Assembly (NCBI GenBank): GCA_917880885.1 | Contig: OU862934.1 | Coordinates: 28,690,734 to 28,754,733, forward strand | Reading direction: 5' to 3' | Source: Limnephilus marmoratus | Lineage: Eukaryota > Arthropoda > Insecta > Trichoptera > Limnephilidae | Length of the DNA: 64,000 bases | Shown here: positions 1 through 64,000 of the stretch, in pieces | Layout: every line of letters begins with the position of its first letter | Position numbering within the stretch: position 1 is the first letter of the stretch | Translations under genes and position numbers: made by a program | Notes under the pieces: model-generated | What the model was told of the DNA's origin: nothing | Seen by the model: the letters and a program-made list of their open reading frames with translations, nothing else | Database searches by the model: none

Positions 1-301
1 GTTACTTTCGAGCAGTTATAAAATGCAGGGTAATAAAATAAAAATATACGAAAATTCAAGGAAATGTTTATGTATAAAAAATAAGTGTTATCAAAACAAT
101 TCCACAAAGGTAAAAACCTGTGCCTGGGTTTTATAATAAGTTTTATCATATTTCTATGATTTAAGATTTTACGATTATATTTTATTTTTTATTTATTAAT
201 TTTATTTTAGTAATTTGTACATTTAAGTTTACAAATTTCTAATTAATTATATTATGTATTTCATATTGCAAACTAAATTTTAAGTAGCTCCTACAATACA
301 T

Positions 302-780
302 CTTTTTTTTTTTTTTTTTTTTACATTAACTCCACATAGGAGGCCCTGAGGAAAATAATTTCCCTCAGGGCCTATGTCATCTGGGATGCTGTGTGGAGGG
401 TCTTTTTGAGGAGAGGAAGGAATGAACATTGGTCTTGAAGAGACCCATGTTGTAGGAAGGAGGAAACACAGAGGCCGGCAAATCATTCCACAGCCGAGCT
501 GTTGAACACAAGAACGAGTCGAAGAAACGACCCGTTCTCATGTGACAAATGTCAACTGTGTACAAATGTTGGGCACGCGTTTGGCGTGTTTCCCGACTAT
601 GCACCGGTGCCGAAGGGATCAATGATGCTAGTTCCTCGGAGCATCTTCCATTGTAATACCGGTAGAACAAGGATAGCATTCCCACCCGACGCCTGTGCTC
701 TAAAGATTGCAATCCGTCTGTTAAGATGGGAGAATCTATCAAACGGACCGCACAGAGTCGAGGGTATTTTTCAGGTATTT
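302..780 (-). mobile_element. LINE family B, 3' end with tail hairpin and poly(A)
   Basis: On the minus strand this reads as the C-terminal part of a non-LTR retrotransposon ORF (motifs AVRLIDSPILT, SLEHRRRVGMLSLFYRYYNG, ARLWNDLPASVFP), a stop codon near 376, a short 3' UTR and a poly(A) tail (the T run at 303-322). The 3' UTR holds a perfect 11-bp hairpin at 341-373. Related pieces occur at 10508-10715, 14255-14600 and 40740-40900. The copy is 5'-truncated and abuts a different LINE at about 780. The clade (CR1- or Jockey-like) is inferred from the tail of the reverse transcriptase ORF. Confidence 0.8.
341..373 (-). other. 3' tail hairpin of LINE family B
   Basis: An 11-bp perfect inverted repeat, AGGCCCTGAGG against CCTCAGGGCCT, separated by an A/T-rich loop and lying about 20 bases from the poly(A) tail. 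The same stem is intact in the SINE copy at 32758-32790 and decayed in the copies near 40200 and 57890. The position fits a recognition structure for the LINE reverse transcriptase; that role is inferred. Confidence 0.7.
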
Positions 781-789
781 TGGAGCTCC

Positions 790-1735
790 AGACCAGAGAT
801 GGCTGCCAAATAAACGTCTTGAACTTTCCAATTGGTGTGGACTTTAAAGTTTCTGGTAGCTTGTTATATAACTTCATCCCTTTGTACCTCTTTGTACAGT
901 AAACTGTTCTGCGTATTAGCCTTATCCTTTTTTTGAAGCCTGATTTCTTTGCACATCCTTGTGTTATGTCTGTGAATGTCGTTGTTGAATATAATTTTAT
1001 TTGAAAAGTATTTTGGTAAAATGTTGTTAATTATTTTATGTATAAATATCATCGTATTCAAGGTCAGCATCTCGTCGCCTCAGTTCTTAATTGTCCAAAC
1101 GACCATTTCAGTTTTTGCTCAATCTCCACTTTAAAACTAAAAATAAAGTATAAAAAATGATAGTGAATCACTTAACTAAGAATTATTTAAATTAATGAGA
1201 CCTTTGCCTTTACGGGAACAGCTTTATCTTAAGCACCTACCATAATGTTTCATCAAAATAATAAAAGAAAACCTTCTCTTCCTGTAAAATTTTCAAATGG
1301 TCGTTTGGACAATTAAGAACTAAGGCGACGATCTGTTTCACGGTTAGCCAATTCAGTTCCTTTAACATTTTGTTTACTTTTGAAAATCTATTTCGCTGTA
1401 GTATTATTCTCATTGCCCTGTTTTGGAGAATTTGAAACTTATTTTGTTCTCGTTCGTTGCATAGGAAAAGGATAGTTGAGCAATAGTTAAAATGTGGAGC
1501 AATAATTGATTTGTAGATAGTGATTGCAGTTTTACTAGATAGTTTTTGCCGAATTCTTCCCAAAAAAGATTTTTTTTTCCATTTTGCTTTTGTATTCAAC
1601 ATGCTTGTTGAATGTTAGTTTGAAATCTAATATAACTCCTAAGGGGAGGAATGCAGATCCCGCCAATGTCTGGAAATTAAATAAAAAGGCACTTTCAAGA
1701 TGAGAAAAGTGTGGAAAAGCTGAATAAAACAAAAA
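790..1735 (-). mobile_element. LINE family A C-terminal fragment, interrupted by a MITE
   Basis: Minus-strand reverse-transcriptase tail in more than one frame: LGVILDFKLTFNKHV near 1650, then IAPHFNYCSTILF and QILQNRAMRIIL near 1450, NWLTVKQ near 1340, and TLNTMIFIHKIINN and KLYNKLPETLK below 1070. It is a decayed 5'-truncated CR1/Jockey-like copy. The part between about 1332 and 1071 is foreign DNA (see next entry); without it the frame runs from VKQ straight into TLNTMIFIHK. Confidence 0.75.
1072..1331. mobile_element. 260-bp MITE inserted in LINE A
   Basis: The two ends are inverted repeats of about 37 bp with one mismatch, tip TCGTCGCCT and including TTGTCCAAACGACCATTT. The flanking LINE reading frame becomes continuous when the element and one copy of a TC dinucleotide are removed, which supports both boundaries and a 2-bp target duplication. 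There is no coding content. The superfamily is not recognised. Confidence 0.75.
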
Positions 1736-3364
1736 TTAAGGCGCACTCGGCAAAATTGAGGGAGATACAACCGTTCAAAGTATTTAAAATTTCACTTCGC
1801 GAGTTGATATTGGCAGTCCGCCCGCCATTTTGACATAACCTAATACGCTAAACATGGTTTGTGATACAAAAAAAGTGCCCCGTTGTCAGAAGGTCAAAAT
1901 ATTCCCGCTTTACAATAAAATCCATATTAACCCAGCCAGCCCGGACCGGGGACTACGAGATCCCCAAGATCCACCTTTTTTGCGATATCTCGTTAATTAA
2001 TTATACAATTTCATTCATATTTTTTGTAATCCTTGAAAAACTACCAAAATTTTTTTTGCCATTTTTCGTTTTTCAATATTCAAAGCACATAACATAGAAA
2101 AAAAATGTTTTTGATAAATATTAGTGCAAATCGCGGTGCCCGCTAGCATTTCGATACCATTATTTTTGTCCTTACCTTACGTTCTCGAGTCATGTTTTTT
2201 TTTCAGTCTTACTTACCCGGATGGCCACCCGGGACAGCCCTTAATACATATGTGAAGGAGCGAGACAGTTATACTGTTTACACATTCTGCCAGTTATACC
2301 TACGCTTCAATTATCTTTCAACAGTCTCAGTCAGTTTCGACCTTTTTCAGAAAACACGTGTTTAGTTTCTGAGGATGTGGGTGGTTTGGTAAATTTATGC
2401 AGAGGATGTTAAACGTTTGTTACGTTTCCGATACTATTATTTATGGTAACGTTTTTTTGTACATAAAAATATTATCTGTAGGTATGCTCTTTTAAAGCTT
2501 TCTTAGTCGTATTACTTAAAATTTGGGATAGTTTAGTTCAAATTATATTAGTCTTAACAATCCTTTTAAAGTCTATTCCTTGTTACTACCCGAGTACAAC
2601 ATTGCATATTAAAAGGGGACAAGCTTTTTAAAGATTGCATGAATTGAAAATTACGCTTCACATATTTATATCATTATTATTTTGTTTTAATTTTAATACA
2701 TTTTAATCTACTTTTTTTTTGGTAGTTTTTTCATGGGAGCACTTTACCGCTCCAAATAGTTGTGGGTCGATTTCGGCTTCCTTCAGAATGGAGATAGTAT
2801 AATAGACTTTTGTGTGTTTTTTTTTTGAACATAACAATGTGCATATTATTATATAATGTTTACAATTATATTTCAATGTTTCTGGTCTAGGAATGTAATT
2901 TCTAAGTCTCACAAATATATTTATACATTTTCATTTGACAAGTTCACAAGTATACAGGCAAGCTGAAATCTCTGAATGTGAAATAATTTTTTTAAAGAAT
3001 ATTTGCAAAAGTTACCTATCTATGTAAAGAAATTATCGTTGTTATGTTAACAATACTTTCTTTTTAAATTTATCGAAATACTTGTAAGTTTAAATAAAAT
3101 ATAAAGAACGGTCAAAACTGCAACTGTTCACAAATTATTTTTATTTAAAAATATATCCCACTGTTTAGAAAGCGCTGGCTAGCTACGGCTTCAGTGGCTA
3201 TTACAGCTCCGGTCACATTCCGCATCAAGCCAGATGGTTGACATGACGTTACTTAGAACACATAATATTTTGCGATTTTCACTAATATGGCTGGGGGCTT
3301 GCGATCCCCCGGTTCGGTGCATACGGAATTTTTGGATGCTTATTATGGGGAAGGTTAATGGAAT
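1736..3364. other. No gene recognised; AT-rich intron or intergenic DNA
   Basis: Both strands were read for exons of TBCE (a CAP-Gly domain would be expected upstream of the first exon seen) and for transposon coding motifs; none was found. If TBCE begins off the left edge this stretch is part of its intron. Confidence 0.5.
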
Positions 3365-3935
3365 ATTTTTGTATGTATTCGAAAACTAAAAACTGTTTTT
3401 GACGGGTGATAAAATATGTCACGAACAATATCATAACACGAGAGAGATGGCGGACTGTAAATCTATTTTTTATGAAACAAGACAGTTGACTGCTTTATTT
3501 AATCTCAATCTCAGGATTTGGCAATTGGAAGGAAAAAGTCCCTACCTTTGATGAGTTCATCCGCTGTTTCGGGTCGATCTTGATGCTGGCTGCACTCCAC
3601 GATAACGGCACAACTATAGGTCACAATTACCGACACTTTTTGATATATTGACGAGTATTTTTTTACGATTGCGAGATTTCGAAAACCAGATGTAAACAAA
3701 ATACCTTAACTTAAAATAAAAAAGTTTTAAAAATGGCTCACCTTACATTTTTTTATAACTAAAGCTATTGATAAAGAAAAAAAAAACATATGCATATTTC
3801 ATTAGAGAGATGTTTTATAAACGTTATTGTCAACTCTTTTTTTGTCACCCCTCCCCTGTGTGTCCTTTCCCATGCAATTCTTTCCCCTTCCGCATTCCCT
3901 TCCGCATTCCCTTCCCCTCCCACCTTGTTACTTGT
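3365..3935 (+). repeat. Decayed copy of dispersed repeat family R1 plus pyrimidine-rich block
   Basis: The segments 3365-3425 (CGAAAACTAAAAACTG) and 3712-3850 (AAAATGGCTCACCTTAC) match the two halves of the complete copy at 14955-15410. A non-matching insert of about 290 bp separates them. The block at 3838-3935 is C/T-rich and resembles, on the other strand, the purine-rich repeats at 33650 and 43900. Confidence 0.5.
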
Positions 3936-3972
3936 TGAGATGAATCCTTACATATTATATTATCCATTTAAG

Positions 3973-6900
3973 GAATCTCGACCAACTGGTGGATGCCTGT
4001 GTCTCCGACATGAACGTCTGGTCAGCAGGGGACTTGGACATCTTGTGTCCATCCCTTCGTCAGTTAGATCTCTCCAAGAACCTTCTGTCCCAGTGGAGAA
4101 CGGTGGCCGATGTTGCCAGTCAACTTCCACTCTTGGAGAAACTGGATCTAAGGTTTGTACTTGGCGCATCTGAAATTGCTTAAGAATTACAGCTGAATGA
4201 ATATGAAATGGTATTTGATAGAGGTGGCCACAGATCTGGTAAACCGGCAATTATCAGGGAATTTATAAATGTTTCGGATTTTTTTATTTTTCAAAATTCG
4301 CAATTTTAACCCTAGAACCGTACCCATAATTAATTTAAAGTAACAGTACCCAGAGGTACTGGAGTACCCCGGTAAATAAAACATTTTTTTTACATAAGAA
4401 TAAACATTTTATTTTATTTTTTATTTTTATTTTATTTTATTTTACTTTATTTGGGAAACAAACAGTTGTACATATTTTATTAAATAATTACATTTGACAA
4501 ATTTGCATGAACCAGTGAAGTTTCCACATTTGAGAATATAGAATTTAAAGAAAAAACAAAAAACTCATTAATATAAGAAATTATACATACATAATACCTA
4601 ACTAGATTACAGAAAATCAGATGAAACCAACATAATAAAATCAGATGAAACCAACATAATAATTCATACGAAAATCAGATGAAACCAACATAATAAGAGA
4701 AAAACAATAAAATAAGGCACACAGCAGGATTTACGATCAACAATCTGTTTTGATCTTCTCCGTTACATATTTTGTGAATTGAACTGAGGACAAATGGAAA
4801 ATATCAGCGTCTGAAAGGATATTGTTATATTTTGTGCACGTCCTTTTCAGAAATGTATGTTGTGAGTAGTTAGTTTTTGATTGTGGGATGTGGAATAGTT
4901 TGTTTGTTCTTGTATTACGTATTGGACAGTGGAAGTGGATGTTTTCCAGAAGATAGTTGCTGCCAACAGCGTTGTTGATGATTTTGTATAAAAATTTCTG
5001 GTCGGATATATTTCTTCTCTCTTCTAGTGATGTAATTTTATGGAATGCTAAGGAATCTTTTACATGTTCTGATATTCGGAACGATTTAAAGTCTAAGTAT
5101 TTCAAAAAATTTTTTTGGATTCTTTCTAACCTTTCAATATTGACTTTGTATTGGGGATTCCAAATCACTGATCCAAATTCTAGTATGGAGCGAACAAAAG
5201 AAAAATATAATATCTTGATTACATGTGGTGATCTGAATGGTTTAGTCACTCTTACAATGAATCCTAGGAGTTTGTAGGCCCTGTCACAAATGGAATTTAT
5301 GTGTGATCGGAAAGACATTCCGGAGTCCATTATTATTCCTAAGTCCCTTACTTCACTACACCTTTTTAATTCAACTCCGTTTATTTTATATGGGAATGTT
5401 AGGGGGTTAGTGCTTTTGGTGAAAGATATTGTATTACATTTTTCTAGATTAAGGTACAGTTGGTTGTTCGCACAATATAGTCCAAGCCTATTGATATCCT
5501 CTTGCAATTCTAGGCTGTCATTAATATTAATTACTTTTTTGTAAATTTTAATGTCATCAGCAAAAATTTGGATTTTAGAGTTTTTGAAGCAAGAGTCTAT
5601 ATCATTTATATACAAAATAAAAAGGAGAGGTCTGAGGTGTGATCCTTGTGGAATTCCTGAGGGTATATTATAGAAACGTGAAGAGAAACCCTTAGCTCTA
5701 ACTGCTTGACTCCTGTTAGTGACGTACGATTTGATCCATCTTAGAAGGTCCCCACTGATCCCGATTTTTAATAGCTTCTTCAGAAGCAGTTTGATGTTAA
5801 TTTTATCAAAGGCTTTTGAAAAATCCGTGTATATAGAATCAATCTGAGTTTTACTACCCATAGAATTAAATATGAAATCTGTGTATTCCAGCAGGTTTGT
5901 CTCGACTGACCGTTTTCTAAAAAAGCCGTGCTGATTTTTTGATATGGTAGTTTGTACTGCTGGAAAAAGTTGGTCAAGAACCATGTTTTCCATAATCTTG
6001 CTGATAATTGGGAGTTTGGAGATGGGCCTGTAGTTAGTGATGTTATTTTTGTCCCCGCTTTTATGGATTGGTGTAATGAGTGCTTGTTTCCAGACGTTGG
6101 GGAAGTTGCCTTCCTCAAATGACATTTTGAACAGCATGGAGATAGGATAAGCCAATTGGTCCCGGCATTTTACATAAAAAATGGATGGAATTAAATCAGA
6201 TCCCGCGCTTTTGTTCGGATCGAGTTTTTTTAGATAATTAAGTACATGCGATTGATTAAAGTTAATTGTGTGAATATGAAGATAAGAGTTGTCGACATTG
6301 TTATCAGAGTTTATAGGATCGAGGCTGGGGTTGGGATTCTCTACAAAAACCGATCTAAAATAATCACTAAAATTGTCACAAATGGATTGTCCATCAGTGC
6401 AGGAGATATCGCCAAGATACATTTGATTTGGTAGATCAGAAGACAATTGCTTTGATTTTACGAACGACCAGAAGCGTTTACTACACTTTTTTATTGATTC
6501 TTCTGCCGTCCTAATGTAGTTATCATAACATTCAAGTGAGATCTTCTTTTGACAATTTCTCAGCACTGAAAAGGATTGATAGTCAGCTAGATTTTTGTAT
6601 TTTTTCCATTTTTTGTGATATTTTAGTTTCTCTTTTACAATTTTAATAAGTGGGGAAGTATACCAGGGGGGAAACCTTTCCAAATTAACATAAATTTTTT
6701 TTTCGGGAATATGTTTACGTATGAGGTCATTTATGATATTATAAAAGTTTAATACGGCCCCTTCAGTATCCATATTTTGAAATTCGTGTTCCCAATTTAT
6801 TATGGATAATTCGTTTATGATTTGTTCGTAATCACCTCGGTGAAACATTTTGACTATCCTTGACGGAACGAGGGGAGACGGTTTAATAACAGGGGATAAC

Positions 6901-9900
6901 TCTATGTCTAATGCTCTATATAACATATCTTAATAATCAACTACATAGACTCTTATGGCACTTATTTCAGTCTCATATAATATAATTAGACCTAAATAAA
7001 AGGAACTTTTCTTAACAGTATTTATTAATCTTTTTCTGGTGCTCTAAACATATGAAACTTTTACATTTTTCACATCGAGTCCCTGATTTACGGTCTTTTG
7101 ACTTGGGACAAAATAAACATCTTCCAGATTTTGATTCTGAAGGGGCTGGAGCATCAGAATACTACTTTTTTCCTAATACCCTTTTTTTCCTAATAAAATC
7201 ATAACTAACTAACTAACCATCACGCCGTTTCTCCGCAGGGGTAGGCAGAGAGGACGGACTGCCAAACAACTCGATCTTGGCACACACTCTTTGCCTCACT
7301 CACATTCATACATCGTCTCATACATACTCTTCTATTATTCTGACTTTTGACATGGCCTGTCTCAAGTATCTGATTCACTTGATCGTGCCATGTCTTCCTC
7401 GGGCGTCCCCGACTTCTTCTACCATTCACATTTGCATCATATATTCTATAGTATTGAATATAATTACTTTAACTGTACCCAGGGGTATTGGAGCACCCCA
7501 CGCACGCCTTGCCACGACCACTCACTAAAAGGACTCCCGCCCGAATGATGCTTCGACGTGACCCTACGCGGCAGCGCAAAAAAATCCATTGAGAAACGAA
7601 AAAGTGATCACAAATTTTCAAAAAAAAATTATATTTGTACCCCAGGGTACGATTCTAGGGTTAAGAAAAAAATTCGCTGAAAATTCGAGTCCTGCGAACC
7701 CGAACCAGACAGATGGGTATTCAAAGTAAATTCATAATAATTCAACTTATTCTCGCGTAAATCGAATTTTCGCAACCGATTGCCATTGCGGCCAGACCTT
7801 CAAATTCAGTTATTTGGAGTAAATTCATAAGTCGAAAGCGACAGCTGACATCACCCATAGAAAAAGCAATTGAAAGTCATAGAATTACACAAATTTGACA
7901 GCCAATTTCGTATGGAATCTTTTCCGTATCCACAAAAGATACAGAATTACCAATACACCACAATAATCAACTTATGTATTTCTTATTTGCAGCAAAAATA
8001 GAATCACTCTTCCCTCAAGCGATCAAGAATTAGAACAACTTGCCCCCTGTTTTTCAAAGCTCACAAAATTAATAATAACTCATTGCAACCTCACCTGGCA
8101 AGACATACAGAAGATAATGTCAATGTTGCCGCTGTTGGAAATGCTGGTAATTGGCTGGAATAAAATCACAAAGATTGCAACACCGACTTCCATATCAAAC
8201 CCTTCCGTCTGCAATCTGACTCAGCTGGTGTTAGATGGCAACCCGTTAGACAGCTGGTCAGAAGTTTTGAAGCTGGGATGTCTGACGAATCTGACGTTAT
8301 TGAGTCTGAATGATTGTCAGATTAAAGAAATTCGATTTGACGATCGGCTTCAAGGGGAAAAGACGGAGAATTTTCCTAGTTTAGAGGAACTGCATTTGAA
8401 ATATAACTTGATAAATGATGTAAGTATTTTATTTCTTAAACTAACGTAGAATAACTGTCATTTGATCAACTCGTTATTTCTTAAAATTCAAAAGTGCCGA
8501 GTAATTCATTTTCATAAAATCCAAAGTCATGTATCTTCTGAATACTCTTTAAATAATGTAATATTGAGACCAGTTGCTCAGATCAGGGACTTAGGTGTTA
8601 TATTTGATGAAAAGTTAACATTTACTGCACATAAATGAAATAACAAATAGAGCTATAAAAATGCTTGATTTTATATGCAGAATAGCAAGTGAAAGCAGTT
8701 TGAAAACATTGTACACTTCTTTAGTAAGAAGCCAGGTAGAGTATAATTCGCCTATTTGGTCCCCATTGTATAAAACACATTACGACAATATAGAAAGGGT
8801 TCAGCACAAATTTCTAAGATTTATTAACTTTAAGCTGAATATTCCAATTCAAAATATTAACTGTGTCCTTCTGACGAAACAACTCGGCGGATTATCTTGC
8901 ATATTGTACTATTAAATAAAATTATTAATAATTGCATTGACAACCCTGAAATTCTCGTCAAAATAAAATTTTACATACCAACCAGAAATACGAGGCAAAG
9001 TGCTACCTTCTTCTGTGACAATTTTATAACAAACTATGAGGCTCATACACCTGTAAATAGATTATATCATTTTGGCAATAAAGCATCCGATGCCAAGACC
9101 CAGACAAACCTCACCTTTTGAACCAGATATTGGTTATCCAATGAATGGTTCCTGGGGCAGCGGTACCCTTACTCCCGGAAATGAACGGTTTAAAAAATGT
9201 TTGCTGGGTTTTTTCCACCGTTATTTCAATGTTCACACATTTTTTTCATGACTTTAAGCAAGCAGAGTGTTTAGCAAAGAGCGTATTAATTCTATAAGTT
9301 GTTTTTTTATTTACTTTTCAGTGGCGATCTCTCAGCGAACTGGATAAGCTGTTAAAACTCCAGAAGCTCTACTTCTTGAAGAATCCAATTTTTCAAGAGG
9401 AAGACTATGACACGGCTTCCCAGCTTCTCCTTGCCAGGATAGGAAACTTAAAGGTGAGCGTTCTATTGCTTTTATTTTATCAGGGATAAAGGGACACTGC
9501 CTCCTCACCCACGTCAGGGCCCTAGCACGTTCCATCGTTGAAACCCTATGTTAATACGATGTTGGCTAAATTTGTCTTCTATTGACATAAAATATATGGA
9601 CAGCATGAATATGTCCAAAAGGGATCAGAATGAAAATCTAGTCTCCTTCAACAGAGCAATCTTCCGAACAGGCCCTCCATCGATATGCTTGGCCTAATTC
9701 TAAGTGACCAGCTCAGGTACGGGGCTCCATCGAAGCCAGAGTTAACGTTCCGCAACTTAAGCAGATATATGCGTTAAAAATACGATAGCAGTCAAGTACA
9801 ATAAGCGTGTTTATACGTCAACGCGTGTGTCTCCATAGAAATCGTTCTAACTCCGTTATTGTTTAAGTGACATCCCTAAAACAAAAAGTAAAAGGTCGAT

Positions 9901-12172
9901 AGTGGATCAAGCTGTACATCCCTATCAATTGTCCATAGAAATACATGACAAGAATATGCTGTCAGTCGTGCAGAAAATTTTTACCTGCCAAATTTCCTAC
10001 GGGCGGCTCGACCGCACTCGACATTGTTAATTTTTATTAAATATTTTTATATGAAATGATAAAAAAGTGAGGTGACAAAAGTGTTTATTATACATTTATA
10101 CAATAGATTAAGTATTGTTGTTTACATAATCTGTGATTTTAGTACTGTTTTCACATAAAAACATCACCTGAGTCATTTTTACCTATTTTTAATGTTTGCA
10201 TTCTAAATTTTAATATTTACAAAAATGTTAATATTTATTTGTAATATAACAATTTGAAAGCTTATTTTGTAACCTTTCTAAAACAGTTTTTACTATTCGG
10301 CTACATTCAGAAATGTTTAATTTATAGAGCTTTAATTGTGAAGCGATAATAACACAAAGTTTTCGTAAAATGTCATTTCGTTTGAGACATTATAAGTGCA
10401 TATTGGCGTTTTTCGGAGGGGTTAAGTACGCATATCAGAAACTAAACTCAGATAATTTAATAGTACACAACTGCTAACCCTGTACAAATCGCAAGTGTGC
10501 CCCACGGTTGAATTTGTTAGCCAAAATTCTTGAAAAGTACCCTCGGCTCTGTGCAGAAACGGGCGGTCCGTTTGATAGATTCTCCTATCTTAACAAACAG
10601 TTTGCAATCTTTAGAGCACAGGCTCAACTGCTCGGCTGTGGAACGATTTGCCGGCCTCTGTGTTTCCTTCCCCCTACAACACGGGTCCAATATGGTTCCA
10701 ATAATTCTGTATTTATTCCAGGAATTAAATGGAAGTGAAATAGCAAAGGATTCCAGAAGAGGAGCAGAATACGACTATTTGAAGAAATACGGTAAAGAAT
10801 GGAAGAAACTAGAAACGGAAAAAGCAGATTTGAAAGAATTCCTTCTGCAGAATTCCAGATTCCAACATCTTATAGAAAGTAAGTATTTAAGCAGCTACCA
10901 ATGTATCTTATGACAGTTGCAAAGTCATATTACAAACAAACATACATCAGGGCGACCTCCGTGGCTGAGCGATTAAGATCCTTGTCTCTGGATAACAAAG
11001 GTTACTAGTTTGAGACTCGGTGCGTGCAGATAAACGTTATTTAATTTATATTTATTATGCTATTTAACTTACAGGGTGTTAAGAGACGTATGTGATGTAC
11101 TTTTAACCAGTGATTCCTGACCTTATTTTGAGTTAAAAAAATGTTTTATATAAATATAAGGAATACAGAAAACGCTACCTTCATACTTTTATGTTTAACC
11201 CTTCAGCAACGTAAGCAAGTATACTCGTTAAAATAACGATAGCAGTCAAGTACAATAAGCGAGTTTACTCGTCAACGCGTGTGTCTCCATAGAAACCGTT
11301 ATAACTCCGTTATTGTTTTAGTTACATCCGTAAAATAAAAAGTGAAAGGTCGATAGTGAATCATGCTGCACATCTCTATTCAAGTTGTCCATAGAAATAC
11401 CTAAAAAGAACATTCTGTCAGACGCGCAGTCTGACAGATAATTTATCCCGCCAAATTTCCCACAGGCGGGTCGCCCGCTCCCGACATTGTTAATTTTTAT
11501 TAAACATTTTGAAAGTGACATCAATTGGCCTCCTTGTAGTCCTGATTTAACCTTTATGGACGTTTTCCTACGGGGTTATCTCAAATCTAAAGTGTACGCC
11601 GAAAAACCGACTTCCCTGGCACAATTAAAAGAAAATATCCCTCACGAAATAGCAGCCACCATGCAGCCTACCTGCCGAGCCGTCATAGGAAATTTTACTA
11701 TTCAATTAAATGAATGCCGCGAACGCGAGGGCTTACATTTGGACGATATTATTTTTGAAAAATAAATTCCCAAATTGTATATTTTAATATTGAATATGAA
11801 CTTTCTTTTGAGACGCCTTGTATTGTTTTACTTTCAGAATACGGCCTACCAGACGACAGCCTCCTAGACACGAAGCCCGAATCTAACATCATCACCACAA
11901 AGCTTATCCAGATAACACTGAAGGACGTGAAATCTGGCAAGAGCGTCCAGAAGAAACTCCCGTCCACGATGAGCGTGCAGAAACTGTCGGCTCTGGCACG
12001 ACGGCTATTTGCAACGCAGCACCGGGGCGCCCAACTGCTAGAACCTAGTCTCTACTGCCTCTGCACCAGCAAGAGTGACTCGAAAGAGATGACGGTGTGT
12101 CTCGACAATCAGCTAAAAGAGCTGGATTATTTCTCTGTAGCTGACGGCGATACTGTTCTTGTGAAATGGTGA
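3973..12172 (+). CDS. TBCE: Tubulin folding cofactor E (tubulin-specific chaperone E), 3' five exons
   Basis: Exons: 3973-4152, 7993-8419, 9322-9453, 10722-10878 and 11838-12172 (stop TGA); all have GT-AG borders and matching phases (2, 0, 0, 1). About 409 residues are encoded here. Exons 1-3 give leucine-rich repeats (LRQLDLSKNLL, LPLLEKLDLR, LTQLVLDGNPL, SLEELHLKYNLI). Exon 4 contains RRGAEYDYLKKYGKEW, typical of the region after the LRRs. The last exon gives the ubiquitin-like domain ending in DGDTVLVKW. TBCE with cofactors A-D assembles alpha/beta-tubulin dimers in the cytosol; it binds alpha-tubulin. The family is about 520 residues, so some 120, including CAP-Gly, are missing to the left. 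Introns are filled with transposons, but the exons are intact. Confidence 0.95.
4614..4696 (-). repeat. Short tandem repeat at the LINE 3' end
   Basis: Three copies of a unit containing AAATCAGATGAAACCAACAT, two adjacent and one after a 9-bp spacer, lie between the LINE stop codon and its A/T-rich terminus. Short repeated tails are usual for CR1-like LINEs. Confidence 0.8.
4737..6926 (-). CDS. LINE reverse transcriptase, 729 codons, uninterrupted
   Basis: Starts with ATG at 6926. Reverse-transcriptase motifs in order: PIHKSGDKNNITNYRPIS (about residue 285), TDFSKAFDKI (about 365), GIPQGSHLRPLLFILYINDI (about 430) and the catalytic FADDIKIY (about 460). A C-terminal LINE domain follows (RDLGIIMDSGMSFRSHI, IWNPQYKVNIERLERIQKNF). 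The usual G of QGS.LGPLLF is R here. The frame is open over 2.2 kb, so the insertion is recent compared with the other LINE pieces. Without an apurinic endonuclease domain it is not likely to move by itself. It is an element gene and not part of TBCE. Confidence 0.9.
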   Translation of the reverse strand: MLYRALDIELSPVIKPSPLVPSRIVKMFHRGDYEQIINELSIINWEHEFQNMDTEGAVLNFYNIINDLIRKHIPEKKIYVNLERFPPWYTSPLIKIVKEKLKYHKKWKKYKNLADYQSFSVLRNCQKKISLECYDNYIRTAEESIKKCSKRFWSFVKSKQLSSDLPNQMYLGDISCTDGQSICDNFSDYFRSVFVENPNPSLDPINSDNNVDNSYLHIHTINFNQSHVLNYLKKLDPNKSAGSDLIPSIFYVKCRDQLAYPISMLFKMSFEEGNFPNVWKQALITPIHKSGDKNNITNYRPISKLPIISKIMENMVLDQLFPAVQTTISKNQHGFFRKRSVETNLLEYTDFIFNSMGSKTQIDSIYTDFSKAFDKINIKLLLKKLLKIGISGDLLRWIKSYVTNRSQAVRAKGFSSRFYNIPSGIPQGSHLRPLLFILYINDIDSCFKNSKIQIFADDIKIYKKVININDSLELQEDINRLGLYCANNQLYLNLEKCNTISFTKSTNPLTFPYKINGVELKRCSEVRDLGIIMDSGMSFRSHINSICDRAYKLLGFIVRVTKPFRSPHVIKILYFSFVRSILEFGSVIWNPQYKVNIERLERIQKNFLKYLDFKSFRISEHVKDSLAFHKITSLEERRNISDQKFLYKIINNAVGSNYLLENIHFHCPIRNTRTNKLFHIPQSKTNYSQHTFLKRTCTKYNNILSDADIFHLSSVQFTKYVTEKIKTDC
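7012..7170 (-). pseudogene. piggyBac transposase C-terminal cysteine finger (fragment)
   Basis: Minus-strand translation gives a cysteine-rich block with CLFCPKSKDRKSGTRC followed by EKCKSFICLEH and a stop at 7012-7014. This Cys-Cys...Cys-Cys...Cys-His layout ends many piggyBac transposases. Upstream of about 7170 the coding sequence is lost, next to the inserted RTE-type tail. Confidence 0.85.
7195..7435 (-). mobile_element. RTE-type LINE 3' fragment
   Basis: Minus-strand translation shows NGRRSRGRPRKTWHDQV, then MNVSEAKSVCQDRVVWQSV, the usual end of an RTE-like reverse transcriptase ORF. It ends in a GTTA-repeat tail (the AACT repeats near 7205). It is inserted in the piggyBac element. Confidence 0.8.
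8490..9120 (+). mobile_element. LINE C-terminal fragment in TBCE intron 2
   Basis: Plus-strand reverse-transcriptase tail: IRDLGVIFDEKLTF near 8590, LYTSLVRSQVEYNSPIW near 8730, IERVQHKFLRFINF near 8795, and YIPTRNTRQ near 8975. Stops near 8640 and a frame change near 8900 show that it is dead. Confidence 0.8.
9086..9185. repeat. Fragment of the hairpin-tailed SINE family
   Basis: The runs GCCAAGACCCAGACAAACCT and ATGAATGGTTCCTGGGGC match the head of the complete SINE copies at 32731-33190 and 57869-58240, with an internal deletion between them. Confidence 0.65.
9750..10050 (+). repeat. 300-bp repeat R2, copy 1 (TBCE intron 3)
   Basis: Matches copy 2 at 11205-11510 in the same orientation: CGATAGCAGTCAAGTACAAT, GTGTGTCTCCATAGAAA, CATTGTTAATTTTTATTAAA. 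The two copies flank TBCE exon 10722-10878. No coding content. Followed at 10240-10320 by an inverse fragment of repeat R1. Confidence 0.8.
10508..10715 (+). mobile_element. LINE family B fragment against a TBCE splice acceptor
   Basis: Plus-strand translation gives KRAVRLIDSPILTNSLQSLE, then after an internal deletion the AVERFAGLCVSFP region, as in the copy at 302-780. It ends only about 10-20 bases before the AG at 10720-10721, so it supplies much of the 3' end of intron 3. Confidence 0.75.
10950..11040 (+). repeat. tRNA-like SINE head
   Basis: The run GACCTCCGTGGCTGAGCGAT has the layout of a polymerase III A box and GGTTACTAGTTTGAGAC that of a degenerate B box. It resembles tRNA-derived SINE heads, not a working tRNA gene: no cloverleaf acceptor stem closes. 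Confidence 0.5.
11072..11160 (+). repeat. Left end of the CAGRGTG transposon family
   Basis: Matches the left arm of the complete short element at 58390-58680: CAGGGTGTTAAGAGACG, then TTTTAACCAGTGATTCCTGA. Only one end is seen here, followed by repeat R2 copy 2. Confidence 0.55.
11205..11510 (+). repeat. 300-bp repeat R2, copy 2 (TBCE intron 4)
   Basis: The same sequence as 9750-10050 with moderate divergence. It is followed directly by the mariner-like transposase tail, so R2 may be a non-coding part of that or of another element. Confidence 0.8.
11487..11820 (+). pseudogene. mariner/Tc1-like transposase C-terminus
   Basis: Encodes INWPPCSPDLTFMDVFLRGY (the SPDL motif carries the last catalytic Asp of this superfamily) and ends NECREREGLHLDDIIFEK, stop at 11763-11765. 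A putative terminal repeat follows and ends at 11820 next to TA (11821-11822), only 13 bases before the AG of the last TBCE intron. The N-terminal two thirds are missing. Confidence 0.8.
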
Positions 12173-12651
12173 AATTTTTAAATTATGAATGATCGAATTT
12201 TTTTTATTTATTTTTTAATAACAATAATTGCACACAGTATGCACTGGAGATATAAACAGATAAAAAGTGTGTTTGTACGCCTGAATCAACCTCATTTTTT
12301 TGTTTTATTTTATTGTTATGTTTCACTTCACAGTCTGTACCCGCCGGTGTTATGGCAATATGCCGTATTTATAGATACAGTATTTTGGCTTTACAGCGCT
12401 GCAAGGTACATCATATGAATTTAATTTTATTTCTTCAATAATTGCAAATTCACTTTGTGGTGTCATTTGAATAAATGAAAACAATTCACTTTATATAATA
12501 ATTAATGCTTTTAAATAATATTATACTGAATTTGCCAACCACATTTTGGAAACAAATCATTCTTTTGATGTAAATAAAGGGTTCAAAATTATTAAATACA
12601 AATGGGTTTACAATTATTAGATAACTTACAAATTAGAAAAAAGTGTTAATA
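12173..12651 (+). other. TBCE 3' flank with possible poly(A) signals
   Basis: No exon or element recognised. AATAAA occurs near 12470 and 12573, both plausible poly(A) signals for TBCE; the first gives a 3' UTR of about 0.3 kb. Confidence 0.4.
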
Positions 12652-13414
12652 CCGTACAATCTCACTAATCCGGCACTTCAATAGACCGATACGTCCAATA
12701 ATCCGGCACCCTCCGCCGGCGCCTCCCTCGCCCCTCTACGCCTATGCGCTCCATCGCCGCGTCATCGTCTAGCAGTCTAACCTCAAACTTTATCTCATGT
12801 GCACATGTGTACGTATTGACTCCAGATACTAATATCTACAGTCTGTATGTCTGACGAATATCTACAGCTCATATGTTGAACTAATATCTACGAACTTCAG
12901 AGTGTTGACTAATATCTACAGAGCGTAGGTTGAACTAATATCTACAGAGCGTAGGTTGGACTTATCAGCTAAAGGTGTCCAATAGTCCAATATTAGGGAT
13001 TTTTACGTACATACTTACACGAATTAAGTTTTTTAAACTGCATACGCAATATTACGTTATTCCAATATGCTATACATAATTGCAAATCCAACCTCTGCCA
13101 GCGCTGTAGATATTCGTCAACACTTTGGTTCCCATAGATATTAGTCAACAGTTTGAGCTGTAGATATTCGTCAACACTTTGGTTCTCATAGATATTAATT
13201 CGATTTTTTCAGTTTTTGGAATTCCTGTAGATATTAGTAGACGCCTCCGTACGTATTTACCTGTTGTTTTGAAGTGTGAATAGTGTGTAAATTCTCTTTA
13301 TGAAATGCTTTGTTTTATTTATTATGTTTTTTTCTCTATGATCCAATAATCTGAACATTCAATAATCTGGCACCCTCTGGTTTTTAATAGTGCCGGATTA
13401 GTGAGATTGTACTG
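12652..13414. mobile_element. Tigger/pogo-like non-autonomous element, copy 1
   Basis: Ends are inverted repeats of about 24 bp (GTACAATCTCACTAATCCGG at left; its complement at right), flanked by TA on both sides. The inner motif AATAATCCGGCACC also recurs inverted. No transposase is present. It is split by a 432-bp insertion at 12818-13249. A second copy lies at 21911-23540. Confidence 0.85.
12818..13249. mobile_element. 432-bp element of the ATCTACAG family, copy 1
   Basis: Flanked by the 8-bp duplication TACGTATT (12810-12817 and 13250-13257). The Tigger copy at 21911 has a single uninterrupted TACGTATT at the same place, so the empty site is known. The left half repeats AATATCTACAG about five times and the right half carries its complement about four times. 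Copy 2 is at 44973-45403. Confidence 0.85.
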
Positions 13415-13564
13415 TATAGATTAACTATTAATCACAAAATAATAAAAATAAAGCCATCTCATAAATTTATTTTCATCATAATGCCTGTATGTATTTATAA
13501 TAATTTATTTTAGTAGTTTTAGACTTCTTGGTTACTCTGTGATTATTTTGTGTTAATTTATAAA

Positions 13565-13860
13565 AGTTTTTGAAGTGAAAACTTGTTTAGCAACGTTGTA
13601 ATTTGAAACTCGATGAAACGGAAACAAGCGACACTAAAAAGAGATAAAATAATATACATACATCTATAGGATTTGGCCTGCGAGAGAATGAGATAGACTA
13701 TCAGTGTCCTTTTTGTGCGGTGCTTCATAGAATAAAATAATTTTTCAACCTGGTAACAATGTTATAATAAATAAACCCTACAATTATCCTACTCCTGATT
13801 TGTCTCATTCTCTCCAAGTTTAATTTTCTGAAGATTTCGCTTCTACCGCATGTGTACTGC
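13565..13860. repeat. GAAGTGAAAC repeat family R3, single copy
   Basis: Shares GAAACTCGATGAAACGG, GACACTAAAAAGAGA, CATCTATAGGATTT and GAGAGAATGAGATA (inverse sense) with the tandem array at 51789-52760. Further partial copies lie at 17570-17665 and 42190-42320. Confidence 0.65.
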
Positions 13861-14104
13861 ACATATGATTTTTTTAATTTTTATATGTAAATGCAATTAT
13901 TACCTATTCTAAAATAATGTTTATTTTATATATAATTGTTTTTTGTACTATCTTTAACTAATAAATCACCACTCTTCGTAATTTTTTTTGTCTATAGACA
14001 TTTATTTGTCTATACTGGTTTTTCTATTGTTATTTTTAATTTTATTCTGACAGAAACATTTGGTTACGGAACATGTTGCTAATTTTGATTAAATAAGTGG
14101 TGTA

Positions 14105-14236
14105 TATGTCGCAGGCAAATCGTAAAATCAGGCCGATCATGATGCACCTGAGGCACTTCACGATCTGTCACCAGGCACTTCATGAAGTAGCTAGGCGCAT
14201 CATGATCTGCCTGATTTTACGATCGGCCTACGACAT
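14105..14236. mobile_element. 132-bp palindromic MITE
   Basis: Nearly the whole element is an imperfect palindrome: the left arm ATGTCGCAGGCAAATCG and TAAAATCAGGC pairs with TGATTTTACGATCGGCCTA on the right. The centre repeats GGCACTTCA twice and its complement once. No coding content. Confidence 0.7.
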
Positions 14237-14254
14237 CTACAAAGTGATTTGTTT

Positions 14255-14600
14255 TTATTTAATTAAAATGATGACACAAAGTGAATCTGCAATCATTGAA
14301 GAAGAAATTAATTTTATTTGTTTATTGTGGTTGCTTCCCAAGGAATTGACGATGGCACAATGCTCTAACTGCAAAAAGAACATTTCTGCCTTCAAAGCTG
14401 CCTTCAAGCATGCTCCATTGAAATATCTGTAGAACAGATTCAGCATGCCTGCTTTGCGTCTGCGCATTATAGATGACAATCAATCTGTTTTGTCAATCAG
14501 ACGGACCGCCCTCCTTTGCACAGAACCAAACAAGTTTATCAGGTATTTTGTGGTTCCAACTCAGAGGTGGCTTACAAAGGTGACTCAGAGCTACTTACTT
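14255..14600 (-). mobile_element. LINE family B fragment
   Basis: Minus-strand translation near 14440-14400 gives AGMLNLFYRYFNGAC, matching the copy at 302-780 (VGMLSLFYRYYNGRC). The rest is decayed. A piece of the hairpin-tailed 3' end appears at 14800-14890 (CCTATGTCATCGTTGGGGAT). Confidence 0.65.
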
Positions 14601-14890
14601 CTGGCGTATTAAGCAAACATTGAAATTCTTCCTTGAACAGATAATCAATTTGGTTGACCTCTCTAGGGCCCAGGAGTCCAATGGTCTTATATAAATTGAC
14701 GACATCAGTTGTCTATAAAATCAGTCTATTCAATGGATAGAAATGATCTAAGATCTTTGAACCAAAGTGAGATAAAATTGACCTTACTTCGGACACACGG
14801 ACACACTTTTTGGCTTGTGTAAGTGACCTGAAGGAAATCGTTTCCCTCTTGGCCTATGTCATCGTTGGGGATGCTGTGTGGAGCATGTGT

Positions 14891-14945
14891 GGGTATCTCT
14901 TCAAGACCCACGTTCACACAAAACGTGGGACTTGAAGAGATACCC
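14891..14945. other. 24-bp-stem hairpin derived from LINE B
   Basis: The arms 14891-14914 and 14922-14945 are complementary over 24 positions with one A-A mismatch and a 7-base loop. The arm contains CTCTTCAAGACCCACGTT, similar to LINE B sequence near 425-450, so it looks like an inverted duplication within a LINE tail. Confidence 0.75.
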
Positions 14946-14954
14946 ATTTAAATT

Positions 14955-15410
14955 GAATATTTCTGAATGTATACGAAAACTAAAAACTGTCTTTCTAAGG
15001 TGATGAAATACGCTTTCCAATTTTATTATTAGAAATAAATGTATAATTTTTGAAATATAAAAATTTTATGCACACATAAAAAAGTTTAAAAAATGGCACA
15101 CATTACGTAACTTCTAACTAAAATTACTGATAATGAAAACAGAAAAACACTCATATTTACATAAAATAAATTAATTAAAAATTCACACGGTTTTATAAAT
15201 TTTCCTCAAATTGGAGTTGTAAACTTTGGTTTTGTAGATTTTATCGAAAATAAAGCGTGGTGTTTTCTCTTTCTAACACTGTTTTTAATCATATTTCTCA
15301 CCATGACAGTTAGGGAGATGCAGCATTTTTTATGGGACCTATGTGAGCTGTTCCCAAAAGCGAACAAATTAGCTTGAGAGGTTAAAGTCAGATTCACATG
15401 GGTCGATATA
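14955..15410 (+). repeat. Dispersed repeat R1, complete copy
   Basis: Reference copy of a family also at 20570-20643 + 23632-24050, 3365-3850, 10240-10320 (inverse) and 32165-32280 (inverse). Landmarks in order: CGAAAACTAAAAACTG, GGTGATGAAATACGCTTT, TAAAGCGTGGTGTTTTCT, TCTCACCATGACAGT. No coding content; element class unknown. Confidence 0.75.
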
Positions 15411-15470
15411 TTGCTAAGAATTTAGTCAGTGCATAGATCAAATTGTATGCCTGTAGTAACAAAACCTCTG

Positions 15471-16576
15471 GGCCGTCTGTTTCAATGCTCGCTAAAGTAA
15501 AAGTAAAACAAAACGCCGTTACTATAGTTAAATTTCAGCAAAATGCGTTTTTCAATCAATTTGACTGATTGTTTTACGTCACTTTTAACTTTTGTACATA
15601 CTTTCCGAAAACCGATAGTTACTCTAGAGTTACTCCGCCATATTGGCATATTTGACAGTTCTGGTCGAAGTAACGTACGGAAATGGGTATTTCAACATTG
15701 ATTACTAATAATGGTAATCAGTAATCATGATAAATATTATAGAAGAGGATGATAATGACGATGAATTCCTCATCCAATATGTCTTGCAGCGAAAACCAAA
15801 ACATTTCGTCCCTGCGTCAATAATATGGTTATCTGGGATGATCTCGACTTTTTGGCGTGGCACTGCATGTCGAAAAAATCTTGCTGTTGAACAGAATCAA
15901 TTCTTTTATCGACATATTTAGCGTTACCTTTTAAAGACAAGCTCTATTAATGGATGTATCGCAAATTGTACAAGATCTTCAAATCAATATACCTATTGTA
16001 TTATAAACATTACAAAAATATAACATGAGTAGTAGGTTAGACTCGTTTCGTATATCGACATTAGCGAGTGAAGCTGCCTTTAAAAGACAAGCTCTATTAA
16101 TATCGCTAGTATAGTTTATACACTACTTACGTTGAATGTTTAAGTTACAAACCATAAATAAATTGAATTGAAGATATCACAACTACTGGAAAGTAAATTA
16201 CATTCATATTGTACATTATATGTATTATAATAGGTCGTCATTTATTTGTAAATATTCATACAAATACTTTTATCGGAACAAAGCCGTCAGATCATCGTCA
16301 GATCCTACGACGTGAAACAAAATACAACCGGATATTTTGACAGTTGTTCTGATTTAGTTTACGGTGTTGCCGCATCAAAAAATATTTCGATGCATTTTGT
16401 CACGTAATTCTGACGAAAATTCTGCTTTTTAGACTGGCGACACTGACAACTATTACTTTAGCGAAAATACACTTGAAACAGCGCGCGGTCCTATTTAACA
16501 TCCTCGTTACTTTAACTGTCAGTTAAAATTTAACTTTAGGACACGATTTAACTTTCTGTTGAAACAGACGGCTCTG
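15471..16576. mobile_element. Candidate inverted-repeat element holding a LINE 3' tail
   Basis: The tips GGCCGTCTGTTTCAA (about 15472) and its complement TTGAAACAGACGGCTC (about 16559) are inverted, with TAAAGTAAA-like subterminal stretches. Inside, 15955-16180 matches the LINE 3' end also seen at 18330-18540 (AAGCTGCCTTTAAAAG, AATAAATTGAATTGAA). No target duplication could be fixed. Confidence 0.5.
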
Positions 16577-16856
16577 AGAAAGTAAATTTAACATTCTCGT
16601 AGGCTATGTTTAATCTATGATAATCATTCCTACCATCATTGTCATACCAGCAAGCAAGGATAGGCAGAGAGAATATAGCACCACACATTTGCACCGTCTC
16701 TAACATTCGGCTTAAAATATTAAAACTAATAAATTGTTTAATATTCTAACACATTGAAACCTTTATCCATAGCTTTTGAAGGGTGCTATTGAAAAAAACA
16801 ATGAATATGGCATAGAAAAAAATCTATATTCGTACTTAACCCTAGGTTCGTTTTTA

Positions 16857-16985
16857 GATTTTCACAGCCAAAAGTATTTTCGTTATTTGTTTTTGGGGTG
16901 TTATGCCATGTTGCGCTACCTCCTTTAGCCAACGCTGTCCGAAACGTGGCTAAAGAAGGAGGTAGCGCAACCGGCATAACCCTTA
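16857..16985. mobile_element. Fold-back MITE R4, compact copy
   Basis: The arms GGTTGCGCTACC-type (GTTATGCCATGTTGCGCTA; complement GCGCAACCGGCATAAC) fold on each other with only about 16 bases between them. A longer copy with the same arms, forced apart by an inserted LINE tail, is at 18207-18631; a single arm lies at 32685-32730. Confidence 0.65.
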
Positions 16986-18206
16986 AACTCTGTTTGGTTT
17001 TCGGAACAACTCATACAGGTAAATCCGATTGGAACTGGTTCCAAAAATAGCCGGTTCCTCGGATCCACTGACAGCTAGTCACCAGGATGAAGTAATCGCG
17101 ACAGGCAATGACGTCATATATAATATATCGACGTGTGGTATTATTATTCACAACTGCCATCATCACCAAAATAATCATTACAAATCCAATAGTACTTACG
17201 CCTGCCAGCTGACGCTCCTCAAGCTAGCTGTTAACATAAGTGGCGCCATCTTTTGGCATTGCTTTAATTCGATTCTATTACAAAAGTAGATTTATATACA
17301 AACTTCACGTACGAAAATGGTTTTGCGTAAGGCGCGGCATCAGAGTTGTATTCTTAGTAGGATTCTTAAATTTCAACCGTACAGTCGTTAGGCTATTAAT
17401 ACTATTTATGATACACAATTTATAATGTTTAGGAAAATGGAAAATACGTTCAATTATATTTTTAAGCTTCTAACAATGTCCATCTTTCTAAATTATCATA
17501 ATTATGTACGTTTGGGTGTGTCACGGGAATTCAAATGCACAATTGTCATTGAATAATGGCCGAACAACAACATTTTGTTTTTGAAGTGAAACTTCTTTAG
17601 CACCGTTGTGATTTGAAACTCAATGAAATGGAAGCAAGCGACACTAAAAAGAGACAAACACATACAATTGAGATAGCAATAAAATATTTATATATTTCAC
17701 GGGTACTGGTTTCCAACATAATACGATAAATCCACATTCCCACGTAAGTCTCCTTTGATCTAGTGGTATAAAGCGCCTGACGAACCTTAGCGGCCAGACA
17801 TTCAGCGGGCCAAGGATCGTATCTTACAAAATCCAAAAAAAAAAAATTGTAAGATCAATATCCAATCTTCAAACCACTCTAAAATTAACAGGCAAAGAAA
17901 ACACAAAAGAAAGCGACGTCTAGCGACTCCGAAGAAGAAAACACAAATACTAATAAGTTAACCAAATATATATGAAAAGATGCACTGGAATTCGGCGACA
18001 ATAATATTGAAAAAATCATCCTTCACATTGATAAAAAACAGCCTCGTAGTCTCCGCACTCTCGTCTACTTTAGTTTTCTGAATTACACACTCTGATTTTT
18101 TTATATTCGAACGCCATTCTTGGTTTATTTCAGCTTTTAACACCTTGAGCAATAGACATTTTCCGGCATTATCAAACAATAGTGACCAATGAAATGATTT
18201 TAGATT
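16986..18206. other. No gene recognised
   Basis: A partial copy of repeat R3 lies at 17570-17665 (GAAACTCAATGAAATGG, GACACTAAAAAGAGAC). No other coding or element signal was found on either strand. Confidence 0.4.
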
Positions 18207-18631
18207 TTCACAGCCAAAAGTATTTTCGTTATTTATTTTTGGGGTGTTATGCCGTGTTGCGCTACCTCCTTCTTTAGCCGACGTTTCGGACAGCATCAAT
18301 TAATTAAGTTGAAAGAAATCACACATCTGCCCTGATGATTAATTCGGATATCGACATATTTAGCGTCAGTGAAGCTGCCTTTAAAAGGCAAGCTCAATTG
18401 ATGCTCATATAGTTATTTTTTTGCTCATCATTTATATTTAATGTATTACTGTTACAAATGTATTTTAAAAACACATTAAAATTTTAAATTTTGTAATGTT
18501 TTTGAAAGAATAAATAAATTGAATTGAATGATGGACACTGTAAAGCTGTCCGAAACGTTGGCTAAAGAAGGAGGTAGCACAAAACGGCATAACACCCCAA
18601 AAATAAATAACGAAAATAGTGGGCAATGTTT
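18207..18631. mobile_element. Fold-back MITE R4 split by a LINE 3' tail
   Basis: Inverted arms of about 85 bp: 18207-18292 and 18546-18631 (AAAAGTATTTTCGTTATTTA; GGGGTGTTATGCCGTG; CTACCTCCTTCTTTAGCC). Between them 18330-18540 is a LINE 3' end ending AATAAATTGAATTGAA, as at 15955-16180. Confidence 0.65.
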
Positions 18632-19547
18632 CATTTGGATTTCTCCAAACCTCTCACCCGTTCAGTAATATTAATTTATGCTTTTGTATTATTTTATGTT
18701 AATATTTTTTATGTAACAAGATTTGGGCTAAGATAGGCAAATAAAACATCCACTGAAATAAAAAAAAGTATTTTATTAATTCCTTTTCTGATCCAAGTCC
18801 ATCTTTGTATAACACTTTTTTGTAGAAAAAAATTAAAAGAAAATAAATTGATATGTTACCATATCATAAAATGATTTTTACAATGTCTCAAAATGACCCC
18901 TGTGGAAGAGTGGTGAACCCTTTTGCTCTGAATCCAGAGGTGTTGGGTTTATACATAGTGTATTTATACCTCATTCCAGAGTAGAAGATACTCTCAGTAT
19001 CGCTCTGGGGAAATTCCACCATACAAAATCATAACGTTTTTTTAAATGATTTCCAAAAGGAGGAGGTTCTCAATTCGACTGTATTTTTTTTTTTATGTTT
19101 GTTACCTCAGAACTATCGACTGGGTGAACCGATATTGATGATTCTTTTTTTATTTGAAAGCTGGTGCTTTCCGTGTGGTCCCATTTCAATTTGGTCCAGT
19201 TCTGACAATGGCATCCATGAGAAAACCATTTTCATTTAAGTATGTGCGCGACAAATGGATGAATAACTCAATATCACGCCAACCAATTTCAATGATTCTT
19301 TTTTTATTCGAAAGGATGTACTTCAAAGGTAGTTTGATGAGAGTTTGGTTAGGTTCTGATTATGGGATCCATGACAAAGTAAAGGAACTCTTCAATTCTT
19401 AGGAGCAAATTAACGATACTCGGCCGAATCTTTTATATGCTATCCGGATCTCTGAGTCACCTACCGTAACGTCGTTATGTTCAAGTAATGTCTGTCTCAT
19501 TTGAGCAGCACGTTTAGTAGGTCATCACTTTAACCACTCTAGACAAT
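18632..19547. other. 3' flank of the 11-finger gene; no second gene seen
   Basis: Lies downstream of the stop codon of the minus-strand zinc-finger gene and probably holds its 3' UTR. A weak tRNA-like stretch occurs at about 18900-18965 (GAAGAGTGGTGAACCC; GGTGTTGGGTTTATAC). The open frame at 19154-19402 has no recognisable motif. Confidence 0.35.
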
Positions 19548-22500
19548 CTACGATTGGGCGCCCCAGTAAAAGTTCAAAGTAGGAACAAGTGTCGCCTGCT
19601 GATAATGCCCCAATCCCTGATTAGTGACTACATTTTGTACGCTGACAACACTGTTACCTTGTTTGTTCAATGGCTTCAAACTCTGCGCATTTGGTATGTT
19701 TAAAATCATTGGGCTGAATGCGTATGGTAACACTGCAGTTGGTATGATTGTACCAACTATTGGTTGGATAGGTGGTTTTGTTGTAATGTTGGCAGCCACA
19801 TTTTGAGACTGTACAAGCAGAGATGGCTCGTCCGGATGTTGTGTTGTCATGTGCTTGATGAACATGTTCATTTGTGAAGTTCTGTAATAGAAAAAATAAA
19901 TTATTAACCTAATAAAAAAAACGAGTGTGCTTTAGACCACACAACTGAAGTAAAACTACAAGACAAACCTCGCCTAATGAAACCAGGTTTCCCTGCTAAG
20001 TTACCAAATGTAGCAAACGGGGTGACCTATGACCTAGGGGTGACATATGACATTGGGGTGAAATATGACCTTGGGGTGACCTACGACCTTGGGGTGACTT
20101 ACGACCTTGGGGTGACCTAAGACCTTGGGGTGACCTAAGACCTTGGGGTGACAATCCTTATCCTTATCACTCCCAAAGTCAAGCGTGCGTAAAGGCCCGA
20201 CCGTTCGCCTAGCAATCGATCACCATTCATATCGATTACTGTTCGCATGACATTTTTTGTAACAATCACCACTTTCGGTAATGCATTCACCACCTTACCC
20301 CCAAGTCGAGCGTGCGTAAAGAAGTTTTACTTCAATAATCTAATTTGAAAAGGGGTATAAGTACCTACATATCAGAAAAGCATTTTTTTTTAATGTGTTT
20401 ACGTGAATACTGTAAGAGCCTATGGAACTGTGGCATTCCCAATTGGGGTATGTTATGAGGCTGAAGGAAGTGAGGAGGGGAAGAAGATGGGAAGAAGAAG
20501 AAGGTTGGGAAGTATATCTCCTCAGGCCTCGAGCATATTTTGTCAGAAGGTCAAAATTTTCCCACCATAGAATATTTCTGAACATATTCGAAAACTAAAA
20601 ACTGTTTTAGAAAGGTGATGAAATACGCTTTCAAATTTTATAATCTACTAGCAGACCTGGTCACACGTTGCTGCGGCTAACGAAACACAACGCCATTACC
20701 CAACCTTTATAAAATCCACACCACCCGCTTGCCAGCTGCCCGCTGCCTGAATTGAATATTTGAATTGCTCGTGAATTATATATATATATATATACCTTCC
20801 TCTTGAATCACTCTATCTATTGGTGAAAACCGCATGAAAATCTGTTGCACAGTTTTAAAGAGTAAGATGAAAACACATCCGACACATCTAACAATTATCG
20901 TTATATTTCAACCTACTTACACAAAACCGTGAAAAACTGAATATGATATTATTTTCATAATATTATTAAGCTGACCCGGCCACGCGTTGCTGTGGCTAAT
21001 AAAACACATAAGTCATCTACTGGATGGTTATCCAACCTTTATAACCACCGCCGTACTTGAGTTTATCGCGAAGAGACAGACATATGCCGCGGAGGACTTT
21101 TATTTATAATGGTGTGAAAGATTATAATAACATGCATGAAATGCTTGAGGTAACTAACGTATTTAAATTAATAAGGATAATACTGTATCCGTCTAAATAA
21201 CTTTTCAATTACCGCAATGTACGTCACCATTTTTTTAGAAGATATAATGGGTATAGTATGCTATCCGTAAAAGATAGATATATGCCATCGCGGACTTTTT
21301 TGTAGATCTATAAAAGAGGAATATCCCACCATGCATTGTTTTATTATATCCCAAATGGATTAGGCAGCGTTTTCGATGAAAGCTACCAGGCGGCTCGATT
21401 TTTTCCGACACTTCTAACAATTATTGTGATGTTTCAACCAATTTACACAAATCCTTGACAAATTACATACCTAAACCTTCCTCACGAAACACTCTATCTA
21501 TTGGTGAAAACCGCATGAAAATCCGTTCAGTAGTTTTCGAGTTTATTGCGAACAGACAGACAGAAAGACGGCGCGGGGGACTTTACTTTATAATATGTAG
21601 AGATGATTTTTCTCTATAATCCAGTAATCAGAACATTCCAATAATCCAGCACCCTCTGGTAGAAAGACGGCGCGGGGGACTTTACTTTATAATATGTAGA
21701 GATTACATAGTATAAAACAAGGTCGCTTCTGCTGTCTTACGCTTAGATCTTTAAAACTACACAACAGATTTTCATGCGGATTTCACCAATAGATAGAGTG
21801 ATTCATGAGGAAGATTTAGGCATATAATTTGTCAAGATTTTGTGTAAATTGGTTGAAACATATAATATATAAAGGGAGCGGGCCGGCAAGCGGGCGGTGT
21901 GGAATTGATAAACTGTACAATCTCATTAATCCGGCACTTCAATAGACCGTTATGTCCAATAATCCGGCACCCTCCGCCCGCGCCTCCTTTGCCCCTCTAC
22001 GCTCCATCGCCGCGTCGTCGTCTAGCAGTCTTACCTCAAAACTTATCTCATGTGCACGTGCGTACGTATTAACCTGTTGTTTTGAAGTGTGTATATTCTC
22101 TTTATGAAATGCTTTGTTTTATTTATTACTAGCTGACCCGGCCACGTGTTGCTGTGGCTAATAAAACACTTTGTAAAATCCAACCTTTGTAACCACCTCC
22201 TTCTTTGAGTTTATCGCGAAGAGACAGACAGATGCCGCGGAGGACTTTAATTTATAATACGTAGAGATGGTGTGAAAGATTATAATAATGTGCATGAAAT
22301 GCTTGGGGTAACTAACGTATTTAAGTAAATAAGGATTAATACTGTATCCGTCTAAATAACTTTCCAATTAACCCATTGTACGTGACTATTTTTTTAGAAG
22401 ATAGACAAATCCTTGACAAATTACATACCTAACCTTCCTCACGAAACGTAATGGATCTGGTGGTGGGACCAATTGTGCAATTTTACTTTACCACCGGCAC

Positions 22501-25500
22501 AACATAATCCAGGTGATTCGCCGTTGTATTTTAACGCTTTACAACATTGACAAATGATTGTCATTTCCCCGATTATCACGGAATTGTCGGCACAATAATC
22601 TACTTCCGGATCGAAGTGGAATGCTACTCGTTCCAGGTTCACGGTTGTGAGGTAGCTCATCGTCCATTTGATTGACTTCGACGACCTATGTCAGCTCGTC
22701 TTTTCCTTGGCATATTAAAACGGTAAATAAAGTTCTCACGCACTGACAAACAGATCCTAGAAGATTTTAAACAGTAACAGAATGACAGGTAACGTTTGAC
22801 GTTTGAAATATGACTATCAGAATTCTTTTATTTTTTGCATTCCAATTTTAGATTACGTTCTGTTTCTGAAAGTTAGTAGAACAGTAAAACTGTTTATATG
22901 AGAAAATGAAATTGTTGTTTTTACTGTCTTTCTCACAATTTATCCATATTATCTCACTGTTTAAATCTTCCCTGGACTACGACAAACATTTCAAAACCAA
23001 AATCACCAAAATCGGCCCAGCCGCTCTCGAGTTTTAGCGAGACAAACGAACAGCAATTGATAATAATAATAAGATAAGAAGATATAATGTGTATAGTAAG
23101 CTATCCGTAAAAGATAGATATATGCCTTCGCGGACTTTTTTGTAGATCTATAAAAGAGGAATATCCCACCATTAATTTTTTTGTTATATCCCAAAAGGTG
23201 TAAGCAGCGTTTTCGATGAAAGCTACCAGGCGGCTGGACTTTTTTCCGACACTTCTAACAATTATCGTTATGTTTCAACCAATTAACATAAATCCTTGAC
23301 AAATTACATGCCTAAACCTTCCTCACGAAACACTCTATCTATTGGTGAAAACCGCATGAAAATCCGTTCAGTAGTTTTCGAGTTTATTGCGAACAGACAG
23401 ACAGACAGACAGAAAGACGGCGCGGGGGACTTTATTTTATAATATGTAGAGATGATTTTTCTCTATAATCCAGTAATCAGAACATTCCAATAATCCGGCA
23501 CCCTCTGGTTTTTAATAGTGCCGGTAGTGAGATTGTACTGTATATGCAAATTAACAGATGGCTTTGGATATAAAGGTTGGATATGGTGTTGTGTTTCGTT
23601 AGTAACAGCATCGTGTGTCCGGGTCAGCTAGTTAAAAATAAACATGTAATTTGAAAAATAAAAGTTTTGAATCGCTCACCTTAAATTTTTTTCTAAGTAA
23701 AATTACTGATATTGAAAAAAAAATACATATATTTTATTAGAAAATGTTATCGTCATCTCATTTTTTTGTCATTTCATGTAAAAATAATTTAAAAAAAAAA
23801 TATCTAAGGTTTCATAATTTTTTTCAAATTGTGGTCAGAACCTTTGATTTAATAAAGGTGAACATTTTAATTATTTTGTGTTTACATTTTAATTATTTTG
23901 TGTTTAACTTTTAGATTTGAATATAAAGCGTGGTGTTTTCTAACACCGTTTAGATCATATCTCTCACCATGACAGTAAGGGAGACACAATGATTTCTATC
24001 AGACCTATATGAGTTGTTCTCATAAGTGAACAAATTAGCCTAGGGGGATATACATAGATATTCTTGTTCAGTATTCTTTAAAAAATTAAAAAAAAATCGA
24101 TATTTAACTGTAAAAGGTATTAACTCACCTATAGTTGCAAATCCGACAAATCTGCTCCTTGTCGTGAGTGTTTAAGTGTCGCTTTAAGTCCTTGCTGATG
24201 CTTGTTGTGAAGTCGCACTTATGGCATGCTAGGGTGGGGCGATGGTGGCGGGAAATATGGCGCTTGAAGGCAGCTTCAACGGTGAAGTGCTTTGCTGTCT
24301 TGCACAGAGTACAGACGAAGGATTCCATACCTTGAATAGAGATACAGCTGTTGGAAGTGGAAAAAAACACTAATAGTTGCAGGGAATGTCAACAGAATGA
24401 AGAAACATCAGTTCATCTAGTATAAAAATAGGAATACCACAAGGCACCATGTTGGGTCCTGCTTTATTGTGTAAATGTTCCGCTTTGATGGGAAGGAGGC
24501 TCAGATACATAAGGGTGTTGAATACCATGTTGTGGAACTAGGAGACATGAACAAATACACACTGATAACCTAGAAGAACTTTATTAAAGGGACTGAGCTG
24601 CTGTTAAAGGAATAAGGTTGCCTATGGTCCAAGTACTTATGGAAGCTATGTCTAATCAATACAAGGCTACACTGTTATGGGAATAAGGTTGCACATGGGA
24701 GAAAGTACAATGGGTCTATTTCCTGTGTTATCGCAACTATATACATCTCCCTTCCTCCACCTATCCATATCTGACAGTGCGCCAAATTTACCTATATGTG
24801 ACATTTGCAACAATATATCATGGAACAATCAGTCTATTGAAGCAACCTGTGCAATGATAACCATATTAATTTCTCAGTGAATCTAATATCCGCTCATTTA
24901 AAATAAGAACTACTCAACATAATAACATCTTGTTAATAAGAATATCAGAAGACCAAGGGTAAGTCAGTCTTTTACAATCCCAATCTTTACTAACTCCCAT
25001 AGTTATGTCAACTTGAAATGTATTTAAAATTATTGATTACAGTCCATAGATTGTTTCGCAGTCAATATATCTGTGACTGCAGTTTGAGTGCTCGCAAGAG
25101 ATATGCATTCTTCTCATTACCAATAATAAATAATTGGTGTGTAACAAACCTCGGTGTTCCGAAGATATAATATTGTATTTGGACACAATAGCAGAATTAG
25201 CATCAGTGGTGATATGTTTGGTCCGCTTGTGGGCGGAAAGCTTGCAAGAATCCACAGATCTGTAACATAAAAACATTACATTAATAAGACTGGGCATATA
25301 CTGGGACGTAGGTTCAGTGTCTGCTCTACCCTGCGCAGAGTTGTGGCCACGGCGCAGATTCTGCGCGACACGGGCAGTGTTCCCCATGAGAATCTCGCTT
25401 TTTCAGGTTATCACTTTGCCAAAGAGTTTTTTGCACTGTAAGACTATAAATCAATAAATCAGAATCGTGCTCGGAACTCGACAAGCCGAGCCGAACTGCT

Positions 25501-28500
25501 GTGTCGCAACTAGTGATGTTCCGGATATCCGTATCCGTTACTTTTCTAATGGACCTTTTACAGATCTTTTACCTTATTAATTTTCAATTGATAGGATGAA
25601 ATGCTATATATAGGTGATTAGGTAGGATTAAAAATACTATTAAATTCCATTCAGAGTATTTTATATTTCTTAAAATCAAATATTTTATCGTATTAAGTTA
25701 CCATACCAATATAGTACATAACTCAAAGTTACTAAATCAATTATCTTTATAATGAGATCAATATTAAAGACAGTCACAATGCAAGTAGAAACATGTCCTG
25801 CCTGTCGTTGTGGCGGGCGTGACGTAAAAAAAATATATAAAAAATATTGTTTCAAGGTCTCGCGCGCCAACACCGATTGAATAAGAAAATAAAGAGATCC
25901 GTATATCTTGACACCAAATATCCGTATTCGGATCCGTATCTGCGGACATACATTTTTAACGATCCGGCACATCATAGTCGTGACATATGCTGGTCACCGA
26001 TTTCTGCCTCATCTGTCCTGCGGAATTTCTGCTCTGCTCTGCTCTGCTCTGTCTCAGCACATGTCCAGCCTAATGATTGGATTATTTCTCTAGTGCCATT
26101 TTCGTGGGAAAATCACCACAAGGGTGCTTTACAACTTAATTTATTTAACTTATAACTTATCACTTAGTTTTATAACTAATAACTCACAGTAAGATTTATT
26201 ACTCTATAGTGACATACAATTAGATTTATAACTAATGACATACAACTACGACTTATATAGCAAATGACTTAAAACTTAAACTTATAACTATGACAATGTG
26301 GGAATTTCAGTAAATTTGCAATTCCTACTTTTGTCATCAAATATATGTATGACAGTGCTAGGTGCTAGACAATACTAATATTGACTTTATAAGAGATGTT
26401 ATCAAGAGAATGGACATTATTACACAACAAGTTCACCCTCCACTTATTAAAATCAGGTCAGTTGCATTCCGGAAATGTGTCGAAAAAACATTCTGGTTGG
26501 AATCGATTGCGAAAATAAATTCCTAGTGCGACCATGCGCCTGGCACTTTTCAAGCAATAAACCAAAACCCCCATCGAGAGATCTTCCGGGAAATGTGTCG
26601 AAAAAACATGCTGGTTGGAATCGACTGCGAAAATAAATTCCTAGTGCGACCATGCGCTTGGCACTTTTCAAGCAATAAACCAAAACCCCCATCGAGAGTT
26701 CGAGGTCTAATAACAAGAAAGTTCTAATTTCACAAAATATAATATAAATGTGACAAATTTAAAAGAACGATTTTTTTCTTTTTTGTACGAATATCAGAAT
26801 CCTGTCACATAAATAATTATGTGACTAATGCAGTTCTTGCTTAGGTGTTTATTTTGTCTATGGTGTTTTTTGGACACTGGTAATTTTTTGGAAAAGAGAG
26901 AGGTTCCTTTTTGTTTATGGTCACTTCCTGCCGATCAACTTGGGCGGTTGGATCGGAGATTGGTCACTCACCATCAAGGTGTTTAAATTTTAGTTTAAAT
27001 CATGAGAATCTAAGTGGATTAAAACTTAAAAGAACGCAGGTTGTTTTTGCGTAGCACGCGAGGCTCGTGTACGTGTTATTTGTGGTGGATGACTTGAAAG
27101 TCCCACTTTTTCTCGATGTGGTTGGTCGTCGCCGGCAGTGATATATTTTCGGCCATGTTTTAATTTTAAAAGTGTGATCGAAGCTTCGATTAGTTGTCCC
27201 GGTCCTGGGATGTATTCTTGGAAATTGGAATAAAAGAATTACCAACAGTTAAACGGAGTGCTAAGCTCGTGGAATTATGTTTCGGTCGTGAGTTGCATAA
27301 CACGCGCTCGGAGTACGGCCGGCGTATTAAGCCGAATCGAATCGTGATTTTACAATCCTCACTCGCCTTGCAATCGTTGTTTTGCCAAAATCATGAAGAC
27401 GCTGATTTTCATCGGCCGAGATTGTTATTTATTTGGGACAAGTTCGACACTAATTCCCCATTAATCCCGTCACGTTGTCTGGGAGCCTGTACCTTCCTCG
27501 TGTGGAGGCTGTCTGGGTCATCACCACATCACCAATCCATCCTCATGGAAAGCCCTAGGCTGGCTTTCGTCCAGGCGCGGACTTGAACGTGCCACCCGCA
27601 ATCTCCTGGTGGGCCGGCCTTCATCCTGGTGCGGACCTCTCCAAGGAACATCATCACGGCATTCTTTAGTTAGATAGTTAGTTTAGCGAGTCCATCTGGT
27701 ATGTGTATTTTTATATATTCCTTTTGTTACCCTGGTAAGAAGTTTGCACACTTCCATGTTGCTTTTTGTTCAATACATATTTTTAAAGTTCATCTTCTTT
27801 GATTTTTCCGAAACCTTACCTACATGATAGACAACTACTTGGCCCACTATCCTGAATCTTGGTCTCTGCTCTGCCGCAAGGTTACATTTCATACGAGCAT
27901 GATTCGTTACAATCCAAAACATAGAAAGCTGAAATAAAAAAAAAGGTCAATCATACCTGTATGGACAGAGGTGACAGGCAAATGGCTTGATACCCTGATG
28001 ATTGTTGAGATGTATCTTCAGGTAGCTCCGAGTGGAACAACGGAAAGAGCATTTATCACAAGAGTAAGGTTTCTCTCCTAAAAACAAAATAAATAAATAA
28101 CTAAAATCAAACACACTAATTTAGGTTGTCAACTGATAAGCAACCATTAATCGCCCATCAGCCGTGCAAAATCCAAAACACGCCCATCAGCAAGGGGGAA
28201 AAGCAGATTTTATACTAGCAGCAACAAAGCTTGCCTTTTAAATAGGCCACTTGCATGGATTTCATAACGACTTGGAAAAAATCATGTGGATAGATCTTTT
28301 TACTAAGATTAAAAAAATGTTAGTAAAATTGTTTAGAAATGTACAGTTGTTTTTATTTTTAAATAAATAAATCCATTATTTGGGCTCATGACGTCACTAC
28401 ATGAAAATGTCCCGTCTCCGAATATGTTCCTATTAATTTTAAAAAATTCCACACTGATTTTTTTTTTTTTTATGGCATCACTTTGATTTCAGGCGAATTT

Positions 28501-31500
28501 TTGAATTCGTTCACTAGATTTATTGTTTGTTCTCTGCGAACTTATCATTTGATTTCACTTTTTGACAGATTTTCTGAAGAGAACCCCGTACATTTTAGAT
28601 GTACGGGGTTCTCTTCAGAACGTGAAGAAGATGTTGGTACGTGTTTTAGAGGTATAATGATTATGGTGCTGATTTTAACAAAATAAAATTTTATAATATT
28701 CTTATTATTATTATAATTTACAAGCACAAGTATATTACATTGAATTTAGTAATATATACGCTGTACAATATAATGATTTATGATCAACAAGATAGATCAA
28801 GGAAAAAAATATTTATGAGATGTAATATTTTTGGTATGCCTCGTTATTCTCCTGTGCCATTCGTGTGGAAAACGTTCTTTTTTTTAAAAAATGATTTTCG
28901 GCTATGTAATTATTGTTTTTTCACACCTATAAAATTATGTCCCGTATTTCCGGTTTATAAAAAATGGTCTGATTTTTCGGATTGAAATTTTCAAAAAATC
29001 CCCAGGGTTTCAAAAATACGATTAAAAAAAAAAAAAAAATACAGAATGTCTTAGAATATTTGCCTAAACCGGAAAAAAAAATTTAAAAATGTGATGCAAG
29101 TGGCCTATTATGCTTAAATTTATTTATTCACTTTTTTATTTAAGCAACTGTATAAAACTATTCTATAAGTATACAAAATATAATGGTTATATTAGGTAAA
29201 GATATTGTATTTCTTAGTCCTCCTCACTAGGGGTTCCTGTGCCGAGGCGGACTAAAATTGTTTAATTATAGTTTATTTGTCTTCTGTCATTTTTAGTGTT
29301 TTCATTAGGGTGTTTTCGTTGACCTCTTTCAGCCATATTTTTATTCTTGATTTGTACTCATTAAATTTTTTTTTTTAGTTTTATGTCTTGGGGAAGAGTG
29401 TTATGGAGTTTAGTTGCAAAATAAGTGTAGTTTCTTTGTCCGAATGTGGTTTTATAACTTGGAATGTTTTTTATGTCATTTTTATTCAATCTAGTGTTAT
29501 GGATACACGGTCTAGTAGAGGATTCAGTATTTTTGAATAGCTTCAATAATATATTTTTGGCATATGTTCATTGCACGTTTGGTACGTCAAAGCTATTGAA
29601 ATTTTCAATCGAAATATGTATCAATATCCGAAGGGATTCTCTTTAACAACAAGATAAGCTCTCCCCATTGACCTGACTATTGGTCCTGCAGGTTGGGAAA
29701 TAAAACTACGATGTCGGTGACGGAGATAACTATCGAGAACATAGAAACTAATGCTCTCCATGATAGTCGAGTTTTTGAACAATCCACAAATCAGTCTGAA
29801 CAAATGTGATACCATGAGCACATCTCTTTATACATGTATGTAGATGGTTCATTCTGGGCATTCCCAAGAGAAAGTCGGTAGGATAGAGCCACGGAAAGTA
29901 GCCATAATCCCTCACGAATTATTCTTTGGTTAGGAGTAGGCTTGAGAGTAGATCGGTGGTTTGGAACACGCATGAAGTCAAGCATTCCCTCATGTTGGAG
30001 AAGGTTCAGAAGAAATTTCTCTACCTGAGGGAGTATGGCTACTACCCGTGGCTCTAACCTATCGACTTTCTCTTGAGCATGCTCGGTATGAACCATCTAC
30101 GGGTCAGAAGGGATGTGCTCATTGTAACACATTTCTTCAGACTGATTATTGGCTGGTTCGAAAACTCCATTATCATGGAGAGCATTAATTTCTGTGTTCC
30201 CAACGGTTATTTCCGTCACCGACAGCATAGACTGCTTTATCTCCCGGCTTGCAGAACTAACTCGCCAATGGTCATGCCAGTCGGGAGAGCTATCTTGCTG
30301 TTAAATAGAATCACTTAGAATATCGATATGTTCAACATCAATGAAGTAAAATTTAGGTGGCAAGCCTTGTTGCTGTTAGTTAAAATCTGCTTATCTTATC
30401 TTAAATATTTTCCCTCTTTTAAAAATGCTTTGAAATGTTAATTTTGTAATGTTTTTAAAATGAATAAATTGATGTAGAGAAATCTTAGAAATTTATTTGT
30501 GTGAAGTGGGATATCACATGAGTCCTATAATTTCAAAAGCGGCTATATCCGATTTTTGACGAAATGATCTGAGAATGACATCTTGTTCACATTTTTGTGA
30601 GGAACAAGACTAACCTAAAATTGAGTTTTAAAATCTTCCTTATAACGACCAAAAACCATGTTAAAACTGCGAGCGAGAGACAAAACCCGCTAAATCATTC
30701 AAGAAGTTACTATCAAAACCCGCTATATCGGAATTCAACCAATCACAAGCAGTTATTTTGCCAAGATGGCGGGTGTAGAAACAAGCCCCTCAGGTCAGTT
30801 GAGTTTCAAAAGCCTCTTTTTCTAAATTCCATACAAATCACAAAGTGAGTATCAAAATCCGCTATATCCATTTTATTTATCCAAATTACTTAAATATTTC
30901 TAGACATATATTGAAAAATGAACACTTTTCGAATGTATATTACTCCAATTCATTATATAAAAAATTGAAAATGCGATTTTTTATTTACGCTAGAGATGTG
31001 ACATTTTTTTGCGGTTTTCTCCGAATCAGTGAAAGTTGATATAGCAGATATAAAAATTGAACGACTCACATATCAGTTACAAATTAATTCTATGTTTTGA
31101 AGCGGTAAGGTTGAAAGGTGGTTTGATAAGTTGTACCTACCAGAATGTTTCCTCAGGTGGATGATGAGGGTGTGTTTAGTGGCGGCAGAGTAAGTACAGC
31201 GGTCACATTTAAAAGGCCTCTCTCCGGAATGGGTGCGAAGATGCTTAGACAGAGATTCCCTCTTCTTAAACCTGAAAATATACATCTACATAAGGGAACG
31301 TACCCATACTACGTGACCAACTTTTTGCAATTTTTAACCCCCACCCCCCGGTGACCAAAAACCTAAGGCCGCCGCCGCTCATTTGTACCAAGCGTGATAT
31401 TTTAAAGACCCCCCCCCCCCCCGAACAGATCACGTAGTATGGGTATGTTCCCTAAGGTAACAGACTCAAAACCTGGCAGGGTTCCAATAACTGGCAGGGC

Positions 31501-34500
31501 ATCAATAAACACCGTCTTAAGAACAAACCATTTTGTCCGATGACCCGACAGTTGACCCGACAAGTGATATCTTCATATATTTTATATATCAATATATACA
31601 TATATCAATATTTGTTTGTTTGTTCGCATTTTATGCGCTGCCATACCGTTCATCCGATTGCGATGAAACTTTGGTGATTTGCTGTTCCTAAGCCTGCGAA
31701 GGTAATGGTATATAATGGTAAGCATTGGCGTTATGAAATTTGTATAAATGAAAATGGTACATAATGGTAAGCTATTGAAAAGCTACTAAAATGGTAAGAT
31801 ATTGAAATATAAGAGACGTACTATCCACAGTTTTTACTAGGTGGGACTGCGCTTCCGGGTGTCGCCGATATTGTTTACCAATTAATGAATAAACTAAATG
31901 AACAAATAATAACGAATAAGCTAAACAAACGTTAAACTAAATGAACGAATTCTTTCCGTATTCAAACTATATTGTTAACCAATACTACTGCAGGCCTTCA
32001 AAATATCAACGAAATAAACAAATTCTTTTCGTTTGCAAACTACTCTGATTAGGTAGTAGTCCGCCGACAGTCACGCGGACATCATAGCATATCTCTTTTG
32101 TATTTGAATATCTTTGTGAAATTTGTATAAACGAAAATGAAAATGTGTGTATTTCATATATTTTAGAGGAGGTGTTACATGTTCATTTTGAATTATAAAA
32201 ATTGAAAGCGTATTTCATCACCTTTCAAAAACAGTTTTTATTTTTTGGATGCGTTCAGAAATATTGCATTTACTTATTTGAATTAACAAAACATGCCCGA
32301 CAACTGAGGCGTTAACTAATAATCATAATACTTACGAATTACCGCAAACGTCACAAATCCAAGGAGTTTCGCATGTGTGTTTCAACTCTCTCAAACCTAT
32401 TTTTTTCCTTTTCTTAACACATCCAACATCTTCCTTATCTCTATTACTTCCAATATCAATTATATTTTCATCTTTTAAACTCAATGATATATTTTCACCA
32501 GCTATGGGAGATTTTTTCTGACTAGTGTCACCATTTAGAGTAGAGTTATTTTGTAGCGCAGTGTCATCAGATATGATTTTTCCTTTATCACAAGCACGGC
32601 AAGGTATTTTTACGGGTTTACTGTGAGTTTTGCGATGGGAAATTATTTTGGATCTGAAAACACATTAAAAAACAGTATCGTGATTTATTTTTGGGTTATT
32701 ATACCATGCTGCGCTACTTCCATCTACAGCCTTTTTTTTACATTAGCTCCACATAGAAGGCCCTGAGGAAAATAATTCCCCTCAGGGCCTATGTCATCTT
32801 TAGGGATGCAGTGTGGAGGGTTTTTTTAGTGAAAGGAAGTTCTGGGAAGGCAAAAGGTATGAGGGGTGGGTAGGAAGCTGGGGTCAGTGTGTCCAGGAAT
32901 GACGGACGAATGAATTGATCCCTTTCACTGCGGTCTAAATCCTGCTGAGAGTTCTGCTGGAGAGGTCAAAAGATCTCCCTCAACCAGTCTCTCCCGATTC
33001 GGCCGGCAACGCAGTTGGTGGGCAGACGCATCCGCCGCCAAGATCCGGACAAACCTGACCCCATGAACCTGGGCACCCCTGCTAAGTCACCAAAGGTAGC
33101 GAACCACTTGGGGTGACCTATGGCAGAGGTGTTGGTTATTCATTAAATGGTTCCCGGGGCGGCGGTACCCATACTCACCTCCCAAATTGAGATACACTGT
33201 ACATTTTGGATAGCATTACAGGGTCCATCGTCAGGAATAAATCATAAAAATTATTAGATCACCAAGGCTTTGGTTACGAATTTGGAGGTCGCTTTATCAA
33301 TCGTTCAGTTGATTACTCAGACATCTCCAAATATTAAGTTTTGAGATAATGAGGAAAGCAATATTATAATGCTCACCATAAATAAAATATTATTTATACG
33401 TTGCTGTGTTTACATATTAAATATGCTATGTATAAAAATCAATATTGGTTTGTTTGTTTGTATTTCTGCCATACCGTTCATCCGATTGCGATGAAACTTT
33501 GGTGATTTTTTGTGCGCACCCCCGCGAAGGATATAGGCTATATATATAATAGTAAGCTGTGGTGTTCAGAAATTTGTATAAAAAAATGATTACAGGTGGT
33601 GGTGCGAGAGTTGTTTGAAAATGTGTGTATTTCATATATTTTAGCGGCAGGGAGGGAGGGTAGGAGGGGAACGCGGGAGGGGAAGGAGACGCTGGAGGGG
33701 AACGGGGACGCATGGGAAAGGTCATGCGGGGAGAAACAATTTATTTCTTTGAATGGCATTGCAACGAATGCTGGTACCCTAGTTATGTACGCTAGTATGC
33801 CATAAAATAAAATAAAACATTTTGAAATATTTTATTAGTGACCCAGAAAATATCAACATTTTTGTCTATTTTAATTGATTTGGTGGTGTTTGACCCGCTC
33901 TTTTCGCGACACAAAATACGAAACTCGATTACTCATGATCCAGTTACTTTCTACGGGCGCGCACAAAACCCAGGTTATAATTGTGTGAACGTTCTCTCAC
34001 AGCTCACACCTGTAACTACTAATGTCATGTCCCAGAAATTTATTTAAAAAAAAGACGTGCCTCAGGGGTAAAAAAAAACAATGTTTTATCATGTTTTGGA
34101 GAATATAAAAACCTTGTAAAAAACGAGTTGTTCTGAAGCTTTTATTGAGAATTTAAATAAGTAAATTAGCTGTAAGCAGTAATGCTTTATTATAATTTCT
34201 TTTTATTAAGGTCCGACATTTTACACTTTTACCAGTTTATAATTTCTATTACAATGCACAATTACATTCACACGAAAAATGAATAGTTTTTATGAAAACA
34301 ACACTAACAAAAAGTGAAAAGAAATGCACTTCACCCGTTGATTAACAATACCAATATACGCTCTAATTAAAAAAGACTCCGTGTCTAGTCGAATATTCAA
34401 AAATCGAATCTATTAAACAATCCTGCAATGACGTGACACACGGGCAGGAAGCAGGATACTGTTACGTCACGCACGTGTGTGCGTTGATCGGCAATCGGCG

Positions 34501-37500
34501 ACCGAATGTGTCGCAGTTCGCGAGTTCCGGGAGCTGACACATGGGCACCCGGCGATCGGTCCGTGTCCGTGTCGCGGTTCACGGGTCGCGTTGTTCTTGT
34601 CATGTTGTTCGCGAGTCGCGGATCGTGAGACCCGGGTGCTGACGAATAAATAACCCGCTCGCTCTTTGGTGGCTCGTGAGCGAGTTTCGACGATCAGGTC
34701 TTTCACGATCGACCCAGGACTACTCAGATTCTGGAAGTCCTCAAAGAGAATATTCGTCAAGAATGCAAGAAGCTATCGCCGGAAGTTCTGGAACGAGTGA
34801 TGGAAAATGCCATAAATCAAGGCGGCCACTTGGCCGATATCATTTTCTCGACACAATCCAAAAGCACAACCAAAATTTTTCATCCTTAAAAAACTTACAG
34901 CCAAAGAACACATCGGGCGACAACTTTTGCGCCAAAGATTAATTAATATTTTAACAATATTATTTCACAAAATAAATAAGTGTAGATTCAAACCTCTCAT
35001 TAGTTTTGAAGCTGCATAAATCACAAGTTAGAATTTTTAGCTCAAAATGTTTTTCTCTGTGATTTACAAGCATGTCTGGTCGGTAGGTACTGAAAATAAA
35101 CAAAAAAAATACAACATTATTATAGAGAAAATTAATGACTTTCATATTGAAAACTTTAAAAATATGGATTGAACCAGATAGAAGTCGAGTGTTCCAAAAC
35201 TAGGGGTTAAAACCTTTCCTAGTTAAGTACTCCATCATTGCACAAGCAATGTGAACCCACTATAATGATGACAGTAGGAGGAATTAAAATATTCTCAGGT
35301 AACTCATCAGTGGTGGTCCTTGAGTTTTCAGTGAGCTGGAGCGCTAAGATTGAAAAATATGACATTATTGATGTTGTAGCTGAAAATTTTTTTTTTTTAA
35401 TACTTCGTATGAAGATTTTTAGGATTCTTTCAGTTTGGGGATGCGCCGCATCAACAAACTGAAATTTTGAAAATAATTAAAATTTATTTTCAGCTACAAT
35501 AACATCAATAATGTCATATTTTTCAATCTTAGCACTCTAACTGAAAACTCACGGACCGCCACTGGTACTCAAAAACTCTGATATTTAAAAAAAAAAAATT
35601 AAAAAAAAAAGACAAACAGTCCTGGGTTACGAGTAACCCGACAATATTTAAAAATATCCTACTACCACCACAGAAAGTGGAAAATGTTGCTTGTGTCGTG
35701 ATGGAGGACTTATACTCCAGTCAAGATATACATCCGTGCTTGCAAAAGGTCCGGTCATTCGGAATTTTTTATATGTTGTTAGGACCTAAACCAGTATTAA
35801 AAAAAAAAATTTGCAACTTCGAAAGTGCTGTGCGAGCGGCGGTGGACCCAAAAAACCAGAAAATTTTCGGATTTTTTTCTGTTTTTTCTCAATATCTCAG
35901 TGAAGGAAGGGTCTGACCGGTATAGTCAGTATACATACTTTTAAAGTAGACTAAATTTGCTACAATTTGAAACCAAAACAAGCTATATACAGTCATTGGT
36001 TTCCAAGATTCAGTTATTCGAAAATAGGCCATTTTTTCCAAAAGGTGAAATTTTTTCAAAATGTTCACTTATTTTGTAAAATATTTTCTAAAACACGCAT
36101 CCCACGTCAAATATTATATCAAATAAAGTTGTAGTAAATTTAATTTGCTTTCATTTAAGACTAGATTGATATCTGTAGACCTAACGGTTCTCTCAAGAAC
36201 GCCAGATAACCAAAAACAGTCATAAGTGGGTTTTGGGGGAAATGCAAATAAATTGTTCTCACGTCTTTTTACGGTTTTATTGTGCTGTGAAGCAGTGGCG
36301 GCTCGAGCACAATTTCGATGGTGGGGACAGATATTTTTTATGTGTAGATATAAATAAATATACTTACATGATAATTTACCTCAGTATAATTGAGAACATT
36401 CAAAATACCTACCTGCACGAGTAGGTATATTTTTTATGTTTTCAATTCTAATGTCTAAAGTCTAAAGTAAATAATTCATTAATTTTTTGAATAAATATAT
36501 ATTTTTCTCACAAAAATATTATTGGATAAGTTACGCCCCTTACCAGAAATACAAAATAGGTACATATATGAATATAAAGCTTAATAAAAAATTACAAATA
36601 TAATTCAACCAACTTAGTTTTAGAGCGCCTTTGAGGTAAATTTTCCACCAGAACGGCGCTTTAGAAATAATCCGACCTATATTATTATTTTAATAAGGTG
36701 AATACAGGCGGACCCTAGTGGGGTTAATAATTACATGCTAAAAATATATGTACATACAAATTGTGAAGAAGAAGAAGAAGCAATAAATAAAATAACAAAA
36801 TACGTACAACAATAATACCACTAACGCGAATCCCGGTCCGTGCATAGCTCACATCTTTCAATTTGAACGAAAACAAACGCCCAATTATCCACGAGGGGAT
36901 CCTACAGTTTATCCCCACGAGAAAGATACTATGACTCAAATGCGCATGCGCGAATTCGCGAGATCCCTAAGAAACGTATTCAGTACGAATAAAAGATATA
37001 AATTTCAAGGAAAAAATCCCGTGATGTCCCCCTGGTGCGCAGAACGGTTTGCGCAGTGCGCATGGCGGGTGGCAACTGCTAGATTCGAGCCAGAATCGCG
37101 AGTCGCGATCGTCGAAATCGCGTAGTTAAACTAGTTAGTTACTAGTTAGTACGCAACAAGGAAGTGAGCGGAGCGGTCGCATGTTCGTCCGAAGAAACTT
37201 TTTCATTTTCGAGCTTAAAAATGTTCTGAATTGAAATTATAGATTATGTTTCTGAAAATGTTAATAATTACTTTTATCTTAAGAATTAATGTTTGTGAAC
37301 ATAAAGCATCGAAAAAATTCTCAATAGGTTTCTGAAATATGAAGTGGGGTCTGTCCCCACCGTCCCCTTGAGAAGAACCGCCACTGCTGTGAAGTAAATC
37401 CATGAGACTAATCCATGAGACCATTTATTGTGCTGTGAAGTAAATCCATAATGCGATCCATGAAAACCTATGGTGGGTTGACCCAAGGTAGGGTAATCTC

Positions 37501-40500
37501 CGACAGTGTTCTAGCAAGGTGGACAACAGGAATGGTGTTTATGTTGAACATTTGTGAAGAACTGGAAAGTTTTTGCAGCATTTCATGTCCTACTGGAGAG
37601 AAGCATATAGACATGAGACCTTCTCGAATCATCCAAGATAATTGTGATGTGGAAAAACTAAAAAAACTGGTTTGCTCTCCACCCTCCATTTCCCAAAACT
37701 GACAGTTTGATTTCTATCAGTAGTGGTTTACTGGCGGGTCCTGAAATTAATTGCCACACAGCCCAGAGAGTTGGAACGGAGGGAGTGATGAAAATTTTGG
37801 GGCAAATGTACGACAAGGGAGTAATAAAACGGAAAAATAAAGTTAACACGCTGGCATCGATCACCTCAACCGTTAAACTGCCGGCCAAAAACAGAAGAGT
37901 GGCTGTGGATCCGCTCACATTTTCCAGCGAGTGTGTATTGCAAAGCAATCTGAACAGGATTTACAGGATGACTTCCAAGTTTGAATTGGCCCCGTTCCCG
38001 ATGTCTCTGGTCAATGAACAAGGGATGCGCAAGGGCACAAAATCTACTCGGTACTCTGCTTTCACTCATCTTTCCAGCCACACGCCGATAGATTGGTGCC
38101 AGCACTCTAGTCATTTTGGATGGTGGCTACCTCTTGCACAAGGTCGTGTGGCAGCGGAAGAGCACGGTTCGAGCACTTTTGGCGTGTTATACCACCTACG
38201 TCCGAAACCACTTTGGGAAGAACGTCTCCATCGTTTTTGACGGCTACCCCGAAGATGTTACCAAAAAAAAAACACCAAAACAGCGGAACGACTCCGGCGC
38301 TACGCAGCTCATTCCAGCTTATAACTCTTCTCTGTGACGCCTTTCAGAAGGAGGGAGTAGAAGTGGCTGTTGCCGAAGAAGATGCGAATCGAGAGATCGT
38401 CATGATGACGCTTTCAAAAAGAGCAGTAGCCGATCGGGTCGTCATAGTGGAAGAAGACGTCGACCTGCTCGTTCTTCTTTCAATGGTTTAGGCGCTGAAG
38501 AGACAAATGTCTATCTTCAGAAAAGCACGAAGGGTTAAGCTGGTTGCTGTCACTACTCTATGATCTCCTACAACTACCAGGGCTCCCGGCGATTAACAGG
38601 AACGGCACTATTCACCCACGTGTTTACCGGGTGCGATACCACCTCAGCACCGTTTGGCCAAGGAAAGACCAAAATCACCACACTTCTGAGCAAGAATGAA
38701 CCATTTGCTGAGCAAGTGGAGGTATTTCTTCAGCCAGACTCCACCCCACAAGCCGTGAGTGAAGCAGGCATCAAGTGCTTTGTGGCTCTATACGGGGGTG
38801 AGATCGCGAGGAATACTTTGGATTTCCTGAAGTATAAGACGTTTGTCACTTCGACAAGCATAAACCTCGCCCATTTGCCACCGACGGAAGATGCCGCAGG
38901 CCACCATGCAGCAAGGTGCTACCTCCAAGTGCAGAAGTGGCGGGGAGTCAACTTAAATCCCACTGAATGGGGGTGGAAGCTGTCTTCTCAAGGACTCACC
39001 CCCATCCTCACCACGATGGATCCCACACCTCCTGCCCTTCTGCGAAAAATTTCATGTAAATGCAAGAAAGGATGCTCTGGGAGCTGCTCGTGCAGAAAGG
39101 CTGGGCTCCACTGTCAGTCATGCGGTGAAAAATTGTGCATTAACATCCCGGATGTGGAGCTGAAATGCTCGGACGATGAAGATGACCCGACTACAGACTG
39201 GGCGCCTCTCCCAGCGTCCATCACAGATATCGAGACACCTTCCTCATGCGAGCCTAAGCCCGGGCCATCTAAGATAAAAAGAAAGACATGATTTGGCAAC
39301 CAAGACACAATACCTACATGATTTATATTAGTTTTTTTTGTGTACATGTAATTTGTCCTTATAGTAGGTACCATGATATTTGTACAAGCATTTTAGTATG
39401 TAGATATATAAAACAATGTTTGAAGATGATGTAATTACCGATAAATATATTATCTTTTCTTTTTTTCATCAAAAATTTGTTAACAATAACAAAAAAAAAT
39501 GTAACTAGGTATTTGATAAATAAAACCATAAAAAGACGTGAGAACAGTTTATTTGCTTTTCTCCCCAAAACCACTTATGACTGTTTTTGGTTATCTGGTG
39601 TTCTTGAGAGAACCGTTAGGTCTACAGATATCAATCTAGTCTTAAATGAAAGCAAATTAAATTTACTACAACTCTATTTCATTTAATATTTGACGTGGGA
39701 TGCGTGTTTTAGAAAATATTTTACAAAATAAGTGACCGTTTTGAAAAAAAATTATTTTTTGGAAAAAATGGCCTATTTTCGAAGAACTGTATCTTGGAAA
39801 CCAATAACTGTATATAGCTTACTTTGGTCTCAAATTGTAGCAAATTTAGTTTACTTTAAAAGTATGCATACTGATTATACCGATCAGACCCTTCCTTCAC
39901 TGAGATATTGAGCAAAAACTGAAAAAAATCCGAAAATTTCCTGGTTTTTTGGGTCCACCGCCGCTCGCACAGCACTTTCGAAGTTGCAAAATTTTTTTTT
40001 TAATACTGGTTTAGGTCCTAACAACATATAAAAAATTCAGAATGACCGGACCTTTTGCAAGCACAACCCCCTTTTCATGTTTAACTTGACTGGACTATTA
40101 GCCAGCCGAGGAATCGAACGAGGAATGCCTGGGTGGGACCCAAACGCGATGCCCACTCAACCACTGACCGGTCGAAATGAATAATTTTTTTTTACATTAA
40201 CTCCACACAAAGCAAAACAATTTTCCTAAGGGCCTAGTCATCTTTGGGGATGCTGTGTGGAGGGTTTTTTAAGGGAAAGAAAGGAGAAGAAGATATGGGA
40301 AGGAAAAAGGTACGAGGGGTGGGTATGAATCTGGGGTCAATGTGTCCAGGAGTGACAAGATGTATGAATACATCCCTCCCACTGCGTTACAAGGCAATGG
40401 ATCGAGAGAGTCCGGCTGGAGAGATAAAAAGGTCTCCCTCAACCAGTCTCTCCCGATCCGGCCTGCCACGCAGTAGGTGGGCAAACGTATGTGCCGCCAA

Positions 40501-41434
40501 GACCTAGACAAACCTCACCAAATGGAACCCGGGCACCAAAGCTGCTAAGTAACCAAACATAGCAAACTACTTGGGATGACCTATGGTACAGGTGTTGGTT
40601 AATATATATCAATCATAATATGTATTGTTAGCGGGGCGGTGGTACTTATACCCGCCTCCCAAATATCACGGAGCGATCCTGTCTCCTAAAATTCCTTTTT
40701 TTCCTTTTCAGTAACACTCAACAATTTAACAAACCGATTGCCATCTCTTGTGTACGGATGCAATGTGGGCATGCTTAGACTGTTCTATAGGTATTTTAAT
40801 GGAGCCTGCTCTAAGGAGCTAGCAGCATTGATCCCCGGTGCACCAGTGCACATGCGTGAAATTCAACAGACACTAGTGGAACCCTGTTTACTATTTATAT
40901 TGGCTTCATGAGAATAGGCCATTTTAACACACATACATCTCAGGGATTTCATTTGCCAGTTCCATGCCTCGCTGTCATACATCAGAGTTGGTATTAGCCT
41001 CCATTGTAGATTACTAGCCTCACTTCTTTCGACAACTTTAAATTATTATTAACCTAAAATACCATAAACAATACTCACGTAAAATCACATTCATCGCAGC
41101 TATACTTATTGGCGTTGGTGTGCTTGGCAGAGTGCAACTTCAGTTCGTATTTCGCCACAAAAGTTTTGCTGCAAACTTCACAGATAAAAGGCCTTTCGCC
41201 GCTGTGTCGGCGAAGATGAATGTCAAAAGGAGTCTTCTTCTTGCATTTAAAGTCACACTTGTCGCAGAAAAACTTGAATTCGCCTGTAATTCTGTTTCTT
41301 TCTGATGAAGATTTTGTGGCAGTCATTTTGTCGCCATTTTGATAACTGATTTTGTTGGGGTTTGAGATGTTAATTGATTCCTTGTAGATGCTTGATTCTG
41401 GGTTTGTGAAAAAAAATTCACCGCGACCTGGTGT
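19548..41434 (-). CDS. C2H2 zinc-finger protein, 11 fingers, eight exons (5' end not found)
   Basis: Exons in coding order: 41434-41079, 35089-34994, 32653-32336, 31271-31141, 28077-27957, 25259-25150, 24330-24129, 19881-19548. All borders are GT-AG and all seven phases agree with the reading frame. Fingers start at FFCDKCDF, FICEVCSK, YSCDECDF, LTCDLCSF, WICDVCGN, FKCDRCTY, YSCDKCSF, FACHLCPY, FVCTLCKT, LACHKCDF and QICRICNY. Five introns cut a finger and one cuts the linker HSG-EKP. Exon 3 adds a 60-residue Ser/Asn/Lys-rich spacer; the last exon ends in a 90-residue Pro/Gln/Asn/Val-rich tail. The frame is open to the acceptor at 41434, so upstream exons must exist. Probably a nuclear DNA-binding regulator; the ortholog is not identified. 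The introns carry nearly all the transposons of 20-41 kb. Confidence 0.92.
20019..20152 (+). repeat. 18-bp minisatellite
   Basis: Seven full units and one partial, start-to-start spacing exactly 18 bp, unit GGGGTGACCTACGACCTT with small changes. The sequence on its left (ACAAACCT, CCCTGCTAAGTTACCAAATG) is the SINE family, whose ordinary copies contain a single CACTTGGGGTGACCTATG; the array is an expansion of that stretch. Confidence 0.9.
20648..21702 (-). mobile_element. Helitron A, inserted in Helitron C
   Basis: Minus strand: 5' TCTCTACATATTATAAAG at 21702, 3' CTAG at 20648, inserted between A20647 and T21703. It contains a second, shorter Helitron unit (about 20968-21602) that has its own 5' end and a 56-bp piece of Tigger DNA (21603-21659). 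A (TA)n run is at 20780-20795. Confidence 0.75.
22129..23452 (-). mobile_element. Helitron D, inserted in Tigger copy 2
   Basis: Minus strand: begins TCTCTACATATTATAAAATA at 23452 and ends GGCCGGGTCAGCTAG at 22129, preceded by the stem-loop GCCAC-AGCAACAC-GTGGC. The target is A22128/T23453; Tigger copy 1 reads straight through TTATTATG here, so the insertion is exact and without duplication, as expected for a Helitron. Confidence 0.9.
22439..22660 (-). pseudogene. Helitron Rep/helicase ORF fragment
   Basis: Encodes ICQCCKALKYNGESPGLCC followed by AGGKVKL, the cysteine pattern found near the N-terminal side of Helitron Rep/helicase proteins. It runs in the same direction as Helitron D, which contains it. 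No rolling-circle HUH motif or helicase motifs remain. Confidence 0.75.
24405..24475 (+). mobile_element. Very short reverse-transcriptase remnant
   Basis: One frame gives SSSIKIGIPQGTMLGPALL, the conserved GxPQGxxLGPxL motif of LINE reverse transcriptases. No more of the element is recognisable. Confidence 0.7.
24476..25149. other. Intron sequence; nothing recognised
   Basis: Part of the intron between the 25259-25150 and 24330-24129 exons of the 11-finger gene. No repeats or coding motifs identified. Confidence 0.4.
25511..25976. mobile_element. hAT-like non-autonomous element
   Basis: Ends TAGTGATGTTCCGGAT and the complement of TATGATGTGCCGGAT. Flanks GTCGCAAC (25503-25510) and GTCGTGAC (25977-25984) agree at 6 of 8 positions. 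Several ATCCGTATCCG-type repeats lie inside both ends. Confidence 0.6.
26466..26702. repeat. Two-copy tandem duplication, about 120 bp
   Basis: GGAAATGTGTCGAAAAAACA through CCCCCATCGAGAG occurs twice in direct order with four or five changes. It lies in an intron of the 11-finger gene. No function recognised. Confidence 0.85.
26750..27900. other. Unassigned stretch, possible solo LTR
   Basis: The GC-richer block 26930-27650 differs in base composition from its surroundings and contains CG-rich stretches (CTCGGAGTACGGCCGGCG). It could be a solo LTR, but no paired TG...CA ends with a target duplication could be set, and no reverse transcriptase is present. Confidence 0.25.
28572..28620. other. 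Perfect 22-bp-stem hairpin
   Basis: Arms 28572-28593 and 28599-28620 are exact complements around the loop TTTAG. The arm contains AGAGAACCCCGTACAT. It lies in an intron of the 11-finger gene, in an AT-rich region with no other recognised element. Confidence 0.95.
29216..29600 (-). mobile_element. LINE C-terminus with 3' UTR
   Basis: Minus strand: IHNTRLNKNDI, then YFATKLHNTLPQDIK and a stop near 29361, followed by a 3' UTR ending near 29216 (complement contains CCTAGTGAGGAGGACT). A decayed copy of the same 3' end is at 49930-50260. Confidence 0.7.
29620..30475. mobile_element. Inverted pair of LINE C-termini
   Basis: 29620-29920 reads on the minus strand and 30025-30340 on the plus strand as the same LINE tail (FRLICGLFKNSTIMESISF versus FRLIIGWFENSIIMESINF; IVRSMGRAYLVVKEN versus VMPVGRAILLLNRI). 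A plus-strand piece LEKVQKKFLYLREYGYYP lies at 30000-30050. The 3' end finishes near 30475 with ATGAATAAATTGATG. Confidence 0.75.
30480..31070. other. Intron stretch with a repeated CCCGCTATATC motif
   Basis: Variants of AAAACCCGCTATATCC occur near 30535, 30680, 30712 and 30852, at irregular distance. No coding or element signal. Confidence 0.4.
31290..31456. mobile_element. PolyG MITE family R5, copy 1
   Basis: Terminal inverted repeats of about 24 bp starting GGGAACGTACCC, flanked by TAA on both sides. Inside are two homopolymer tracts (here C runs, as this copy is inverted). Copies 2 and 3 are at 50592-50752 and 61553-61730. A TAA duplication suggests PIF/Harbinger, by inference. Confidence 0.8.
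31560..32160 (+). repeat. Dispersed repeat R6 (CCGTTCATCCGATTGCGATG)
   Basis: Shares CATACCGTTCATCCGATTGC and GATGAAACTTTGGTGATTT with 33430-33810 and, more diverged, 58670-58790. Preceded by AT-rich DNA. Class unknown. Confidence 0.6.
32165..32285 (-). repeat. Repeat R1 fragment, inverse orientation
   Basis: Contains GCGTATTTCATCACCTTTC and AAACAGTTTTTA, the complement of the start of the complete R1 copy. It is close to the exon 32653-32336 of the 11-finger gene. Confidence 0.65.
32731..33190 (-). mobile_element. Hairpin-tailed SINE, best copy
   Basis: About 460 bp on the minus strand: a GC-rich head (GGGTACCGCCGCCCCGGGAA), a body with GTCACCCCAAGTGGTTCGC, and a 3' part (CCCTCCACACTGCATCCC, then the hairpin at 32758-32790 and a short A tail). 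The last 110 bases match the end of LINE family B, so this looks like a SINE that borrowed the LINE tail. Other copies: 40183-40670, 57869-58240; fragments 9086-9185 and 19940-20018. No clear A/B boxes were found. Confidence 0.7.
33430..33810 (+). repeat. Repeat R6 with purine-rich minisatellite
   Basis: R6 sequence at 33470-33520 is followed by an irregular G/A-rich array at 33640-33725 (GGGGAACG-type units) and by GGCATTGCAACGAATGCTGG. The same order is seen at about 43870-44400. Confidence 0.6.
34712..34890 (+). pseudogene. mariner/Tc1-like transposase C-terminal remnant
   Basis: One frame gives TQILEVLKENIRQECKKL, then LERVMENAINQGGHLADIIF, the usual end of this transposase group. The GC-rich stretch 34440-34700 before it is not assigned. 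Confidence 0.65.
35308..35564. mobile_element. hAT-type MITE with 80-bp inverted arms
   Basis: Ends CAGTGGTGGTCC and GGACCGCCACTG, arms complementary over about 80 bp (AGATTGAAAAATATGACATT). Flanks GTAACTCA and GTACTCAA are similar but not identical. Confidence 0.75.
35717..36281 (+). repeat. Left terminal inverted repeat of element 1
   Basis: Complementary over its length to 39529-40093 with scattered changes and a gap of about 10 bases near 35740; internal landmarks GCTTGCAAAAGGTCCGGTCA and CAGATATCAATCTAGTC (inverse). Confidence 0.9.
36293..37386. mobile_element. hAT element inside element 1
   Basis: Exact 8-bp duplication CTGTGAAG at 36285-36292 and 37387-37394; ends CAGTGGCGGCTC and the complement of CAGTGGCGGTTC. 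No transposase seen. It inserted just inside the left inverted repeat of element 1. Confidence 0.92.
37451..39291 (+). pseudogene. XPG/FEN1-like nuclease with CXC domain, element 1 (frameshifted)
   Basis: Homologous over its whole length to the gene of element 2. Pieces in order: GGLTQGRVISDSVL (37470), SSGLLAGPEINC (37720), PFPMSLVNEQGMRKGTKS (38000), MDGGYLLHKVVW (38116), SIVFDGYPED (38230), AVAEEDANRE (38370), VIVEEDVDLLVLL (38440), FTGCDTTSAPFGQGK (38625), and a C-terminal cysteine cluster SCKCKKGCSGSCSCRKAGL at 39050-39110. The FDGYP, E-rich, D-x-D and GCDTTS...GKGK-type motifs follow the XPG-N, XPG-I and helix-two-turn-helix order of FEN1. At least four frame changes break it; the last 244 codons are open. 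The N-terminal transposase-like part seen in element 2 is missing. Confidence 0.8.
39529..40093 (-). repeat. Right terminal inverted repeat of element 1
   Basis: Complement of 35717-36281. It begins about 240 bases after the stop codon of the element's gene and ends CTTGACTGG next to the ACT duplication. Confidence 0.9.
40094..40178 (-). repeat. tRNA-like SINE head flanking element 1
   Basis: Minus strand: GGTCAGTGGTTGAGTGGGCA (A-box-like) and GTTCGATTCCTCGGC (B-box-like) at tRNA spacing. The continuation probably lies left of 35716, on the far side of element 1. Confidence 0.6.
40183..40670 (-). mobile_element. Hairpin-tailed SINE, copy 2
   Basis: Same body as 32731-33190 (AACCAGTCTCTCCCGATCCG, ACAAACCTCACC, GGGGCGGTGGTAC in plus sense). 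The tail hairpin has decayed. Confidence 0.7.
40740..40900 (+). mobile_element. LINE family B fragment
   Basis: Plus-strand translation gives LFYRYFNGACSKELAALIPG and APVHMREIQQT, matching the copy at 302-780. Confidence 0.75.
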
Positions 41435-41463
41435 CTAGAAATAGAGAAAGAAAATTAGGTAAT

Positions 41464-42098
41464 TATCGGTTCGGACTGGCCACGCTTATTACGAATAATT
41501 TTTAGAAAAAAACTTTAGATTCGCCTTAATTACTATAAAAGGAAACTTTTTGGCTTTGGGGCGGCGGAAAATAATGCATTTTAATTTTCAATTGCATAAA
41601 ACCAAAATTCACTTCGCGAACCGACGCAGCGAAAATCCGCGGCCGTAGCTGTCACTGTTATGGACTGTAGCTGACTTCGTGGGATACCTACATGAAATAC
41701 CGCGAATCACAAACCATGTTGCACAAACCTAGCGTAGCCGCTAAACCACTTGAAAACTGGGATGTTTTTCTTGCGTTGATGCGAGCAGGCGTTATAAAGG
41801 GGCACATTCTTTTGTATCACAAACCATGTTACACAAACAAGCCCGCTAGACAAATTTCATAATTACGCGCTTTATCCCACGAAGTCAGCTACAGTCCATA
41901 ACAGTGACAGCTACGGCTGCGGATTTTCGCTGCGTCGTCGGTTCGCGAAGTGAATTTTGGTTTTATGCAATTGAAAATTAAAATGCATTATTTTCCGCCG
42001 CCCCAAAGCCAAAAAGTTTCCTTTTATAGTAATTAAGGCGAATCTAAAGTTTTTTTCTAAAAATTATTCGTAATAAGCGTGGCCAGTCCGAACCGATA
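41464..42098. mobile_element. Fold-back element with arms of about 230 bp
   Basis: 41464-41695 and 41873-42098 are inverted copies of each other (ATCGGTTCGGACTGGCCACG; TTTGGCTTTGGGGCGGCGG; AAGTCAGCTACAGTCCATAA). The centre of about 175 bp repeats ATCACAAACCATGTT twice. No coding content. It lies directly upstream of the exon 41434-41079. Confidence 0.85.
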
Positions 42099-42189
42099 TT
42101 TACCGAAAATTATTATTTAAAGCTTTTATTTTTATGTTTCCCCAAATTGGATCTCTATAAATCATTATTTTTTTAGATAAATGCAGATA

Positions 42190-42320
42190 AAAAAATCAGA
42201 GTGTGCAATTCACACGCGGTAGAAGTGAAACTTTCAGAAAACTAAAGTAGACAAGAGTGGGGAGACTACGAAGCACTGCACAAAGAGGAGACCGATTATA
42301 CTATCTCATTCTCATGAGAC
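42190..42320 (+). repeat. Repeat R3, partial copy
   Basis: AATCAGAGTGTGCAATTCAC, GGTAGAAGTGAAACTTTC and GAGGAGACCGATTATACTA match the tandem units at 51789-52760. Confidence 0.7.
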
Positions 42321-42490
42321 CTATGCGAGCTGGGACAAATATCATCTCTTGTGATTAAACGGGATAACTGACATCTGTTGGGATATAGCAAAACTTCATA
42401 TAACTAACTATCCAACGACATCTATTGGAGAATGATGAAATTACATGACTAACCTGTACACTACAAAAAATGATAGAAGTTCAAATAATG

Positions 42491-42987
42491 TCAGTTTATT
42501 GATAACCTGGGAATATTTGTCTTCTTTTTAAAACGTCCTTGTACGTTTTTTGAGTTAGATGATTCATAGAAGGGGTAACACAAAAACGAATCTTCCAAAA
42601 TGCTAACCGGATCATTTCTCCCCAATACAGCCTTTCTCAACGTGGACACAACACTGTTGAGTTGTGTAATTTCTCCCTCCAGTCGCATTCTGTTAAGGAA
42701 TCTCACTCGGGACGCCATTCGCAGTTGTTTCTTCATTTTCATGTTGGAGAGCTTCAGTAACTTCAACTGTTTCCGTAATTCTGGTAAAAATAACACAAAT
42801 TAGAACTAAAAACTATTAGAGACACATTGTACATATTTGCAATCACTTTTTCAAGTCATTCGTTTAACTATGTTTTCTCAGTTTCTATCAATGAAATAGA
42901 AGCTTATTATATAAGCCATTTAAAAAAAATACCATGCCGTCTTTCCTGATCACTGATTTCTTCATTTAAAGCATTATTTCCGTCCAT
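42491..42987 (-). CDS. Small basic coiled-coil-like protein, about 114 residues
   Basis: Two exons: 42987-42933 (ATG) and 42780-42491 (stop TGA); GT-AG borders, phase 1. The product begins MDGNNALNEEISDQERRHE and continues with a Lys/Leu/Met-rich helix (LKLLKLSNMKMKKQLRMAS, LEGEITQLNSVVSTLRKAV) that has heptad-like spacing. The C-terminus is basic (GRFKKKT). There is no signal peptide and no recognised domain. AATAAA lies across the last codons and the stop (42498-42493). Both splice sites and the frame agree, so I think it is real, but the family is unknown to me. Confidence 0.65.
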
Positions 42988-44835
42988 TTTAACTCAATAA
43001 CACTGAAATTCAAACGTTCAAATGTCAAATTTTGACATTGCAAAGTTTTGTGTTGTTTCGTGTTTTGAATGTGAAAACCATAGAAAGATGTACTGTCAAA
43101 TAAAATACGGATTAGGGATGGGCCAAACTTAATGGCCCTTTCTGGTAAAAATATTTTATTTTATTCTGTTATTTTATTTTATCTTGTATTTATAATATAA
43201 AGATAAAATAAATACTTATATATTAAATAAAATGACTGTTTCTTTACTTGACCTTTATTTGTGCCCACGCCCGTGAAAGTTTCTATATATATATATATAT
43301 ATATATTTTTTTGTTTTTATTTCTTGCTATAGCAATCCCGATGAGTTACAGAACTCATTTTAGGACAGGAGGAACATACAAATCATGGGTGGGAGGTAAT
43401 AGTTAAAATTTTACATAGGAATTTGGATATTAAAATATAAGATTCACATACAATGTAGAAGAAAAATAAAAGACAGGTTGAGTAGAATAAACAGCAATGG
43501 AAAACAATTAAAGAAAAGGGAACAAGGTTATACAGATATGGATGATTACAAACTTAATGGAAAAGAAAAGAAGAGAAAAGAGACAAGACAATTGAAACAT
43601 GACAAGAAAATTACAAAGTTTCATCCTTATACATACTTAAAAAATATTCTTTTAAAGCATTACTCTGATTTTTTTTATTTTGCTGAATTCCCTTGTACAT
43701 ATCTGGTAGCGAATTATATAGTGTATAGGCAACATAGTTCAGAGATTTTATCCCATATTTTGTAGTGTGTGTTTGAGGTATGCGGACTTTATTGCTATTT
43801 CGAGTATTGTGAGTGTGGATGTCTTGATTGTAAAGTATATAAAGATGAGCTCTGGCGTTATGAAATTGGTCTAAATTTTTTTTTTAACGTGTGTATTTTG
43901 GGAGGAAAGGAGGGAGTGGGAAGGGAATCTGGAGGGGGGAGGGGAATGAAACAGGGAGGAGGGGTTTACGGGAGTGGGATTGAGGGAGGGGGGAAGGCAG
44001 AAGGTGAATGCGGGATGGGGCAGGAGGGATTCTCGGGAGAGGTGGAGGCGGGGAAAGTTGAGGGGGAACGCGCGAGGGGAACGGGGATGCATGCAAAAGA
44101 ACACGCAGGGGAGGGGTGACGAGGGAAGGGCAGCAGAGGAGACGTAGTAGCAGTGGTTAACAGCAGGGGGGTAAACTTGGAAAATCCATGCTTCTCACAT
44201 GGACAGTTGTATGAGTGCTGCTCACACGCTGGAAAACCTTCCGATTGATTTGTGTACGCACTAGAAGGAATACAAAAAGTATTGTATACCCAAAAGCCCT
44301 TGAATAAACTGAATTAAAACATAAAATTTTTCTTTTTTGAGTGGCATTGCAAAGCATTACGGGTACCCACTATCTATCATAAAAATAAATCTACAATGAT
44401 GTAAGTTCCAATTTACCTGTTTGGAATATTGTTGCACATGCGTGGAGTTAGGGACTGCTTTTTTATAATCTGTACAAAATTATACAGGTTGGAATTTATT
44501 TGTAATGTTACTAAAAACAACTTGGCTGTGTATTGTATAAAACCACATTGGGAAATATTTAATTTCATTTTACAATATTCATCCATTTTTTTTTTTTTAT
44601 TTGAACTTGTTTTACGTAGTTTAAAAAGTTGTGAATCTTCAACCATAAAGGTAATGAAGTTAATAACTTACATTAATGTTCCATAAATATTTTGAGGTAA
44701 TTTTAATTAAATAATTACCCGAGTGCCTGTCGACTTACCCGCACAAGAGTACTTGTACGAAATCTGGAACAGAAAGTCAAATTCTAGGCAGACGTCTTTA
44801 CTCTTTCACTGTCAATTACACTAGCAAAGTACAGG
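42988..44835. other. Intergenic DNA with purine-rich repeat
   Basis: Contains an (AT)n run at 43288-43306, a 43880-44130 G/A-rich stretch of GGGAGG-type units and the R6-like tail GCATTGCAAAGCATTACGGG at 44345. No exon found on either strand. Confidence 0.5.
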
Positions 44836-44878
44836 CAGACATTTTATTGTCTCAGGCTCTGAGATAATAAAATGTCTG
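44836..44878. other. 20-bp-stem hairpin with a 3-base loop
   Basis: CAGACATTTTATTGTCTCAG pairs with CTGAGATAATAAAATGTCTG with one mismatch around GCT. Not associated with a recognised element. Confidence 0.9.
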
Positions 44879-44972
44879 ACAAACAAACGCCGGTGCAGAT
44901 TCATAGACCACACGCAAGGATCATAGAAAATGTATACAAGGTTAGCTCATCGAGGGGGTAGAGTGGTGATTG

Positions 44973-45403
44973 GACTCCAGATACTAATATCTACAGCCCG
45001 AATGTTTGACGAATATCTACAGCTCATATGTTGAACTAATATCTACGAACTTCAGAGTGTTGATAAATATCTACAGAGCGTAGGTTGTACTAATATCTAC
45101 AGAGCGTAGGTTGGACTAATCAGCTAAATGTGTCCAATAGTCCGATATTAGGGATTTTTACATACATACTTACATAAATTAAGTTTTTTAAACTGCATAC
45201 GCAATATTACGTTATTCCAATATGCTATACATAATTGAAAATCCAACCTCTGACAGTACTGTAGATATTCGTCAACACTTTGGTTCTCATAGATATTAAT
45301 CAACAGTTTGAGCTGTAGATATTCGTCAACACTTTGATTCCCATAGATATTAGTTCGATTTTTTCAGTTTTTGGAATTCCTGTAGATATTAGTAGACGCC
45401 TCC
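44973..45403. mobile_element. ATCTACAG-family element, copy 2
   Basis: About 430 bp, very close to 12818-13249 along its entire length. Flanked by GGTGATTG at 44965-44972 and 45404-45411. The termini are ambiguous by one base between the two copies. Confidence 0.85.
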
Positions 45404-45542
45404 GGTGATTGGCTAGAAAGTCGTACCATAGCTTGAAGTTCATTTTACACCGGGAGATTTGAATTTACTGCATTACAAATGGTGTCAAGCGACTCTGAAT
45501 GCATTTGAAAATTATTTATAACACATTGTTCATCAACATATA

Positions 45543-45689
45543 CAGTGAAACCCTCTTAAGAAGTTTCGTGGCTTAAGAAGTTTGGTTTTTTCGGTCCCTC
45601 AGCCCAATTTTTCCCACATATAAGGTTTTCCTGCTTAAGATGTTTGTTTTTTCCGGTCCCTTGGAAAACTTCTTAAGAGGGTTTCACTG
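45543..45689. mobile_element. 147-bp pogo-type MITE
   Basis: Ends CAGTGAAACCCTCTTAAGAA and its complement, with TA on both sides (45541-45542, 45690-45691). Internal copies of CTTAAGAAGTTT and CTTAAGATGTTT suggest repeated ends. No coding content. Confidence 0.9.
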
Positions 45690-45859
45690 TATTATAAAAG
45701 AAAGTGCAGAAAAGTGTGTTTCCGCTAAAACTGAGAAACGAGTCCCGGTATGATCAAGGGATTTACATGGTGTGGTAGCCCTCTATCCCCCATCCATGAA
45801 AGAGGTTCCCGTTTTTACTTGAAGGGCGTACTTTTGAAGATACAAGGGCTGGAAGTTTT

Positions 45860-45997
45860 GCCGTCTAGAAAATTCAAGAGTATTTGAGAGCATTCCACAA
45901 CATCCCGGAGCATTCTGAAATGTTCGGGAATAGTCTGAAATATCCCAGATCATTGTAGAACATTCCAGAACACTCTTGAATGTTCTGGAACATTCGA
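45860..45997. promoter_or_regulatory. Array of heat-shock elements
   Basis: From 45957 to 45996 eight 5-bp nGAAn/nTTCn units alternate without a gap: 45957, 45962, 45967, 45972 (one mismatch), 45977, 45982, 45987 and 45992. The preceding 95 bp is a degenerate continuation (CATTCTGAAATGTTCGGGAA). Three such units form a consensus heat-shock factor site. It is about 0.7 kb past the stop of the minus-strand ZAD gene and has no obvious promoter beside it. Confidence 0.8.
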
Positions 45998-46729
45998 ATC
46001 CTTTTTTGTATGGGTGGGGCTGCCCTTTGGTAGGGCTTTGTAATGCAAGATCTGTCATGGGTTTGAACGGCAGTTCAATCTTACATTATCTCTATGAGCG
46101 AAGATGGGTACCCCAGCTTTATTACAATTTGTGATTTCTTTTATGTTAGAAAGCGAAAGAAATAATGCTTCTCATTGCCTTAGGAATATACGAGCTATGT
46201 TGTTCAGATATTTTACAAACCCGATCATCTTACAAAAAGATAAATCTTCATGAAAAAAAAAACCAAAACAATAAAGTTTAACATCTAATTTCAAAATAAA
46301 ATTGTATGAAAATGATGGAAAAGTAAAGTGACAGTGTTATTACAAATTTTCTTAAGTAAAGGAATCTGTAATAAAAATTTTAAGTTTATTTTATTTTACC
46401 TACTTTTTCAGGGAATCTGTAGTTATGTATTTTTTAAGCCAATTTACACTTATATCAAAATTCAAATATTTAGAAACAAAATTATTAATTTCTAATTTAT
46501 ACATCAGAAAGATTATTTTATCTGGATTTTAGAACAATTTTTGTTTTTCAAAGGGATAAAAAAATAACCAATATAAACGTACATTTACACTATATGGGAA
46601 GAATCGGGAATTTTGAGCGTCAACCTTGAATGGCAAAAGTTAATGGATATTATTTTCTAATTATTCGAAGGGTCAAAGAAAATCACAAGCACAAATAAAA
46701 CCACAATATGTCTATTAAAAAAATATATT

Positions 46730-49661
46730 TCAAGATGAAGATATAATATTATTTTGTGATAATGCCTCATCCAAATTTTCTAGGTTATCTTCGCTGACAT
46801 GGACGGTAAAATGTTTATCAAGTTCGGTATGCAGATGTTCTATTCGTTCGCCGTGTCTGTTCTTCATATGGACATGACGGCGACTCGAAGAAAGGAACCT
46901 TTCATTGCAAACGCTGCATTGAAAGGGACGTTCGCCAGTATGGAGACGTTGGTGCATGACCAACGCTTTTTTGTTAATTAGTCGACGCCCGCACACGTTG
47001 CATTCTTCGCGGCGTTCTTTCGTATGCACTATCCCATGCTCCCTCAAACTGCCCTTGCTAAAGAAACCTTTTCCGCAGACTTGACATTTGAATCTACGTT
47101 CTTTCAAATGATTGCTTAAAATATGCAACTCTAACAGGGTCTTCAAACTTCGAGACTCCCCGCAGTAATCGCAGATGAATTCGTTCTTTTTAACAATGAT
47201 GCCTTTATGTCGCTTCATGTGCTCTTTATAATAGCGTAGATTCTTGTAAGTCTTCCCGCATTGAGGGCAGTACTTTTTCGCACTATGGCTGTTTCTATGC
47301 AAGGTTAATCTGCTTCGAGAGCTGCACAATTTGCCGCAAACCTCGCAAATAAAATTGTATTTATTATCTGAGTGTGCCAATCTAACGTGCTCGGCTAAAT
47401 CATGACCAGTGTAGAATTTTTTAACGCACGATCGGCATGCATGCTTTTTTTCACTGTGATAGATCATATGCGCTTTTAATATGTTCTGATAATAGAAAGA
47501 TTTGCCGCAAACGGTGCAAAGATGCGTTTTTTTTCCTGTGTGCATTATAGTATGGCGTTTTAACGTACCGGCTTCCAAATACGACCGTTCGCAAACGCGG
47601 CAAACATGTCTCGATCCTTCCGGATGCGACGATTTATGCAAATTTAAAGCTGATTCGTTATCAAACGATTGCGAACACATTGTGCAATCGTATTCAACTT
47701 TTACTTTGACAATCTCAGGTTTTTCGTCAGTTTCTTCTTTAATAACGCTGCCTATAAGCATCAGGTCTTCTCCAAATTCTTCGAATTCTTTTGCGTGATC
47801 TTGATTGAGATGTTCGATCAACGTGTATCTGAAAAAGAACGTTGATCTACAAATTTTACACGCATATTGTCTGTCTTGATGGTATCGTGTGTGCGCTCTT
47901 AATGCGTTTCTATGATAAAAAGACTTATCGCATTTGTAACACTTATAAAGTTTGTTACCTGAATGTGTTATCATATGTCTTTTTAAAATACTTAGCTTCC
48001 TATACGACCTAAAACATATTTTGCAAATATGTCGCGATTCCTCCGAATGCGATTTTATGTGTTTTTTCAACTGCAATTTGCTATTAAATGATTCTGAACA
48101 CATGGTACAGCAATATTCGCTGCTTTCTTCGTCTTCTAGTTTAAAATCTTCAGTGATTTTAATGTATTTCTTAAATGAAACTTTATTCAGCAATGATTTC
48201 AAAATCAAACCATCTTTATCGACGTCTTTACTCATAAAATTGCCGACTTTTGCAGCACCCTGTCCGAAATCATCAAAAGTTAACGAGTATTCCGATTTCA
48301 AATTATTGAAACCTGACTTGTTTACTTCCACAAATTGTTCTGATTTCAAACTATTTAAACCCGATTTATTTGCTTCAACAAATTGTTCCGATTTCAAACT
48401 ATTTAAACCCGATTTATTTGCTTCAACAAATTGTTCCGATTTCAAACTATTTAAACCCGATTTATTTGCTTCAACAAATTGTTCTGATATCAAACGATTT
48501 AAACCCGATTTGTTTGCTTCAACAAATTGTTCCGAATTGAAATCTTCGTGTTGGAGAAAACTTTCCGATTTAATTTGTGAAATATTTTCTATTCCGAATT
48601 CTGCCTCATTTAAATTGTTTTCTGTTTTTTCATCGGGTAAAATTATAAGAACGGTGTCATCAGTATTTCCATCATCGATGAACTCATCTTGGGTTTGGTT
48701 GAAGATACTAATACAGGTATTTAATAAGATATTAGCTTCTTCACACTGTATCCTGAAGTTGTAAGAATCATAAATTTTCTCACAACAGTTATGGCAGACA
48801 TTTTCTGGTTTCGAGTCACCTTCTTCTACCTGAAGATAAAATAAAAAATTACTACAATTTTTAATACTAATTCATATAATACAAAATATGCTAAATATTC
48901 AGGTATTCAATAAACAGGTATTCTTAAAAAACAAACAAACACCGCTATCAATCTTTCTTAAAATTTCCATTTTTTGGTTTAAAGTTAAAGTGTCAGGTTG
49001 TTTACGTTGGCGAGATGACTCCATTTTGTTAACTTATTCAAACAAAAACATGTTTAAACGAAACAAACAGAAACACACGGAACAGTTTGTAGAATACATA
49101 GAGAACTAACGGAAATGTCCTAAAACAACCATAATGTAAAGCCGATTGAGTCACCGTGTTTATCATCACTATTTTACAACAATTTTAACATTAGTAACAA
49201 GGTTTTAAACCTTCATCATCACGTAATTATAACATTACATACGATTTATAAGTTAAATGCTACATTACACACATATACAGTTTGTTGGATTGCTAAAAAT
49301 ATAACGATTGCAGTCAACGAAAAATAATAAAAAAAATGTTAGGTGAAGTCGATTGAATCATGAATAACAATGCGTTTATCACCTTATTTTTCAACAATTT
49401 TAACATTATTGACAAGGGAGTCTTTACTATCAAACAATTATAACATTACATACGATTTCTAAATCAAATAAAGCGAAAAATTCAAACCTCGAGAGTAGCA
49501 ATGCATAATAACATGTCGTTGACAGTCGAGACTTCGTCCTCTTTTATAAGTCCGTCAAGCCGTCGCATTTCCTCGTCTTCACGAAGACAAATCCTACATA
49601 TTTTCTCTCTTAAGGAGCCAGCCACTAAATGGCTGATAATAACAGCTTCTCCGCCATTCAT
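46730..49661 (-). CDS. ZAD-domain C2H2 zinc-finger protein, 14 fingers
   Basis: Two exons, 49661-49488 (ATG) and 48829-46730 (stop), GT-AG, phase 0; about 757 residues. The N-terminal ZAD domain has CRICL in exon 1 and VCHNCCEKI in exon 2, giving the four zinc-binding cysteines. Then come an acidic linker, five 16-residue repeats (SEQFVEANKSGLNSLK), and fourteen C2H2 fingers from YCCTMCSES to FQCSVCNERF. Fingers 1-4 and 5-8 look like a duplicated four-finger block. Only the linker before finger 14 is canonical (HTGERPF). ZAD proteins are nuclear DNA-binding factors that dimerise through ZAD. No ortholog is assigned. The frame is intact, so it is probably functional. Confidence 0.95.
48296..48535 (-). 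repeat. Coding 48-bp tandem repeat, five copies
   Basis: Exactly 5 x 48 bp in frame inside the ZAD gene linker. Copies 2-4 encode the identical peptide; the first has NRLI and the last has VNKSGFNNLK at the C-terminal side. The near identity at DNA level means recent expansion. Confidence 0.95.
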
Positions 49662-50591
49662 TTTGAGATAAATAATAACGTTTTGTCAAATAATGTCCAT
49701 TTACCGCGCTAACAAACGTCAGGTGGAATATTTACGGCCGATTACGTTTTTGCAGAAGACGCGTTGCTGCACTTTTCATTGTGAAGTTTTATGGCTATTC
49801 AATTTCATATTCAATTTGAATACCTACCTACCTCTTTTAAAAGGTTATTATTTTTATTAGTTCCTATCAATTTAAGCAAAGATTGTACATGCGAACATGA
49901 AAGAATAAAGCAAAATCACAGTTTTCACAGTCCTCCTCACTAGGGTTTCCTGTTCTTAGGCCGTCAATAGTTTTTTTTTTATTTCTTACTTTGTCTTCAT
50001 AATATTTGATTTATTACTCAGTTCTCTCAGCCATGTTTTGACTTCAGTTTTAAATAATATATTATGATTTATGTATGAGTTTCGCACCATGAAATAATTT
50101 AATATTTCTGTGTCCAAAAGATTTATTCGAATTGGAAATAATAAGAATATTTTGACATAGTGCACTGGTTGAGTTTTTATATTAGGAATAGGTGCATTCG
50201 GTTCATTTTTTTTAGTCTTGATGAAACATTTTTTGAATAAACTTTTTATGCATTGAAAACATGGAAGTTTTTAATATTTCATCTGTCGAAGTTCTAATCT
50301 ATAAGATTATAAGAATTTCATGAAGACTTTGATAAAAGAATAAGGGGGGGGGGGGGGCTTAACTGTGACGGAATCAATAATTCGATTAAAAATATTTTAA
50401 ATTACAATGATTTAATTTGTTAATTCTTAATAATTTTTTTTTCTTTGTTTTACAGTTTTTAGAGAAAAATGTGTCCTTACTGGGGTACCCCGTTCTAAGG
50501 ACACGTTGTACAAGTTTTCTTGTTTGAAATATAAGTAAATACCTATGTTAAAAATGCAGCGACTGCACTCATTCATGGTGACCCCAGATAT
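49662..50591. other. 5' flank of the ZAD gene and a LINE tail
   Basis: 49930-50260 matches the LINE 3' end at 29216-29600 (CCTCCTCACTAGGG). A G run lies at 50345-50358. Nothing else recognised. Confidence 0.45.
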
Positions 50592-50752
50592 AGGGAACGT
50601 ACCCATACTACGTGACACGTTCGGGGGGGGGGGGTCTTCAAAATACCACGCTTGGTACAAATGAGTGGCGGGGGGCTTAGGTTTTTAGTCACCGGGGGGG
50701 GGGGGGGGGTTAAAAATTGCAAAAAGTTGGTCACGTAGTATGGGTTCCCTAA
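50592..50752. mobile_element. PolyG MITE family R5, copy 2
   Basis: Ends GGGAACGTACCC and GGGAACCCATAC (inverse), TA on both sides. Two G tracts at about 50624-50633 and 50694-50709 and TTGCAAAAAGTTGGTCACGT between tract and end. Confidence 0.8.
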
Positions 50753-50904
50753 CTACAGATGTTGCCTTCTCTCCCTCAGTAAAGGCAGTGTGATGGCGAT
50801 TATTCGACAACTGATTTTTCAACAAAAGTTTTGCAAGGTGGATACCAAGAAACTTAACCGGCCAGAATAAAGAAACAAGAAAAACATTTGGCAGAAAAAC
50901 AAAT

Positions 50905-51175
50905 GGCAAAAAAATTGTGACCGGAGACGAAAATTGGGTTCATTTTTTAAAACCTAAACCAAAGAGGCAGTCAATGGAATGGCGTCACACAAACTCACCA
51001 AGGGCAAAAAAATCAAATCTGTGTGATCGGCGGGAAAAGTTATGGCGATGGTGTTCTGGATGTGACCGTGGTTTTTACAACACTGTGATACATGCCCTTA
51101 TTAAAAGATGGACCAAAGCTGTGGAAATGGACGGAGATTATATTGAAAAGTTACAAATTAATCGTCAATAGTGTG
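50905..51175 (+). pseudogene. mariner transposase fragment
   Basis: Motifs: IVTGDENWVHFL (first catalytic Asp region of the mariner core seen here), PKRQSMEWRHTNSP, then in another frame KVMAMVFWDVTVV, and RWTKAVEMDGDYIEK near the C-terminus. At least one frame change and an internal deletion. 51180-51788 after it has no recognised content; the open frame at 51298-51696 is of unknown meaning. Confidence 0.85.
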
Positions 51176-51788
51176 GTTGTCGACCCTGTAATTGCATTTT
51201 GTATTGCTTGACAATTAAAGGAGAAAAAATAGGAGGCATTACTTACTGATTGACTGGCCCTAGTACATAATTTCTATAGGCGAAAATACCTACATAAATG
51301 AGAAATTTTTATTTGGAAAATATTAAAAAAATGGTCAACAACAAAATATGGTTAAAAATATGTCTGACGAAAGCTTTTCCTGTAGGTTTTAGCGGGACTG
51401 TAGATTCCAAGATGGCAACACTTCCCATGCGTGAACGGATATTAATTTGTGCACAACAGTCCAAAAATGGAAAACTTGGTGGAACTCTAATCACAACAGA
51501 TTTTTGTGGAAAATTGGTATTTTTTCAATCCCGCAATCCCGCAAATCCTGCAAATGAAAAACCCGTAGATCCGCGGTATGAACTATGGCTGCAATCCCGT
51601 GGGATTGTAATCCCTTTCTATCGTCAACCAATTTTAATAAAAAAAGTCGTTAATAGTTTTTATTTTTGTGACAGCTGTATCGGCATTCAAACATAGTTTG
51701 TTAAAGGCTTGGATTTAATTGTACAACTTGCAGAACTTTAGTACATTATGAAATTAATGTACTTAGGTATTAAATATTAAAAAAAAAA

Positions 51789-52760
51789 TCAGAAGGTGCA
51801 ATTCACACGTGGTAGAAGTAAAACCTTCAGAAAACTAAAGTAGACGTGGGTGGGGAGGCTACGAAGCACCTCACAAAGAAGAGACCGATTATACTATCTC
51901 ATTCTCTCGCTGGCTAAATCCTATAGATGTATGTGTTTGTCTCTTTTTAGTGTCGCTATTTATCGTTTCATCGTGTTTCAAATCACAACGGTGAAAGAAG
52001 TTTTCACTTCAAAAAGTTCTAATAATTAAACACAATAACAACAAATAAATAAAAAAAGTAGTGTGTGCAGTTCACACGCGGTAGAAGTGAAACCTTCAGA
52101 AAACTAAAGTTGACAAGAGTGGGAAGGCTACGAAGCACCGCACAAAGAGGAGGCCGATAGTCTACGAAGCACGGCACAAACAGGAGACCGATTAGTTTAT
52201 CTCATTCTCTCGCATGCTAAATCCTATAGATGTATGAGTTTGACTCTTTTTAGTGTCGCTCGTTTCTGTTTCATCGAGTTTCAAATCACAACAGTGCTAA
52301 AGAAGTTTTCACTTCAAAATCAGAGTGTGCAATTCACTCGTGATAGAAGTGAAACCATCAGAAAATTTAAGTTGACAAGAGTGGAAGGCTACGAAGCACC
52401 GCACAAAGAGGAGACCGATAGGCTACGTAGCACCGCATAAAGAGGATACCGATTATATTATCTCATTCTCTCGCAGGCTAAATCCTGTAGATGTATGTGT
52501 TTGTCTCTTTTTAGTGTCGCTATTTTTCGTTTCATCGGGTTTTAAATAACAACGGTGCTAAAGAAATTTCCCCTAAAAAACACAAGTGTGCAGTTCACAC
52601 ACGGTAGAAAACTAATGTAGACAAGCGTGGGGAGGCTACTAATTACCACATAAAGATGAGACCGATTATACTATCTCATTCGTGTTTGTCTCTATTTAGT
52701 GTCGCTATTTATCGTTTCATCGAGTTTCAAATCACAACGGTGCTAAAGAAGTTTTCAATT
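51789..52760 (+). repeat. Tandem array of repeat R3, four units
   Basis: Units start near 51789, 52064, 52318 and 52578, about 180-275 bp each. Each begins GTGTGCAGTTCACACGCGG-like, then TAGAAGTGAAACC, and ends with GTGTCGCT...CAAATCACAACGGTGCTAAA and GAAGTTTTCACTTC. The unit ends are inverted (GAAGTGAAACCTTC against GAAGTTTTCACTTC). A nested duplication adds a second GAGACCGAT block in units 2 and 3. Confidence 0.85.
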
Positions 52761-53841
52761 CAATTAAAAAATCATGAGAACAACTAAAAACCGCAAAGTT
52801 CACTGGGAAAAACCCTTTGAAATATCCAATTCCTATCAATTCTTTGAAAACACTACACAACGTGTTGATCGCTTGCGCTGCTCTTATAAAAATGATATAT
52901 TCACCTTGAGAACGGGTTCTGCGGGTAGCAGTAATCCGCTGGCTCTCAAACTATTAACCTCCTTGTATTTTTTTAACACCACAAACCTCTGTAATATCAT
53001 CATCATCATGACTATTGGCTCTACAACCCCTGGTGGGTCTTGGCCTCCTCAAGACTCTTCCTCCACTCATCTCGGTTTTTAGCCCAGTCAGCCTGTGTTT
53101 TTAGATGGAACTAAATAGTATAAAGCTAATTTTTTCCCCATCGACTACTACCATTTAAACAAGTGTTTAGCAAAAAGTCCCCGCCCCTACCCCTCTTGCT
53201 TCCCCCCCTGTGCCCCCCCAAACATGAAAAGTGTAAGGGTTTCGTAAATCGCTTCTATCTCGATTACTAAACAACATATCGGATTGAATTTTTTTTATTC
53301 TCTTTGCTGTAATATTGTCTACAATTAATGTCCTGTTAACTTTCGTCGTAACTTTTACCGTTTGTTTGTAATTCGCAAGATAAGGTAAAAATTTGTATAT
53401 TTTTTGGCAAGTAATTTTACTTTTTGTCATATAACTTTTTACGCCGACATTTTATGAAAAAATATTTCCCACAAAAGTTGTAGCCCCTATTATTACCTTT
53501 AAAATGATATAAAAGAGTACTTACTTTGTTGGAGATCCAGCGAAATTATCATGGCGGGTTCGGTCGAGGTGGGGCCGGCCGGCGCGGCATTGCAATGCAA
53601 ATATTGTTGTATAGTGAGAGCGTTTTTTAACTTTAAGGTACACTATTGCATTTTCTATAAATAAAACTAATCGAGTCTCGGTGAAACCTAAATTCCTCAC
53701 TTTTTAAATTTGTTTCAAATAATAATAAGTATTCAGCGAAAATAGGTATTTTAAATAGTTTTTGTTTTGAAAATGCATGTAATATTTTTAAAGATGTTAT
53801 TTTAGAACAAAATAATTGCGGTATCTTAATTTTATGATATC

Positions 53842-56799
53842 TTAAACTTCCATGAGAAGTTCTTCATTTTCCTCGACTTCAACCAAAGTTAAATTGCTGC
53901 ATGATCCGCCACAGCTCCAGCACATTTCTGTGCAATCAAGTGATGCTTTAAAGCAGCTACAATTATTTTTGCAAGCCTTTTTGCAGTTGCAGGAAACTAA
54001 GTTTATAACTTCTTCAGCTGCCGGTGGTTTTTTTTGCACTGGGTACAGCATGTTGTCAGTTAAAATCCATCTCCAGTCCGTAGCGGTGATTTCCTTATCT
54101 CCGATCCATTTTTGAAGCAGCACCAGATGTTGGAGGGAGGGATGCCATATTAAATTTGGATTTTAATGACATTATTGCAACAGCTTTAAGGTACATTGAA
54201 TATCTACTGTCATTCAGACATGCAGACCTTGTGCATCCATATAGTTTCAAGACAAAAGCCTCTCCTACCTCTTTGAGAATATTTTTGTCTGCCTGTTTTT
54301 CATAAAACTGTAAAACTTTTGTGCGGAGATCATTTGATGAACTTAGCAATTTGTACGCGTTAATTTTGCCTTTGCCAAATAAATAAGACGTGGTATCACA
54401 TCCTGTGATAGCATGCAAACATAATATCACATCCTTCTTATCACCAATCTCTTCACGAATCTTGCTGATGTCATACGTTGATGGTGTGCCAGAGGGTTTG
54501 TGAAAGAATAGTCGCACATTTTGACACTGTGGTAGCCCTAACAATAGAACGAAAAGATCAGTATCCTGTCCGACTACAACTACAGGCCTCCCACTTTGAA
54601 TCTGGGAAACATCTATTGCTCTTCCGACCACTTCAGTATCTGCACCTTCCTCCGCCACAATGGTTGGAATGTTTGCTTCATTAAGCTTTTGAGAGAGCTG
54701 TTCAATAAGCTGGCTTTTGTCTTTTGGATTTGCCAAAAATTCATTTTGCTTCACAGAGCACTCCATATTAACGTTGAATTTCATTTCTAGAGATGTTTTT
54801 TTACTTCTCCGCATATGTTCGACCCTATTTGTGGTGGGATAGTCAGGATACCCATCGAACAAAACATGACAATCTTTCCCATACCGTTTCATTACAGTGT
54901 CAACATACTTCTCTATGATGCTGCTATATGTTACTTTGTCAGGTCAAATAACACAAAAGATACCCTCCATCTACTACATATATTTTTGGGGGCAAATTCT
55001 CAAAAACTTCGTTGCTATCTGTCCATTTTTCAAATATTTTCATAAGACTTGATTTAGTTCCCTTTCTTATCATTTTATTGTTTTCAAATAAAGACAAAGG
55101 GTATGGGCTGAGTTCATAGTTGAAGTATTGTTTGAGATTATTTGTTCCTTGAGACATACAAATAACCCTATTAAACAGCTGATCAGGATTAATTGGCACT
55201 TCTTCAGATCTCACATTATGCCACTTACTATGGAGCCTATAGTTTTAACTTTATTTTTGCTTTTCAATTTAACATCTGCAAAATTATTTCCTTCGATGTC
55301 TTTCAAGCAGTTCATTCCTACATCATACGCTTCATCGCAGTTTACACCCGAACTTATCACTACTAGACCAGAGGATAAAGACATTAAATCTTTGCTCTGT
55401 CGGAAAGGATTATGAATACGCAGCCATCCGAGAAATTTACTAATATCTTGCAAGTCCCTTTTTCTTCTACTGCATCTTAGTTCAGTGTGCGGTTCGTTAA
55501 ACTGAGTCAAGCAGCCAGAGAACTTCTCGAAAGCCTCACAAATTTGTAGGGATCCAGGAGCACAAGCAATGAATTTGGTTAGCGTCCTCTCGCTTAATCC
55601 TCGTCCATGAGTAAGCCCACCTATGGATTTTGATGATCGCATTAATGTCTGCTCTATGGTCATGCCGTCCAGATACCGGTAAAAAATCCATCTGTACGCC
55701 GAACTGTAAAGAAACCTTTATTGACGAACTTTTCGAAGTCTTCATTTGACATTTTCGTTTGTACACTCAACATTTGTTGTAAGTATATTTGTGCGGATTT
55801 GGCGTAGAGCAAATGTCCAGCAGCATGGAAACACGGTATCATTTGCTTGACTGTATTAATGTGCAAATTCCAATCGCCGATTCTCTCTGCCAGAATAAAG
55901 TCTAGAACCAAATTCACCAATTTAAACTCTTGTAGCCACGGTTTTGAAGTTCTACTAGTTTTAACCAAATCTTCATACACTTCTTCTAGTCTTTTCATTA
56001 TTTCATTTGTTTTACAATCTCTCATGGCGTCTTCAACAGTTGTTTGTTTGTTTATTGTTTGGTTATTAATATCCTTAAAGTCGTTTGTAATCATTTCTTT
56101 AAGAGATGAACATTCCTCGAATAGCAGTAATATCAAAGCTGCCTGAGTCATCAAGTGAGCTCTATAAGACCTTGCGTAAGCATGTTCTGACATAAGGTGA
56201 GGAATCGTTGATTTTCCATAAACAGAGGTACACATTTCTTCGATTCCATTACCTTCCATAAACTTTCCTAAGCAACCAAGGAAACTCATTAGAAGATGGA
56301 ATCCGCCTAGTCTTACGATTACTCCAGATATTTCACTTTCTATAGAAGAACTTGCAACAATGTCTACTGCTTTCAGGAAAAGTGGTTGGTCAAATGTCAC
56401 AATACACGGCTGGCCAGCTAACTTGCTTTCTTTAGAAGCGAAACTAAGGGCAGAGTAAATAGCAGTCGGATTTCCTGGATCTATGCTTATAAAAGGCAAA
56501 GCCTGTACATAAGATGGTTCAAAGTTTTGTCTATCATCGTAACAGTTTCGCATGTATCCAGACCATCCAGGTAGTGAAACTGGCACAAAAGCAAAACTAC
56601 ATAACCAAAGCATGTTACGAGCTGAGACTAAGCATTGAGTGGGCATATTTTCAGATTTTTTTTCTATTGTTAAGGACTTTAAGCCACTTTTCTCCTTTTT
56701 AGTATACATTAAAACTGGGACATTGAATTTACCTTCAAAGTCGCATGTCTTGACACGTGGAACTCGGACATCACTCGACACAGGTGTTTTTGGAGTCAC
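53842..56799 (-). pseudogene. Transposase-like + XPG/FEN1-like nuclease + CXC gene, element 2 (frameshifted)
   Basis: Four overlapping frames in order. 56799-55660: PVSLPGWSGYM, PFISIDPGNPTAIYSAL, CIVTFDQPLFLKAVDI, VIVRLGGFHLLMSFLGCLGK, ERIGDWNLHINTVKQMIPCF; conserved D/H residues suggest an RNase-H-like transposase part (inference). 55663-55211: GGLTHGRGLSERTL, LSSGLVVISSGVN. 55214-54939: LSPYPLSLFENNKMIRKGTKS and VVDGGYLL. 54892-54095: VLFDGYPDYP, VAEEGADTEVV, VVVVGQDTDLFVLLLG, ITGCDTTSYLFGKGK, matching FEN1/XPG motif order. 54123-53842: CXC cluster CNCKKACKNNCSCFKASL. Frame changes occur near 55670, 55212, 54940 and 54120, each at homologous sequence, so they are mutations and not gene borders; a spliced structure is less likely. 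Confidence 0.82.
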
Positions 56800-56817
56800 A
56801 GGATTACAGTAGATCCG

Positions 56818-56847
56818 AGGAACTGGCTATTTTAGGAGCCAGTTCCT
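56818..56847. other. 11-bp-stem hairpin upstream of the element 2 gene
   Basis: AGGAACTGGCT pairs with AGCCAGTTCCT around an 8-base loop, immediately 5' of the first coding frame. Role unknown. Confidence 0.8.
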
Positions 56848-57868
56848 GTTGGATTTACAAAATGGTCACAAACACTCAAACCGGGCGAAGCCGAACTAAA
56901 AGCCGCCCGCAGGGCCTAGCAGCAAAGTGAATAACTATTATTTCACGTTCACGATTTCCACTAGTACTACAAAGGGCACAGTACAGGCTAGGATAAGTCG
57001 GGATGTGAGGGAACAAGTTCCGACATCAGTGTCGCGGAGCGACGCAGGGATGGTGCGCAGCAAGCATTCACGGTTGATATCTGGCGTTTACTAGTACATA
57101 AAGTACACATTACAATATATCATTTTAAAGGTAATAATAGGGGCTACAACTTTTGTTGGAAATATTTTTTCATAAAATGTCGGCGTAAAAAGTTATATGA
57201 CAAAAAGTAAAATTACTTGCCAAAAAATATACAAATTTTTACCTTATCACACGAATTACAAACAAACGGTAAAAGTTACGACGAAAGTTAATAGGACATT
57301 AATTATAGATAATATTACAATAAAGAGAATAAAAAAAAATTCAATCCGATATGTTGTTTAGTAATCGAGATAGAAGCGATTTACGAAACCCTTACACTTT
57401 TCATGTTTGGGGGGGCACAGGGGGGGAAGCAAGAGGGGTAGGGGCGGGGACTTTTTGCTAAACACTTGTCTAAATGGTAGTAGTCGATGGGGAAAAAATT
57501 AGCTTTATACTATTTAGTTCCTTCAACTGGTGTTCTACGACACAGGCTGACTGGACCCAGCTCTCCCCAGTTTAGAAGCTCCAAGATAGATATGTCTTTG
57601 AGGACGTTGTCGCTCCATCTTAGTCTTGGTCTTCCCAGGCTCCTTCGACCTATTGGTCTTGAGTTCAGCAGGGACTTTGGTGCTTGATGCTCGGTCATTC
57701 TCTCCACATGACCCAGCCACCGAAGTCTTCCCAGTTTTATAAATTTTGCGACGTTTAGCTTCTCAAACACTTTGTTACAGAGGTATACTTTATACCTCTG
57801 TAATATACTTAGCACTTAGCACTATATTTTTCTTAAAGACGTTGTCTTGAGATTTGTGTGTATTTCCG

Positions 57869-58240
57869 TTTTTTTTACATTAGCCCATACAGGAGGCCCC
57901 GAAGAAAATAATTCCCCTCTGGGGATACTGTGTGGAGGGTATTTTTAGGAAAGGAAGGAGATGAATTCTGGAAAGGAAAAGTTTCTAAGAGGTGGGTAGA
58001 AATCTAGAATGAGAGTCTAGGTTAGGTCTCCCAACCAGTCTTTCCCGATCCGGTAGGCCACGCAGAAGGCGGACAAATGCATCCGTCGCCAAGACCTTGA
58101 CAAATCTCACTCCATGAACCCGGGTATCCCTGCTAAGTCACCAAATGTTGCCAACCACTTGGGGTGACCCATGGCAGGGGTGTCCAATAAATGGTTCCGT
58201 GGCAGCAGTACCCATACACGTCTCCTAAATTGAAAAATAC
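57869..58240 (-). mobile_element. Hairpin-tailed SINE, copy 3
   Basis: Matches 32731-33190 (plus sense: ACCAGTCTTTCCCGATCCGG, CCAAGACCTTGACAAA, CACTTGGGGTGACCCATGG). The tail hairpin is decayed. Confidence 0.7.
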
Positions 58241-58389
58241 CTTATTTTTTTTTTAAAATACCTTATTTTTTTCTAATTTCAGATGCCCGCATTTCCTCTT
58301 AATCTCTATTTGTGAGATTACACTAACCTCCCCCCATTCTGGAATAAAGCTAAATTATTATTATTATTATAAATTAATCCACATATATA

Positions 58390-58680
58390 CAGAGTGTAAC
58401 AGGACATACTCGAGGGATTTTAACCAGCGATTCCTGAGCATATTTGGAGTAAAAATGTACATGTCATTTTGCCATACGAGGAAACAAAAAAAAATCAATC
58501 ACATGTTAGACTATAAACGCGTTACTCTCCCGACTAGTCAGTTGCGACGTGTGATGGAAAAATATTTTTATGTCTTTAATAGAAAAAAATGTCAGCGGAC
58601 AGCAAAATGATATTTACATTTTTTACTCCAAATATGATCATGGTTAAAAACCCTCGGGTACGTGCAGTTATGCAGTACCC
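58390..58680. mobile_element. Short TA-flanked inverted-repeat element
   Basis: TA at 58388-58389 and 58681-58682; inverted arms of about 70 bp (CGAGGGATTTTAACCAGCGA against TGGTTAAAAACCCTCGGG). The left arm is shared with 11072-11160. A fragment of R6 follows at 58690-58790. Confidence 0.7.
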
Positions 58681-59041
58681 TATATATAAAAATGAATATT
58701 TATTTATTTGTCCCTTATTATTTCCTAAACCATTCATCCGATTACGATGCAAACTTTCGTGATTTGTTGTGCGCCCGCCCACGAAGGAAGATGAATCCGG
58801 AGGAATTAATTTGATGTGTGATAAATGTTAAATTAAATTAAACTAAATTTTGTTAAAACTTGAAAGAACAAGACAGTTTTAGAACCAGCGAAACAATCTG
58901 CGGATTCATCAACACGAACAGGACAGAAATGCCAAAGGAATATTCAGTTACTTTAGTAATCTCCCAACAGCATTACCTTCTAACAATAATTAAATAATTA
59001 CTTGTGTGTTCTTTGTTTTGTTTGCTGACGTTTGTTGACGG

Positions 59042-59820
59042 TAGGGATGAAACGATACCATTAAGGTATCGATACTTTTACTCGATACTGTATCGGTCGT
59101 CGAGTATCGATACTTACTTGGTATCAGTTGAAAAGTATCGATACTTACTCATATCGCATCTTTTTTGGAAAATTTGAAAAAAAATATAAGTGTCTAAAAT
59201 ATGTATGTATTTACGTTGAAATCTTGTTGTTATCATAAACAGGTGCAATATAATCAGCGTGGCTTTTTAAATGCTTATGCAAATTAGAAGTTTTGCCACA
59301 AAACCGCACTGTTTTAATCATCATAAGCATTTTTTACACCTTGCGGTTTTCTCGTCGTTTTTCGTGAAATATTGCCACACACTAGGCTTCGGAGGCCCCA
59401 TTTTCAATAACTCAAAAAGTTAAAACACTGAACAAACACCGACTATTGTTAAAGGATTAACGAACATGGGAGCGAAAGTGAACAAACGGAAACATTGTCA
59501 ATTCCATTTGTCAATGACGACAAAATATGGCGGTGGCGGCGCTGCCTGTTTTTTTTTATATAGACAAATAAGCTTGCCAACTACACAAAACTAAGACTAG
59601 CTAGGGACGCTAGGGTTAGGGTGCCTCCAAAAACTTCAATTTAAGATATGCAATTTTTTTGTGAATTTTAAATAAAATAGTGACATTAGCATACTGATAT
59701 GAGTACTTTTGACCGATACCTACTCAGTACTCAATTTCAAAGTATCGATACTAAAAGTACTTGGTATCGGTGAAAAATATCGAGTATGTACTTGTATTTA
59801 CTCGTATCGTTTCATCCCTA
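59042..59820 (-). mobile_element. hAT element in the leader of the secreted-protein gene
   Basis: Exact 8-bp duplication GTTGACGG at 59034-59041 and 59821-59828; ends TAGGGATGAAACGATAC and the complement of TAGGGATGAAACGATAC. Subterminal GTATCGATACTT repeats. It carries a BED-finger remnant (59230-59405) and ends 84 bp before the ATG at 59905. Confidence 0.93.
59230..59405 (-). pseudogene. hAT transposase BED zinc-finger remnant
   Basis: Minus strand: GPPKPSVWQYF, then ARCKKCL in a shifted frame, then RFCGKTSNLHKHLKSH, the Cys2...His2 pattern of BED fingers at the N-terminus of hAT transposases. The catalytic domain is absent. Confidence 0.75.
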
Positions 59821-59904
59821 GTTGACGGGTGACCGGTGTCGGTAGCGAGGTGCTGTGTGTTTAGTTCGTCGTTATTGCCCAAGAGTGTTTCACAAAAAGG
59901 CAAA

Positions 59905-59971
59905 ATGTCACATTGTGTTGTGTTATTACTATTCGTGCTCTATGCTTTGGTAGCAGGGCAGAACCTAGAAG
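59905..59971 (+). CDS. Secreted protein, first coding exon (partial gene)
   Basis: ATG at 59905, 22 codons plus one base, donor GTAAAA at 59972. The product begins MSHCVVLLLFVLYALVAGQN, a good signal peptide with likely cleavage after the VAG/AGQ region. Phase-1 splicing after a signal-peptide exon is common for secreted proteins. A 5' leader with a hAT insertion (59042-59820) precedes it. No later exon was found by 64000. The mature protein is unknown. Confidence 0.6.
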
Positions 59972-60603
59972 GTAAAATTAAATAAAACTAATATATAATT
60001 AGGTAAATTTCCATTTACTTCACTTATATATATTATAATTTATAATACCCAAGCGGAAACTTGTAAATGGTACAATAAGCTAATGTAACGTATGTGAAAG
60101 CCTATTATTGATTAAATAAATTACTCATATTTTATCATACATTATAAATTATTGTAACTATTGGTTGTCCAAATAAAATAAAAATAAAATAAAATACTTG
60201 CTGTTTGCCCCTGGAAAATCGCGGAAAATAACTGCTTTACTTGTTAAAGGCCCGCAACCCGGATTTGTACCGATTTATTACATATTTCTCTTAAAAGTTT
60301 TAAAGCTCTTAAAAAATATATGTTATTCTTGAAGATAATATCTAGACTTTACCCGCGCCGAAACGCAGTGGCGGCGTAGGGTAGATTGGCACACCCGGGG
60401 CGGTTTTGTATTGAACACCCTACATAAAATAAAACACCAAATACTAAACATGCTTACGAGACTTCATTTTACTAAAATATTCTATCACAATATCAAGATT
60501 GTTTTCCCTGTCTCTTTCAATTGATAACATAGAAAAATTGATTATTAGCGCTTGGATCATTGTGGACCTTAAATAAGATTTTATTAAGTCAGAAAAAGAT
60601 ATT

Positions 60604-60680
60604 GGCACCTCTGGGACTCGAACGCAGGACCTTCCGTTTACATTGAAACAGCTCTACCAACTGAACTAAGGTGTCTATAC
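60604..60680 (-). repeat. tRNA-like sequence, inverse arm
   Basis: Minus strand: GGTAGAGCTGTTTCAATGTA, GGTCCTGCGTTCGAGTCCCA. Same as the plus-strand arm at 61262-61330, including the outer run TCAGAAAAAG. A SINE-type tRNA derivative, not a working gene. Confidence 0.7.
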
Positions 60681-60820
60681 CCAATTCGTCACATTTAACT
60701 ATATCATACTTCGACTAAGAACTACCAACTTTATCTTCATTTTATTAAAGCACATATTATTGGCTGCTACCTTTATATACCTATGATTGCATGATTCAAA
60801 CCCGAACTAAATGCTATCTA

Positions 60821-61228
60821 CAAGGGCGGATACAGGATTTTTTTCTGGAGGGGGACAAGGGGCGAACGGGTAAAAAAATCAACAATTACTCTTAGGATTT
60901 TTTTCTGGGGGGGGGGGGGGGGGCACCAGGGGCGGGCGGGCAAAAAATCAACAATTACTGTTAGAATTTTTTTCTGGGGGGGCACAAGGGGCGGAGAGGC
61001 AAACGGTAATCAACGATTGCTGTTAGAAATAAACTTAAGTATCATATTTCAAGTTCAAGTATGTAGGTTTAGGAAGGTTTATGAAAGTGTCAAAACAATC
61101 GAAAAATTAAATGTTTAAAAAATACAGTTTTAGCTTCTAAGTATGTACTGTGATGGAATTTCCACAGTACACAAAAATACCGTCTGGGGGGGGCAAGTGC
61201 CCCCCCCCCTCCCCTAAATCCGCCCTTG
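60821..61228. mobile_element. 408-bp hAT MITE with inner repeats
   Basis: Exact duplication GCTATCTA at 60813-60820 and 61229-61236; ends CAAGGGCGGAT and the complement of CAAGGGCGGAT. Three tandem units of about 70 bp at 60838-61020, each with a G run and ATCAACAATTACT. Confidence 0.93.
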
Positions 61229-61261
61229 GCTATCTAGATAGTGCCTGCATAAATTATTAAT

Positions 61262-61330
61262 TAGCTCAGTTAGTAGAGCTGTTGCCATGTAAACAGAAGG
61301 TCCTGGGTTCAAGTCCCAGAGGTGCTGATA
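61262..61330 (+). repeat. tRNA-like sequence, direct arm
   Basis: TTAGCTCAGTTAGTAGAGC (D-arm-like) and GGTTCAAGTCCCAG (T-arm-like) at tRNA spacing, but the acceptor stem does not close and the anticodon loop is irregular. Confidence 0.7.
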
Positions 61331-61552
61331 ACTTTTTCTGATGTTTCTGTCTCCAGATTTTCGATTGAGTTTCGCTAATTTCTTCTTTCAACGCCTGCTT
61401 TGCCGGTGTTGGGATCATACATCTCTTCGAGTGTTGATACAAGCTTCTCAAAATGATTCTTCAGTTTTAGAAAGGGAATTAGAAATTATATTCGAAAAAA
61501 AAATACATAGTTGCGACGCATTTCAAAATATGATAATGTAAGTAGCTAGATA

Positions 61553-61730
61553 AGGGAACGTACCCATACTACGTGACACGTTTAGGGGGGGGGGGGGGGT
61601 CTTCAAAATGTCACGCTCCATACAAATGAGCGGCGGGTTGCTTAGGATTTTGGTCACCGGGGGGGGGGGGGGGGGGGGGGGTTAAAAATTGCAAAAAGTT
61701 GGTCACGTAGTATGGGTACGTTCCCTAATG
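61553..61730. mobile_element. PolyG MITE family R5, copy 3
   Basis: TAA on both sides, ends starting GGGAACGTACCC, G tracts of about 15 and 22 bases. Inserted in the hAT element 60366-61890. Confidence 0.85.
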
Positions 61731-61898
61731 TAAGTTATAGTACATATATAGTGTTATTTATTGAAATGTCTTTACAGCGGGAGATTTTGTGCCCATTCTT
61801 TGTCTGTACGAGTGTGTTGTCGTTGTCACCCCTCGGGGCTTGGCACCCGGGGCGGACCGCCCCCTCCGCCCCCCCCTTACGCCGCCACTGCCGAAACG

Positions 61899-64000
61899 CA
61901 AGTTATATAAAATTCCCTCGATAGAAAAAAATCGCAAAGTATGGTCCAAAAATTATTATTAACACGTTTGTTTTAGTTATTTTACAAGTTATATGTATGA
62001 AAAAATTCACAGTGTTTCATGCTGTTAAGATAATGCCCGCGAGATTTTTGCTCTATTTTAAACGATTCGTGTTTTATTAAACATTTTCGCAATTTTCGCA
62101 TCGATTTTGTCGCTGTAAATATTAGCGCTCTCCTCTAACATTCGTAATTTCGTATCTCTCCATCTTCTTTTCGGGCCCGGTTGCAGAGCCTCAAGCGCTT
62201 TACTAATAAACGTGTTTTATATTTTACACAGCTGTAACTAACCATTAATGTGGGGTAAATGGTTGTTTAGCAGTTGTGTAAAATATAAAATACGATTGTT
62301 GGAAAAATGTTTACCTACTGAGAAATTTTTTTTTTTGTTCTTTTTCATAGCATAGCCTAAAAAATCCCGGGGAATCTCAAATTTCTAATCTCAGTTTTTG
62401 ATTGTAAAAATTTTAAATTGTATTTTTAGATATGCCTCCATATATAAATAAAAAAGATATAATTTTTTTATTTCATTTTCTGAAAGATGCACTCGTTTAT
62501 AAGTTTATAATGCTCTCACCAAATGTTTTAAACAAATTCGAAAAATTGATGGAGATACAGCATTTTATGTGAAACCGTTTGAAACAGTTTGTACGTTGAA
62601 TTTATCCTTCAGCAAAACTTTGAATGCTTTTTTCTCTAAACTTTTTTAACACGTCGACACGGCCCCCGTGACTGAGGCCCCGTGGTGCCATAGTGACTGG
62701 ATTTTCTAACAGTTTAAGACTTGTAATACATTATAAATTTATATGTAATACATTATAATAAAATTAATTTGACCAAGGAAGTCATGAATGGTATGATCTA
62801 GACTACAGTTTTTCGTTAGTTTCGATCTTGTATTCGATGTAATTGTTGCAGCAGGGCAAGCGAAACCGAAATGAAACAGACGGGGTTCGGAAATTTCCAT
62901 CGTTTTACGGACGATCGCAGCTCTTACGGCGACGGTGCGTTGGTTGTTCGAACTTCCAACTACTATGGACTATTAGGCAATCTTAAAAGGACTATTATTA
63001 TTATAAATTTGTACAATAATATGGACACGCGACAGCGGTGAGGGGCACCGCGGCAGGTTTCGTAAGTGGTTTGGCGTCAAAAGGCTCGCCCGACGGATGG
63101 GTACACTCGGAACTCTCAAATAATATTTTTTATCATTATCGCTTATTTTTTTTAAATATTGCAATCTAAGTTTTTGAAAATATAATGAAATAAAAAAATA
63201 ATAAAGATAAACAAAAAATAAAAAAAAAACTTTAAAAAAATCGTACACAAAAAGCTGCCAGGCTGCTGGTCGGCAGATCAAGAAATTCTTGATGATCTGG
63301 ACTATAGTTATTCGTTGGTTTCATTCGTGCACTCGATGAAGTAAAATTTACTATTTTTTACCCCACTTTGACGCCGGCTGCCTGTGAACGTGCCAGGCTG
63401 CCGGTTGGCAGGCCTGATTTTTTCTTATTTTCTAATCGACCTTCATCATATGAAACCATTCCCGTTAGTGTACTCGATGATGTAATTTTTTCCAAAAAAA
63501 TCGCTCACTATTTCCATGACTGCACGGCTCCTGCCAAGAGGCGCACCAGCAGACCAGCTTTTTTAAGGTTTTCTAAATGTCCATTATCACTACAAAGTAG
63601 TTTAATCTGTATACTCGATGACGTAGGGTTTACCTATCTCGTCTCCCAGTCTATTAGCTACAATTCGTGAAAATCTGTCCATGCATTTTAAGGTTATCAG
63701 CTCTTTTTTGATAGGGGTTGCTTAAAATTTTGATCATTTTACTTATTTACATATTTTCACCGGGGTTGCTGTTTGCAACTTCAACGGTTCTTTTTAAAAA
63801 TAACAGAGGGCATTATTTCTGTTTCCAACAATTCAAACTGAACAGTCACTAAGATAATTTAATAATATCAGATAGTTTCCTTTATAAAAAATATGAAGAT
63901 AACTCTGTTTAAAAATACATATTTTAATTTAAAATTCAGCTCCCGCAAACAATAATTTCTCTTTAGAAAATTTCCGTCTAAATCAAGTCTTATAAAATAA
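61899..64000. other. Probable intron with degenerate repeats at the right
   Basis: No exon found. From about 62830 the motif ACTCGATGANGTA recurs near 63331, 63470 and 63611 with about 140-bp spacing, surrounded by CAGGCTGCCGG-type stretches: a worn tandem repeat. Confidence 0.45.

Follow-up and report, generated by a model that had tools for sequence, protein, structure and literature searches.

A broken, internally deleted DNA transposon copy in Limnephilus marmoratus, probably of the AcademX lineage, and its family of predicted transposase-nuclease proteins

The window analysed here, a 64,000-nucleotide stretch of the Limnephilus marmoratus genome (GCA_917880885.1, contig OU862934.1, positions 28,690,734 to 28,754,733), carries at 53084-57554 a segment of 4,471 bp whose two ends are formed by inverted repeats, each about 430 bp long. 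These repeats match at 100% over the 15 bp of their tips (53084-53098/57540-57554) and at 99% and 96% over two ungapped blocks (53104-53296/57332-57524 and 53289-53511/57116-57338, respectively); aligned with gaps, they match at 94.3% over 439 columns. As the same repeats were found at both ends of 19 other copies, chance can be excluded, and the long inverted repeats around a single decayed gene reported in a preliminary description of this DNA are confirmed. The tips given there are real, but the other copies show that the element runs 4 bp further out (TAGYCCAGTCAG...CTGACTGGRCTA). Indeed, TAGY stands outside the former left tip in 19 of 20 copies (the exception being L018) and RCTA outside the former right tip in 16 of 20 (the exceptions being the window copy, L016, L018 and L023). 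The left terminal inverted repeat thus spans 53080-53512 with TAGCCCAGTCAG as its true tip, 4 bp longer than previously described, and the right one spans 57116-57554. The window copy reads TAGC at its left end, which is kept, and ACCC in place of the expected RCTA at 57555-57558, so that its right edge is altered; no 3-bp duplication flanks it.

The flanks at 57510-57815 and 52954-53100, both on the minus strand, resemble by eye the C terminus of a LINE reverse transcriptase (frames with RLRWLGHVERM and SGGRVLRRPRPTRG), and the element seems to have landed close to the 3' end of a LINE. Just to its left lies a tandem repeat (52063-52609, period 261, 2.1 copies, 85% matches). Elsewhere in the window, a pair of short tandem arrays, with periods of 26 and 28, at 12828-13196 recurs about 32 kb away at 44983-45351, the two pairs perhaps being copies of one repeat element, and ARAGORN predicts a tRNA-Tyr (gta) at 60603-60675 on the minus strand, either a gene or a tRNA-derived repeat.

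Between the repeats, the decayed gene persists as five open minus-strand fragments that extend from 56826 to 53842 and change frame four times. All of the motifs named earlier could be located in them, and residues are numbered here after P0001, the closest homologue among the matches listed (see below). Fragment 1 (55660-56826, 388 aa) belongs to the transposase part, with family homology from residue 465 (56799); it contains VTFDQP (56383-56400), which by motif position and alignment holds the putative second catalytic Asp, D601, and RLGGFH (56296-56313), which alignment identifies as G629 and H632. Fragment 2 (55211-55717, 168 aa) forms the end of the transposase part and includes MTIEQT (55646-55663), where the predicted catalytic Glu, E847, aligns. 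The start of the nuclease falls in fragment 3 (54939-55244, 101 aa; IYVVDGG with D1075 at 54963-54983). Judged from its open frame and the structure model, fragment 4 (54095-54943, 282 aa) would hold most of the XPG/FEN1-like nuclease, and alignment places there VLFDGY (54848-54865, D1115), AEEGADT (54635-54655), VGQDTD (54557-54574, D1212 and D1214) and GCDTTS (54386-54403, D1268). The EEGADTE motif noted previously is present, but in a mutated form: where the family has Asp at D1185 the window copy has Gly, a change found also in L021 and L022 among the 21 places examined, and D1187 is kept. In the D1075 column of the locus alignment the window, L021 and L022 show M and four other loci show E; we discarded the M of the window as a BLAST reading in the wrong frame, since fragment 3 reads VVDGG. 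Fragment 5 (53842-54162, 106 aa) is the C-terminal part, and alignment places in it a nine-Cys CXC-like cluster (53899-53991).

A homologue search with the read-through protein returned 385 homologues at E <= 1e-3 among 6,890 candidates, the best 120 of which were listed. P0001, the closest of these, has 1,463 aa and 86% identity (longest contig 5,377 bp), and the named homologues among the matches listed come from insects and one octocoral, several being labelled Tesmin/TSO1-like CXC. Intact relatives are proteins of about 1,460 residues: 78 full-length proteins of 1,380-1,540 residues from the 120 listed align across both halves, with 34-66% identity to P0001 (median 38%). The D441/D601/E847 triad (D-D-E) is invariant in all 78, as are G629 and H632. 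Together with seven FEN1-type acidic residues the triad makes ten acidic positions, all present in 77 of the 78; all nine C-terminal Cys are found in 75, and eight N-terminal Cys/His are kept in 70, these pairs probably being zinc fingers. In P0001 the nine Cys are spaced C-x-C-x3-C-x3-C-x-C-x6-C-x3-C-x2-C-x3-C, which we take to be close to the tesmin CXC pattern. The order of domains, thought at first to be unusual for one transposon protein, is therefore not so, being common to a large known protein family.

In structure models the first half of the protein resembles the P-element, Hermes and RAG1 transposases, whereas the second half resembles an Exo1/FEN1 (XPG) nuclease. The DDE transposase is modelled as an RNase-H fold in which a helical segment is inserted after the second Asp and before the Glu. 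The folds and active sites of both halves are thus assigned from prediction and conservation, which favour the original reading of a transposase-like N-terminal half followed by a nuclease. The proposed profile check with Pfam found nothing above the curated cut-off in the five window fragments, the CXC model (TCR) reaching only E 0.67. Among 30 full-length proteins, at E <= 0.05, DUF6589 was found in eight, XPG_I in one and CXC in none; the word DUF6589 is absent from the literature searched. With the N-terminal half, Foldseek by itself found nothing at E <= 0.001: the top rows, to the IS621 recombinase (E 0.06-0.1, TM-scores <=0.14), were taken as chance, and RAG1 rows came next.

We looked at the copies of this element in the same genome (1.63 Gb, 67 contigs). 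A search with the nuclease fragment yielded at least 139 matches, a lower bound since only 138 of 5,077 first-pass candidates were scored. Twenty loci fetched at 10 kb each were examined along with the window, making 21 places; L006, a short piece, was left out. Both ends could be read in 20 of the 21 (L012 has a single end), the same repeats enclosing the gene at these places. Residues 1-464 of P0001 have no match in any of the 21 places; homology begins at residue 465 in 18 of them and at 468 in L015, and L014 and L020 have a later start. The window copy, like its relatives in these places, is thus without the first catalytic Asp, D441. Of the 15 copies displayed, 12 resemble each other in the leader and at the junction. 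Broken as it is, the window copy nevertheless shares 99.7% identity over 4,477 bp with L021, a copy on a different contig that is flanked by AGG at either end; the open frames of 388 and 168 aa recur at the same lengths in L021 and L022. Broken copies have therefore spread recently, most simply in trans, and the window copy itself probably moved in this way. A search of the genome with residues 1-468 of P0001 for the full-length source of this family gave 91 matches among 702 candidates, the best at 38% identity and none a near copy; we read them as other families. In viral contigs, none of 58 pattern matches was confirmed.

The mobile unit could be defined from its insertion sites. A 3-bp target duplication lies directly outside TAGY/RCTA in 17 of the 20 copies with both ends read, the window copy, L013 and L018 having none. 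At other offsets from 0 to 8 the same trinucleotide stood on both sides in only 0-1 of the 20 copies, and a crossed control gave 19 matches in 380. When the 20 joined flanks were searched, seven gave matches spanning the junction. For four insertions (L014, L023, L025 and L027) these are repeat copies without the element, i.e. empty sites, with a single copy of the trinucleotide and without TAGY or RCTA; those of L014 are repeat units within the L014 locus itself, and that of L025 is window 447-606. The matches for L016, L021 and L024 were set aside, as they showed gaps, a trinucleotide that differed or an identity of about 70%, and the sequences compared contained no empty site for the insertion of the window copy. 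The repeat at 447-606 also has copies, at the same spot, in L011, L013, L020 and L028. From the duplications and the empty sites, the mobile unit runs from TAGY to RCTA and duplicates 3 bp of its target; its termini, like the recent spread of broken copies, are read directly from DNA. The tips TAGYCCAGTCAR together with the 3-bp duplication provide a means to recognise deleted copies that lack the gene.

An intact relative lies in the same genome. Contig C5 carries a different family, with a protein of 1,488 aa (from the first Met) that has all ten acidic positions and the nine Cys, in an element of 6,150 bp with repeats matching at 95% over 547 columns, tips TAGCCCAGTCAAG...CTTGACTGGACTA and TTA on both sides. 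A tip pattern search allowing one mismatch gave other matches that start TAGCCCAGGCA (L035, L037-L039) or TACTCCAGTCA (L032-L034); we did not count a further tip-like stretch within L037-L040 (TACTCCAGACA), which resembles coding sequence. At C1:4556804 and C3:166083 the open frames reach 1,498 aa. More than 30 near-alike places match P0001 only over about residues 157-467, at about 36%, with an open frame of 371 aa, and are perhaps an amplified derivative of another family.

The window element is likely an Academ-type DNA transposon, of the AcademX lineage, in a copy that is internally deleted and non-autonomous. Academ elements are known to have an XPG nuclease and a Cys8 zinc finger. Academ is placed among the DDE superfamilies (PMC9587614, PMC10294476), its name going back to Repbase Reports of 2010 according to the references of PMC4455052, and AcademX is described with a nuclease and duplications of 3 or 4 bp, AcademH with a helicase and duplications of 9 or 10 bp (PMC10045372). 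The present family has a predicted DDE/D transposase (D441 being absent from the window copy), a nuclease (Exo1/FEN1/XPG fold in the model, the seven acidic residues in 77 of 78 proteins) and a 3-bp duplication, seen in 17 of 20 copies, at the empty sites and as TTA in the sister family. Because the nuclease and the 3-bp duplication are as described for AcademX, we file the element with Academ, which had been suggested as the nearest superfamily; the AcademX assignment fits by description rather than by sequence comparison. It is improbable that the element belongs to a separate superfamily that resembles Academ and combines a P-element-like DDE, a FEN1-like nuclease and a CXC-like cluster in the same layout. 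The link by description leaves this reading some room, the XPG nuclease and Cys8 finger being general knowledge where the excerpt of PMC10045372 says only 'nuclease'; however, the nuclease, the duplication and the DDE transposase all agree with the excerpted AcademX descriptions, and the elements of the family, at about 5.4-6.2 kb, are close in size to bivalve Academ elements, whose stated mean is 5,565 bp (excerpt of PMC10294476). Among the titles surveyed on Academ, XPG and their structure, none concerned the XPG part of Academ. The annotation of animal relatives as uncharacterized or CXC-domain proteins might also suggest a host gene with a nuclease and a CXC domain which happens to sit between repeats. 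At this locus we reject that reading, as the nuclease fragment occurs at 139 or more genome places, with the same repeats in 20 of the 21 examined and a single end in one more, and as the duplications and empty sites speak against it.

How might such an AcademX-type element move? The full-length protein of about 1,460 aa would comprise Cys/His pairs, a DDE transposase, a FEN1/Exo1-like nuclease and the C-terminal nine-Cys CXC-like cluster. By analogy with similar transposases, the DDE site would cut the ends and join them to target DNA with a stagger that the duplication fixes at 3 bp, and the full-length protein would move broken copies in trans. FEN1-type enzymes cut 5' flaps, and the FEN1-like site may trim the 5' strands of a branched intermediate, either as flaps on the 5' ends of the element or as the non-transferred strand. 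Such a step has a precedent in phage Mu, for which an excerpt reports transposase-mediated resection of 5' flaps (PMC3325207). More specifically, the domain might resect 5' flaps after strand transfer, the elements joining the target while their 5' ends are still on donor DNA. We offer this analogy as speculative and rather unlikely; were it true, it would be a eukaryotic parallel to Mu, achieved by a dedicated second active site beside a P-element-like DDE site in one polypeptide. It is possible, if doubtful, that the FEN1-like domain instead has no part in cutting or joining, the DDE site doing all and the nuclease serving, say, donor-site repair or element replication. The closest folds are those of the P element and Hermes, which to our knowledge transpose in the absence of any such domain. 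However, among the 78 proteins the seven acidic positions vary as little as the DDE triad, the nuclease lies in the same polypeptide as the transposase, and the duplication lengths of AcademX and AcademH have been suggested to relate to their differing enzymes (excerpt of PMC10045372).

The window copy itself is ordinary. The question raised by its family is why a second, equally conserved and putatively flap-cutting site stands beside a complete P-element-like DDE site, and the intact 1,488-aa copies in the same genome, with defined ends and 3-bp duplications, make the role of this second nuclease directly testable.

Compared by description, the family shares with AcademX a DDE-type transposase, a nuclease, a 3-bp duplication and a long element; the window copy is deleted and broken, with no difference in kind found. 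AcademH, placed by the literature in the same superfamily as AcademX, differs in its helicase, for which Pfam gave no match in any of 30 full-length members at E <= 0.05, and in its 9 or 10 bp duplication, which is 3 bp here. With the P element and hAT (Hermes) the family shares, in the models, an RNase-H-type transposase with a helical insertion, whereas the 8-bp target duplication of those elements contrasts with 3 bp here; neither they nor RAG1 gave a PDB sequence match at E <= 1, and the present family has an additional nuclease and CXC-like part. With FEN1, Exo1 and XPG it shares the predicted fold and catalytic acidic residues, the window copy having Gly at D1185; the family differs from them in that its DAD motif begins with Asp where they have Glu as the first acid, and in having its nuclease fused to a transposase.
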